Source of the DNA: an uncultured Lachnospiraceae bacterium
Lineage (GTDB): Bacteria; Bacillota; Clostridia; Lachnospirales; Lachnospiraceae
Direction: 5' to 3'
DNA: 42,475 bases
NCBI GenBank assembly: GCA_947169235.1
Contig: CAMVOY010000017.1
Span: 1 to 42,475 of the forward strand
In this document: piece after piece, positions 1 through 42,475 of the stretch
How the letters are laid out: each line of letters opens with the position of its first letter
Numbering within the stretch: the stretch's first letter is position 1
Made by a program: the position numbers and the translations under genes
Notes under the pieces: generated by a model
Database searches by the model: none
Seen by the model: only the letters and a program-made list of their open reading frames with translations
Told to the model about the DNA's origin: nothing

Positions 1-131
1 CGACGCTCGAGACACATCCATCGCGGTGACAATTCAAAGCCATCCTCGAAGGGCTTTGCCCTGCTTATGCAACAAATCAAACCTGCTCTATTGTGGCCTG
101 TTACTTGAAATGATTATTCAAACAGAATAAT

Positions 132-156
132 AAGCCTTGCGAATGCAGGGCTTTTT
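132..156 (+). terminator. Hairpin with T-run upstream of gatC
   Basis: A stem of AAGCCTTGC and GCAGGGCTT around a GAAT loop is followed by TTTTTCG, as in an intrinsic terminator for a gene lying left of the window. It overlaps the -35 region of the gatC promoter. No gene could be supported in 1-214; the rest of that stretch holds only this hairpin and the promoter. Confidence 0.55.
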
Positions 157-165
157 CGTTATAAT
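138..165 (+). promoter_or_regulatory. Sigma-A type promoter for gatCAB
   Basis: TTGCGA at 138-143, a 16-bp spacer and a perfect TATAAT at 160-165. Transcription would begin near 172, about 50 nt before gatC. The -35 lies inside the terminator stem. Confidence 0.6.
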
Positions 166-220
166 AGGGGCATGAGATGCGGCCCTAGTGCAGCCTGTGT
201 GGCAATGAAAGGACTTGTTT

Positions 221-418
221 ATGGATGAGATAATTGAGTTTTTTGATAAGATCAGTGAGGTTGATACTGAGGGAGTTGAGCCGATGGTTCAGCCGGTTTA
301 TGATGAAAAGAACAAGTTACGGGAGGATGTCGTTACTAACGGGGATATGAGGGAGGAACTGATGAATTCGGCGCCTGTTTCTGATAAAGATTATTATGTT
401 GTGCCAAGGAGTATTTGA
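221..418 (+). CDS. gatC: GatC, N-terminally truncated subunit of Asp/Glu-tRNA amidotransferase
   Basis: GatC is the small subunit of the GatCAB complex, which converts Glu-tRNA(Gln) and Asp-tRNA(Asn) to the amidated forms in the cytoplasm. The visible part matches the C-terminal two thirds of GatC: a DTEGVEP stretch, a REDVVTNG stretch and a final VVP motif. The family is normally about 95 residues; this reads 65. An in-frame TGA at 206-208 rules out an upstream extension, so the first helix (about 25-30 residues) is missing. I chose ATG 221 because AAAGGA lies 7 nt upstream; TTG 215 is too close to it. It is followed 36 bp later by gatA. It may be a degraded second copy; another gatCAB elsewhere in the genome cannot be excluded. 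Confidence 0.8.
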   Translation: MDEIIEFFDKISEVDTEGVEPMVQPVYDEKNKLREDVVTNGDMREELMNSAPVSDKDYYVVPRSI

Positions 419-454
419 AGCTTGAACTATATGTGTATATGTTACGGAGGAAAG

Positions 455-1831
455 ATGACCGGGATTGAGATAGCAAAGAAGATAAAAAATGGAGAGATAT
501 CGGTTGAGGAGGTAGCGCTCGAGGCTCTAAGAAAAGCTGAGGGTGATTCTTGTAATGCGTTTATCACGATTTGTGAACGCGAGCAGGTGATAGACAGGGC
601 GAGAGAGGTGCAGGCACAGATTGACAGCGGGGAGCTCGACGGGAGTGCTTTGGCCGGGGTGCCGATCGCTATCAAAGATAATATCTGTACCAAGGGTATC
701 AGGACTACCTGTGGGTCAAAGATGCTTGAAAACTATATCCCGTCATATTCTGCAACGGTTGTAGAAAGATTGGAAGAAGCGGGGCTGGTCATTATCGGGA
801 AAACTAACATGGACGAGTTTGGGATGGGCTCCACGACGGAGACATCTTTTTTTGGCCCTGTACTTAATCCGAATGATCCTTCGCGTGTGGCAGGAGGATC
901 TTCGGGTGGATCGGCCGCAGCTGTGGCAGCGGGGATCGTTCCTATAGCCTTGGGAAGTGATACCGGAGGATCAATAAGACAGCCTGCGGCACACTGCGGA
1001 GTGATGGGTTTGAAGCCTACCTATGGGACTGTATCAAGATACGGGCTTGTGGCTTACGCTTCATCGATGGACCAGATAGGACCTATCGCAACAGATGAAG
1101 ATGATCTGATCGCCCTTTATGATATCATAAAGGGTCCGGATAAGAAGGACTCAACAAGCGTGAGTATCGAAGATGGGAAGGAAGAAGACAGTGTGATCAG
1201 CGGGATAAAGGTTGGTATTCCGAAAGATGTCATGTCGAAGGATGGGTTTATCGGATATGCCCATGAATTGGAGGCGCGTGGCGCTGTCGTAGATGACTTC
1301 GAACTGAAGCTACTTGACTACGCTGTTCCTGCCTACTATATCATCGCATGTGCGGAGGCGAGCTCGAATCTGGCCAGGTTTGACGGCGTGAAGTATGGAT
1401 TCAGATCGAATGAGTATGATGATCTCCGCGATATGTATGTCAAGACTCATGCTGAGGGCTTCGGCGAGGAGGTCAGAAGGCGAATAGAACTGGGTGAGTT
1501 TACACTTTCCCATGGTTTTTATGATCAGTATTATCTGAAGGCATGCAAGGTGAGAAGACTTATCCATGATGAGTTTAAAAAGGCATTTGAAAAGTATGAT
1601 GTTATCCTTATGTCGACTACTACAGGTATCGCGCCGAAGCTTGGTGAGTTATCATCTGATCCGATAAGCATGTACAAGTCGGACCTTTACACGGTGCCGA
1701 TAAATCTGGTCGGACTACCGGCGTTATCAGTACCATGGGAGAATAAAGATGGTTTACCTATAGGTGTTCAGCTGGTGGGGAATCATTTTTCGGAAAAAAT
1801 GCTGCTACGTGCAGTCGGAGCCATACGATAG
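455..1831 (+). CDS. gatA: GatA, amidase subunit of GatCAB
   Basis: GatA is the glutaminase/amidase subunit that releases ammonia from glutamine for tRNA amidation. The amidase signature is intact: Lys74 (AIKDN), Ser149 in GGSSGGS and Ser173 in GSDTGGS. The 75- and 24-residue spacings match the Ser-cisSer-Lys triad of known GatA. ATG 455 is chosen over an upstream in-frame TTG because GGAGG sits 5 nt before it. At 458 residues it is shorter than the usual 485-490: about 10 residues seem to be missing around residue 262, and the usual final 15-20 residues after LLRA are absent (stop TAG at 1829). The catalytic core looks functional. It is co-transcribed with gatC and gatB. Confidence 0.92.
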   Translation: MTGIEIAKKIKNGEISVEEVALEALRKAEGDSCNAFITICEREQVIDRAREVQAQIDSGELDGSALAGVPIAIKDNICTKGIRTTCGSKMLENYIPSYSATVVERLEEAGLVIIGKTNMDEFGMGSTTETSFFGPVLNPNDPSRVAGGSSGGSAAAVAAGIVPIALGSDTGGSIRQPAAHCGVMGLKPTYGTVSRYGLVAYASSMDQIGPIATDEDDLIALYDIIKGPDKKDSTSVSIEDGKEEDSVISGIKVGIPKDVMSKDGFIGYAHELEARGAVVDDFELKLLDYAVPAYYIIACAEASSNLARFDGVKYGFRSNEYDDLRDMYVKTHAEGFGEEVRRRIELGEFTLSHGFYDQYYLKACKVRRLIHDEFKKAFEKYDVILMSTTTGIAPKLGELSSDPISMYKSDLYTVPINLVGLPALSVPWENKDGLPIGVQLVGNHFSEKMLLRAVGAIR

Positions 1832-1924
1832 ACAAATCTTATTATGAAGCAACATCAATAAGAAAAATATAACAGAAATAATAACAGAAAAACTATATGA
1901 TAAGAAAAGGAATATATCGACAGT

Positions 1925-3544
1925 ATGATATCAGATTATGAAACAATAATAGGGCTTGAGGTGCATGTTGAATTGTCGACAAAAACGAAGATTTTTTGTG
2001 GCTGTTCGACCGCTTTCGGTGCGCCTGCAAATACGAATACCTGCCCTGTGTGTCTGGGGATGCCGGGTGCTCTTCCGGCGTTAAACAAAGCGGTTGTCGA
2101 CAAAGCAATTATGATCGGACTTGCACTGAATTGTAAGATTAATAATAACACAAGATTTGACAGGAAAAACTACTATTATCCTGACAATCCTCAGAACTAT
2201 CAGATATCGCAGTTATACGTTCCGATAGGTGTGAATGGATATCTGTCAATAGGTGGGGCTGAAACAGAAGTTGAAACATACTCTGAGGGTAGTGTTGCAT
2301 CGGGTTTTCCAAACAGGAACAGAAAGAGGATCCGTATCCACGAGATACATATGGAAGAGGATGCGGGAAAGCTGATACATAACGATGCTACGGGAGATAC
2401 TTTAGTTGATAATAACAGAGCAGGAGTGCCACTCATAGAGATAGTGACCGAGCCGGATATGCGAAGTGCCGAGGAAGCGGTGGAGTTCCTTACAAAGCTT
2501 CGAACAGTTCTTTTATATATGGGAGTATCCGACTGTAGGATGAATGAGGGTTCGCTTCGTGCGGATGTTAACTTATCCATAAGAAAAACAGGTGCGTCAG
2601 TCGGATGTGATCAGGCGGAAGGAGTCTGTCAGTATCCGGACGGGAAATCTTCATCGGCAGTGCCGGGCACATATGCAGGCGATGATAAGGGTGCTTTTGG
2701 TACCAGGACGGAGATGAAGAATCTTAATTCGTTTAAAGCTATAACCCGTGCTATAGAAGCCGAATCAAAAAGGCAGATCGAGCTTATCGAAAAAGGTGGA
2801 GAGGTAGACCAGGAGACCCGCAGGTGGGATGATGATAAGGGGACTTCCTTTGTGATGAGATCAAAGGAAGACGCACAGGATTACAGATATTTTCCTGATC
2901 CGGATCTGCCTCCAGTACATATCGATGATGAATGGATAGATAAGATCAAAGAAGGCCTTCCCGAGTTTCCCGATGAGAAGGCAGCACGGTATAAGAAGGA
3001 TTACGCACTTTCCGATTATGATATAGGCATACTTACTTCGGAGAAAAAGCTTTGTGATATATTTGAAATTACAGTGGGATTCGGAGCGGATCCGAAGAAA
3101 ACTGCAAACTGGCTTCTCGGTGAGACTTTACGTATATTGAATGAAAGAGGAATGGATCCGATCGATATTACTCTCGATCCGAAAGACTTAGCCGACCTGA
3201 TCTCATTAACTGATAATAATACTATCAATTCCACTACTGCAAAGGAAGTCTTCGGGGTTATTTTTGATAAAAATAATAAAGATAAAAAATCCGACGACAT
3301 ACCATCAGGGGATTCTTTTGTAAAAAGATATGTTGATGAGCATGGCATGGGTATGGTCAGTGATTCTTCAGAGCTTGAGGGGATCATTATCAAAGTAATA
3401 GAGGATAATCCCAAATCAGTAAGTGATTATAATGCCGGGAAAACTAAAGCTATAGGTTTTCTTATCGGTCAGGTTATGAAGGAGACTAAAGGAAAAGCCG
3501 ATCCTGAGCTTGTAAAAAAACTGTTGACAGAAAAACTTCAATAG
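1925..3544 (+). CDS. gatB: GatB, tRNA-binding/kinase subunit of GatCAB
   Basis: GatB phosphorylates the tRNA-bound Glu or Asp and transfers ammonia to it. The N-terminus has the signature ETIIGLEVHVEL, the Cys pairs in CGCS and CPVC, and YYYPDNPQNYQISQ. The C-terminus is the YqeY-like tail domain with an IGFLIGQVMK stretch. Its 539 residues exceed the usual ~475-500. Most of the excess is a Gly/Ser/Asp-rich insertion at about residues 222-253, between NLSIR and FGTRTEMKN, where homologues have roughly 8 residues; a second polar insertion lies near residue 450. The start at 1925 aligns with the family N-terminus. There is a 93-bp gap after gatA and no clear terminator downstream. Confidence 0.93.
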   Translation: MISDYETIIGLEVHVELSTKTKIFCGCSTAFGAPANTNTCPVCLGMPGALPALNKAVVDKAIMIGLALNCKINNNTRFDRKNYYYPDNPQNYQISQLYVPIGVNGYLSIGGAETEVETYSEGSVASGFPNRNRKRIRIHEIHMEEDAGKLIHNDATGDTLVDNNRAGVPLIEIVTEPDMRSAEEAVEFLTKLRTVLLYMGVSDCRMNEGSLRADVNLSIRKTGASVGCDQAEGVCQYPDGKSSSAVPGTYAGDDKGAFGTRTEMKNLNSFKAITRAIEAESKRQIELIEKGGEVDQETRRWDDDKGTSFVMRSKEDAQDYRYFPDPDLPPVHIDDEWIDKIKEGLPEFPDEKAARYKKDYALSDYDIGILTSEKKLCDIFEITVGFGADPKKTANWLLGETLRILNERGMDPIDITLDPKDLADLISLTDNNTINSTTAKEVFGVIFDKNNKDKKSDDIPSGDSFVKRYVDEHGMGMVSDSSELEGIIIKVIEDNPKSVSDYNAGKTKAIGFLIGQVMKETKGKADPELVKKLLTEKLQ

Positions 3545-3709
3545 CAGATATAACGGTTTTTCGGCATGTACGATGAAAAATCGATCTGCTTGTAATTATT
3601 TTATAAATTAAATGTCACTTTTTTATGGTGTCGTGCGTATTATTAGTGAAAGGGAATCCTGTTTAATGGACAATCGCGAGCGTTCAAAATGGAAGAAAGG
3701 AGATGGCGT

Positions 3710-4210
3710 ATGAACGACAGAAATGCCGATCTTGAAGCGGTTATAAATGAATACAGTGATATGCTCTACAAGATTTGCTTCGTGATACTTAAAAATGAGC
3801 ACGATACCAAAGACGTATTGCAGGATACATTCATGATATACTACACCAAAAGGCCTGACTTTGAAAGTGAGGAACACAAGAAGGCCTGGCTCATAAGGGT
3901 ATCCCAAAACAAATGTAAGGAGTTTTTGAGATTCCACAAGAGACATGCGGCTGTACCGCTCGATAAGATAGATGAGACGGAGCTCATCACGGATGGACTA
4001 AATGAATATGAGCGTGAAATCTTATCCATGATATGGGATATGAATCTGAAGCTCAAATCCGTAGTTATACTCCACTACATCGTCGGTTATTCGGTTGACG
4101 AGACGGCGGATATTCTGAAGATATCGTCATCAGCAGTCAAAAAAAGATTACAGAGAGCCAGAGAGGCCCTCAAATCTGAATACAAGGGAGGTTTGGTGTA
4201 TGAGAAATGA
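3710..4210 (+). CDS. ECF-type RNA polymerase sigma factor
   Basis: This is an extracytoplasmic-function sigma-70 of 166 residues. Region 2 contains the stretch DVLQDTFMIYY, and region 4 the HTH with SVDETADILKISSSAVKKRLQRAR. The start at 3710 follows AAAGGAG at 8-nt spacing; an upstream in-frame ATG at 3689 has no ribosome-binding site. The stop codon overlaps the next gene by 11 bp, so the sigma factor and its membrane partner should be translationally coupled. That is the usual layout for a sigma factor held by an anti-sigma protein. Its regulon cannot be read from the sequence. Confidence 0.9.
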   Translation: MNDRNADLEAVINEYSDMLYKICFVILKNEHDTKDVLQDTFMIYYTKRPDFESEEHKKAWLIRVSQNKCKEFLRFHKRHAAVPLDKIDETELITDGLNEYEREILSMIWDMNLKLKSVVILHYIVGYSVDETADILKISSSAVKKRLQRAREALKSEYKGGLVYEK

Positions 4211-5051
4211 AATGAAGTCAGATCTTTTATCAAACATTGAGATATCAGAGGAAATGAAACGTGATATTTACAGAGGATGCAGACGAGGAAAAACGACTTC
4301 CGATTTCAGGTTCCGTCATTCAGGAGCACTTATGGCAGCTCTTATCATAGGGGCGGTTGCTTTTACGGGAGCCGGAGCTAGCGCAGCGGCTATCTTTACA
4401 TTTGCTGATCGTATCGAGCAGATGCCTGCAGTCGAAAAGAAAGCCTACAAAGAGGAGGTTAAAAAGGATACATTTGTATCTATCGATGAGGGCTTCTCCA
4501 GAGAGCTTACTGATGATGAGATTGACAGAAGCATAAAGCTCGAGCGTGATTACTACGATAAGGGTGTTTTCCCGAAGCAGGAGATGGCTCACTACGATAA
4601 GGCTTCAGAGAGAAAAGCTGACGAGCTTGCCTATGTAGCTGAAGATAATATCGTTTACATGCCGGATCAGATGAGCGATGAGCAGATACTCCAGTACATC
4701 GATCACGATGCAAAGAAGCGTGCCGTAAATATCGAACAGCTCAAAAAGAAAGGTGATGAGCCGGGACGCGGTATGGCACTTGAGTCCACACCTGTCAAGG
4801 AAGGCAGCAAGGAGAGCAAGGCTGTTGACGCGGCAAAGAAGGCAGTAAAGAAGCAATTCGGTGTTGATATAACAGATAAATGGATCACGCTTGTTGATTT
4901 CTTCGAGAATGACACTTTTAAAAGCGAAAAGAAGATAGATACTTTTAACGTATTTTTCTATCAGCTCGGACTCGGTTATGCCGATCAGTATCAGGTACTC
5001 TTAAATGCCAAAGATATGTCAGTACTTATGGCAAACAAGCAGGGCAGATAA
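4200..5051 (+). CDS. Putative membrane-anchored anti-sigma factor
   Basis: 283 residues: a cytoplasmic head of about 40 residues, one hydrophobic segment at about residues 43-68 rich in Ala/Gly/Ile, and a long charged extracytoplasmic part ending in a beta-rich region of about 75 residues (from roughly residue 205). This single-pass layout directly behind an ECF sigma gene, with an 11-bp overlap, is typical of anti-sigma factors. I recognise no zinc-binding anti-sigma motif, so the assignment rests on context and topology. A strong terminator follows 66 bp downstream, closing a two-gene operon. Confidence 0.6.
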   Translation: MRNEMKSDLLSNIEISEEMKRDIYRGCRRGKTTSDFRFRHSGALMAALIIGAVAFTGAGASAAAIFTFADRIEQMPAVEKKAYKEEVKKDTFVSIDEGFSRELTDDEIDRSIKLERDYYDKGVFPKQEMAHYDKASERKADELAYVAEDNIVYMPDQMSDEQILQYIDHDAKKRAVNIEQLKKKGDEPGRGMALESTPVKEGSKESKAVDAAKKAVKKQFGVDITDKWITLVDFFENDTFKSEKKIDTFNVFFYQLGLGYADQYQVLLNAKDMSVLMANKQGR

Positions 5052-5110
5052 GACGAGCTAAAGGAGAAAAAAGTAATTAGATAAATATGCGCTGATGGCG
5101 CGTAAGTGTC

Positions 5111-5153
5111 AAAAAAAGTCAGCCTGGGCGGAGATGTCCCGGCTGACTTTTTT
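5111..5153. terminator. Bidirectional intrinsic terminator
   Basis: AAAAAA precedes the stem GTCAGCCtGGG, a 9-nt loop and CCCGGCTGAC, followed by TTTTTT. It ends the sigma/anti-sigma operon on the + strand and is nearly symmetric. From here to 5354 there is no confident gene, only the small candidate ORF at 5230-5361. Confidence 0.85.
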
Positions 5154-5229
5154 ATGTAAAAACAGCGGTATAAATATATGGCATAAATATGCCGATATAT
5201 ACTCTGTAACAACATGTTTCTGCAGAAGG

Positions 5230-5361
5230 ATGGGCAGATTTGACACGGGGATGTACACGGATGTTTTCCTGAGCGTGTACATACTGACCGTGTTATTTTT
5301 GTACTCATTTTTTTGCAGCGTGATCTACAATTTCATACATGGAGGTGAGTCGCAATGGTGA
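5230..5361 (+). CDS. Candidate small membrane protein (weak)
   Basis: A 43-residue ORF, MGRFDTGMY... then about 25 mostly hydrophobic aromatic/aliphatic residues, compatible with a single transmembrane helix. Its stop codon overlaps the start of the next gene (ATGGTGA), which would couple the two. Against it: the ribosome-binding site is poor (GAAGG only a few nt away) and I recognise no homologue. It is listed because the stretch is otherwise empty. Confidence 0.22.
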   Translation: MGRFDTGMYTDVFLSVYILTVLFLYSFFCSVIYNFIHGGESQW

Positions 5362-6428
5362 TTCAATCAAGTGGAGTCGCGATGGGTTCGGGCAGAACTT
5401 ATCAGCGACAGACACGTGAACGTTCATCTAACCGAGGCTGGGGCGAGGTCTTGGATTCTACGACATCGCCTACAGCTAAGGAGGGCCGGACGATCACGAA
5501 AAAAGAATCGGTAACAGAAGTCGTGCAGTTGTACCAAAACTACACTTCTTCGGGACGGAAAGTGGCAAATGCATCGGATGGTGCGTCGGATGAGGCAAAT
5601 GAGAATCTCATCAGGCCACTCAGTGTAAGGGAACTCTTTTCTCTTTTGCTGAAGTTACGAAAGGATGCATTTGACAAGTTCCTGGAAAACTACCGTATCG
5701 GTATAGGGGTGATGCGGGAGTACAGAGTGGAATCAATGATTTCAACTAACGATGTCATGAAAGATGAGGACTCTTCATACGAATACGAGTCGGAGATCAC
5801 TGATTTCGGTGCATCGGGAAAGGTAACCACAACTGATGGAAGAGAGATTGACTTTGATGTCTCGCTTGCGTTAGGCAGGAGCTACGAAAGACGTTCTGAA
5901 CCAAGGAGATTATCGATGGGTGGAGGTTTTGTGGATCCTCTGGTGATCAACTTCGGTACGGGCAGTGCCGACCTTACGGGAAGGACCTTCGACTTCGACC
6001 TGGATGCTGATGGAGAACTCGACAACATCGCGGTACTCGGTCAGGCATGTGGATTCTTGGCATATGATAAGAACGGAGACGGGATTATCAACGATGGAAA
6101 TGAGCTTTTCGGTGCGAAGTCAGGAGATGGATTCGAAGATCTGTCAGTATACGATGCAGACGGAAACGGATGGATCGATGAAGCCGATCCGATCTTTGAC
6201 AGACTGAAGATCTGGTCAAAGGACGCCTCGGGCAAAGATCAGCTCGTGGGTCTCGGTGTCAGAGGAATCGGCGCCATATTTCTGGGTCATGCTCCGACGG
6301 AGTTCTCTTTAAAAGACCTTGCAAATGAGACCGAGGGTGTTATCCGCTCCACGGGAGTATTCTTGCGCGAGGATGGAAGCGCAGGGACTATCCAGCAGGT
6401 AGACTTCGCAAAAAAGAAGGCGGTTTAG
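5355..6428 (+). CDS. Calcium-binding-repeat protein (RTX-associated type module), no signal peptide
   Basis: 357 residues. The N-terminal ~100 residues are polar and low-complexity. From about residue 198 the protein has Asp-rich EF-hand-like loops: FDLDADGELD, YDKNGDGIIND, YDADGNGWID, with NELFG and FDRLKIW between them. This order resembles the module often found in RTX-family secreted calcium-binding proteins. GGAGGTGAG lies 7 nt before ATG 5355. There is no Sec signal peptide or membrane segment, so it is either cytosolic or exported by another route. A bidirectional terminator follows. The calcium-binding fold is well supported; the function is not known. Confidence 0.72.
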   Translation: MVIQSSGVAMGSGRTYQRQTRERSSNRGWGEVLDSTTSPTAKEGRTITKKESVTEVVQLYQNYTSSGRKVANASDGASDEANENLIRPLSVRELFSLLLKLRKDAFDKFLENYRIGIGVMREYRVESMISTNDVMKDEDSSYEYESEITDFGASGKVTTTDGREIDFDVSLALGRSYERRSEPRRLSMGGGFVDPLVINFGTGSADLTGRTFDFDLDADGELDNIAVLGQACGFLAYDKNGDGIINDGNELFGAKSGDGFEDLSVYDADGNGWIDEADPIFDRLKIWSKDASGKDQLVGLGVRGIGAIFLGHAPTEFSLKDLANETEGVIRSTGVFLREDGSAGTIQQVDFAKKKAV

Positions 6429-6451
6429 CAAGCGAAAGAAATGAAGAATCT

Positions 6452-6487
6452 AAAAAAGAGAGCAGCTATTTGACTGCTCTCTTTTTA
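6452..6487. terminator. Bidirectional intrinsic terminator
   Basis: Stem GAGAGCAG / CTGCTCTC (6458-6465 and 6474-6481) with an 8-nt loop, TTTTT on the right and AAAAAA on the left, so it works on both strands. It closes the Ca-binding gene (+) and the gene remnant arriving from the right (-). A near-copy of the stem lies at 7762-7786. Confidence 0.85.
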
Positions 6488-6498
6488 TGAACTATTCT

Positions 6499-6603
6499 TC
6501 AGTAATCTGTCCCGTATACCTTGTCCCCGATCGTAACGGAAGTATTTGCTACGGCATACTTAAATTTGGTCGGATAGTCTGTTCCTACTACGATCTGTGC
6601 AAC
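6499..6603 (-). pseudogene. C-terminal remnant of an unidentified protein
   Basis: Read leftward, this gives about 34 codons ending in IGDKVYGTDY and TGA (6499-6501), just before the bidirectional terminator at 6452-6487. The composition (alternating Thr/Val/Tyr, charged turns) looks like the end of a real beta-rich, perhaps extracellular, protein. Reading upstream, an in-frame TAA appears one codon before the VAQIVVG stretch, so no start is left. It is best seen as the 3' end of a gene lost when the Fic/TA segment arrived. Homology is unproven. Confidence 0.4.
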
Positions 6604-6636
6604 GGATTATTATCTGTTTACTTGGAATTGTTTTAC

Positions 6637-6665
6637 TTGCGGAAAGGAATGGCGTGGTGTATAAT
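6637..6665 (+). promoter_or_regulatory. Promoter of the Fic-family gene
   Basis: TTGCGG at 6637-6642, a 17-bp spacer and a perfect TATAAT at 6660-6665, followed by AAGGAGGT and the fic start at 6694. The leader is short, about 22 nt. Confidence 0.7.
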
Positions 6666-6693
6666 GATGTATGTCAAGGAGGTGTAGGAAACT

Positions 6694-7332
6694 ATGACTC
6701 AAGAAGAAGCGGTGTTTCTGGCAAAAAGAGATATCGTTGATCTTATCTATGCATCAGCTAAAATTGAGGGAATCGGCGTAACGTACCCTGATACGAATGA
6801 GATTTATGAGGGACGTTCCGTGGCAGGGCTCTCTGTTGACGACGTGCTAAAGATCAACAACCTTAAGCATGCATGGAAGTACGTCCTTGATGACGTAAAT
6901 AAACCTGTGGATCTCGAATATATCAAAGCGCTTCATAATGTCCTTGGGAGTCATGAGATAGTTAACTCCGGATTTCTCCGACGTGACGATGTCTATATCG
7001 GTGGGACTGACTGGCGTCCTGAAAAGCCGGATGAAGAAAAAGCATCTGAGAACGTTAAAGAGATTGTAGAGATTGGCGATCCTCTTGACAGTGCTCTCTC
7101 GATGTTCTGCTATCTGTGCAGGACGCAACTTTTCTACGACGGAAACAAGCGTATCGCCCAGCTGGTGGCTAACAAGATACTTATAGCCGGTGGAGTGGGA
7201 GTTCTCCGCGTCCCCGACAATAAACAGAAATTATTTCTTGAGCAGCTGGTTCGCTATTATGAAACGGATGATCCATCTGAGTTGAAATCGTTCCTGGCTG
7301 ATAATGCGATCAGAAGCCAGAAGTTCTCGTGA
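6694..7332 (+). CDS. Fic-domain protein with Gln in place of the catalytic His
   Basis: Fic proteins transfer AMP or other phosphate-containing groups to target proteins. This 212-residue protein has the core loop QLFYDGNKR at residues 145-153, which aligns with HxFxxGN(G/K)R, but position 145 is Gln instead of the His that activates the target hydroxyl. Near the N-terminus SAKIEG (residues 21-26) fits the inhibitory motif (S/T)xxxE(G/N) of autoinhibited Fic proteins. An excellent AAGGAGGT precedes ATG 6694, and there is a private promoter. The gene ends 6 bp from a convergent frameshifted antitoxin. I recall DNA-binding-less Fic relatives with Gln here, but cannot say whether they are active. 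No HTH partner lies beside it on the same strand. Confidence 0.85.
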   Translation: MTQEEAVFLAKRDIVDLIYASAKIEGIGVTYPDTNEIYEGRSVAGLSVDDVLKINNLKHAWKYVLDDVNKPVDLEYIKALHNVLGSHEIVNSGFLRRDDVYIGGTDWRPEKPDEEKASENVKEIVEIGDPLDSALSMFCYLCRTQLFYDGNKRIAQLVANKILIAGGVGVLRVPDNKQKLFLEQLVRYYETDDPSELKSFLADNAIRSQKFS

Positions 7333-7338
7333 TGAATT

Positions 7339-7630
7339 CTATATATGTTGGTTTTCTAGCGGGACTACTTTAAGTGTTTTCCCCAATGATGCGAGTACTT
7401 TGAGTATTGTGTCAATCTTAGCGTTGGTATCGCCACTTTCCATGCGAGCGATTACCGGTTGCTTTACTCCACTCATTTTTTTCGAGTTGTTTTTGGGTTA
7501 TCCCTTGCTCGCGTCTGGCTTTTACCAGTTCCCCTATAAGAGCGACTCTAAGATCACTTTCTGCGATTTCCTCAGCAGAAAACAGTTCGCTACGGACATT
7601 TTCCCATTTTTTTAGTTTATTCATGTTCAT
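7339..7630 (-). pseudogene. HigA/XRE-type antitoxin, frameshifted in a run of seven A
   Basis: The first frame reads MNMNKLKKWENVRSELFS, then VALIGELVKARREQGITQKQLEK, the front of a helix-turn-helix antitoxin. After a run of seven A (T7476-7482 on the + strand) that frame leaves the family. Dropping one A restores MSGVKQPVIARMESGDT, then an ILKVLASLGKTL-type end and a TAG at 7339-7341, giving a complete ~96-residue antitoxin. The start at 7630 has GGAGG at 7-nt spacing. It overlaps the end of the toxin remnant by 14 bp, the classic higB-higA order. It is either a true pseudogene, a slippage-controlled gene or a single-base sequence error. Confidence 0.8.
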
Positions 7631-7760
7631 TTCCATACCTCCGCTTGAAGTCAGAATACTCGTTCTTTGCTTTTTTGATTTCTCGGGTTGGTGTTTTCGG
7701 CGTCTTTTTCGTTTTTTTAAGAGAAAAGCCCGTGGTTTCCCGCGGATTTTGTCTACAGTC
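7617..7760 (-). pseudogene. 3' remnant of a HigB/RelE-type toxin
   Basis: Read leftward in the frame ending at TAA 7617-7619, about 45 codons contain GFSLKKTKKTPKTPTREI followed by KKAKNEYSDFKRR. This is the C-terminal signature (K-K-T-x-K-T-P-x-x-E-I) of the Gp49/HigB branch of RelE toxins. No start or N-terminal two thirds is present: the homologous part stops beside an unrelated hairpin at 7762-7786. The stop overlaps the antitoxin start. The toxin is certainly incomplete, so the pair is a relic. Confidence 0.65.
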
Positions 7761-7761
7761 T

Positions 7762-7790
7762 GAGAGCAGCTGTGATGGCTGCTCTCTCTT
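7762..7790 (+). terminator. Intrinsic-terminator-like hairpin
   Basis: GAGAGCAGC (7762-7770) pairs with GCTGCTCTC (7778-7786) around a short loop, followed by TCTTTT on the + strand. No + strand gene ends here. On the - strand the T-run expected beyond the stem is replaced by the toxin remnant. The stem is nearly the same as that at 6458-6481. Confidence 0.45.
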
Positions 7791-7802
7791 TTGTATTTGA
7801 TC

Positions 7803-8642
7803 TTAGTTTTGCAAAGTATCTGTTGACTTGGGAAGACGGGCATATACTACAGAGTTCTTTCCTTGTTTGTAGTAATCGGTTTTGCCCCACTTCCACGGCT
7901 TTGTAATATCATTTCCGTCATCATCGCAATCTACTATTTCATAACCGTCAGCCCAACCGCCTTTCCCGATTCTTTGAAGACCATTACCCGTTGGAAGAAA
8001 CTCGTTTCCTTCTGCGTTTATGAAACCGATTCCAACACAGACATTTTCCGCTGTTTTCGGATATGAGACAGTAAAGCTCACCTGAGCGGTTTTTCTGTTT
8101 TTAAAGCTCTCGTTATTTGCTTTCTTTGAGGTGACAACCTTGTATTTTTGTTTTCCATACCATGTGCTTTTCCACTCGCCCGAAGTGACATTCACCCCCT
8201 TGTCATTCTTGACTTCAAGATTGTATCCTGTTTCATAATCAAAAACTGTATAGAAGCACTCAGGTCGAATAGTACCCATTCCATAGTACTTAAACTTTTT
8301 ACACGTTATTCTGGGATTGTCTTTGAAATTGAACTTGACATCAAAAGTGACAGATAGGTTATCCCCATCGGCAATAGGCTCGCTGCTGGTGATGGTGTAG
8401 TCGATCTTAACCTTTTTTGCAGTTGTTAAAGCTCCGCCAGTGCTCTTTGTGCCATGCTTGACTTTTCCGGTGGCTGAGAACGTCTGAGTTGTCCCGAGGG
8501 TTAATTTGTTGTTTAGATTCTTTAGTGAGTCGCCGTAGGTTGCGGCTTTTGATGTGACTTGTGATGGCACAAGGGATCCTAATAGTGTTAGGATGAAGAA
8601 TAATGATAAAACGACCCTATGAATTCTTTTGATTTTTTTCAT
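7803..8642 (-). CDS. Secreted protein of unknown function
   Basis: 279 residues beginning MKKIKR, followed by about 20 hydrophobic residues and a likely signal-peptidase I site near SKAA (residue ~34), so it should be exported by Sec. The mature part is rich in Lys, Thr, Tyr and aromatic residues, with alternating patterns typical of beta-sandwich surface or matrix proteins, for example VKIDYTITS and VSFTVSYPKTAENV. I recognise no family. GGAGG lies about 10 nt before ATG. It starts only 25 bp after the end of the upstream secreted-protein gene, so the two form a leftward operon. No clear - strand terminator follows. Confidence 0.75.
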   Translation of the reverse strand: MKKIKRIHRVVLSLFFILTLLGSLVPSQVTSKAATYGDSLKNLNNKLTLGTTQTFSATGKVKHGTKSTGGALTTAKKVKIDYTITSSEPIADGDNLSVTFDVKFNFKDNPRITCKKFKYYGMGTIRPECFYTVFDYETGYNLEVKNDKGVNVTSGEWKSTWYGKQKYKVVTSKKANNESFKNRKTAQVSFTVSYPKTAENVCVGIGFINAEGNEFLPTGNGLQRIGKGGWADGYEIVDCDDDGNDITKPWKWGKTDYYKQGKNSVVYARLPKSTDTLQN

Positions 8643-8667
8643 GAGATGAAGACCTCCTTTTTAGTGT

Positions 8668-9705
8668 TTAGTTGAGTTTGGGAAAGAAGAACATTTTATT
8701 TGTATATTTATACCATTTTTTGCTTTTCATTTTCTTGAAAGTTTTTTTGGTTACACGAACACAACTTTGTTCTCTTTTATCTCTATTGTTTGCTTTTGGT
8801 TCATAAAAAAATTTATAAATTATCTTATAAAAAGATCCAACACCATAGTGCATTCTTTCCATTTCTTCACCACTCTCTGGTTTCATATAAGCATAAACAC
8901 TTTGTTTAATTAACAATTGATTCCCTTTGAATTTCTTTTTAAAAAATGGAGAATTATTAAAAAGATGGCTGTCGCAAAATAGCAAGGCTTCTGTTCCATT
9001 ATCTGTTTCCATTCCCCATGGATTATATCTAGGCGCAGTCCAAGATACAAATTTAAATCCAGTATAATCAAAATTATTTATCTTCCATTTCCATTCAATA
9101 TTTTTACCATTTTTTCTTATATAAAGATTTGCTTCTTTATTGTAATAACCATCGCCACCTACATTGTCATATTGCTTAGTTCTGCCTGTTTTAAAATGAC
9201 TATTGAAAAACTGAATTTCAGATAATAATTCATTATCTTCTTTATTAAATAATTGAAGATGACAAACACCATATTTTCCAAGGGTTCCTATATATTTCCC
9301 ATTTGTATAATTAATAGACAATATGTTTTCATTATCACTTTTAAGTGATAAATTATCAATACCATATTCTTCAATTATATCGCTTTTTACTAAACTTATT
9401 AAATCATTCATTACTTTTTTAATTTCTGAATTAGAAGTTATATTTTTTTCTTTTTGATTAGGATACCATGTACATTTATTTACATTATAACAAGCAGCTT
9501 TATTCGTTAAATATCCAACAAAACCATTTCCGATTGAAATCAAATCTCGATATTTAAAGTAATGTGTTTTATTTTCATCTTCTCTATAATTAGTAGGCAA
9601 TAATTCCGGATTAATTTTAGCCACCGAATCTACAGTTCCTAAAAAAGTAGCAATACACAGCAAAATAATAACAAAAAACGATCTAAGAGTTTTTATCTTA
9701 TTCAA
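8668..9705 (-). CDS. AT-rich secreted protein of unknown function
   Basis: 345 residues from TTG 9705, chosen because GGAGG lies 7-8 nt before it; the longer GTG start at 9732 has no ribosome-binding site. The N-terminus NKIKTLR, then FFVIILLCIATFL and a short polar stretch, is a Sec signal peptide. The mature protein is Lys/Asn/Tyr/Phe-rich with aromatic patches (KWKINNFDYTGFKFVSW). No domain is recognised. The coding sequence is visibly more A+T-rich than its neighbours, suggesting recent acquisition. It is first in a two-gene operon with the next secreted protein and is driven by the TA-repeat promoter at 9770-9796. Confidence 0.72.
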   Translation of the reverse strand: MNKIKTLRSFFVIILLCIATFLGTVDSVAKINPELLPTNYREDENKTHYFKYRDLISIGNGFVGYLTNKAACYNVNKCTWYPNQKEKNITSNSEIKKVMNDLISLVKSDIIEEYGIDNLSLKSDNENILSINYTNGKYIGTLGKYGVCHLQLFNKEDNELLSEIQFFNSHFKTGRTKQYDNVGGDGYYNKEANLYIRKNGKNIEWKWKINNFDYTGFKFVSWTAPRYNPWGMETDNGTEALLFCDSHLFNNSPFFKKKFKGNQLLIKQSVYAYMKPESGEEMERMHYGVGSFYKIIYKFFYEPKANNRDKREQSCVRVTKKTFKKMKSKKWYKYTNKMFFFPKLN

Positions 9706-9769
9706 TTCTTTACCCTCCGTTTTTATCCACACAGTTTTCGGTTTCGATATGTATAATCATTCAAACCCC

Positions 9770-9796
9770 ATTATATATATATATATATAAAGTCAA
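9770..9796 (-). promoter_or_regulatory. Promoter with a (TA)9 tract between -35 and -10
   Basis: On the - strand TTGACT (9796-9791) and TATAAT (9775-9770) are separated by 15 bp made almost wholly of TA repeats; the tract 9772-9789 is nine TA units and runs into the -10. One more TA unit would give the optimal 17-bp spacer. The leader to the TTG start at 9705 would be about 60 nt. The -35 is one base from the outer edge of the inverted-repeat element. Confidence 0.6.
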
Positions 9797-9797
9797 G

Positions 9798-10095
9798 GGT
9801 TTTCTGTGCATTTGCGATGGTCGGCGACTACGCCTCGAAGACACTTGCCGAACGAAGTTAGATGAGCGGAGAAGTCGGATAGGCCCGTTCCCGAGGAACT
9901 TGTTTGAGCGTAGCTGTGAAGAGCCGATGCGCGTCACACGTGCCGCAAAGCGGTATCACGCGTGACGGGTATCGGGTCGCACACAGCACGCGAGTTTGAC
10001 GAGGGCGGGCCTGAGATATCCGAATTCTTCGCGAGTCAACGTAGTTTGTGCGTCTTGGAGGCGTGTCGCCGACTATCGCTCAATACGGAAAAACC
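9798..10095. repeat. Long branched inverted-repeat element, copy 1
   Basis: The two ends pair over about 100 nt each. GGTTTTCTG...GCGAT (from 9798) matches the complement of ATCGC...GGAAAAACC (to 10095). GTCGGCGAC-GCCTC (9820-9837) pairs with GGAGGCG-GTCGCCGAC (10057-10073). GGATAGGCCCG (9877-9887) pairs with CGGGCCTGAGATATCC (10006-10021). Between the arms lie the core CTTGTTTGAGCGTAG (9899-9913) and an apical hairpin, GTCACaCGTGCCGC / GCGGtatCACGcGTGAC (9933-9966). There is no ORF. It fills the divergent intergenic region between the AT-rich secreted gene and the PilZ gene. It could be a MITE-like mobile repeat or a structured RNA; I do not recognise a named family. Confidence 0.75.
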
Positions 10096-10125
10096 ATTTT
10101 TTGACACAGTTAAAGAAAGTTTTGC

Positions 10126-10154
10126 TTGAAATTCATGACAAACAGTGGTAAAAT
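10126..10154 (+). promoter_or_regulatory. Promoter of the PilZ gene
   Basis: TTGAAA at 10126-10131, a 17-bp spacer and TAAAAT at 10149-10154, giving a leader of about 37 nt. A TTGACA at 10101-10106 has no -10 at a usable distance. Confidence 0.6.
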
Positions 10155-10197
10155 AAGCCTATCTTTCTTTTTTTGAATAGGAGGTATACAGGATACT

Positions 10198-10542
10198 ATG
10201 ATCGATATGAGAAGAGAGCGCCGTTGGCCGGCGAGTTTGAAACTCGAGATCTCGTCGCTTTTTAAACAGGATAATGAAAAAATAGAAAATGTCGATGCTC
10301 CGATAGAGGTTGTCGACGTGTCACACGCAGGTATAGGATTCCGCACAGAGAGCGTGCTTCCGGTAGGATATTATTTCAACGCTCGTCTGGTATTCGGCGA
10401 GAAGGATGCGCTTAACTGCGTGGTACGTATCTTGAGAAAGCAGGAAGACGGTGACGGGTTTATTTACGGCTGCGAGATAGTGGGAGCTGCTTCTATCATG
10501 GATTACGTGGTAAATGATTATGCAGCCACTTTGAATGAGTAA
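10198..10542 (+). CDS. PilZ-domain c-di-GMP receptor
   Basis: A 114-residue single-domain PilZ protein. The two c-di-GMP-binding elements are present: an RxxxR box (R5-R9, RRERR) and D40-V-S42-H-A-G45, the DxSxxG box. No other domain or membrane segment is seen, so it is probably a stand-alone effector that binds a partner when loaded with c-di-GMP. GGAGG sits about 13 nt before ATG 10198. It has its own promoter and is separated from the RND exporter by a hairpin. It fits with the cyclase and EAL phosphodiesterases at 18.5-21.8 kb and 34.9-36.8 kb. Confidence 0.9.
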   Translation: MIDMRRERRWPASLKLEISSLFKQDNEKIENVDAPIEVVDVSHAGIGFRTESVLPVGYYFNARLVFGEKDALNCVVRILRKQEDGDGFIYGCEIVGAASIMDYVVNDYAATLNE

Positions 10543-10562
10543 GCAGAAACAAGTGTTTTATC

Positions 10563-10600
10563 AGGCAAGTCGTCACTGATCGTGATGACTTGCCTTTGTT
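10563..10600 (+). terminator. Terminator or attenuator between PilZ and RND genes
   Basis: AGGCAAGTC (10563-10571) pairs with GACTTGCCT (10587-10595), with further pairing of GTCAC and GTGAT in the loop, followed by TTGTTAT. The T-run is weak, so some read-through into the exporter is likely. Confidence 0.55.
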
Positions 10601-10625
10601 ATAGGAAGGGGAAAGGAAGTAGCTT

Positions 10626-13600
10626 ATGTCTAAGTTTAGTGTAAGAAAACCTTATACGGTCCTGGTCGGAGTCGTGATCGTTTTGGTTCTTGGGTATCTG
10701 TCCATCACCAACATGAGCATGGACTTTTTGCCGAGCATGGAAATGCCGTATGCGATCGTAATGACTCAGTATCCCGGCGCGAGCCCTGAGGAGGTCGAGA
10801 TGGCCGTGACCTCGCCCGTTGAGTCGGCGATGGCACGTATCAGTAATGTTAAAGAGATATCGTCCATATCGAATCCGAATATGTCCATAGTGATCATGCA
10901 GTTTGAGGACGGCACGGATATGAACGGAACGTCCATTGATATGAGAGAGAGTCTGGACACCATCCGCTCATATTGGGATGACTCCATCGGAAATCCGACC
11001 ATCATGAAGATTAATCCTGACATGATGCCGATACTCGTTGCTGCGATCCGATTCAATGGCAAAGACGCCGTCGAGGTTTCCAAAAGAGCCAATGATGACG
11101 TTATCCCCGAGATCGAAAGTGTCGGCGGAGTTGCTTCCGTACAGTCTGTCGGCCAGATCGAGGAAAAGATCGATGTCGTTCTCAGACAGGACAAGATCGA
11201 TCAGATGAATCAAAAGGTCATAGATGCTCTTGATAAAAAGTTTGATAAGGCTGAGAAAAAGATAAACAAAGGCCAGAAAAAGATCGATGACGGTAAGTCT
11301 ACCCTCAAGTCGAAAAAAGACGAGGCTGCCGGAAAGATGGCTTCCGGAGGAGCGAAGCTCAATCAGGCAAACTCTGAGATAACAGAGGGACTTAACAAGA
11401 TAGATGAGCAGATAGAGAAGATAAAGACTCAGCAGAAAAAACTCTTAAAATCCGAAAAGGAAGCCAAAAAAGGAAAAGTTGCCATAGTTGCAGCGAAAAA
11501 AGAAATTGAGACTACCATTACCAATCTGAAAACTGCAAAAACAGCTCTTTTGAGTGCTAAAGATACACTTGGAAATCTGAAAACTCAGATAGATGCTCTC
11601 GAGGCGAAGTTAAAGACCGCTTCCTCAGAAGAAAAAGAGGAGATCGAGACTCAGATTACCTCGCTTAAAACAATGCGGGACAAAATCCTCGAAGAGATGA
11701 AAAAATACGACGTCGAGGAGAGTGAGATCGACGACAAGCTCACAGAGATCGATGATGGACTCACGCAGGCTGAAACAGGTCTTAGCGAGATAAAGACTAA
11801 AGAAGCCGAGTTGAGCAAGGGACTCAAGCAGATCGCATCGGCAAAGAAAAAGATCAAGGCCGGACTTTCCAAGCTTACTGCCATGAAGAGTCAGCTTTCT
11901 ACAGGAAAGCTTTCTACAGCAAAGGCCATGGAGCAGTTAAACAAGCAGCAGATACTCGCCGGTATAGAGATGAGTGTCGCTCAGGCCGGACTTAACAGCG
12001 GTGCGAGCGAACTTAAGAAGGCAAAGACTGAGTTTAACAAGACAAAAAAGACAACAAAAGAGAACATGGATCTCAACAAGCTCCTCACAAAGGAGATGCT
12101 CGAAGGAATACTCAGGGCTGAGAACTTCGAGATGCCGGCAGGAAATGTTGACGAGGATGATGCAACTTACCTGGTTAAGGTCGGAAACAAGATAACATCC
12201 GATTCCGATATCAGGGACCTTGTACTCCTTGATTTCGATATGGACGAACTCGATCCGATCAAGCTCGGAGATGTATGTGATGTAACTGTCACAAATAATG
12301 CAGATGATGTATATACCGTAGTTAACGGTGAGCCTGCTGTGGCTGTGATCCTTCAGAAGCAGTCGGGATACTCCACCGGAGATGTTACGGATGCGGTTCT
12401 GCAGAGATTCGAGACTCTGAAAAAGGAATACTCGGATCTCGATATCACCGTTATGATGGATCAGGGAATCTATATTGATCTCGTAGTGGGAGCGGTAGGA
12501 CAGAACCTTCTTTTCGGAGGAGTTCTCGCCATAGTTATCCTCTTACTGTTTTTGTGGGATTTAAGACCTACCTTCATTGTCGCGTGCTCTATCCCTCTGA
12601 GCCTGGTGGGAGCAGTAGTTGCGATGTATTTCTCGGGAGTCACGCTGAATATCATCTCACTCTCGGGACTGGCACTCGGTGTAGGTATGCTGGTCGACAA
12701 CTCTGTCGTTGTTATTGAGAATATATACAGAATGAGGCATGCCGGTCTGAACATAAGGAGTGCCGCCATACTGGGAGCCAAGCAGGTAGCGGGAGCGATA
12801 GTTGCTTCTACTCTGACGACGGTCTGCGTGTTTGCGCCGATCGTGTTTACGGAGGGAATAACAAGGCAGCTGTTCTCTGATCTGGGTCTGACTCTGGCTT
12901 ATACGCTTTTGGCATCCCTTATCATAGCGATGACTTTGGTTCCGGCGATGTCATCAGGAATGCTGAGAAGGGCTAAAGAAAAGGAACCGCGTCTGATCCG
13001 TGCACTTCAGAACGGGTATGCGAAGATACTCCGTCCGATCCTCAGAGTCAAATTCCTTGTCATAGTGGTCGCGTTTGGACTTTTGGGATTGTTTGCTTAT
13101 CTGGCAGTGCAGACCGGAACCACGATGATACCGGATATGGAGAGTCCGCAGATGACGATAAATCTGTCCGTGGATGAGGAAAAAGATTTTTCCGAGCTCA
13201 GAGATATCTCCAATGAGGTACTTGAAAGATTAAAATCCGTTCCGGATATTGATAATATCGGAGCGTTTGCAGGCGGAAACTCGTTTATGTCTCTGATGAG
13301 CTCATCTTCTTCCGGAGGTGGTAATGCCGTTTCCATGTACGCTCTTTTGAAAGACGAGCGTACCATGTCAAATGAAGAGATAAGAGACATGATAGAAGAA
13401 AAAACAAAGGATATCGATGCGGAGATCAAGGTGAATATGCAGGCCATGGATATGTCGTCTCTTACCGGAGAGGGCATCCGCATAGACATACAGGGACGCG
13501 ATCTCGATAAGCTTCGTGAGATATCGGAAGAGATCATGAAAAGGGTTGAATCCGTCGAGGGTACAAAGGATATCACCAACGGATTGGAAAACTCGGGAAA

Positions 13601-14702
13601 AGAGTTCAGAATCAGCGTCGACAAAGCAAAAGCGATGAGATATTCACTTACGGTAGCGCAGGTCTTCTCAGAGGTAAAGAAAAAAGTCGCCGATGCCACA
13701 TCCTCGTCAAAGGTATCTACTGACACAAATGATTATAACGTATTTATAAAATCCGAAAAGGACGAGAACCTGACCAGAGAGCTTCTCAGAAGCATGAAGA
13801 TAGACTACACCGATGCTCAGACACAGAAAAAGAAGTCTGTCACTCTGTCAAAGATAGCTTCATTTGAGACTGTGCCGTCGCCTGTTGCGATCAGGCACAA
13901 GGGCCAATCAAGGACCGTATCCGTAAAGGGAGTTGTAGACGAGAATTACATCACATCAGAGGTATCAGCAGAGGTCGAAAAGGCAGTATCCTCTTACGAA
14001 CCACCTGCAGGATATACGATAGAATTAAACGGTGAAAATGAGACGACACAGGAATCACTTAAACAGGTTGGATTGATGCTTGTACTGGCAGTGCTTCTCA
14101 TGTACCTGATCATGGTCGCTCAGTTCCAGGGACTCCTGTCACCGTTTATCATCATGTTCACGATACCTTTGGCGTTTACGGGAGGCTTTATCGGACTGTG
14201 GATCTCCGGAAGCGAGGTCAGCGTGATCTCGATGATCGGATTCGTAATGCTGTCCGGTATCATCGTAAACAATGGTATCGTTCTCGTGGATTATACAAAT
14301 CAGCTTCGTACCATAGGAAAGGGTATGGAGAAGAGAGAAGCGATCGTGGAGGCGGGACGTACCCGTCTGCGTCCGATACTCATGACAGCCATAACAACTG
14401 TCTTGGGCCTCGTCCCGATGGTAGTCGGAAAACAGATGGGATCGGATATGTCGAGACCGATGGCCATAGTCGTTATCGGCGGACTGGTCTATGGTACTCT
14501 TTTGACGCTGTTCGTGGTACCTTGTATGTATGATATCTTCTCCAGAAAGAAGATGAGATCACAGGCTGAGATCGAGGCTCTGGAGGAGCAGATCTCGGAT
14601 TCTGAGCTCAAAAGGATAGAGATGAGCGGATTCAGGGATGCCGATGTGTCAGATGCATCCGAGACCGAAGACAAAGGAGAATCATTTAAAGATGGTGAGT
14701 AA
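10626..14702 (+). CDS. RND-family exporter (AcrB/HAE1-like) with a giant coiled-coil insertion
   Basis: 1358 residues. TM1 is at about residues 10-30, then a porter domain with the family motif YPGASPEEVE. A highly charged Lys/Glu-rich coiled coil of about 270 residues (195-470) interrupts the first porter region. A second porter part and TM bundle follow, then the usual second half of the RND fold. The TM4 proton-relay motif reads LVDNSVVVIEN, keeping Asp691 but with Asn692 where many pumps have a second Asp. The second-half counterpart is NNGIVLVDYTN. Gram-positive cells lack an outer membrane, and no adaptor (MFP) or outer-membrane gene is near; the coiled coil may take over an adaptor or cell-wall-reaching role (inference). 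The gene overlaps the next by 11 bp. The substrate is unknown. Confidence 0.9.
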   Translation: MSKFSVRKPYTVLVGVVIVLVLGYLSITNMSMDFLPSMEMPYAIVMTQYPGASPEEVEMAVTSPVESAMARISNVKEISSISNPNMSIVIMQFEDGTDMNGTSIDMRESLDTIRSYWDDSIGNPTIMKINPDMMPILVAAIRFNGKDAVEVSKRANDDVIPEIESVGGVASVQSVGQIEEKIDVVLRQDKIDQMNQKVIDALDKKFDKAEKKINKGQKKIDDGKSTLKSKKDEAAGKMASGGAKLNQANSEITEGLNKIDEQIEKIKTQQKKLLKSEKEAKKGKVAIVAAKKEIETTITNLKTAKTALLSAKDTLGNLKTQIDALEAKLKTASSEEKEEIETQITSLKTMRDKILEEMKKYDVEESEIDDKLTEIDDGLTQAETGLSEIKTKEAELSKGLKQIASAKKKIKAGLSKLTAMKSQLSTGKLSTAKAMEQLNKQQILAGIEMSVAQAGLNSGASELKKAKTEFNKTKKTTKENMDLNKLLTKEMLEGILRAENFEMPAGNVDEDDATYLVKVGNKITSDSDIRDLVLLDFDMDELDPIKLGDVCDVTVTNNADDVYTVVNGEPAVAVILQKQSGYSTGDVTDAVLQRFETLKKEYSDLDITVMMDQGIYIDLVVGAVGQNLLFGGVLAIVILLLFLWDLRPTFIVACSIPLSLVGAVVAMYFSGVTLNIISLSGLALGVGMLVDNSVVVIENIYRMRHAGLNIRSAAILGAKQVAGAIVASTLTTVCVFAPIVFTEGITRQLFSDLGLTLAYTLLASLIIAMTLVPAMSSGMLRRAKEKEPRLIRALQNGYAKILRPILRVKFLVIVVAFGLLGLFAYLAVQTGTTMIPDMESPQMTINLSVDEEKDFSELRDISNEVLERLKSVPDIDNIGAFAGGNSFMSLMSSSSSGGGNAVSMYALLKDERTMSNEEIRDMIEEKTKDIDAEIKVNMQAMDMSSLTGEGIRIDIQGRDLDKLREISEEIMKRVESVEGTKDITNGLENSGKEFRISVDKAKAMRYSLTVAQVFSEVKKKVADATSSSKVSTDTNDYNVFIKSEKDENLTRELLRSMKIDYTDAQTQKKKSVTLSKIASFETVPSPVAIRHKGQSRTVSVKGVVDENYITSEVSAEVEKAVSSYEPPAGYTIELNGENETTQESLKQVGLMLVLAVLLMYLIMVAQFQGLLSPFIIMFTIPLAFTGGFIGLWISGSEVSVISMIGFVMLSGIIVNNGIVLVDYTNQLRTIGKGMEKREAIVEAGRTRLRPILMTAITTVLGLVPMVVGKQMGSDMSRPMAIVVIGGLVYGTLLTLFVVPCMYDIFSRKKMRSQAEIEALEEQISDSELKRIEMSGFRDADVSDASETEDKGESFKDGE

Positions 14703-15390
14703 AAATACCCCGGGTTATATCAGCCGTTTCAGGAGGACTAATCTCATATGGCTTATCGTATGGGTGTTGGTAGGAGTGGCCATATTTGTTACGGGCATAC
14801 TTATCTGGACTACCAGAGCAAATATCCTTACCGTTCTGGCTGTGCTTATGGTACTGCCGGGAGCAAAACGGATAGTGGCTCTTATCGCTGTGGGAAAGAA
14901 AAAGTCGGTCGCTGCGGAACGCTGTAAGAAAATAGAAGAAGCGACAGATCCGTATATCTACGGCGGGACACTCGATACTCATGAGTTTGAGCCCGAAGAG
15001 CCCGACGAGGATGATGAACAGGATGAGAAGGATGCGGAGAATACTGATTCTACAAAAGAAGAACCGTCGTCTTTCGATGAAAAGGAGATCCCCTGGAATG
15101 TGATCTTTACGGATTACATCTTTACCTCCACGGAAAAGATAATGATGCTTGATTTTTTGATTATCACGTATGGGACCATTTTTATACTACCATCGTCGAC
15201 TAATCAGGATCAGGAGTATGTGAAGAAATACCTGACCGAAGGTATCACCAGGTGGTCTTCGGCATTTGACATCAGATTTGTCTGGGATGATGATAAGCTG
15301 GTGTCTGAGATGAAGGAGAGAAATGAAAAGGATGCGCCTCTCAGAGACAGGAGAGAGGTCATCGCCTACCTGCAGTCATTGGCTATGTAA
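14692..15390 (+). CDS. Two-TM membrane protein coupled to the RND exporter
   Basis: 232 residues. The start at 14692 (MVSKNT) lies inside the last codons of the exporter gene, with GGAG about 12 nt upstream; longer in-frame starts are shadows. Two hydrophobic helices occur at about residues 17-39 and 43-65. A strongly acidic linker (EPEEPDEDDEQDEKDAE, around residues 103-119) follows, then a soluble C-terminal domain of about 100 residues. I recognise no family. The overlap with the exporter gene suggests an accessory subunit of that pump, but it could equally be a cotranscribed housekeeping membrane protein. Confidence 0.7.
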   Translation: MVSKNTPGYISRFRRTNLIWLIVWVLVGVAIFVTGILIWTTRANILTVLAVLMVLPGAKRIVALIAVGKKKSVAAERCKKIEEATDPYIYGGTLDTHEFEPEEPDEDDEQDEKDAENTDSTKEEPSSFDEKEIPWNVIFTDYIFTSTEKIMMLDFLIITYGTIFILPSSTNQDQEYVKKYLTEGITRWSSAFDIRFVWDDDKLVSEMKERNEKDAPLRDRREVIAYLQSLAM

Positions 15391-15407
15391 GAAAAAGAGA
15401 GGAAATC

Positions 15408-16457
15408 ATGCGCGAGCTAAAGATCGGATCAAATGATGCCGGGCAGCGGTTTGACAAATACCTTCATAAATATCTGAAGGAGGCGTCAGGCGGCTTCATC
15501 TACAAGATGCTCCGCAAAAAGAATATAAAGCTTAATGATGCAAGGGCGGACGGTCGCGAGATCCTCAGAGAGGGAGACGTGGTGAAGCTGTGGCTTGGTG
15601 AGGATACGATAGAGAAGTTCAGGGGAAATCTATCGGTATCGTGGGATGAGGTCCCGCCTTTAAAGCCGGAAGATATCCTGTATGAGGATAAAGATATCCT
15701 GGTGATAAAAAAGGCTGTCGGAGAGCTGTCTCAAAAGGCAGATCCCAAGGATATAAGTATAAACGAGAGGATGCTCTCTTATCTGTATAAAAACGGGAGT
15801 TGGGATCCGTCAGGAACCTTTACGCCCGGTATCTGTAACCGTCTTGACAGAAACACCTCCGGGATAGTGCTTGCCGGAAAGTCACTTCTCGGGACGCAGG
15901 TTCTGTCCGAGCTTATCAAGAACAGACGGATCCGAAAGTATTATCATACAATCGTAGAAAACGATGCTTCCAAGGATTTTTCCCCGAAAGACAAACGAAA
16001 AAACTCTGAGTCGTCTCTTTTGTACTTGCAAGCAGAAGACACTCGTGGTATAATTAAAAATGGCGCTTCTGAGGAAGAAATGGATGAGGGATGGTATTTG
16101 ATCCATGCATATCTGAAGAAGGATGAAAAAACAAATCGTGTCGCATTATATGATGAGCCCGGAGAAGGACTGAGCGAGATCCGCACGGCGTACAGGATCA
16201 TCGATGTGTTTTTCGATGAGAGCTCCGGACGAACTCTCTCGAAGCTTGAGGTCGAGCTGATCACCGGAAAGACTCATCAGATAAGAGCGCACCTGGCTTC
16301 GATAGGACATCCGCTCGCAGGGGACAAAAAATACGGCGGACACGGAGCTTTGGGATATTATCTCGATGCGTATAAGGTGGTTTTCCCTGAGGATGACCGT
16401 CTGTCATCGGATATATCAGGGAAAGAGGTGACAGCTGTCACCGGGGATACGTTTTAA
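15408..16457 (+). CDS. RluA-family pseudouridine synthase
   Basis: 349 residues. An N-terminal S4 RNA-binding domain (about residues 1-65, DAGQRFDKYLHKYL) is followed by the RluA catalytic domain. The active-site motif reads NRLDRNTSGIVL with Asp147 as nucleophile; the first residue is Asn where the family usually has His. The downstream TGKTHQIRAHLASIGHPLAGDKKYG motif pair is intact. It isomerises uridine in rRNA or tRNA; which site cannot be told (RluC/RluD-like). A start after GAGAGGAAATC gives a good ribosome-binding site. It is 17 bp after the preceding gene and begins a run with the DJ-1-like gene and recU. Confidence 0.9.
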   Translation: MRELKIGSNDAGQRFDKYLHKYLKEASGGFIYKMLRKKNIKLNDARADGREILREGDVVKLWLGEDTIEKFRGNLSVSWDEVPPLKPEDILYEDKDILVIKKAVGELSQKADPKDISINERMLSYLYKNGSWDPSGTFTPGICNRLDRNTSGIVLAGKSLLGTQVLSELIKNRRIRKYYHTIVENDASKDFSPKDKRKNSESSLLYLQAEDTRGIIKNGASEEEMDEGWYLIHAYLKKDEKTNRVALYDEPGEGLSEIRTAYRIIDVFFDESSGRTLSKLEVELITGKTHQIRAHLASIGHPLAGDKKYGGHGALGYYLDAYKVVFPEDDRLSSDISGKEVTAVTGDTF

Positions 16458-16490
16458 TACTTGACATTTATTCAGACTGGAGGAATGAAA

Positions 16491-17036
16491 ATGGGAAAGG
16501 CTTTAATGGTTTTTGCAGATGGCTTTGAGACAGTTGAGGCATTGATGACAGTTGATATCCTAAGACGCGGGGGCGTCGAGGTGACGATGGCATCAATCTA
16601 CGACAGTGTGGAGGTTACAAGCTCGCAGGATGTCACGATAAAGACTGATTCCCTTCTGAAAAATGAAAACATAATGGAGTACGATATCATCATACTTCCG
16701 GGAGGACAGCCCGGGACTACCAATCTCGGACAGAGTAATGATGTCAAGCTTGCAGTGATGGCCATGAACGGCGTAAAGAAGTGGATCGCTGCCATATGTG
16801 CGGCTCCCACCGTGTTCGGTATGTATGGCATCCTGAACGGGAAAAAAGCCTGTTGTTATCCGGGACTCGAGGAAAGCTTAACGGGTGCCGAGGTGACATA
16901 TGATGATGTTACGATAGACGGGAACATCATTACGAGCAGAGGTCTGGGGACAGCGCTTGACTTTGCTCTCGCGATCCTGGAGCAGCTCACTAGCACTGCG
17001 AAATCAGCCATGATAAGAAAGTCGGTCGTTGCCTGA
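16491..17036 (+). CDS. DJ-1/PfpI-family protein
   Basis: 181 residues from ATG 16491, preceded by GGAGG at 7-nt spacing. The family features are visible: ALMVFADGFETVEAL near the N-terminus with the conserved Glu, LPGGQPGTTNL, and the nucleophile-elbow Cys in AAICAAPTVFG. Members are described as glyoxalase/deglycase-like or redox chaperone proteins; the exact reaction cannot be assigned. The final TGA shares a base with the recU start (TGATG), so the two genes are translationally coupled. Confidence 0.9.
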   Translation: MGKALMVFADGFETVEALMTVDILRRGGVEVTMASIYDSVEVTSSQDVTIKTDSLLKNENIMEYDIIILPGGQPGTTNLGQSNDVKLAVMAMNGVKKWIAAICAAPTVFGMYGILNGKKACCYPGLEESLTGAEVTYDDVTIDGNIITSRGLGTALDFALAILEQLTSTAKSAMIRKSVVA

Positions 17037-17569
17037 TGGGAACATGGAACTCGAGAGGGCTTAGGGGGTCATATCTTGAGGAACTCATAAACCTCACCAT
17101 AGAAAAATACCGAGAAAAAAACCTTGCTCTGATCCAAAAGGTTCCGACGCCCATCACGCCCATGAAGATAGACAAACAGACGCGTCATATCACGCTTGCG
17201 TATTTTGATCAAAAAAGCACGGTTGACTATATAGGAGTCGTGCAGGGAGTGCCGGTATGCTTTGACGCGAAGGAATGTCAGAAGGATTCTTTCCCTCTGG
17301 CCAATATTCACGAGCATCAGTATCGTTTCATGGAGGATTTTGAGTCTCAGGATGGGATATCCTTTCTAGTGATCTATTTCAAAGATCGTGACTCTTTTTA
17401 TTATCTTCCGTTTTCTGCCCTGAAAAGCTTTTGGACCCGTATGGAATCAGGTGGTCTGAAGCATTTCAAATACTCTGAACTTGACCCCGCATACGAGATA
17501 TCGGATTGCTCGGGAACGTTCGTGCATTTTCTCGAACCGTTGCAGCGGGATCTGTCCTCGCGCCCTTGA
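17036..17569 (+). CDS. recU: RecU Holliday-junction resolvase
   Basis: 177 residues. RecU cleaves four-way junctions in recombination and chromosome segregation in Firmicutes. Seen here: NSRG at the N-terminus, QKVPTPITP, the active-site cluster STVDYIGVVQGVPVCFDAKE with its conserved acidic residues and Lys, and FPLANIHEHQ, which is diagnostic of the family. It starts at ATG 17036, overlapping the stop of the DJ-1-like gene. Its own stop codon overlaps the -35 box of the tRNA-Gly promoter. In many Firmicutes recU neighbours ponA; here it does not. Confidence 0.92.
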   Translation: MGTWNSRGLRGSYLEELINLTIEKYREKNLALIQKVPTPITPMKIDKQTRHITLAYFDQKSTVDYIGVVQGVPVCFDAKECQKDSFPLANIHEHQYRFMEDFESQDGISFLVIYFKDRDSFYYLPFSALKSFWTRMESGGLKHFKYSELDPAYEISDCSGTFVHFLEPLQRDLSSRP

Positions 17570-17594
17570 CAAAATCGGCGTTTTATCGTAAAAT
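17566..17594 (+). promoter_or_regulatory. Promoter of tRNA-Gly
   Basis: TTGACA at 17566-17571, a 17-bp spacer and TAAAAT at 17589-17594; transcription would start about 4 nt before the tRNA. The -35 overlaps the recU stop codon. Confidence 0.8.
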
Positions 17595-17604
17595 ATTGAT
17601 TGTT

Positions 17605-17675
17605 GCAGGATTAGTACATCGGTAGTATGCCAGCTTCCCAAGCTGGAGAGGCGAGTTCGATTCTCGTATCCTGCT
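17605..17675 (+). tRNA. tRNA-Gly (anticodon CCC)
   Basis: A 71-nt cloverleaf: acceptor GCAGGAT (17605-17611) pairs with ATCCTGC (17668-17674). The anticodon stem CCAGC/GCTGG encloses the loop TTCCCAA, giving anticodon CCC, which reads GGG. The T arm GCGAG-TTCGATT-CTCGT is standard. The discriminator base is T, as expected for bacterial glycine tRNA. CCA is not encoded. A T-run of eight or more follows directly and probably terminates transcription. Confidence 0.93.
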
Positions 17676-17699
17676 TTTTTTTATATACAGGAGGTGCTT

Positions 17700-18482
17700 A
17701 TGAAATCATCACCCGAAATTCTTTCATCTTACGCCACGATTGCGAAGGCGAAGACCACGCTTCCGATATGGAAACTGATCCTTTCCGGAGTATTCGCAGG
17801 CTTTTTTATCGCCCTTGGCGGACTCGGATCTCAGGTGGCCGCTACGGCTATAGGAGGGACGGCAGGAAAGCTTGTGGGAGCCTGCGTGTTCCCGGTGGGA
17901 CTGTTTTTGGTCGTGACGGTAGGCGTTGAACTCTTTACGGGCAATTGTCTCTTGGTCGCACCGTGGTTCAGGGAATCAGGCAGCACACAAAGAACGGTGA
18001 AGGGTGTAGGAATCCTGAAAAACTGGTTGTTTGTATATCTTGGAAACTTTGTCGGTGGATTTTTGCTGGCACTGGCAGTAGTCAATTCAAATATGGACAA
18101 GATGTTTGACGGAGCATTGGGGCAAGCCATGATGTCTGCGGCTGCGTCAAAGATGGCGATCGATCCTGTAGAGGCGGTTATCAAAGCTATCCTTTGTAAT
18201 GTCCTTGTCTGCCTTGCAGTATGGGTGGCTATGGGCTCGACTAGTCTCGGAGGAAAAGCGATAGCGGTATTTGCACCGGTCATGCTTTTCGTACTCTGCG
18301 GGTTTGAGCATAGCGTTGCGAATATGTATTTTATTCCGACAGGCCTGTTCCTTGGAGCAGAAGGCAGTGTCGGTTCATTTTTGATAAACAATCTTCTTCC
18401 GGTAACGATAGGTAACATATTTGGCGGAGCCGTTATCGTCGGCGGAGGAGTGTGGGCACTTTATGCGAAGCATGAGAAATGA
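17700..18482 (+). CDS. Formate/nitrite transporter (FNT) family channel
   Basis: 260 residues from ATG 17700, preceded by AGGAGG at 5-nt spacing; GTG 17694 lies within the ribosome-binding site. Six hydrophobic helices fit the FNT pentameric channel. Family signatures include GFFIALGGLGS near the start, NWLFVYLGNFVGG in the middle, and GFEHSVANMYFIPTG carrying the central pore His. Likely substrates are formate, nitrite or hydrosulfide; for a fermentative anaerobe, formate export is the simplest guess. It lies between a tRNA gene and the c-di-GMP operon and does not seem linked to either. Confidence 0.92.
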   Translation: MKSSPEILSSYATIAKAKTTLPIWKLILSGVFAGFFIALGGLGSQVAATAIGGTAGKLVGACVFPVGLFLVVTVGVELFTGNCLLVAPWFRESGSTQRTVKGVGILKNWLFVYLGNFVGGFLLALAVVNSNMDKMFDGALGQAMMSAAASKMAIDPVEAVIKAILCNVLVCLAVWVAMGSTSLGGKAIAVFAPVMLFVLCGFEHSVANMYFIPTGLFLGAEGSVGSFLINNLLPVTIGNIFGGAVIVGGGVWALYAKHEK

Positions 18483-18508
18483 AATTATGTCAGTGTGTGA
18501 TCTGATGC

Positions 18509-20158
18509 ATGGAAAAAAGGAGCCGGCGCTCCGGAATGGTGGTAGATATGAACAGACAGCTGAATGAAGACGAGATCGTAGACGGCATAGATGAGGCCAT
18601 GAGAGAGGGCCGGATCTATGCGGTACTGCAGCCACAGATCAATCATTCTACAGGCAGAATGGTTGGTGCTGAGGCTCTTATGCGTTGGAATGATCCTGAG
18701 AACGGACTTCAGATGCCGGGGAACTTCATCCCCATACTTGAGTCTTATGATATGATCTACAAAGCGGATCTTTGTCTGTTTGAGGATGTCTGCAAGTTTA
18801 TTCGCAGCTGTTTGGATGAAAAGATTCCTGTAGTTCCCATATCATGCAATGTTTCGAGATATGATGTGTATCAGCATGATTATGTGGAGCAGGTTGAAAA
18901 GATCAGAAAAAAATACGATATTCCGGTCAGATATCTTCGATTCGAGATCACGGAGTCGTCCGCGATGGGCGGGCTCGAGCTCGTATTGCAGGTTTTAAAG
19001 GATTTTCACAAATACGGATATCTGGTGGAGATGGATGATTTCGGCAGCGGGTATTCTTCCCTGAATGTCTTAAAGGATCTGGATGTCGATATCATCAAGC
19101 TTGATATGCGATTTTTGAGAGGCGGATTTGGAGGTCGCGGTGGTACCATAGTGAGCTCCATAGTGCAGATGACAAGGTGGTTAAATACCCAGATAATCGC
19201 CGAAGGAGTAGAGACTGCCGAGCAGGCTGACTTCATGGAGAGTCTGGGCTGTTATTATATTCAGGGATATTATTATTCCGAGCCGCTTCTCAAGGAGACT
19301 TTCTTAAAAAAGCTGAAGCAGACAAATCACGAACCGCTGTCGCCTGCGTTAAATCTGATAAGGACTATAGATGCAGGGAAGTTCTGGGAGCCTGAGTCGT
19401 TAGAGACCTTGATCTTCAGCAATTTTGTCGGAGCAGCGGCTATATTTACGTATAAAGACGGAAAACCGGAGATATTAAGAGTTAATAAAAAATATATCAA
19501 AGAGCTCGGTATGAACCTTGATGAGAGAGCAATCATCGCGACAGATCCATGGAAAGGGCTAGATGATAACAACAGAGCCATCTATGACGCCGCGGTAAAA
19601 AGAGCCATAGAGTCCGGTGAAGAGGAGACCTGCGAGACGTGCAGGATCCTGTGCTCGGACAGCTGCGGGAATGCCAGGATGTGGATACGTACGAATCTCA
19701 GAGTCATTGGTAACGCGGGGGATCAGTATCTGATCTATGCCATGATCCAAAACATCACAACCGAAAAAGAGATCATGATAAAAGCGATGGGAAATGAAAA
19801 GGTCTTCAAAAACGCATTTGATCAGATCAATGTTTTCGCGTGGGAATATATCTTTGAGAACAGAGAGATGCATCCTTGTTTCAGATGCATGAGAGAATTG
19901 GGACTTCCGCCGGTGGTAGAGAACTATCCGGACCCTGTATTCGAGAGCGGGCTTTTCCCGATGGATTACAAGGATATGTATTATGACATGTTGAAAAAGC
20001 TCGAAGAGGGCGAGAAGGAGAGTGAAGCGGTCATTCCTCTAACTGCAGGGAGGATTCCGTTCCGCGTCAGATATACTACGGAGTTTGACGAAAACGGAAA
20101 ACCGTTAAAGGCGTACGGATCGGCAGTTATGGTCACGGATGAAGGAGGGCAATCATGA
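18509..20158 (+). CDS. EAL-domain c-di-GMP phosphodiesterase with C-terminal PAS-like region
   Basis: Up to 549 residues. The EAL domain spans about residues 30-280 with all usual catalytic motifs: E55-A-L with following R, the Asn in SCNVSR, EITES, MDDFGSGYSS, the Lys in IIKLD, AEGVE and IQGYYYSEP. It should therefore be an active hydrolase of c-di-GMP. The C-terminal ~250 residues look like one or two PAS-type folds. No membrane segment is seen. The start is uncertain: ATG 18509 lacks a ribosome-binding site, while ATG 18536 (GGAG 12 nt away) and ATG 18548 (GGTGG 5 nt away) also fit. The stop overlaps the next gene as ATGA. Confidence 0.88.
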   Translation: MEKRSRRSGMVVDMNRQLNEDEIVDGIDEAMREGRIYAVLQPQINHSTGRMVGAEALMRWNDPENGLQMPGNFIPILESYDMIYKADLCLFEDVCKFIRSCLDEKIPVVPISCNVSRYDVYQHDYVEQVEKIRKKYDIPVRYLRFEITESSAMGGLELVLQVLKDFHKYGYLVEMDDFGSGYSSLNVLKDLDVDIIKLDMRFLRGGFGGRGGTIVSSIVQMTRWLNTQIIAEGVETAEQADFMESLGCYYIQGYYYSEPLLKETFLKKLKQTNHEPLSPALNLIRTIDAGKFWEPESLETLIFSNFVGAAAIFTYKDGKPEILRVNKKYIKELGMNLDERAIIATDPWKGLDDNNRAIYDAAVKRAIESGEEETCETCRILCSDSCGNARMWIRTNLRVIGNAGDQYLIYAMIQNITTEKEIMIKAMGNEKVFKNAFDQINVFAWEYIFENREMHPCFRCMRELGLPPVVENYPDPVFESGLFPMDYKDMYYDMLKKLEEGEKESEAVIPLTAGRIPFRVRYTTEFDENGKPLKAYGSAVMVTDEGGQS

Positions 20159-21762
20159 AGAATAAGAGTTCACATGGGTTGATGTTCAGGTTTTCCATGG
20201 TGTTTGTTATATTTGCATTGGTTATCCTTTCCGTAACAGGTTTTGCGACATACCTGTCACAGATGAAAAGCTACAAAGTTGAGTGCGAGAATAATATCAG
20301 AAATATCGGAGAATATCTCGCTGCTCTTATGAAAAATGACGGCTCTGATTTCATAAAATATCAGGATTATTTTATGAATAATTATAAAGATATGAAGATC
20401 GATTTTGACTTCAACAGTTTCGAGGAAGCAAGGCAGGTTTTCATCAAGGCTTTCTCAGAAAAATACCCGGGAAAAGCCCTTGGGATCGATGTTCAGATCG
20501 AGGAGACACCGAAAGATATACAGGAAAAATACTTTACTTATTTTCATGAATACTGGCTTCTGACATTTGAAAAAGCACGTACTATTTTTCATCTTCCTTA
20601 CACTTATTATCTTGTTATGGGCGATGATCGTGCGAGACTTGACAGTCTCAAGGAAGGTCAGGATACAAGATACAATGTATGCTACATGATCGATGGTGAA
20701 CGTACTCAAGATGAGGAAAGGAGTACGGAATCAGAAAAGCTCCTTTACCTTGGAGACACTTATTACAATGCCCGTGAGGAAAATGAGCTTGAATGGAACA
20801 CATGGGAAACAGGCAAAAGACAGGATGGATTCAGAGAGTGGGATAATGACTGGGGACACACCTACAGTTGCTATACTCCGCTTATCATCGAGGGCAAAAA
20901 GCTCGGTATAATCGGTACCGAGATAGAGGTCGAGACGGTCAATAAGGGCATTCTTATGAACACCCTCGAGCAGACAGGGATCATCGCAGCCATACTTGTT
21001 ATCGGGTTGATCGTGATGCTTGTGATAGTAAGGCAGAGATTTATTCGAAAGATGACGAAGCTGGAGAGTGCCATGTCGAAGTACTCAAATACCAAAGATG
21101 TGTCAATAGCCGATGAGGTTGAAAAGGCATTCTCGGGACGCGACGAGATAGATTCGCTCGGGAAGGCATTCGCACTGATGGTACGCGAGGTGGCTGAATA
21201 CATGCAAAAGATGATCCGTGCCAACCGTCAGCTGGAGGTATCGAGAAAACGTGAGCATGAGATGAGTGAACTCGCGATCAGGGATTCTCTCACAGGCATC
21301 AGAAACAAGACAGCATATGATCGTGAAGTGTTTAAGATAGAACGCGAGATAGAGGAAGGCGAAACCATATTCGGTGTAGCTATGTGCGATCTGAATTACC
21401 TTAAAAAGATCAATGATAATTATGGTCATGAAAAGGGTGATATGGCGATACAGAAACTGTGTCGCGTTATCTGCGTAACATTTGCGCATTCACCGGTATT
21501 CCGTATAGGTGGAGATGAGTTCGCTATCATTCTTAAAAACAATGATTATGCGGCGGTGGACAGCCTGATCGAGAAGTTCGATGCTGAACTGAAGGCAATG
21601 TCTTATGACGGAACAGCGGAAATGTGGGAGGCTCCGTCAGCTGCCATCGGGTACGCACTTTACGATGAAAAGCTCGATCATGGTTCGTATGAATCAGTGT
21701 TCAAGCGTGCTGATGGTGAGATGTACAGAAAAAAGGAAGAGATGAAGGCGGTGAGAGAGTGA
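20155..21762 (+). CDS. Membrane GGDEF diguanylate cyclase
   Basis: 535 residues: TM1 at about 13-33, an extracytoplasmic sensor of about 240 residues, TM2 at about 277-299, a HAMP-like linker (RKMTKLESAM...), a short coiled coil, then a GGDEF domain. The active-site loop GGDEF is intact at residues 452-456, with DSLTGIRNKTAYD at the domain entry. The RxxD inhibitory site usually found just upstream is absent, so product inhibition through that site is unlikely. It is coupled to the EAL gene by an ATGA overlap with GGAGGG 5 nt away. A c-di-GMP synthase and hydrolase are therefore made from one message. The next gene also overlaps. Confidence 0.92.
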   Translation: MKNKSSHGLMFRFSMVFVIFALVILSVTGFATYLSQMKSYKVECENNIRNIGEYLAALMKNDGSDFIKYQDYFMNNYKDMKIDFDFNSFEEARQVFIKAFSEKYPGKALGIDVQIEETPKDIQEKYFTYFHEYWLLTFEKARTIFHLPYTYYLVMGDDRARLDSLKEGQDTRYNVCYMIDGERTQDEERSTESEKLLYLGDTYYNAREENELEWNTWETGKRQDGFREWDNDWGHTYSCYTPLIIEGKKLGIIGTEIEVETVNKGILMNTLEQTGIIAAILVIGLIVMLVIVRQRFIRKMTKLESAMSKYSNTKDVSIADEVEKAFSGRDEIDSLGKAFALMVREVAEYMQKMIRANRQLEVSRKREHEMSELAIRDSLTGIRNKTAYDREVFKIEREIEEGETIFGVAMCDLNYLKKINDNYGHEKGDMAIQKLCRVICVTFAHSPVFRIGGDEFAIILKNNDYAAVDSLIEKFDAELKAMSYDGTAEMWEAPSAAIGYALYDEKLDHGSYESVFKRADGEMYRKKEEMKAVRE

Positions 21763-22442
21763 GTAACGACGGTGTGAGGATCATTGAGATCAAAAGCAGT
21801 GTTCTAAAGGACAATGATGCTGAGGCAGAAAAACTCAGAAAAGAATTGAAGGACAGAGGTATATTTTTGCTGAATATGATGTCGTCTCCGGGTTCCGGCA
21901 AGACTACCACGCTCGGTCAGACGGTAAAAAGACTTAAAGAAAAATACAGTATCGGAGTGATGGAAGCCGATATCGATTCGGATGTGGATGCGAAGACGAT
22001 AGCTGATCTGGGAGTACACGCCATCCAGCTTCATACGGGTGGAATGTGCCATCTCGATGCGGGTATGACAAAGCAGGGACTCGATGAGCTCACCGAAAAA
22101 AAGGTCGAGCTCGTCATACTGGAGAATGTAGGGAATCTCGTCTGTCCTGCGGAGTTTGATACGGGTGCATGCAAAAATGTAATGATCCTGTCGGTGCCGG
22201 AGGGCGACGATAAACCGCTAAAGTATCCGCTCATGTTCTCGATCTGTGATGTCGTACTCATCAATAAAACAGATGTGATGCCATACTTTGATTTTGATAT
22301 GGATGAGGCAAAAAAGAATATAAAAAAGAGAAATCCTGATGCGTTGGTGATCCCGATCTGCGCAAAGACGGGTGAGGGTATCGACGAATGGTGTGAGTGG
22401 CTGAGCGCGCAGGTGGATGCATGGCTGGAAACAGAAAAATAG
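21759..22442 (+). CDS. hypB: HypB, nickel-insertion GTPase for [NiFe]-hydrogenase
   Basis: 227 residues. HypB is a GTPase that helps HypA deliver nickel to hydrogenase (and sometimes urease). Seen: Walker A SSPGSGKTT at about residues 42-50, MEADIDSDVDA, the metal-site segment GGMCHLDAGM with adjacent Cys and His, GNLVCPAEFD, and NKTDV for guanine recognition. The N-terminus lacks a His-rich nickel store. It starts at GTG 21759 overlapping the cyclase stop (GTGA) and overlaps the glycosylase gene at its 3' end. No hypA, hydrogenase or other hyp gene is in the window, so it is a detached member of the pathway. Confidence 0.93.
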   Translation: MSNDGVRIIEIKSSVLKDNDAEAEKLRKELKDRGIFLLNMMSSPGSGKTTTLGQTVKRLKEKYSIGVMEADIDSDVDAKTIADLGVHAIQLHTGGMCHLDAGMTKQGLDELTEKKVELVILENVGNLVCPAEFDTGACKNVMILSVPEGDDKPLKYPLMFSICDVVLINKTDVMPYFDFDMDEAKKNIKKRNPDALVIPICAKTGEGIDEWCEWLSAQVDAWLETEK

Positions 22443-23242
22443 TAATAAAAGATGATCTCGATCTGGAGAAGATAAGGGTATCCGGTCAGGCGTTTCGGAT
22501 CCGGGCGATGGATGACGGAACATATCGGTTTATCACCGGTGAGGATGTTTTGTACATCAGAAATACAAATGCTGACGAGTATGAGATATCATGTTCCGAA
22601 GAAGAGTTTAAAGCTGTTTGGCACGACTATTTTGACCTGGACAGAAGCTATTCGCTTATCAGAAAAGAGTTCAGAGGGCGTCATGGATTTATTGACGAAT
22701 CCATGGATAACGGTAAGGGAATAAGGATACTGAGACAGGATCCCTTCGAGATGCTTATCACTTTCATTATCTCTCAGCGTAAGAGTATTCCGGCGATCGC
22801 TTCATCGGTTGAGAAGCTGTGTGAAAGATATGGAAAGATAATAGATACAAAACGGGAAAAGATCTATTCTTTTCCCACACCGAATGCTCTTTTCGAAGCA
22901 TCGGATGAAGAGCTTGCAAAATGCAGTCTGGGATACAGAACGCCTTATGTAGCCGATGCGGCATACAGGGTAGCGACCGGACAAATGGATTTATCTGCTC
23001 TTAAAAAGCTTACGGATGAGGAACTTTTTAATGAGTTAATAAAGGTTCATGGGGTAGGAAAAAAAGTGGCTAATTGTATATGCCTTTTTGCATACTCCAG
23101 AATGGGTATGGTCCCCGTCGATGTATGGATACAAAGAGCGATAGAACAAAGGTGTGACGGAGTGTCACCGTTCGAGCTTTTCGGGGAGTATGCCGGTATC
23201 ATGCAACAGTATATTTTTTATAATATGCGAATGAACTATTGA
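22421..23242 (+). CDS. OGG1-type 8-oxoguanine DNA glycosylase
   Basis: 273 residues from ATG 22421. This is an HhH-GPD glycosylase of the OGG1 group: an N-terminal beta domain (SGQAFRIRAMDDGTYRFITG), FEMLITFIISQRKSIPAI, and the helix-hairpin-helix VHGVGKKVANCICLF with the catalytic Lys in GVGKKVA. Then VPVDVWIQRAIEQR follows, carrying the catalytic Asp. It should remove 8-oxoguanine and cut the strand in base-excision repair. The start overlaps the last 22 bp of hypB. Earlier in-frame ATG 22397 would overlap further and has no better ribosome-binding site. Confidence 0.9.
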   Translation: MAGNRKIVIKDDLDLEKIRVSGQAFRIRAMDDGTYRFITGEDVLYIRNTNADEYEISCSEEEFKAVWHDYFDLDRSYSLIRKEFRGRHGFIDESMDNGKGIRILRQDPFEMLITFIISQRKSIPAIASSVEKLCERYGKIIDTKREKIYSFPTPNALFEASDEELAKCSLGYRTPYVADAAYRVATGQMDLSALKKLTDEELFNELIKVHGVGKKVANCICLFAYSRMGMVPVDVWIQRAIEQRCDGVSPFELFGEYAGIMQQYIFYNMRMNY

Positions 23243-23282
23243 AGGGTATTGTAAACACAAGAAATCAAAACGGAGGATGTGT

Positions 23283-24311
23283 ATGAGAAGATGGGAAGGT
23301 TATGAAAAAGGTGTGAATGTCGGTGGATGGTTATCTCAGTGTGACCATACCAAAGAGACATATGACAATTTTGTGCGTCAGGAAGATTTTAAGACGATCG
23401 CTGGCTGGGGGCTTGATCATGTGCGTGTTCCCGTGGATTATGATCTGGTTGAGGACAAGGACGGGAATGCAAGGCCTGAGGGTTATGAATACATAGATAA
23501 TGCGATCAGATGGTGTCAGGAGAACAATCTTAACATGATACTCGATCTGCACAAGACGTTCGGCTTCTCATTTGACGACGGAGAGGGTGAGGATGGATTC
23601 TTTGATAATCCTGCCTATCAGGAGCGATTCTATAAGCTTTGGGAAAGTTTTGCCAACAGATACGGAAAGTATTCCGATATGCTTGCTTTCGAGCTTCTCA
23701 ATGAGGTTACGAAAAAGGAATATATGGACAAATGGAACGAGATCTCAGATGTCTGTATAAAGAAGATCAGAAGGATAGCACCGAATGTTTATATCCTGAT
23801 CGGTGGATATTATAACAACAGTATCGAGTCACTTCCGAGCCTGCGTATGCCTGCGGATGATCATATCATTTATACATTTCACTGCTACGAGCCGCTGATC
23901 TTTACTCATCAGGGAGCGTATTGGGCACCGGGCATGGATACTTCATTCAGACTTTCGCTCGACTCTACCTACGACGAGATGAATGATCATTCAAAGGAGC
24001 AGCTCTCACAGGTGACAGTTGGCTTCGCCGGTATGAATCCGAATGATAAGTTCGGACCGGAGTATTTTGAAAGGCTGTTTGCTGAGGCCGTAAAACTGGC
24101 AGAAGAGAGAAATGTCCCTCTTTACTGCGGTGAGTACGGAGTTATCGATCTCGCGGACGTTGATGAGAGTCTCGCATGGTACAAGGTCATAAATGCCGCA
24201 TTCAAAAAACACGGCATCGGAAGAGCTGCGTGGAACTTCCGGGGAAAGGATTTCGGTATATTGGACGACCATATGAAAACGGTCGCAGATGAGATAGTGA
24301 AGTATCTGTAA
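23283..24311 (+). CDS. Cytosolic GH5-family glycoside hydrolase
   Basis: 342 residues from ATG 23283 (GGAGG 6 nt away). A TIM-barrel beta-glycanase of family GH5: KGVNVGGWLSQ at the first strand, HVRVPVDY, DLHKTFG, the acid/base Glu in FELLNEV (about residue 139) and the nucleophile Glu in YCGEYGV (about residue 280). There is no signal peptide or carbohydrate-binding module. It should act on imported cello-, xylo- or mixed-linkage oligosaccharides, as known for intracellular GH5 enzymes of rumen bacteria (substrate is inference). Confidence 0.9.
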   Translation: MRRWEGYEKGVNVGGWLSQCDHTKETYDNFVRQEDFKTIAGWGLDHVRVPVDYDLVEDKDGNARPEGYEYIDNAIRWCQENNLNMILDLHKTFGFSFDDGEGEDGFFDNPAYQERFYKLWESFANRYGKYSDMLAFELLNEVTKKEYMDKWNEISDVCIKKIRRIAPNVYILIGGYYNNSIESLPSLRMPADDHIIYTFHCYEPLIFTHQGAYWAPGMDTSFRLSLDSTYDEMNDHSKEQLSQVTVGFAGMNPNDKFGPEYFERLFAEAVKLAEERNVPLYCGEYGVIDLADVDESLAWYKVINAAFKKHGIGRAAWNFRGKDFGILDDHMKTVADEIVKYL

Positions 24312-24364
24312 AAACAGAATACGGATATAGGATTACAAAACAGGATTACAGGAGAAAACAGAAT

Positions 24365-24820
24365 ATGGTTCGAATTCTTTTTATCTGCCACGGTAACGTG
24401 TGCAGGTCAAGTTGTGCTGAGTACGTTTTCAAGGACATGATCAAAAAAGAAGGATGTTCGGATGATTTTTATATCGAATCCAAGGCAACATCCACGGAGG
24501 AAATTGGAAACGGAGTATACCCGCCGATGGAGAGAGTTTTGATCTCTCACGGCATCACATGCAGCGGACACAGAGCCCGCCAGATGAAAAAAGACGATTA
24601 TGATGATTTTGACTTGATCATCGGAATGGATTCCGAGAACATGTTTTACATGAAGAGGCTGTGGCCGGATGATCAGGGAGAAAAACTGAGGTTGTTACTC
24701 GATTATACCGATAATCCGAGGGAGATATCGGATCCATGGTATACCAGGGACTTTGAAAAGGCTTTCAAAGAGATAGAGGAGGGGTGTACGGCACTCCTTG
24801 AGCATTTGTCAGAAAAATAA
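24365..24820 (+). CDS. Low-molecular-weight protein tyrosine phosphatase
   Basis: 151 residues. The P-loop C(X)5R motif reads CHGNVCRS near the N-terminus (residues 8-15), and the general acid Asp is in ISDPWYTRDFE near residue 123. The length matches the family. AGGAG lies 8 nt before ATG 24365. LMW phosphatases act on phosphotyrosine in exopolysaccharide kinases or on phosphoarginine in Firmicutes; no kinase or polysaccharide gene is near to choose between them. Confidence 0.93.
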   Translation: MVRILFICHGNVCRSSCAEYVFKDMIKKEGCSDDFYIESKATSTEEIGNGVYPPMERVLISHGITCSGHRARQMKKDDYDDFDLIIGMDSENMFYMKRLWPDDQGEKLRLLLDYTDNPREISDPWYTRDFEKAFKEIEEGCTALLEHLSEK

Positions 24821-24856
24821 GAATTACATGATCACATGTATGAAAGGCGGTAAGAC

Positions 24857-26233
24857 ATGAAACTGTGGGGCGGACGATTTACCAAGGAGACTGATGAGCT
24901 GGTGAACAGCTTTAACGCGTCCATAAGCTTTGATAAGAGATTTTACAAGCAGGATATCCTGGGATCGATAGCGCACGTGACCATGCTTGAAAAGCAGGGG
25001 ATACTCACGTGTGATGAGAAGGACTCGATCGTTGCGGGGCTTAAAGGGATCCTTGACGATATCGAGAGCGGAGCTCTTTCTATAGATGAAAGTGCCGAGG
25101 ATATCCACAGCTTTGTGGAGGGAACCCTTATTGAGCGTATCGGCGATCCGGGCAAAAAGCTTCACACAGGGCGCAGCAGGAACGATCAGGTAGCCCTTGA
25201 CATGCGCCTTTATACGCGTGATGAGATCATTGCAATAAACGATCTTGTAAAGGGACTTATGGCTGTTATACACAGGATCATGAAGGAAAATGTGGATACG
25301 TATATGCCCGGATTTACGCATATGCAGAAGGCTCAGCCCGTCACGTTTGCTCATCATATGGGAGCGTATTTTGAGATGTTCAGGCGTGATCGCAGCAGGC
25401 TCAGGGATATCTATGACAGGATGAATTACTGTCCTTTGGGCGCGGGTGCCCTGGCGGGAACCACTTATCCTTTGGATCGTACGGATACCGCATCACTCCT
25501 TCAGTTTGACGGTCCAACATTCAACAGCATGGATTCAGTTTCCGACAGAGATTATCTGATCGAGCTGATGAGTGCACTGGCCACTATCATGATGCATCTG
25601 AGCCGTCTGTGCGAGGAGATCATCATGTGGAACAGTGATGAATACAGATTTGTTGAGATGGATGATACCTACTCTACAGGCTCATCTATCATGCCTCAGA
25701 AAAAAAATCCCGACATCGCTGAACTCATACGCGGAAAGACAGGACGTGTATATGGTGCTCTCACATCTATACTCACGACAATGAAAGGCCTTCCTTTGGC
25801 ATATAACAAAGATATGCAGGAGGACAAGGAGCTGTGCTTCGACGCCATAGATACCGTAAAGGGATGTCTGGCACTGTGCTCCGGGATGATCGATACGATG
25901 AAGATCAATCCGGAGGCTATGGCAGAGAGCGCGAAGAGAGGATTTACAAACGCGACGGATGCTGCAGATTATCTGGTAAATCACGGTGTTCCGTTCCGTG
26001 ATGCTCACGGTATCATCGGACAGCTCGTCCTTATGTGCATCGACAGAGGAATATCTCTCGATGAGCTGCCTTTGGCTGAATACAAAAAGATATCACCGGT
26101 GTTTGAAGAGGATATCTTTGATGCGATCTCTATGAAGACATGTGTAGAACGCAGAAATATAATAGGTGCGCCGGGACCGACTGCAATGAAGGCTGTCATC
26201 GCGACGAACGAGGAATACCTCGAAGAAACTTAA
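24857..26233 (+). CDS. argH: Argininosuccinate lyase
   Basis: 458 residues, full length for ArgH. It splits argininosuccinate into arginine and fumarate, the last step of arginine synthesis. The N-terminus KLWGGRF, HTGRSRNDQVA, and the fumarase/aspartase signature GSSIMPQKKNPD are all present; the catalytic His is in the MPGFTHMQKAQP region. AAAGGCGG lies before ATG 24857. No argG or other arg gene is in the window. Confidence 0.97.
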   Translation: MKLWGGRFTKETDELVNSFNASISFDKRFYKQDILGSIAHVTMLEKQGILTCDEKDSIVAGLKGILDDIESGALSIDESAEDIHSFVEGTLIERIGDPGKKLHTGRSRNDQVALDMRLYTRDEIIAINDLVKGLMAVIHRIMKENVDTYMPGFTHMQKAQPVTFAHHMGAYFEMFRRDRSRLRDIYDRMNYCPLGAGALAGTTYPLDRTDTASLLQFDGPTFNSMDSVSDRDYLIELMSALATIMMHLSRLCEEIIMWNSDEYRFVEMDDTYSTGSSIMPQKKNPDIAELIRGKTGRVYGALTSILTTMKGLPLAYNKDMQEDKELCFDAIDTVKGCLALCSGMIDTMKINPEAMAESAKRGFTNATDAADYLVNHGVPFRDAHGIIGQLVLMCIDRGISLDELPLAEYKKISPVFEEDIFDAISMKTCVERRNIIGAPGPTAMKAVIATNEEYLEET

Positions 26234-26262
26234 TCATACAGCTGTAGATTTTTAAAATTGAC

Positions 26263-26291
26263 TTGATTATTTCACATTTTGAGTTTAAAAT
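26263..26291 (+). promoter_or_regulatory. Promoter of the lytic transglycosylase gene
   Basis: TTGATT at 26263-26268, a 17-bp spacer and TAAAAT at 26286-26291, about 35 nt before the gene start. I see no flagellar sigma-D -10 (CGATAA). Confidence 0.5.
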
Positions 26292-26325
26292 AGAGTCAAA
26301 TCATAGGAAAGGACAGGTGGTTCCT

Positions 26326-27222
26326 ATGTCTATTTCGACAATGGTCGTGACAGATGCCACAAGTGCTCCCGCGAGTGGTTCCGCGGTAGCATATTCAGGT
26401 TTGGCACAAAGCGATGAGGATACGACCATAACCCCATTTAAAACAGTTTTGAAACAGGCGACTTCTGCCAAGCAGGCTCAGAAGTCTTCTTCTGATACTT
26501 CCGCAAGTTCGGTTAAAAGAGCTGAGTCCGTAAAGGCAGCTCAGGAGAGTTCGGCGTCAGGCACTACCAAGCTTGAAAATATTTTTAAGAGGGCGTCCGA
26601 GAAATACGGCGTTTCCTACGACTTTCTCGTGGCTGTGGCAAAGGCAGAGTCTGATTTCAATCCCAAATGTGTTTCGAGTGCGGGCGCGATGGGGATCATG
26701 CAGCTGATGCCGGATGAGGTCAAGGACATGAATGTTTCCGATCCGTATGATGCGGAGCAGAATATCATGGCATCAACGAGACTTCTTGCCGCTCATTTGA
26801 AAAAATTTAACGGGAATTATACGCTCGCCGCTGCAGCATATAACGCAGGAAGCGGTGCGGTTAAAAAGTATGGGGGAGTTCCTCCGTATAAAGAGACGCA
26901 GAACTATGTTAAGAAGATAAATCAGTACATGAAAGAAGGGGTAAAAGTACCTGATAAGGATATAAAGGTATCCTATGACTACTCCGCATATGACGGGAAA
27001 GAAGTTAAGCATACCGGAGCATCGGATGCGAAAAACTCGTCATCGTCGGGAACGACTACCGATACGACGAATCAGGCAGATGGCTTTGATCAGGGTGTGA
27101 TGGCAACAGATGAGGATTGGGATAAGGTACGTATCACGGTCGGTACCGGAAATGAAGCGGTGACGATGACGTACGGAGCTTATCTGAAATACAAGGAGCT
27201 TGGATCTTTAGGTGTAGGCTGA
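26326..27222 (+). CDS. SLT-family lytic transglycosylase
   Basis: 298 residues from ATG 26326, with AGGTGG 5 nt upstream. The first ~85 residues are a Ser/Ala/Thr/Lys-rich disordered stretch. The SLT domain follows (about 85-210): KYGVSYDFLVAVAKAESDFNP with the catalytic Glu, SSAGAMGIMQLMP, and AAAAYNAGSGAVKKYGG. A polar tail completes the protein. There is no Sec signal peptide. Because the next gene is a flagellar-operon protein, export through the flagellar apparatus to cut peptidoglycan for the rod is plausible (inference). Confidence 0.9.
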   Translation: MSISTMVVTDATSAPASGSAVAYSGLAQSDEDTTITPFKTVLKQATSAKQAQKSSSDTSASSVKRAESVKAAQESSASGTTKLENIFKRASEKYGVSYDFLVAVAKAESDFNPKCVSSAGAMGIMQLMPDEVKDMNVSDPYDAEQNIMASTRLLAAHLKKFNGNYTLAAAAYNAGSGAVKKYGGVPPYKETQNYVKKINQYMKEGVKVPDKDIKVSYDYSAYDGKEVKHTGASDAKNSSSSGTTTDTTNQADGFDQGVMATDEDWDKVRITVGTGNEAVTMTYGAYLKYKELGSLGVG

Positions 27223-27235
27223 AAGGACTGATCGT

Positions 27236-27664
27236 ATGTCAGAAGAAAAGAATCCGATCAAGCACTCCACAGTTGTTTGTTCTGAGTGTTCCGGCATGAT
27301 GAGATACAAGAGCGCAGGGACCTATGTTTGTGATACCTGCGGTCATGAAGAGCTTGATGATTATGGCACTGTCAGACGATTTTTGGAAAAAAGAGGCCCG
27401 AGTAATATTTTCGAGATCGCAGAGGGGACGGGACTTCCCAGGTCTGTGATCAGTGGTCTTTTTAAGGATGGAAGACTTGAGGTTGCAAAGAGTTCGGCAG
27501 TAAGCGTTTATTGTAAACGCTGCGGTATGCCGATCAGGACCGGAGAGTACTGCTTCAGCTGTCAAGCGGAGATCGATAGGCGCGGAGAGCGCAAAAAGGG
27601 AACCTACAATGCCCTTAAGGGTATGGGTGGAGATGACGGTTCGATGCGTTTCTTAGATAAGTAG
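27236..27664 (+). CDS. YvyF-like flagellar-operon protein (zinc-ribbon)
   Basis: 142 residues. Two Cys pairs near the N-terminus (CSEC and CDTC) form a zinc ribbon. A winged-helix-like middle (FLEKRGPSNIFEIAEGTGLPRSVISGLF) follows, then a second zinc site CKRCGMPIRTGEYCFSC. The final part matches the CxxCG-PI-x-SG-x-x-CxxC pattern I remember for YvyF/TIGR03826 flagellar-operon proteins of Bacillus. It begins 13 bp after the transglycosylase gene with AAAGGA before ATG, so the pair is an operon. Its 3' end overlaps the convergent DUF4364 gene by 12 bp. Confidence 0.72.
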   Translation: MSEEKNPIKHSTVVCSECSGMMRYKSAGTYVCDTCGHEELDDYGTVRRFLEKRGPSNIFEIAEGTGLPRSVISGLFKDGRLEVAKSSAVSVYCKRCGMPIRTGEYCFSCQAEIDRRGERKKGTYNALKGMGGDDGSMRFLDK

Positions 27665-28171
27665 AGTCTTCAGAGCCTGTGAATACAGCTCTTCGCTGTG
27701 TTTTTCCCATGAATTACAGACACGGATGGCGTCCTCCTCGGAGGATACCTCCAGATTGATCTCATAGAGTATATGTGCTCCGTCACGAATGGAGCATGTC
27801 GCGGTATACATACCGTCTTTTGTCAATTTATAATCACTGACCAATGAGGTTTCGTCAAGAGTTTCCACGTGATTTTTCTTCAGATATTCATCGACTTCTC
27901 TACGGATATCCTGTGACAGATCATTTTCAAAAGCCAGTCTTGTCTGTTCCCCTGTTTCAGTCAGTGTGACGTAGCTGCGATGATAGGTGTTTTTCTCCGT
28001 GACCAAACCTGATTCGATAAGCTCTCCCAGAGCTGACTGGGCGTGGATATAGTCGGTATAGCCGAGGGTTGTTATGACATCTAAAACGACACCCTGCGTC
28101 AGTGAAGCTGACGCACGATGGAGTATATGAAGGATGGTCTGTTTGTAGATATTTACAGGTTCGCCGATCAT
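27653..28171 (-). CDS. DUF4364 family protein
   Basis: 172 residues. The first ~70 residues form a winged-helix pattern (YKQTILHILHRA, GYTDYIHAQSALGELIESGLV, YVTLTETGE), and the C-terminal half has LVSDYKLTKDGMYTATCSIRDG and VCNSWEKHSEELYSQALKTLL. This matches DUF4364, a family common in Clostridia, probably a PadR-like DNA-binding regulator. It reads leftward, divergent from malic enzyme and convergent with the YvyF-like gene. GCGGGGG lies 5 nt before the start. Confidence 0.82.
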   Translation of the reverse strand: MIGEPVNIYKQTILHILHRASASLTQGVVLDVITTLGYTDYIHAQSALGELIESGLVTEKNTYHRSYVTLTETGEQTRLAFENDLSQDIRREVDEYLKKNHVETLDETSLVSDYKLTKDGMYTATCSIRDGAHILYEINLEVSSEEDAIRVCNSWEKHSEELYSQALKTLLI

Positions 28172-28272
28172 TTTTACCCCCGCGTGGTGTTCGTTTTAAC
28201 TACTATTACATTGTAACCATTTTTAAAAAAAATACAAGTACAAAATAAAAATACTTAGAATGGAGGATTACC

Positions 28273-29421
28273 ATGGACACAAATGAAAAAGCACTTATGT
28301 TGCACGAGCAATGGAAAGGAAAGATCGATACCACTCCGAAATGTGAGGTGAACACCTCTGAGGATCTCGCGCTCGCGTATACACCGGGAGTTGCAGAACC
28401 CTGCAAGGTTATCGCTAAGGATAAGGAGGCAGTTTACAAATATACCATTAAGCAGAATACCGTGGCAGTAGTGTCTGACGGAAGTGCCGTGCTGGGTCTG
28501 GGAAATATCGGACCTGAGGCTGCGATGCCTGTTATGGAGGGAAAGGCCGTACTGTTTAAGGAGTTCGGTGGAGTAAATGCATTTCCGATCTGCCTTGATA
28601 CACAGGATACGGATGAGATAATCGAGACCGTGGTCCGCATCGCACCCGGATTCGGAGGGATAAATCTTGAGGATATCTCGGCGCCGCGTTGCTTTACGAT
28701 CGAGCAGGAACTCAAAAAGAGACTGCATATTCCGGTATTCCATGATGATCAGCATGGAACGGCGATCGTGGTTCTCTCAGGTATCATAAATGCACTGAAG
28801 ATCGTGAACAAGAAAAAAGAAGACTGTCGTATCGTGGTGAACGGTTCGGGGGCAGCGGGTATCGCTATCTCTAAGCTCCTTTTGCGCTATGGATTTAAAC
28901 ACATCATCCTTTGCGACAGCGCGGGTATCGTTCACAGGGATTCGGACAGATTAAATGATGTAAAAAGAGAGATGCTGGAAGTTACAAACCTTGAGAATAA
29001 AAAAGGAAATCTTGCCGATGCCATGGTCGGTTCCGATATCTTCATCGGAGTAAGTGCTCCGGGAGTAGTTACCGAAGAGATGGTACGTTCGATGAACAGG
29101 GATGCGATCATTTTTGCAATGGCAAATCCTGTTCCGGAGATCATGCCGGATCTGGCCAAGAAGGCAGGAGCGAAGGTCATAGGTACGGGAAGATCTGATT
29201 TCCCGAATCAGGTAAACAATGTGCTCGCTTTCCCCGGACTTTTCAGAGGAGCATTGGAGGGAAGAGCCGAGCAGATAACAGAGGAAATGAAACTCGCGGC
29301 AGCTGAGGCGATCGCTTCACTTATATCGGAGGATGATCTTGATGCGGATCATATCATACCGGAGGCGTTCGATCCGAGAGTATCCGATGTGGTCAGTGAT
29401 GCCGTAAAGAGACTGATCTGA
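28273..29421 (+). CDS. NAD(P)-dependent malic enzyme
   Basis: 382 residues, the size of short bacterial malic enzymes. It decarboxylates malate to pyruvate with reduction of NAD(P). Seen: LALAYTPGVAEPC at the start, VSDGSAVLGLGNIGP, the Tyr/Lys active-site region, FGGINLEDISAPRCF, and HDDQHGTAIVVLSG for metal binding, then a Rossmann motif VVNGSGAAGIAI. GGAGG precedes ATG 28273. A perfect 11-bp palindrome, TTACATTGTAA (28206-28216), lies in the intergenic space with DUF4364 and could be an operator. Rho follows 28 bp later. Confidence 0.95.
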   Translation: MDTNEKALMLHEQWKGKIDTTPKCEVNTSEDLALAYTPGVAEPCKVIAKDKEAVYKYTIKQNTVAVVSDGSAVLGLGNIGPEAAMPVMEGKAVLFKEFGGVNAFPICLDTQDTDEIIETVVRIAPGFGGINLEDISAPRCFTIEQELKKRLHIPVFHDDQHGTAIVVLSGIINALKIVNKKKEDCRIVVNGSGAAGIAISKLLLRYGFKHIILCDSAGIVHRDSDRLNDVKREMLEVTNLENKKGNLADAMVGSDIFIGVSAPGVVTEEMVRSMNRDAIIFAMANPVPEIMPDLAKKAGAKVIGTGRSDFPNQVNNVLAFPGLFRGALEGRAEQITEEMKLAAAEAIASLISEDDLDADHIIPEAFDPRVSDVVSDAVKRLI

Positions 29422-29448
29422 AGGGAAGGATAAGAAACGGAGGGAAGA

Positions 29449-30954
29449 ATGGATTTAGAAAACAAGACATTGCAGGAACTCAGAGAGATGGCAAAGGAGA
29501 AGGGTATCGAAAAATACTCCTCCATGCGAAAGGCTGATCTGATAAAGAGGCTCGGAGCATCATTGGCTGCTCCTGTTGCAGATGCCGTGAAACCGGAAAA
29601 GCATGAGAAGCAGGAAAAACATGAGAAACCAAACAGATCCGACAGAAAGCATGCTCAGCCTGAAAAACGTCAGGAAAAGCCTGAACAGCGGGAGCAGCCA
29701 AGTGATCGCAGGCAGAATTATCATAACGGGAATACCAGAAGTCGTTATCATGACGGCTCAGACGGTGTGATCAGTGTTCAGAAGGAGAGGCAGATCGAGG
29801 AGGTAGCTCCAACGGAGCTTAAGGATCTCGACAGTGGCATCACCAAAAACGGAATACTGGAGATCATGACAGAGGGATATGGTTTTATCCGTTGTGACAA
29901 CTATCTTCCGGGTGAGGATGATGTATACGTATCGCCTCAGTTTATCCGCAGATTCGGTCTGCGTACGGGAGATATCATCACCGGTAATCTTCGTCGCAGA
30001 ACTCAGAACGAAAAGTTCTCCGCACTTCTTTATATGAAGAAGGTTAACGGTTTGCCGACAAGCTATCTGTATGACAGAAAGAAGTTTGAAAATCTGACGC
30101 CGATCTTTCCGGATGAGAGGATCAGGCTCGAAACACCGGGAGCAGCTGTCTCCATGAGGATGCTGGATCTGATATCTCCGATAGGTAAGGGACAGCGTGG
30201 TATGATCGTGTCTCAGCCGAAGACGGGAAAGACGACGCTTATCAAGCAGGTGGCAAAGTCAGTCACGAAAAATCATCCCGATATGAAGATGATAATCCTT
30301 CTTATCGATGAGCGACCGGAGGAGGTTACTGACATCAAGGAGTCTATCGAGGGCAACCAGGTTGAGGTCATCTACTCGACCTTTGATGAGCTTCCTGAGA
30401 ATCACAAACGTGTTTCCGAGATGGTCATTGAGCGTGCCAAGCGTCTCGTAGAGTGCGGAGAGGATGTTATGATCCTGCTTGACTCGATCACGAGACTTGC
30501 AAGAGCCTATAACCTTACGGTCACTCCCAGCGGACGTACTCTTTCGGGTGGTCTGGATCCTGCGGCATTGCATATGCCGAAGAGATTTTTCGGTGCTGCG
30601 AGAAACATGCGTGAGGGTGGAAGTCTGACTATCCTTGCAACAGCGCTTGTTGATACCGGAAGCCGTATGGATGATGTCGTTTTCGAGGAGTTCAAGGGTA
30701 CCGGTAACATGGAGCTTATGCTGGATCGATCCCTTTCCGAAAAAAGGATCTTCCCGGCTATAGATATCACGAAGTCGAGTACCAGACGCGAGGATCTGCT
30801 TCTCGATGAAGAGGAGCAGGAGTGCGTCGTGAAGATCAGAAGGATGCTCGGAGGGATGAGGCCGGATCAGGCCATGGAACAGGTGATGGATATATTCAGA
30901 CGTACGAAGGACAATCGGGAATTTATCGAGATGGTCAAAAAGATCAGGATTTGA
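29449..30954 (+). CDS. rho: Transcription termination factor Rho
   Basis: 501 residues. An N-terminal helical domain ([25 protein letters not shown]) is followed by a Lys/Glu/His/Arg-rich low-complexity linker of about 65 residues (50-115) that E. coli Rho lacks but many Clostridia and Actinobacteria have. Next come the cold-shock-like RNA-binding domain ([20 protein letters not shown]), Walker A PKTGKTTL near residue 258, [13 protein letters not shown], and the Q- and R-loop regions to the C-terminus. GGAGGG lies 6 nt before ATG. The stop codon TGA lies at the left border of the second inverted-repeat element. Confidence 0.97.
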
Positions 30955-31270
30955 TTATTCAGTAGCATATGCTGCCTTATGAGATATCATCCACGGGCAA
31001 CGGGCACGAGCTTATCGATTCACAGCACCTTTTGATAATCTCGGATGCCCCTGCGGCACTCGCTTGTTTCGTGCGCACTATGTGCTTCGAAACTACGCTC
31101 AAACAAGTCCTCGGGGCATCCATCAAAAGGCACTGTTTATCAGATAAGCTCGGCTAATGTTGCCCTTAGTATGAATCTCATGTCGGCAGCAGCATGCTAT
31201 CAGGCCACAACCGACCGCCTATGTGGCCGTACGTGATGCGGACCATGAAACTTGCTACTGAATAATCAAA
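30951..31270. repeat. Long branched inverted-repeat element, copy 2
   Basis: Perfect 17-bp ends, TTGATTATTCAGTAGCA at 30951-30967 and its complement at 31253-31269. Inner arms pair as GGGCAAC (30995-31001) with GTTGCCC (31159-31165), GAGCTTATC with GATAAGCTC, CCTTTTGAT with ATCAAAAGG, and GGATGCCCC (31043-31051) with GGGGCATCC (31113-31121). A side hairpin, GGCCACA / TGTGGCC (31203-31228), branches off the right arm. The - strand core CTTGTTTGAGCGTAG (complement of 31093-31107) equals that of copy 1. It fills the rho-rpmE gap with no ORF, and the left end includes the rho stop codon. It might also act as the rho 3' terminator structure (inference). Confidence 0.8.
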
Positions 31271-31296
31271 TTAAGGGCATTTTTTTTAAAAAGTGC

Positions 31297-31325
31297 TTGC
31301 ATTTTGTTTTTATATATGATAGAAT
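31297..31325 (+). promoter_or_regulatory. Promoter of rpmE
   Basis: TTGCAT at 31297-31302, a 17-bp spacer and TAGAAT at 31320-31325, lying just outside the inverted-repeat element. The ~75-nt leader to the start at 31407 is long enough for regulation, but no clear fold was found by eye. Confidence 0.6.
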
Positions 31326-31406
31326 AAGCAAGCGTTTGTATGAAAACACTGAAAATTCGTCTATTAAGACTTGTTTTTCGTAAAGCAACATGTCAGGAGG
31401 TGTATC

Positions 31407-31607
31407 ATGAGAGAAGGAATTCATCCGGAGTACTACCAGGCAAAGGTAGTATGCAACTGCGGAAATGAATTTGTGACAGGCTCGACTAAGGAGGATATCC
31501 ACGTCGAGGTTTGCTCAAAGTGCCATCCGTTCTACACAGGACAGCAGAAGGCTGCCCAGGCACGTGGCGCGATCGAGAAGTTCAACCGCAGATACGGCTT
31601 AAAATAG
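31407..31607 (+). CDS. rpmE: Ribosomal protein L31
   Basis: 66 residues from ATG 31407, preceded by AGGAGGTGTATC. It starts [16 protein letters not shown], with the zinc ligands in CNCG and CSKC, so it is the zinc-containing (C+) form. It ends in FNRRYGLK as usual. A longer in-frame start at 31371 lacks a ribosome-binding site and family support. A terminator follows at 31629. The rpmE-yqhQ-prmC-prfA order is typical of Clostridia. Confidence 0.97.
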
Positions 31608-31628
31608 CATAATACCAAGAATACTCAG

Positions 31629-31656
31629 GAGACCAAGTTTTGCTTGGTCTCTTTGT
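31629..31656 (+). terminator. Terminator of rpmE
   Basis: GAGACCAAG (31629-31637) pairs with CTTGGTCTC (31643-31651) around a short T-rich loop, followed by TTTGTC and more T. An inverted pair GTTTAAA (31668-31674) / TTTAAAC (31687-31693) lies just downstream, in the yqhQ leader. Confidence 0.75.
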
Positions 31657-31712
31657 CTTATTTTATGGTTTAAATAGGGGGAGTGTTTTAAACGCTTCGG
31701 AATGGAGGTTGT

Positions 31713-32816
31713 ATGGCTAGATATTCGGGCATAGGCGGTCAGGCCGTGATAGAAGGCGTGATGATGAAGAACAAAGGTGAGTACGCCGTTGCAGTCAGGA
31801 AGCCAAACGGAGAGATCGAGGTTCAAAAGAAAAAGAGCACGAGCCTCAGAGACAGATACAAGGCTTTGGATCTTCCCATCATACGCGGTGTGGTGACTTT
31901 TATCGAGTCCTTTACAATGGGAATGGGAGTGCTCAACTATTCAGCGTCTTTTTATGAGGATGATGAAAAAAAGGACATGACCGAGGAAGAGAAAAAAAAG
32001 GCAGAGAAAAAGGAGAGTATCCTCACTGTTCTCGTCATGATACTCGCGATAATACTTGCCATAGGTATTTTTATCCTGGCGCCCTTTTTTGCAATGGAAG
32101 CGCTGGAAAATGCGATACCATCAGAGATGCTCAGAGGCTTTTTGGAAGGTGTTCTGCGCGTGATCATTTTTATTGCGTATGTGAAGCTGATCACTCTGGT
32201 TGATGATATCAAGAGACTTTTTATGTATCACGGTGCCGAGCACAAGTCGATCAACTGTGTTGAAAACGGAGAGGATCTGACTGTCGAGAATGTGAGAAAG
32301 CAGTCTACCGAGCACAGACGTTGCGGAACGAGCTTTCTTCTTTTCGTTATGGTGGTTTCTATTCTGTTCTTTATGTTTATAATAGTCGGAGCCGTATGGC
32401 TTCGCATGTTGTTAAGAATACTTTTGATCCCTGTTATAGCAGGGTTATCATACGAGCTTATTCGCTTTTTGGGAAGTCATGAAGGTAAAGCTGTCTACAT
32501 CATCTCCCGTCCGGGAATGTGGCTTCAGAGGCTGACAACGGCTGAACCGAATGATGATATGATAGCTGTGGCTATCGCGTCGGTTAACGCGGTGTTTGAC
32601 TGGAGAGAGTTCCAGGGCAAAGAGCCTCTCCCGACCGAGATGGAGAGTGAGGATGAGCCCGATAAGTCAGGGGAAGCCGACGCGGATATCAAGTCTGAAG
32701 GATCCGATGAGTCAGAGCCTGTCATGAAGCATGCTGATATGCCGTGGGTAAAGGTTGCCGAGGAGGCTCTTCGGGGCGAGTCAGGTGTAGAGGATGTCGA
32801 AGTTGAAGACTTATAA
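31713..32816 (+). CDS. yqhQ: YqhQ-like membrane protein, DUF1385
   Basis: 367 residues. N-terminus GIGGQAVIEGVMM, then two or more hydrophobic segments (about 106-135 and 205-245), with YHGAEHKSINCVE and EHRRCGTSFLLF, the conserved His/Cys motifs of DUF1385. The acidic tail from about residue 308 is not conserved in the family. GGAGG precedes ATG 31713. The function is unknown. It overlaps the prmC start by 23 bp, so it is translationally coupled to the release-factor methyltransferase. Confidence 0.9.
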   Translation: MARYSGIGGQAVIEGVMMKNKGEYAVAVRKPNGEIEVQKKKSTSLRDRYKALDLPIIRGVVTFIESFTMGMGVLNYSASFYEDDEKKDMTEEEKKKAEKKESILTVLVMILAIILAIGIFILAPFFAMEALENAIPSEMLRGFLEGVLRVIIFIAYVKLITLVDDIKRLFMYHGAEHKSINCVENGEDLTVENVRKQSTEHRRCGTSFLLFVMVVSILFFMFIIVGAVWLRMLLRILLIPVIAGLSYELIRFLGSHEGKAVYIISRPGMWLQRLTTAEPNDDMIAVAIASVNAVFDWREFQGKEPLPTEMESEDEPDKSGEADADIKSEGSDESEPVMKHADMPWVKVAEEALRGESGVEDVEVEDL

Positions 32817-33753
32817 TGAACTTCTGATAAATGCGACCGATGAACTTGAGTCCGCAGACGTGCCGGAGCCGGAGCTGAATGCGTGGTATCTTTTGGCGTG
32901 GTCGGTAGCCATATCAAGGGAGGAACGACCGGATGACGAGAGTGAAACCCGGAAAGACGAGGACGAGTCAGAGTTTGTGATCAGGCTGTCGCGGAGCATG
33001 CCCGACCGTGCGTGGTATATGATGCACGCAGAAGATGAGGCAGATGAGTCGGTGACACAGACTTTGGAACGGCTCATTGAGTACAGGAAAAAGAGAGTCC
33101 CGCTTGAGTATATAACTCACTATACGGAGTTTATGGGTTTACCTTTTTATGTAGATCCTTCGGTGCTGATACCCAGGCAGGACACGGAGTGTGTGGTGGA
33201 AGCCGCATTGGATATACTAAAGAAAGATCACGCCGAAAAAAGTGCTGATGTTCTGGATATGTGCACGGGGTCAGGGTGTATTGCCATAAGCCTTGCAAAG
33301 CATGGCGGGCTAAAGAGTGTAGCTGCCACGGATAAATCAAAAGAGGCACTGAAGGTAGCGAAAACAAACGCTGAGGTAAATGGAGTTGATATAAGTTTCT
33401 TTCAGGGTGATCTGTGGGAGGCTGTCGAAAAAAGTCCGCAAAAGTATGACATCGTTATCAGTAATCCGCCATATATAAAACATGACGTGATGAGTGAACT
33501 TATGGATGAAGTCCGGGATTATGAGCCGGTGATGGCGCTGGACGGTGGTGAGGACGGCCTTTTGTTCTACAGGAGTATTACTCTGAGAATCGGTGAATTT
33601 TTACGACAGGGTGGCAGTCTGATATTCGAGATTGGATATGATCAGGGAAAGTCGGTGGCCGAACTTATGAGAGAGTCCGGATTTGCTGATATAGAGGTCA
33701 GGAAGGATTACTGCGGATGCGATCGCATAGTGACCGGAAGGTTTAGCGGATGA
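32794..33753 (+). CDS. prmC: PrmC, release-factor glutamine methyltransferase
   Basis: 319 residues. PrmC methylates the Gln of the GGQ motif in release factors RF1/RF2. The SAM-binding motif VLDMCTGSGCIAISLA and the catalytic NPPYIK are present, with PLEYITHYTEFMGLPFYVDPSVLIPRQDTE upstream. The N-terminal helical domain carries an acidic insertion at about residues 44-62 (ERPDDESETRKDEDESE), making it longer than the usual ~280. It is next to prfA, its substrate gene, with a 23-bp overlap with yqhQ. GAGG lies just before the start. Confidence 0.95.
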   Translation: MSKLKTYNELLINATDELESADVPEPELNAWYLLAWSVAISREERPDDESETRKDEDESEFVIRLSRSMPDRAWYMMHAEDEADESVTQTLERLIEYRKKRVPLEYITHYTEFMGLPFYVDPSVLIPRQDTECVVEAALDILKKDHAEKSADVLDMCTGSGCIAISLAKHGGLKSVAATDKSKEALKVAKTNAEVNGVDISFFQGDLWEAVEKSPQKYDIVISNPPYIKHDVMSELMDEVRDYEPVMALDGGEDGLLFYRSITLRIGEFLRQGGSLIFEIGYDQGKSVAELMRESGFADIEVRKDYCGCDRIVTGRFSG

Positions 33754-33810
33754 GCGTGAGGATCCGGTGTGTCGCAGAGTGTGGTCCCGAAATGGAGGTT
33801 TGAGGTTGAT

Positions 33811-34881
33811 ATGTTTGAACATGTAGAGGATATTTCCTTACGATATGATGAGGTGTTAGCCGAGCTGTCATCGCCTGAGGTGATGAACGATGCCGATGTG
33901 TATAGAAAAAGAATGCAGGAGCAGGCCGAGCTGGAGCCGATCGTGATGAAGTATCGTGAGTATAAGGAAACCGCCCGGGGCATCGAGGATTCGAAAACGA
34001 TGCTTGAGGAGGAATCTGATGAGGAGCTCAGGGAGATGGCGAAGGAGGAGCTCTCCAAGCTGAAGGAACGTCTCGAGGTTATCGAAAAAGAGATGAAGAT
34101 ACTGCTTCTGCCAAAGGATCCCAATGACGATAAAAATGTCATCGTCGAGATCAGAGCGGGTGCGGGCGGTGATGAGGCGGCACTCTTTGCGGCTGATCTC
34201 TTCCGCATGTATGCCAAGTATGCAGAGCGTGAACACTGGAAAGTGGATACGATGAACTCCAATGAAAACGGTATCGGCGGGTTCAAGGAGATTGTGTTTA
34301 TGATAAATGGCAACGGTGCCTATTCAAAGCTCAAATACGAGAGTGGCGTGCATCGCGTGCAAAGGATCCCTGTGACCGAATCCGGCGGGAGGATCCACAC
34401 TTCGACTGCTACTGTGGCGATCATGCCTGAGGTCGAGGATGTCGAGGTGGAGATTGATATGAACGACTGTAAATTTGACGTGTTCCGTGCGTCAGGAAAC
34501 GGCGGACAGTGCGTCAATACGACGGATTCGGCGGTAAGACTTACACATATCCCGTCGGGTATAGTTGTTTCATGTCAGGATGAAAAATCTCAGCTTAAGA
34601 ATAAAGACAAGGCGCTGAAGGTCCTAAGAGCCCGTCTGTATGAGATGGAGCAGGAGAAGGCTCACTCTGAGGAGGCGGAAAAACGTCGTTCGCAGATAGG
34701 GACAGGTGATCGTTCAGAGAAGATCAGAACATATAATTTTCCACAGGGAAGGGTTACCGATCACAGGATTAAGCTCACTCTTCATCAGCTCGATTCTGTT
34801 ATAAACGGGGATCTTGACGAGGTCATAGACAGTCTGATCGCTGCAGATCAGAGCGCAAAACTTGCAAAGCTTGAGAATTGA
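33811..34881 (+). CDS. prfA: Peptide chain release factor 1
   Basis: 356 residues from ATG 33811; the longer in-frame start at 33769 is not supported. RF1 recognises UAA and UAG. It has [29 protein letters not shown] with the P-x-T anticodon-like tripeptide, and [19 protein letters not shown] with the GGQ that PrmC modifies. The residue after GGQ is Cys where most RF1 have His. An RF1-type tail ends the protein. The -35 of the next promoter overlaps the stop codon. Confidence 0.95.
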
Positions 34882-34906
34882 CTTAATCTGAAAAAAGGTG
34901 TAAAAT
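34878..34906 (+). promoter_or_regulatory. Promoter of the 7TM-EAL gene
   Basis: TTGACT at 34878-34883, a 17-bp spacer and TAAAAT at 34901-34906. AAAGGAGGG precedes the start at 34944. Confidence 0.7.
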
Positions 34907-34943
34907 AATATTCTGACCATCGAGTCGAAAGGAGGGACGGCCC

Positions 34944-36848
34944 ATGAATATAGAGATACAGAGTTGTGGTCTGGTTCTTATGATCATTATTTTGGTCATG
35001 AATATCCTGTCAGGGAAAGGGCGTCTCGTCCTCTATACATCGAAGCTCTTTGTCACGGTCCTCACCGTGTCGATCGTAGCTATCTGCTTTGATATCACCT
35101 CGATGGTTGCACTTTATTATATCGATGATATTCCCGAATGGGTGACTGCACTTGCATGTAAGGCGTATATTATCTGCCTGACATATGAGGCGACGGCAGC
35201 GTTGATATATTCAATGTATGATTGCTTTGCTTATAAAACATACAGAAAGTTTGCATATATCTGTCTCGGGATAGATGCGGCGGTCTCTGTCGTCATAGCG
35301 TTTGTTCCCATTTATTTCAATGTCACCGATCCCTCACATGCCTTTACGGAGGGCCCTGCGGTCCTTATGACCTATGGTGCATGCCTGACGGTGCTTTTTA
35401 CCACATTACTCCTTTTGATCAGATACAGAAAAAGGATGAATGCACAGCGTCATTCAGCAGTGCTTCTGTGGATGCTCAGCTGGGTAGTGGCAGCCGGAAT
35501 ACAGTTTTTCAATAACAAAGTCCTGCTGGTCGGATTTGCGACAGCGCTCGGAATGACGATCCTTTTTTCCGTGCTCGAGAATCCGATCGCAGGTATAGAC
35601 CGAGTGACAGGTGTATTCAATCTGCCCATGCTTCATGACTATATGAGTCAGGAGTTCAAAAGAGGCAAAAGGTTTTCTCTGATAAGTATTTCCTTTTCTT
35701 CGCAGGCAGGTCTTATCGAGTCGGATCAGGAGTTAAGAGAGTCGCTTATCAGGTATTTCAAAGATATCGCTCATGAGTTGGTATTCCGAAATACCAGATC
35801 GGGTGTCGTACTCGCGTTCAAGTATGGAAAACAGGATATCCCCTCGATAGTGAGCAGGATAAAATCCGATTTTATGTCTGATTGGAAATACGGTCCCAGA
35901 GGCGAAAAAACACATCTTTTAACACCGACATTTTTGATCATGGAAGACAGTGATGTTCTCGGTTCCGCAAGCGCTATTTTTGAGTATTCCAATTATGCAT
36001 TTAATACCAGTCCGGATACCGCGGGAACAGTGATATCTCTGGATGAAAACAAGATCAACGAAGCTGATGAATTTGAGAAAACAAAAAAAGAAATTGTCTC
36101 CGCAATGAAAGAGGACAGAGTTGTTGTTTTCTATCAGCCGATATGGTCAATAGAAGAGAGCAGATTCGTGTCTGCAGAGGCACTTGTTCGTATCAGAAAG
36201 AAGGACGGAAATATCCTTCCGCCCGGAGTGTTTATCCCTGTTGCCGAGGCTACGGGACATATCCTTGAACTCGGTCAGATAGTATTTGAAAAAGTATGTG
36301 GATTTATCAAGAAAAATGATCCGAGAAAAATAGGTATCAAATATATAGAGGTAAATCTTTCCGTAAAACAGTGTGAGCAGAGAGAGCTTTCTGCGATGTA
36401 CAGAGGGATTATTAAGGGATATGATATTGATCCTTCATATATCAACCTTGAGATCACCGAATCATCATCAATAGATATCAGACAAAATGTTATTGATAAC
36501 ATGAATGATCTGATCAGATTCGGACTTAATTTCTCTTTGGATGATTTTGGAAAAGGTAATTCGAATCTTGACTACATCATCGATATGCCGGTGGCTATCG
36601 TTAAGTTTGACAGGCAGATGGTACAGGCATATTTTTCGTCAAATAACAAAGCTAAACATGTCATGAGTTCCATAGTAAAAATGGTCCATGATATGAACTT
36701 AAGAATAGTTGCAGAGGGAGTCGAGACCAGGGAAGAACTTGATGAATTAAAAGCTATGGAAGTGGAATATATCCAGGGATTCTATTTCTCAAAACCTATT
36801 CCCGAATCGGAGTTTCTGTCATTTGTGAAAGATAATAATCAAAAATAA
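34944..36848 (+). CDS. 7TM-type membrane protein with degenerate GGDEF and EAL domains
   Basis: 634 residues. About seven hydrophobic helices fill residues 8-215. A degenerate GGDEF-like domain (about 220-385; begins DRVTGVFNLPML) has no GGDEF loop. The EAL domain follows with E412-A-L-V-R, LEITES, LDDFGKGNSN, VKFDRQM, AEGVE and IQGFYFSKP. The catalytic set looks intact, so it should hydrolyse c-di-GMP in response to a membrane signal. It has its own promoter and is monocistronic or weakly linked to thrH. This is the second EAL protein in the window. Confidence 0.9.
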   Translation: MNIEIQSCGLVLMIIILVMNILSGKGRLVLYTSKLFVTVLTVSIVAICFDITSMVALYYIDDIPEWVTALACKAYIICLTYEATAALIYSMYDCFAYKTYRKFAYICLGIDAAVSVVIAFVPIYFNVTDPSHAFTEGPAVLMTYGACLTVLFTTLLLLIRYRKRMNAQRHSAVLLWMLSWVVAAGIQFFNNKVLLVGFATALGMTILFSVLENPIAGIDRVTGVFNLPMLHDYMSQEFKRGKRFSLISISFSSQAGLIESDQELRESLIRYFKDIAHELVFRNTRSGVVLAFKYGKQDIPSIVSRIKSDFMSDWKYGPRGEKTHLLTPTFLIMEDSDVLGSASAIFEYSNYAFNTSPDTAGTVISLDENKINEADEFEKTKKEIVSAMKEDRVVVFYQPIWSIEESRFVSAEALVRIRKKDGNILPPGVFIPVAEATGHILELGQIVFEKVCGFIKKNDPRKIGIKYIEVNLSVKQCEQRELSAMYRGIIKGYDIDPSYINLEITESSSIDIRQNVIDNMNDLIRFGLNFSLDDFGKGNSNLDYIIDMPVAIVKFDRQMVQAYFSSNNKAKHVMSSIVKMVHDMNLRIVAEGVETREELDELKAMEVEYIQGFYFSKPIPESEFLSFVKDNNQK

Positions 36849-36882
36849 TAAAATGAGTTGATACACTCGAATGGAGGAGAAA

Positions 36883-37482
36883 ATGACTATCACATGTTTG
36901 GATCTGGAGGGTGTACTTGTTCCCGAGATATGGATCGCATTTGCGGAGGAAACAAATCTTCCGGAATTGAAGAGGACTACGAGAGATGAGCCTGATTATG
37001 ACAAGCTGATGAAATATCGTATCGATATTCTTAAGAAAAACGGACTTGGGCTCAAGCAGATACAGGAAACTATCGCAAAGATAGATCCGCTCCCTGGAGC
37101 AAAGGAGTTTCTCGATAAGCTGAGAGCAGAGTGCCAGGTGATCATCTTATCTGATACCTTTACACAGTTTGCAGGCCCTCTGATGGCTAAGCTCGGATAT
37201 CCGACGATCTTCTGTAACACTCTTGAGGTGGCGGATGACGGAACCATCACGGGATACAGGATGAGAGTTGAGAAATCTAAATACGCTACGGTAAAGGCTC
37301 TGCAGTCAATCGGGTTCGATACGATCGCGAGCGGTGACAGCTTCAACGATCTCGGGATGATCGAAGCAAGTAAAGCAGGATTTTTGTTCCGCTCGACAGA
37401 GGCGATACAGAAGGAACATCCGGAGCTGCCGGCGTACGAGGAGTACGATGAGCTGCTCGCGGCAATACTGAAAGAGATATGA
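36883..37482 (+). CDS. thrH: ThrH, phosphoserine phosphatase / homoserine phosphotransferase
   Basis: 199 residues from ATG 36883 (GGAGG 5 nt away); the upstream ATG 36871 has no ribosome-binding site. It is a HAD-superfamily phosphatase whose motif I reads DLEGVLVPEIW, with the DxE form typical of ThrH, then SDTFTQFA (motif II), Lys in VEKSKYA and GDSFNDLGM (motif III/IV). ThrH moves phosphate from phosphoserine to homoserine or water. A strong terminator follows 13 bp later. Confidence 0.92.
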   Translation: MTITCLDLEGVLVPEIWIAFAEETNLPELKRTTRDEPDYDKLMKYRIDILKKNGLGLKQIQETIAKIDPLPGAKEFLDKLRAECQVIILSDTFTQFAGPLMAKLGYPTIFCNTLEVADDGTITGYRMRVEKSKYATVKALQSIGFDTIASGDSFNDLGMIEASKAGFLFRSTEAIQKEHPELPAYEEYDELLAAILKEI

Positions 37483-37483
37483 T

Positions 37484-37515
37484 AAAAAAAGCTCTGCGAA
37501 AGCAGAGCTTTTTTT
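37484..37515. terminator. Bidirectional intrinsic terminator
   Basis: AAAAAA, stem GCTCTGC (37491-37497), GAAA loop (a GNRA tetraloop), stem GCAGAGC, then TTTTTTT. It closes thrH and insulates the XRE-HipA locus. Confidence 0.92.
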
Positions 37516-37524
37516 GATGAACTC

Positions 37525-37556
37525 TTGACAAAAGTGCTTCAATGAAGTACTATATT
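37525..37556 (+). promoter_or_regulatory. Promoter with a near-palindromic operator for the XRE-HipA operon
   Basis: TTGACA at 37525-37530, a 17-bp spacer and a -10-like TACTAT at 37548-37553. Inside the spacer, AGTGCTTCA (37532-37540) and TGAAGTACT (37542-37550) form an inverted repeat with one mismatch. Such a site between -35 and -10 fits autorepression by the XRE protein (inference). Confidence 0.65.
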
Positions 37557-37574
37557 CACAAAGGGGAGAATGCT

Positions 37575-38030
37575 ATGGATTTTTTAGAGATGCGAAAACA
37601 AACAGGATTGACTCAGCGTAGGTTCTCAGAGTTTTTAGGTATCCCATTGTCTACCTACAGAAACTGGGAACAGGGACTCAGAACTCCACCTGATCACGAG
37701 AAAAACCTGATTGAGAGGTTTTTATGTGATAAATACCTGATCGGGCATACTGAGAATCTGTATGGATTTCTCAGGGACAGTCATCCGATATGCAAGGAGT
37801 TTCGAGTTCCGCTTCGTTGGGTTGATCACGACGGAGAGATTGGGGTTTCGTACGTATACATGGAAAAAGTCTATTTTTCAAGAGTTGGAGGTGTAGGTGA
37901 TTTCCCTTCACGTCTTTCGATGTATGAGAGAGGTGCGTGTCATGTTGCCGAGATGACTATCCGTATGGATATTCTTTTTGAAGAAGGAAGGAAAAGGAAT
38001 GGATACAACACTGTATTATCTGAAGCATAA
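37575..38030 (+). CDS. XRE-family HTH regulator with extra C-terminal domain
   Basis: 151 residues from ATG 37575, preceded by AGGGGAG. Residues 3-46 form a Cro/C1-type helix-turn-helix (MRKQTGLTQRRFSEFLGIPLSTYRNWEQG). About 95 residues of unrecognised sequence follow (FRVPLRWVDHDGEIGVSYVYMEKVYFSRVGG...). The gene overlaps the HipA-like kinase start by 32 bp, so the proteins are made in fixed ratio. This is the order of hipBA-type toxin-antitoxin operons. The C-terminal part could be a second regulatory or HipS-like domain; that is unproven. Confidence 0.78.
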   Translation: MDFLEMRKQTGLTQRRFSEFLGIPLSTYRNWEQGLRTPPDHEKNLIERFLCDKYLIGHTENLYGFLRDSHPICKEFRVPLRWVDHDGEIGVSYVYMEKVYFSRVGGVGDFPSRLSMYERGACHVAEMTIRMDILFEEGRKRNGYNTVLSEA

Positions 38031-39222
38031 AGACATTTCTGTTGCGCAACTGTATGTGGATGATGGATTTGCGGTAACCGGTATGGATGTGCTTGATAGT
38101 GCACATATGCCGTTTATGGGAAATACTTCTATAGAGGCCATACGTCATTGGTTGGAGATACGGGCTGTTCCATCGTCCAGAGAAGATGTTGGTAGCATGC
38201 TTAAGGATGCGGGATGTGAGAGTACTAAAGAGCTCCTTTTTGTAAATCGGGGACTTAGCTTATCGGATTGCTATTGGCTCGAAAAAGCAGATGAGGACAT
38301 GCCGTGGTCTGAGGTGAACCTTTATAATGCTTCATATGATGCGCATTTTTTTGATCAAACGGATGTCATTTTCAGCGGAAATGCGACACTTGGAGGAAAC
38401 ATCCCGAAGGAATGGAAAAAGGATGAAAACGGAAAGTGGATGATATACAAGTACAGTGAAGAAAAGAATATAACGCAAGCAATCAATGAGGGTTTTGCCA
38501 GCCGAATATCTAAAGCTCAGGGTGTTAAGAAAAGAGGAATAGAATATGTAGATTATAGCATACCTGATGAGGGAGCATCCTTCTGTATATGTGAGGCGTT
38601 TACAAATGAGCATCTCGAATTGGTGTCAGCATATGAGTGTATCGGACTCATGAAAAAACAAAATGATATCTCTTATGTTGAGGCGTTTAAGACTATATGT
38701 GTGAAAAATGGGCTTAAAAAGACACTTTTGGATGATTTCATGGATTATCTGTTTATGCTTGATTTTTCCATACTGAATACTGACAGGCATCTGAACAATA
38801 TCGGTATCCTTCGAGATCCGGATACACTGCAGTTTGTTTCTGTTGCACCTGTTTTTGATAACGGAAACAGTATGTCTTATCAAACAAGTATACACCATGA
38901 TAGAGTATCATCTCTGGAACAAAAGGTTACCGGGTTCTATGATCGTGCAGATAAGTATCTTTTGAAGGTTAATAACACATCGGTATTTGATCCCGGATGT
39001 CTTCCGAGTATGGACCAGGTATTTGAAATATACAAGTATTATGGGGTGAATGATGTGAGATCGGAGCTGATCGCTCATAATTTCGAAGTGCGCAGAAAAA
39101 TGATAGAGGAGTTCTGTGGCGGACAGAGGATTTCTCTGTACAATGAAAAGAAAAAGCAACAGGAGCAGAAAAAGAGTACCAAAGGAAGGGCTCCAAAGGA
39201 AATCAGGGATTGGGTAGACTGA
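37999..39222 (+). CDS. HipA-like Ser/Thr kinase
   Basis: 407 residues from ATG 37999, with AAGGAAGGAAAAGG just upstream. The catalytic core is recognisable: TLGGNIPKEW near residue 132 as a Gly-rich loop, NTDRHLNNIGIL with Asp262 and Asn267 (HipA-type D-R-H-x-x-N), and PVFDNGNSM with the metal-binding Asp287. The Asp-to-Asp spacing of 25 is close to E. coli HipA (23). It ends in a Lys/Gln-rich tail. HipA kinases phosphorylate tRNA synthetases and slow growth. It may instead belong to the wider HipA-like group not tied to persistence. The sigma-factor gene begins 16 bp later. Confidence 0.78.
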   Translation: MDTTLYYLKHKDISVAQLYVDDGFAVTGMDVLDSAHMPFMGNTSIEAIRHWLEIRAVPSSREDVGSMLKDAGCESTKELLFVNRGLSLSDCYWLEKADEDMPWSEVNLYNASYDAHFFDQTDVIFSGNATLGGNIPKEWKKDENGKWMIYKYSEEKNITQAINEGFASRISKAQGVKKRGIEYVDYSIPDEGASFCICEAFTNEHLELVSAYECIGLMKKQNDISYVEAFKTICVKNGLKKTLLDDFMDYLFMLDFSILNTDRHLNNIGILRDPDTLQFVSVAPVFDNGNSMSYQTSIHHDRVSSLEQKVTGFYDRADKYLLKVNNTSVFDPGCLPSMDQVFEIYKYYGVNDVRSELIAHNFEVRRKMIEEFCGGQRISLYNEKKKQQEQKKSTKGRAPKEIRDWVD

Positions 39223-39238
39223 TGATAGGAAAACAGTG

Positions 39239-40786
39239 ATGCAGAACAAATACGAAAGCCTGACAGCAGCCGTGGTGGCTGCTCAAAATGGTGACAAGGA
39301 TGCTTTTGGATACATCTATGAGCAAACCTGTCGGGAAAAGAGATATATTGCAATAAAGTATGTGAGAAACGATGCAGACGCTGAGGATGTGGTGGCGGAC
39401 GCATATGTGAAAGCGTGGGAGAGAATCGGCTCTCTTGAGGATCCCAATAAGGTAAGCGCGTGGCTCGGACAGATCGTAGCCAGGATTGCTCTTGACCTGC
39501 TGAAGAAAAAGAAGCCGAAGCTTTTTTCTGATGTTGAAAAAGACGTCGAAAGCATGACATCTCTGGAGAGGGAAAGCATCGGAAGTGAGGATCAGCCGGA
39601 GAAGCTTTACACTGTAAAAGAGCGCGAGGACATAATACGCGAGATGATCGATTCACTCTCTGATGAGCAACGAATCTGTGTGCTTATGTATTATTATGAT
39701 GAGATGAGTGTATCTCAGATTGCCGAGATACTCAATTGTCCTGAAGGGACGGTCATGTCCAGACTTAATTATGCCAGAAAGGCTTTGAGAGTAAAGGCAG
39801 AAGCGCTTCAAAAGAAAGGTTACAACTTTTACAGCATCGCACCACTTCCGCTCTTCATCAGGCTTCTCGCTATCGATGCCGCGGAGAGCGATGTTTCGGG
39901 AGTTGTCGGTGCAGTTCTGGCAGGAGGCGTGGCTGGGACTGCAAGTGGTGCTGCGGGAACTACGGGTTTTCTGGGAACCATGGCAGGAAAGGTTACTATG
40001 GGAGCGGCAGGAATTGCCGTAGTTGCAGGGCTTACCTTAGGTGGAGTGTTTATTTCGGATCGCATCGGAGTATCTGATGAAGCTGCATCGGTAGTAAATA
40101 CACTGAACGAGGATACTCCGGCTGATACAGCAACCGGTGATGACGTGGGGTCAGACGTCGGTGATCAGACAGGAACTAATACAGAAACGGTCATGGTAAA
40201 TGATGATGAAATCCCGGATCTTGTCGATGGCGGATTAAAGAAAAATGAACTGGAAGCCATGCTTGCATGCTTGCCTGAAAACATGGATGACAGAACATTG
40301 ACAAAAAGAGAAATTACTGAGGTTATCATCAACGGGACATTTTTTTATGAAGACAAGACAATACCGGGTTCGGGTCAGCGACGGATGAAGATCGAGGACG
40401 CAAACAGACTCCTCAGCGCCATCACCGATTACAGGTTTACCGATAAGGCTAGTTCGACTCCGATGGTTCGCGTACTGGGAGATGAGCTTGTCATCGGAGA
40501 TGTCTCCGGAGAACCTTCCGAATATGCGATGGGGTGGGGAGATCGCGGATATCACTGGAAAAATGTAACGATAGAAGATATCGTAAAAAATGGCCCGGAT
40601 CTCGTAGTGACATATGAAAGAACCGGTGTTGTCTTAAAAAGAATGACCGAACCGGACAGTCAGTGGTGGGAAACAAGTAAAGATACTTACAAACAAAGGC
40701 TCAAAGCGACTATGCAGCTGACTGATGACGGCAAATACAGAGTGAAAAAGGTTAAAGCGATTTCGCCTATCGAAATAAAGGATTGA
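39239..40786 (+). CDS. ECF sigma factor fused to TM segment and extracytoplasmic domain
   Basis: 515 residues. The first ~190 are an ECF sigma factor: region 2 with DAEDVVADAYVKAWERIGSL and region 4 with MSVSQIAEILNCPEGTVMSRLNYARKAL. Then a Gly/Ala-rich stretch and one hydrophobic helix (about 252-274), a Thr/Asp-rich linker, and about 200 residues of extracytoplasmic domain. The sigma part is strongly similar to the separate gene at 41473. In the fused protein the sigma domain is tethered to the membrane, so proteolysis or a sensing event may be needed to free it (inference). The start follows AGGAAAACA. GTG 39236 is an alternative. Confidence 0.85.
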   Translation: MQNKYESLTAAVVAAQNGDKDAFGYIYEQTCREKRYIAIKYVRNDADAEDVVADAYVKAWERIGSLEDPNKVSAWLGQIVARIALDLLKKKKPKLFSDVEKDVESMTSLERESIGSEDQPEKLYTVKEREDIIREMIDSLSDEQRICVLMYYYDEMSVSQIAEILNCPEGTVMSRLNYARKALRVKAEALQKKGYNFYSIAPLPLFIRLLAIDAAESDVSGVVGAVLAGGVAGTASGAAGTTGFLGTMAGKVTMGAAGIAVVAGLTLGGVFISDRIGVSDEAASVVNTLNEDTPADTATGDDVGSDVGDQTGTNTETVMVNDDEIPDLVDGGLKKNELEAMLACLPENMDDRTLTKREITEVIINGTFFYEDKTIPGSGQRRMKIEDANRLLSAITDYRFTDKASSTPMVRVLGDELVIGDVSGEPSEYAMGWGDRGYHWKNVTIEDIVKNGPDLVVTYERTGVVLKRMTEPDSQWWETSKDTYKQRLKATMQLTDDGKYRVKKVKAISPIEIKD

Positions 40787-40791
40787 TTTCA

Positions 40792-41463
40792 ATGAGAGTA
40801 AAAATGAAACATAATGGATTAAGGCATGAACTTTGGCGCCGTACCACGACACTCGTCCGATTGATCTGTTTGCTTTCGCTTGTATTGGTTGGATGCGGAA
40901 GAGATTTGACGGCAATTGATAAGTCGAAAAAGGATGCATCATACTCGACATCAGGTTCGGCCGTGTCTGCCGGAGCAGTTTCCGGAGGATCTGCTGAAGC
41001 GGTTTCAGAAGCTGCAGTATCAGGTTCGGGGGCCGATATTCCACCTTCTGTTGATGAGCAGATCGATATCCTGATAGACAGGATAAACCTGTGGTGTGAC
41101 GAGTGCGAGTTTGACGAACCTGCTGAAAATGATGAGTTCTCTCAGATGGAGGGACTCAACGACGGAAAGTACTGTGTGACCGACATGGATGATGACGGTT
41201 GGCTGGAGATCGTCCAGTGGATCGATTCGGAAAATCTGTTTTGTCAGGAACTTACGTATTTATCAGACGGTTTTACCTTGGAATACATAGATATGACAGG
41301 TGATGATGAAATCACAAAAAAATGGGTTGACACCTATCAAAAAGATGTCTTTTTTGAGGACGGTGAAGAGGTTGCAAACGTTCGGATCCGCATGCGCCCT
41401 GACCGGGATTGGTTAAAGAAACGGATGCGGATGAGCTATGATGAGCGCAGAAGCCTTGATTAA
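40792..41463 (+). CDS. Putative lipoprotein
   Basis: 223 residues from ATG 40792 with AAAGGA about 9 nt upstream. A basic N-terminus and hydrophobic stretch lead to the lipobox LVGCG (Cys about residue 35), so it should be lipid-anchored outside the membrane. A Ser/Ala/Gly-rich spacer of about 50 residues follows, then a domain with VTDMDDDGWLEIVQW, an Asp-rich calcium-binding type loop. It begins just 5 bp after the sigma fusion and probably shares its message. It may be a ligand or substrate partner of the sigma fusion (inference). Confidence 0.75.
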   Translation: MRVKMKHNGLRHELWRRTTTLVRLICLLSLVLVGCGRDLTAIDKSKKDASYSTSGSAVSAGAVSGGSAEAVSEAAVSGSGADIPPSVDEQIDILIDRINLWCDECEFDEPAENDEFSQMEGLNDGKYCVTDMDDDGWLEIVQWIDSENLFCQELTYLSDGFTLEYIDMTGDDEITKKWVDTYQKDVFFEDGEEVANVRIRMRPDRDWLKKRMRMSYDERRSLD

Positions 41464-41472
41464 TACGGATAC

Positions 41473-42075
41473 TCATATGTTATAGCGGATGTTGTAGCCT
41501 TTTTGCTGCAGTTCATCCGCTTTCTTTTTCAGGTTTTTTCTGGCGTAGTTTAATCTGGACATCACAGTCCCTTCAGGACACTCAAGCATCTCTGCAATCT
41601 GAGTGACAGCCATCTCCTCATAATAGTACATGAGGACACATATTCGCTGCTCGTCTGACAAAGAATCTATCATCTGCTGGATGAGTTGCTGTCGTTCCTT
41701 CGATGTATACGATTTTTCAGGATGTTCATCGATACTCGGGTTTTCCACGTCCAGTACAGACTGCGCTTCAGCGTCGTCCTCAATGGATGAGAAAAGCTTC
41801 GGCTTTTTCTTTTTCAATACGTCAAGAGCGGTCCGGGCTACAATCTGTCCCAGCCAGGATCCTATCTTTTCCGCGTCAGTGAGAGTGTCTATCTTCTCCC
41901 ATGCCTTAATATATGCCTCCGAGATTACGTCATCAGCGTCTACGGTATTTTTCATATATTTTAGAGCAATATAATATTTTTCCCCGTATGTTTGTTCATA
42001 AATATATGCAAATCCGTCGCTGTCACCTTTCTTTGCTGCGATGACGGCATCCGTCATATTGTCAAAGTATTTCAA
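41473..42075 (-). CDS. ECF sigma factor, paralogue of the fused sigma
   Basis: 200 residues from a TTG start with AAAGAGG about 8 nt upstream. It has region 2 (DADDVISEAYIKAWEKIDTL) and region 4 (MAVTQIAEMLECPEGTVMSRLNYARKNL). By eye about two thirds of residues match the sigma part of the gene at 39239, including IDSLSDEQRICVLMYYY word for word. It stops at the point where the other protein continues into its membrane part (GYNIRYNI then TGA). The gene points toward, and its 3' end lies 9 bp from, the lipoprotein gene. It overlaps the small gene upstream by 14 bp. Confidence 0.9.
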   Translation of the reverse strand: MKYFDNMTDAVIAAKKGDSDGFAYIYEQTYGEKYYIALKYMKNTVDADDVISEAYIKAWEKIDTLTDAEKIGSWLGQIVARTALDVLKKKKPKLFSSIEDDAEAQSVLDVENPSIDEHPEKSYTSKERQQLIQQMIDSLSDEQRICVLMYYYEEMAVTQIAEMLECPEGTVMSRLNYARKNLKKKADELQQKGYNIRYNI

Positions 42076-42250
42076 GGTGCACCTCTTTCTGCGAATGGTT
42101 CATTTTAACGCAGGTTTTTGAAAATTCGCTGGCATCCTGCTTCATGAGGTTTACCAGAAAGAGTGCCACCTTATCGTCTTCCATACCTGATTCTTTGGAT
42201 ACAGTTTTTTCGGAATCGTCTGCTAATCCCGGTTTTTTTAAAGTATCCAT
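42062..42250 (-). CDS. Small acidic protein overlapping the sigma start
   Basis: 62 residues, MDTLKKPGLADD... with a middle that could form an amphipathic helix (DDKVALFLVNLMKQ). AAAAGGCGG lies 7-8 nt before the ATG at 42250. Its last codons overlap the TTG start of the sigma gene by 14 bp, so translation of the two is coupled. I recognise no family. It could be a small regulator or anti-sigma of the following gene, or a leader that sets its expression. Confidence rests on spacing and overlap. Confidence 0.55.
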   Translation of the reverse strand: MDTLKKPGLADDSEKTVSKESGMEDDKVALFLVNLMKQDASEFSKTCVKMNHSQKEVHLEIL

Positions 42251-42319
42251 GCGTTCACCGCCTTTTCTTGTGTGCCCAATGGGTAGTTTTGATGTCTATA
42301 TCAGTAAGACGACGAAAAA

Positions 42320-42360
42320 AGGATTCGCATTTTATAAAATGAAATGTGAATGTGAATCGT
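42320..42360. other. Inverted repeat with perfect 14-bp core upstream of the sigma operon
   Basis: CATTTTATAAAATG at 42328-42341 is a perfect palindrome, flanked by GATTCG on the left and GAATC on the right. It lies about 80 bp upstream of the 62-residue gene and could be an operator, or its TATAAA a -10 on the - strand. The remaining bases to 42475 are A+T-rich and hold no gene I can support. Confidence 0.4.
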
Positions 42361-42475
42361 CATATATTATGGGATTATTGTTTGCCCACTGAATTTAAGA
42401 AGACAATTTTTTTAAAAAAATTTAAAACCTGACAGCTACATCCTGCGTCATATGAGTGTAAAAAGAAAAAAATGC

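Follow-up and report, generated by a model that had tools for sequence, protein, structure and literature searches.

The stretch of DNA analysed here (the window; 42,475 nt from an uncultured Lachnospiraceae bacterium, genome G000) carries two long inverted repeats in opposite orientation, whose arms differ in sequence and whose tops are nearly the same. This raises the question of what such elements are, an RNA acting through its fold or a mobile sequence that folds as DNA, and we approached it from the fold, the relatives and the genomic setting of the two copies.

Two rods with one core in the window

The predicted fold energy of copy 1 on the + strand was -182.3 kcal/mol against -109.4 for shuffled sequences (z -12.8), and that of copy 2 on the - strand was -168.2 against -97.4 (z -13.5). 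None of 100 shuffles matched the native energy for either copy, confirming the original prediction of two rod-forming elements. The opposite strands were also stable (z -11.6 for copy 1 and -9.0 for copy 2), because both copies are palindromes. Scanned coarsely for folds, the window showed 47 stretches with at least 35 nested pairs, and copies 1 and 2, with 105 and 92, were the only ones with more than 65. Reading the two sequences side by side verified the nearly identical core, one A apart, and its place near the rod top, where an apical hairpin and GCGAGT follow in both copies (Table 1). By blastn, the copies are 87.5% identical over 32 nt. Although both rods are real, the limits first given to copy 2 are too wide: its outer part, at about 31205-31255, is a side branch, and the block in common with an ecfA junction stops at 31229, so that the actual repeat does not fill the whole of 30951-31270.

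Table 1. Features of the two rods and their neighbouring genes in the window (R1, covariance model; A1, alignment of 21 copies; c1 and c2, rod types)
Feature	Position	Strand	Basis
Copy 1 (c1 type), entire rod, flanked by two divergent genes	9798..10095	+	fold z -12.8
Copy 1, R1 match	9866-10032	+	E 1.9e-12; copy 1 is a training sequence
GCCGAAC, 5' side of conserved stem, one bulged T	9847..9853	+	alignment A1 columns 9-15
Copy 1 apical core, 5' side, CCCGAGGAACTTGTTTGAGCGTAG	9890..9913	+	sequence, alignment
Copy 1 variable apical hairpin, in place of the minimal motif's GNA loop	9914..9989	+	fold, alignment
Copy 1 GCGAGT, apical core 3' side	9990..9995	+	sequence, alignment
GTTTGTGC, 3' partner of 9847-9853, bulged T	10044..10051	+	alignment, covariation
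Six-T run after copy 1 rod, terminator-like	10097..10102	+	sequence; absent from simple terminator scan list
PilZ-domain gene, downstream of copy 1	10198..10542	+	Pfam PF07238, E 4.4e-5
rho, upstream of copy 2	29449..30954	+	Pfam PF07497, PF00006, PF07498
Copy 2 (c2 type), in the rho-rpmE interval; motif antisense to both genes	30951..31270	-	fold z -13.5
Block common to copy 2 and ecfA1-ecfA2 junction, same genome	30970..31229	-	93.5% over 260 bp
GCTCGTGC, partner of 31148-31154, bulged T	31004..31011	-	sequence, covariation
Copy 2, R1 match	31022-31136	-	E 1.5e-24; copy 2 is a training sequence
Copy 2 GCGAGT, apical core 3' side	31058..31063	-	sequence, alignment
Copy 2 apical core, 5' side (complement), CCCGAGGACTTGTTTGAGCGTAG	31093..31115	-	sequence, alignment
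Copy 2 GCCGAGC	31148..31154	-	sequence, alignment
11 bp identical to ecfA1 final codons and stop	31219..31229	-	sequence comparison
Eight-T run after copy 2 rod, rho sense strand	31280..31287	+	sequence; absent from simple terminator scan list
rpmE (ribosomal protein L31)	31410..31607	+	Pfam PF01197

Related rods, covariation and the apex

The 15-nt core has four exact occurrences in G000. Blast with copy 2 hit 6 places in G000 and 5 of 31 genus genomes; the corresponding numbers for copy 1 were 5 places and 4 genomes of the 31. Rods of the c1 and c2 types barely align beyond the core, yet the spacing and some small motifs are common to both: GCCGA is located about 47-55 nt upstream of TGTTTGAGCG, TCGTGC lies downstream of GCGAG, and the two pair into one stem with a bulged T. 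One c1 copy (L077 4192-4446) carries a 44-nt hairpin-like insert right after GCGA.

A covariance model search of related Lachnospiraceae, the check proposed with the original prediction, was performed with a model (R1) made from the inner 115 positions of the alignment. Further copies were found: R1 matched at 11 places in G000 and, with G000 counted, at 32 in 10 of the 39 genus genomes; training sequences make up 21 of the 32. Across 392 genomes of the order, five matched, namely G000 and four from other genera of the same family, with per-genome E-values between 2.3e-8 and 2.9e-4. Among named relatives, a scan for the motif pointed to rumen Lachnospiraceae (P6B14) and to Eubacterium MAGs; its scattered single matches elsewhere were regarded as chance.

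Alignment A1 comprises 21 copies and omits the rho copy of G011, two near-identical c1 copies and three contig-edge fragments of G012. Two-sided changes that preserve pairing were found in 44 of its 55 pairs, covariation was 0.432 against 0.181 when shuffled, and 87.2% of the cells were paired against 71.9% when shuffled and 29.7-44.4% in slid controls. In 26 copies from two distant genomes, G456 and G695, short loop motifs are kept and the arms vary, with two-sided changes in 31 of 39 pairs, covariation of 0.560 against 0.164, and 91.8% of cells paired against 70.1% (slid controls over both alignments, 30-49%); in both alignments the tested structures were drawn from the same sequences and are therefore somewhat favoured, and the pair counts are inflated and non-independent because the copies are related. 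The arms were expected to pair while diverging, and these counts bear that out; the covariation and the near-identical copies at separate loci described below also support the proposed alternatives of selection on the fold or a fold-driven mobile element. Both things on which that proposal had been staked, further copies and covariation, were found. From these comparisons we regard the copies as real, structure-selected and dispersed elements.

Rods of other genera have a short apical hairpin or none, and their apex is reduced to TGTTTGAGCGNAGCGAGTT. With up to two mismatches, this minimal motif was found in 23 of 398 genomes of the phylum, several of whose single matches look like chance. The counts of motif versus reversed pattern were 37:0 in G632, 16:0 in G456, 14:0 in G695, 13:4 in G474, 6:1 in G784, 6:0 in G453, 6:2 in G698 and 4:2 in G513. 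When 60 motif sites of rod-rich loci were folded, the median number of enclosing pairs was 77.5, and 54 sites had at least 30 (6 had fewer); at 100 randomly chosen positions of these loci the median was 7.5, and none of them reached 30. Over 73 sites, the median rod measures 195 nt and 72 pairs. The distant rods may be homologous to the window rods over the full length or may have just the apex in common with them. A core found outside rods, which was to count against an RNA-like element, is rare in the rod-rich loci, whereas in viral sequences the short motif is mostly outside rods: among 53 viral contigs with the motif, rods were found in 12 (5 of 12 distinct contexts) and none in 41. In G632, motif sites are located at the ends of contigs C29, C42, C55 and C190, and the sequences suggest that near-identical rods break the assemblies of this genome.

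The apex in the alignments is a GA-GC / GC-GA stem, capped by a GNA triloop in most distant genomes and by an extra variable hairpin in the source genus, where the window copies have no GNA loop. The 71-174 pair under the loop in A1 is G-C in 18 of 21 copies and A-U in 3, and its counterpart in the G456 and G695 rods is G-C in 19 of 26 and A-T in 7; neither was ever broken. GA stands on both flanks in all 26 of these rods. Of 69 distinct minimal motifs, 65 have a GNA loop, with the second base of GNAG free. According to PMC4686876, DNA hairpins whose GNA loop is closed by two or more G-C pairs are extraordinarily stable and nuclease-resistant, and the GCGAAGC mini-hairpin has a Tm of 78 C. On the sequence level, minimal motifs have such a loop on two G-C pairs, whereas 7 of the 26 G456 and G695 rods have A-T as one of the two closing pairs. 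The nearest-neighbour folds did not reproduce the known stability of the mini-hairpin: DNA parameters gave the isolated apex no stability, and RNA parameters favoured an alternative helix, ACUUGUUU/AAGCGAGU, over the apex stem. An RNA kink-turn consists of a three-nt bulge and then tandem sheared G.A pairs. The rods have GA on both strands (26/26), but the preceding loop is 5-7 nt long.

Dispersal, genomic setting and strand

Three c1 copies on two contigs are 99% identical over about 285 bp (aligned identities of 283/284, 283/285 and 285/288); by eye, no target-site duplication was seen in these copies, whose ends are only roughly placed. The rho-rpmE and ecfA1-ecfA2 junctions of G000 have 260 bp in common at 93.5%, and the rho and ecfA junctions of G011 have 158 bp of another rod type in common at 94.3%. 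These common blocks start 11-12 bp upstream of the ecfA1 stop codon, which suggests, on a very short common piece of ecfA1, copying in the direction from ecfA to rho. The comparison of ecfA junctions covered 12 loci: those of G000, G011 and G002 have rods, of two types, and those of G016, G012, G010, G009 and G042 have none. The junctions of G043, G008 and G007 have other rods, by eye before another gene, and that of G023 was unclear. A second rod type, here called D, bears GGCACGCTTGCGCTTTTTTC on one of its arms, and several of its copies also have AACGTAGCGGTGCATGG...CACCGACGTT. It adjoins c2 rods and occupies the ecfA junction in G011 and G002; its loci are L323 2200-2700, L324 2200-2700, L023 1250-1800 and L072 500-600.

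At distant loci, 7 of 8 close rod pairs are divergent, one is tandem and none is convergent, and the three close pairs in the genus are all divergent. The divergent pairs lie 240-460 bp apart in a BIME-like manner, and one tandem pair is in L183 (rod-pair loci: L254, L256, L258, L262, L263, L264, L266, L071 2708-3234, L082 and L087).

The rods are intergenic. By crude ORF prediction, in 48 of 72 cases the neighbouring gene 3' of the motif has its end facing the rod, mostly at 90-150 nt from the rod centre, and the layout at 73 rods was tandem with the motif antisense in 29, tandem sense in 15, convergent in 17 and divergent in 8. TTTT was found downstream of 4 of the 73 rods and AAAA upstream of 14. 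Promoter scans of both window copies gave no promoter-like site leading into them beyond chance.

An important RNA of the motif strand would be expected to allow G.U but not A.C. We therefore counted G.T and A.C in arms that had been scored without favour to either, a score passed by 43 of 64 distant rods. The G.T versus A.C count was 54:32 in 20 genus rods (ratio 1.69, bootstrap 1.05-2.75) and 92:55 in the 43 distant rods (ratio 1.67, bootstrap 1.21-2.33). These sequence counts only mildly mark the motif strand as the one under selection, and so weak a G.T excess is what ssDNA or a mild constraint on RNA would give, and does not suit a strict RNA.

The foremost alternative to a mobile DNA is a structured RNA in transcripts, either a 3'-UTR or a stand-alone RNA, whose tandem-G.A, kink-turn-like apex would bind a protein and stabilise or end messages. 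The strong covariation in both alignments favours it, as do the T runs adjoining both window copies and the 3'-side genes that end towards the rod, and the mild G.T excess fits a weakly selected RNA. Against this, the motif is commonly antisense to the genes beside it, T runs rarely follow the rods, the window copies have no promoter-like site beyond chance, and the G.T excess is small; on balance we consider this explanation possible but doubtful. A free-standing RNA gene under a promoter of its own was set aside: by eye, some c1 copies are preceded by promoter-like sequence, and the window scans gave nothing above chance.

Mobility and known elements

We consider it probable, with some reserve, that copies 1 and 2 are diverged members of a dispersed family of non-autonomous mobile palindromes that act as a folded single strand. 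As the folding molecule we favour ssDNA over RNA, because GC-GNA-GC is a known ultra-stable DNA mini-hairpin. The motif strand would be exposed as ssDNA at replication forks or in a cruciform, where the mini-hairpin and the flanking tandem G.A pairs would nucleate the fold. The same mini-hairpin would be the putative recognition site of an enzyme acting in trans, and the folded strand would then be copied or pasted between genes elsewhere. The inserted rod may double as a transcript 3' end, for example copy 2 behind rho. A dedicated transposase for the rod family was not found.

A bolder account, which we consider rather unlikely, is a selfish ssDNA element without a transposase of its own, whose folded strand is copied by a housekeeping replication or repair enzyme into gaps behind genes. 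The GA-GC-GNA-GC-GA mini-hairpin would be a nuclease-resistant cap that lets it survive on displaced strands. If true, this would explain the spread over many Bacillota, the absent partner gene, the captured flanks and the replacement of rods at the same junction.

Movement of a REP/REPIN-like element by a Y1 (RAYT) transposase is improbable. The rods are palindromic, intergenic and paired head to head as described above, a Y1 gene lies near a rod in G453, and in a PF01797 search of G000 and 40 chosen genomes Y1 genes were found in 13 of 20 rod-bearing genomes versus 8 of 20 others. However, there was no Y1 gene in G000, in five rod-bearing relatives of the genus, in G784 or in G079, and among the 18 Y1 loci examined a rod motif was in the ~2.5-3.5 kb stretch around only 1 of the 14 Y1 genes from rod-bearing genomes. 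REPs, as described in PMC3733652, are likewise palindromes in head-to-head pairs, often behind genes, but measure 20-40 bp and have a GTAG or CGTC end tag, whereas the rods have a median of 195 nt and the GNAG inside the apex.

A derivation from UPF0236 (ISLre2-like) insertion sequences, with the rod as their end and the solo copies as remnants, is very unlikely: in G000 and G009 the UPF0236 stop codon is followed by a rod at a distance of about 30 bp, but 2 of the 4 genes with a readable 3' end (G005 and G013) have no motif within 500 nt, and solo rods, by eye, lack insertion sequence ends. By eye, the UPF0236 genes at L069 7160-9060 and L079 1600-3360 have the rod right after the stop and within the insertion-sequence ends. 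Equally remote is the idea of plain long intrinsic terminators grown by chance or template switching: copy 2 does stand at the expected end of rho with eight T after the rod, but the apex is common to several genera, homologous blocks occur at separate loci, copy 1 lies between divergent genes, and a T run, though beside both window copies, is no general feature. A plasmid or phage origin was also dismissed, as 96-nt and 251-nt rod queries gave no plasmid match and a 44-nt query only short chance-like phage matches.

Rfam (4227 families, including ROOL, GOLLD, HEARO and raiA) gave no match at the gathering level for copy 1, copy 2 or 16 loci with relatives, in agreement with the initial impression that no named RNA fits. 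At E up to 10, copy 2 had no match and copy 1 only three, to microRNA families and far under their cut-offs.

The integron attC site is recognised as folded ssDNA and keeps its structure while its sequence diverges, with motifs at the base and a varying apex. Structure is likewise kept in the rods, but the arrangement is reversed and the apex is conserved. Close to the preferred reading, a mobile palindrome, is MRSC-65-2, a single long, strongly covarying stem with dozens of copies, many per genome, in several phyla, thought to be selfish and possibly relevant as DNA (PMC11109978). Compared by description, its conserved repeat is UYCCGG, whereas the rod family has TGTTTGAGCGNAGCGAGTT at the apex. 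A table of the same paper counts 250 mobile or repeat candidates, which may include the rod family without naming it. ERIC, Correia/NEMIS, RUP and YPAL are intergenic, non-autonomous, palindromic long stem-loops, most of whose movers are unknown (PMC2229807). Conserved terminal inverted repeats are found in most of them, together with TA duplications, whereas the rods have a conserved apex and diverging outer arms; YPAL, with internal inverted repeats, comes nearest. As in MITE, ERIC and Correia elements, the rods are non-coding, dispersed, intergenic palindromes, but conserved terminal inverted repeats are absent. No publication with the motif in a relevant context was found in the literature searched, to which the supplement alignments of PMC11109978 did not belong. 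The kind of element is thus already known (ERIC, REPIN, MRSC-65-2), and the rod family itself looks new.

One short diagnostic motif thereby ties together several unannotated long hairpins of Firmicutes, and a covariance model can count them. Chemistry and aptamer studies have so far been the main source on the GNA mini-hairpin; if the rods do act as ssDNA, nature uses it to cap a mobile element. Filled and empty sites among close relatives make the movement of a palindrome without a recognisable transposase testable. In viral contigs, the 20-nt motif without a rod recurs in one context (L203, L206, L211, L216, L242 and their kin), and two P2-like contig types (L201 and L214) carry a rod between the small terminase and head-completion (GPL) genes.
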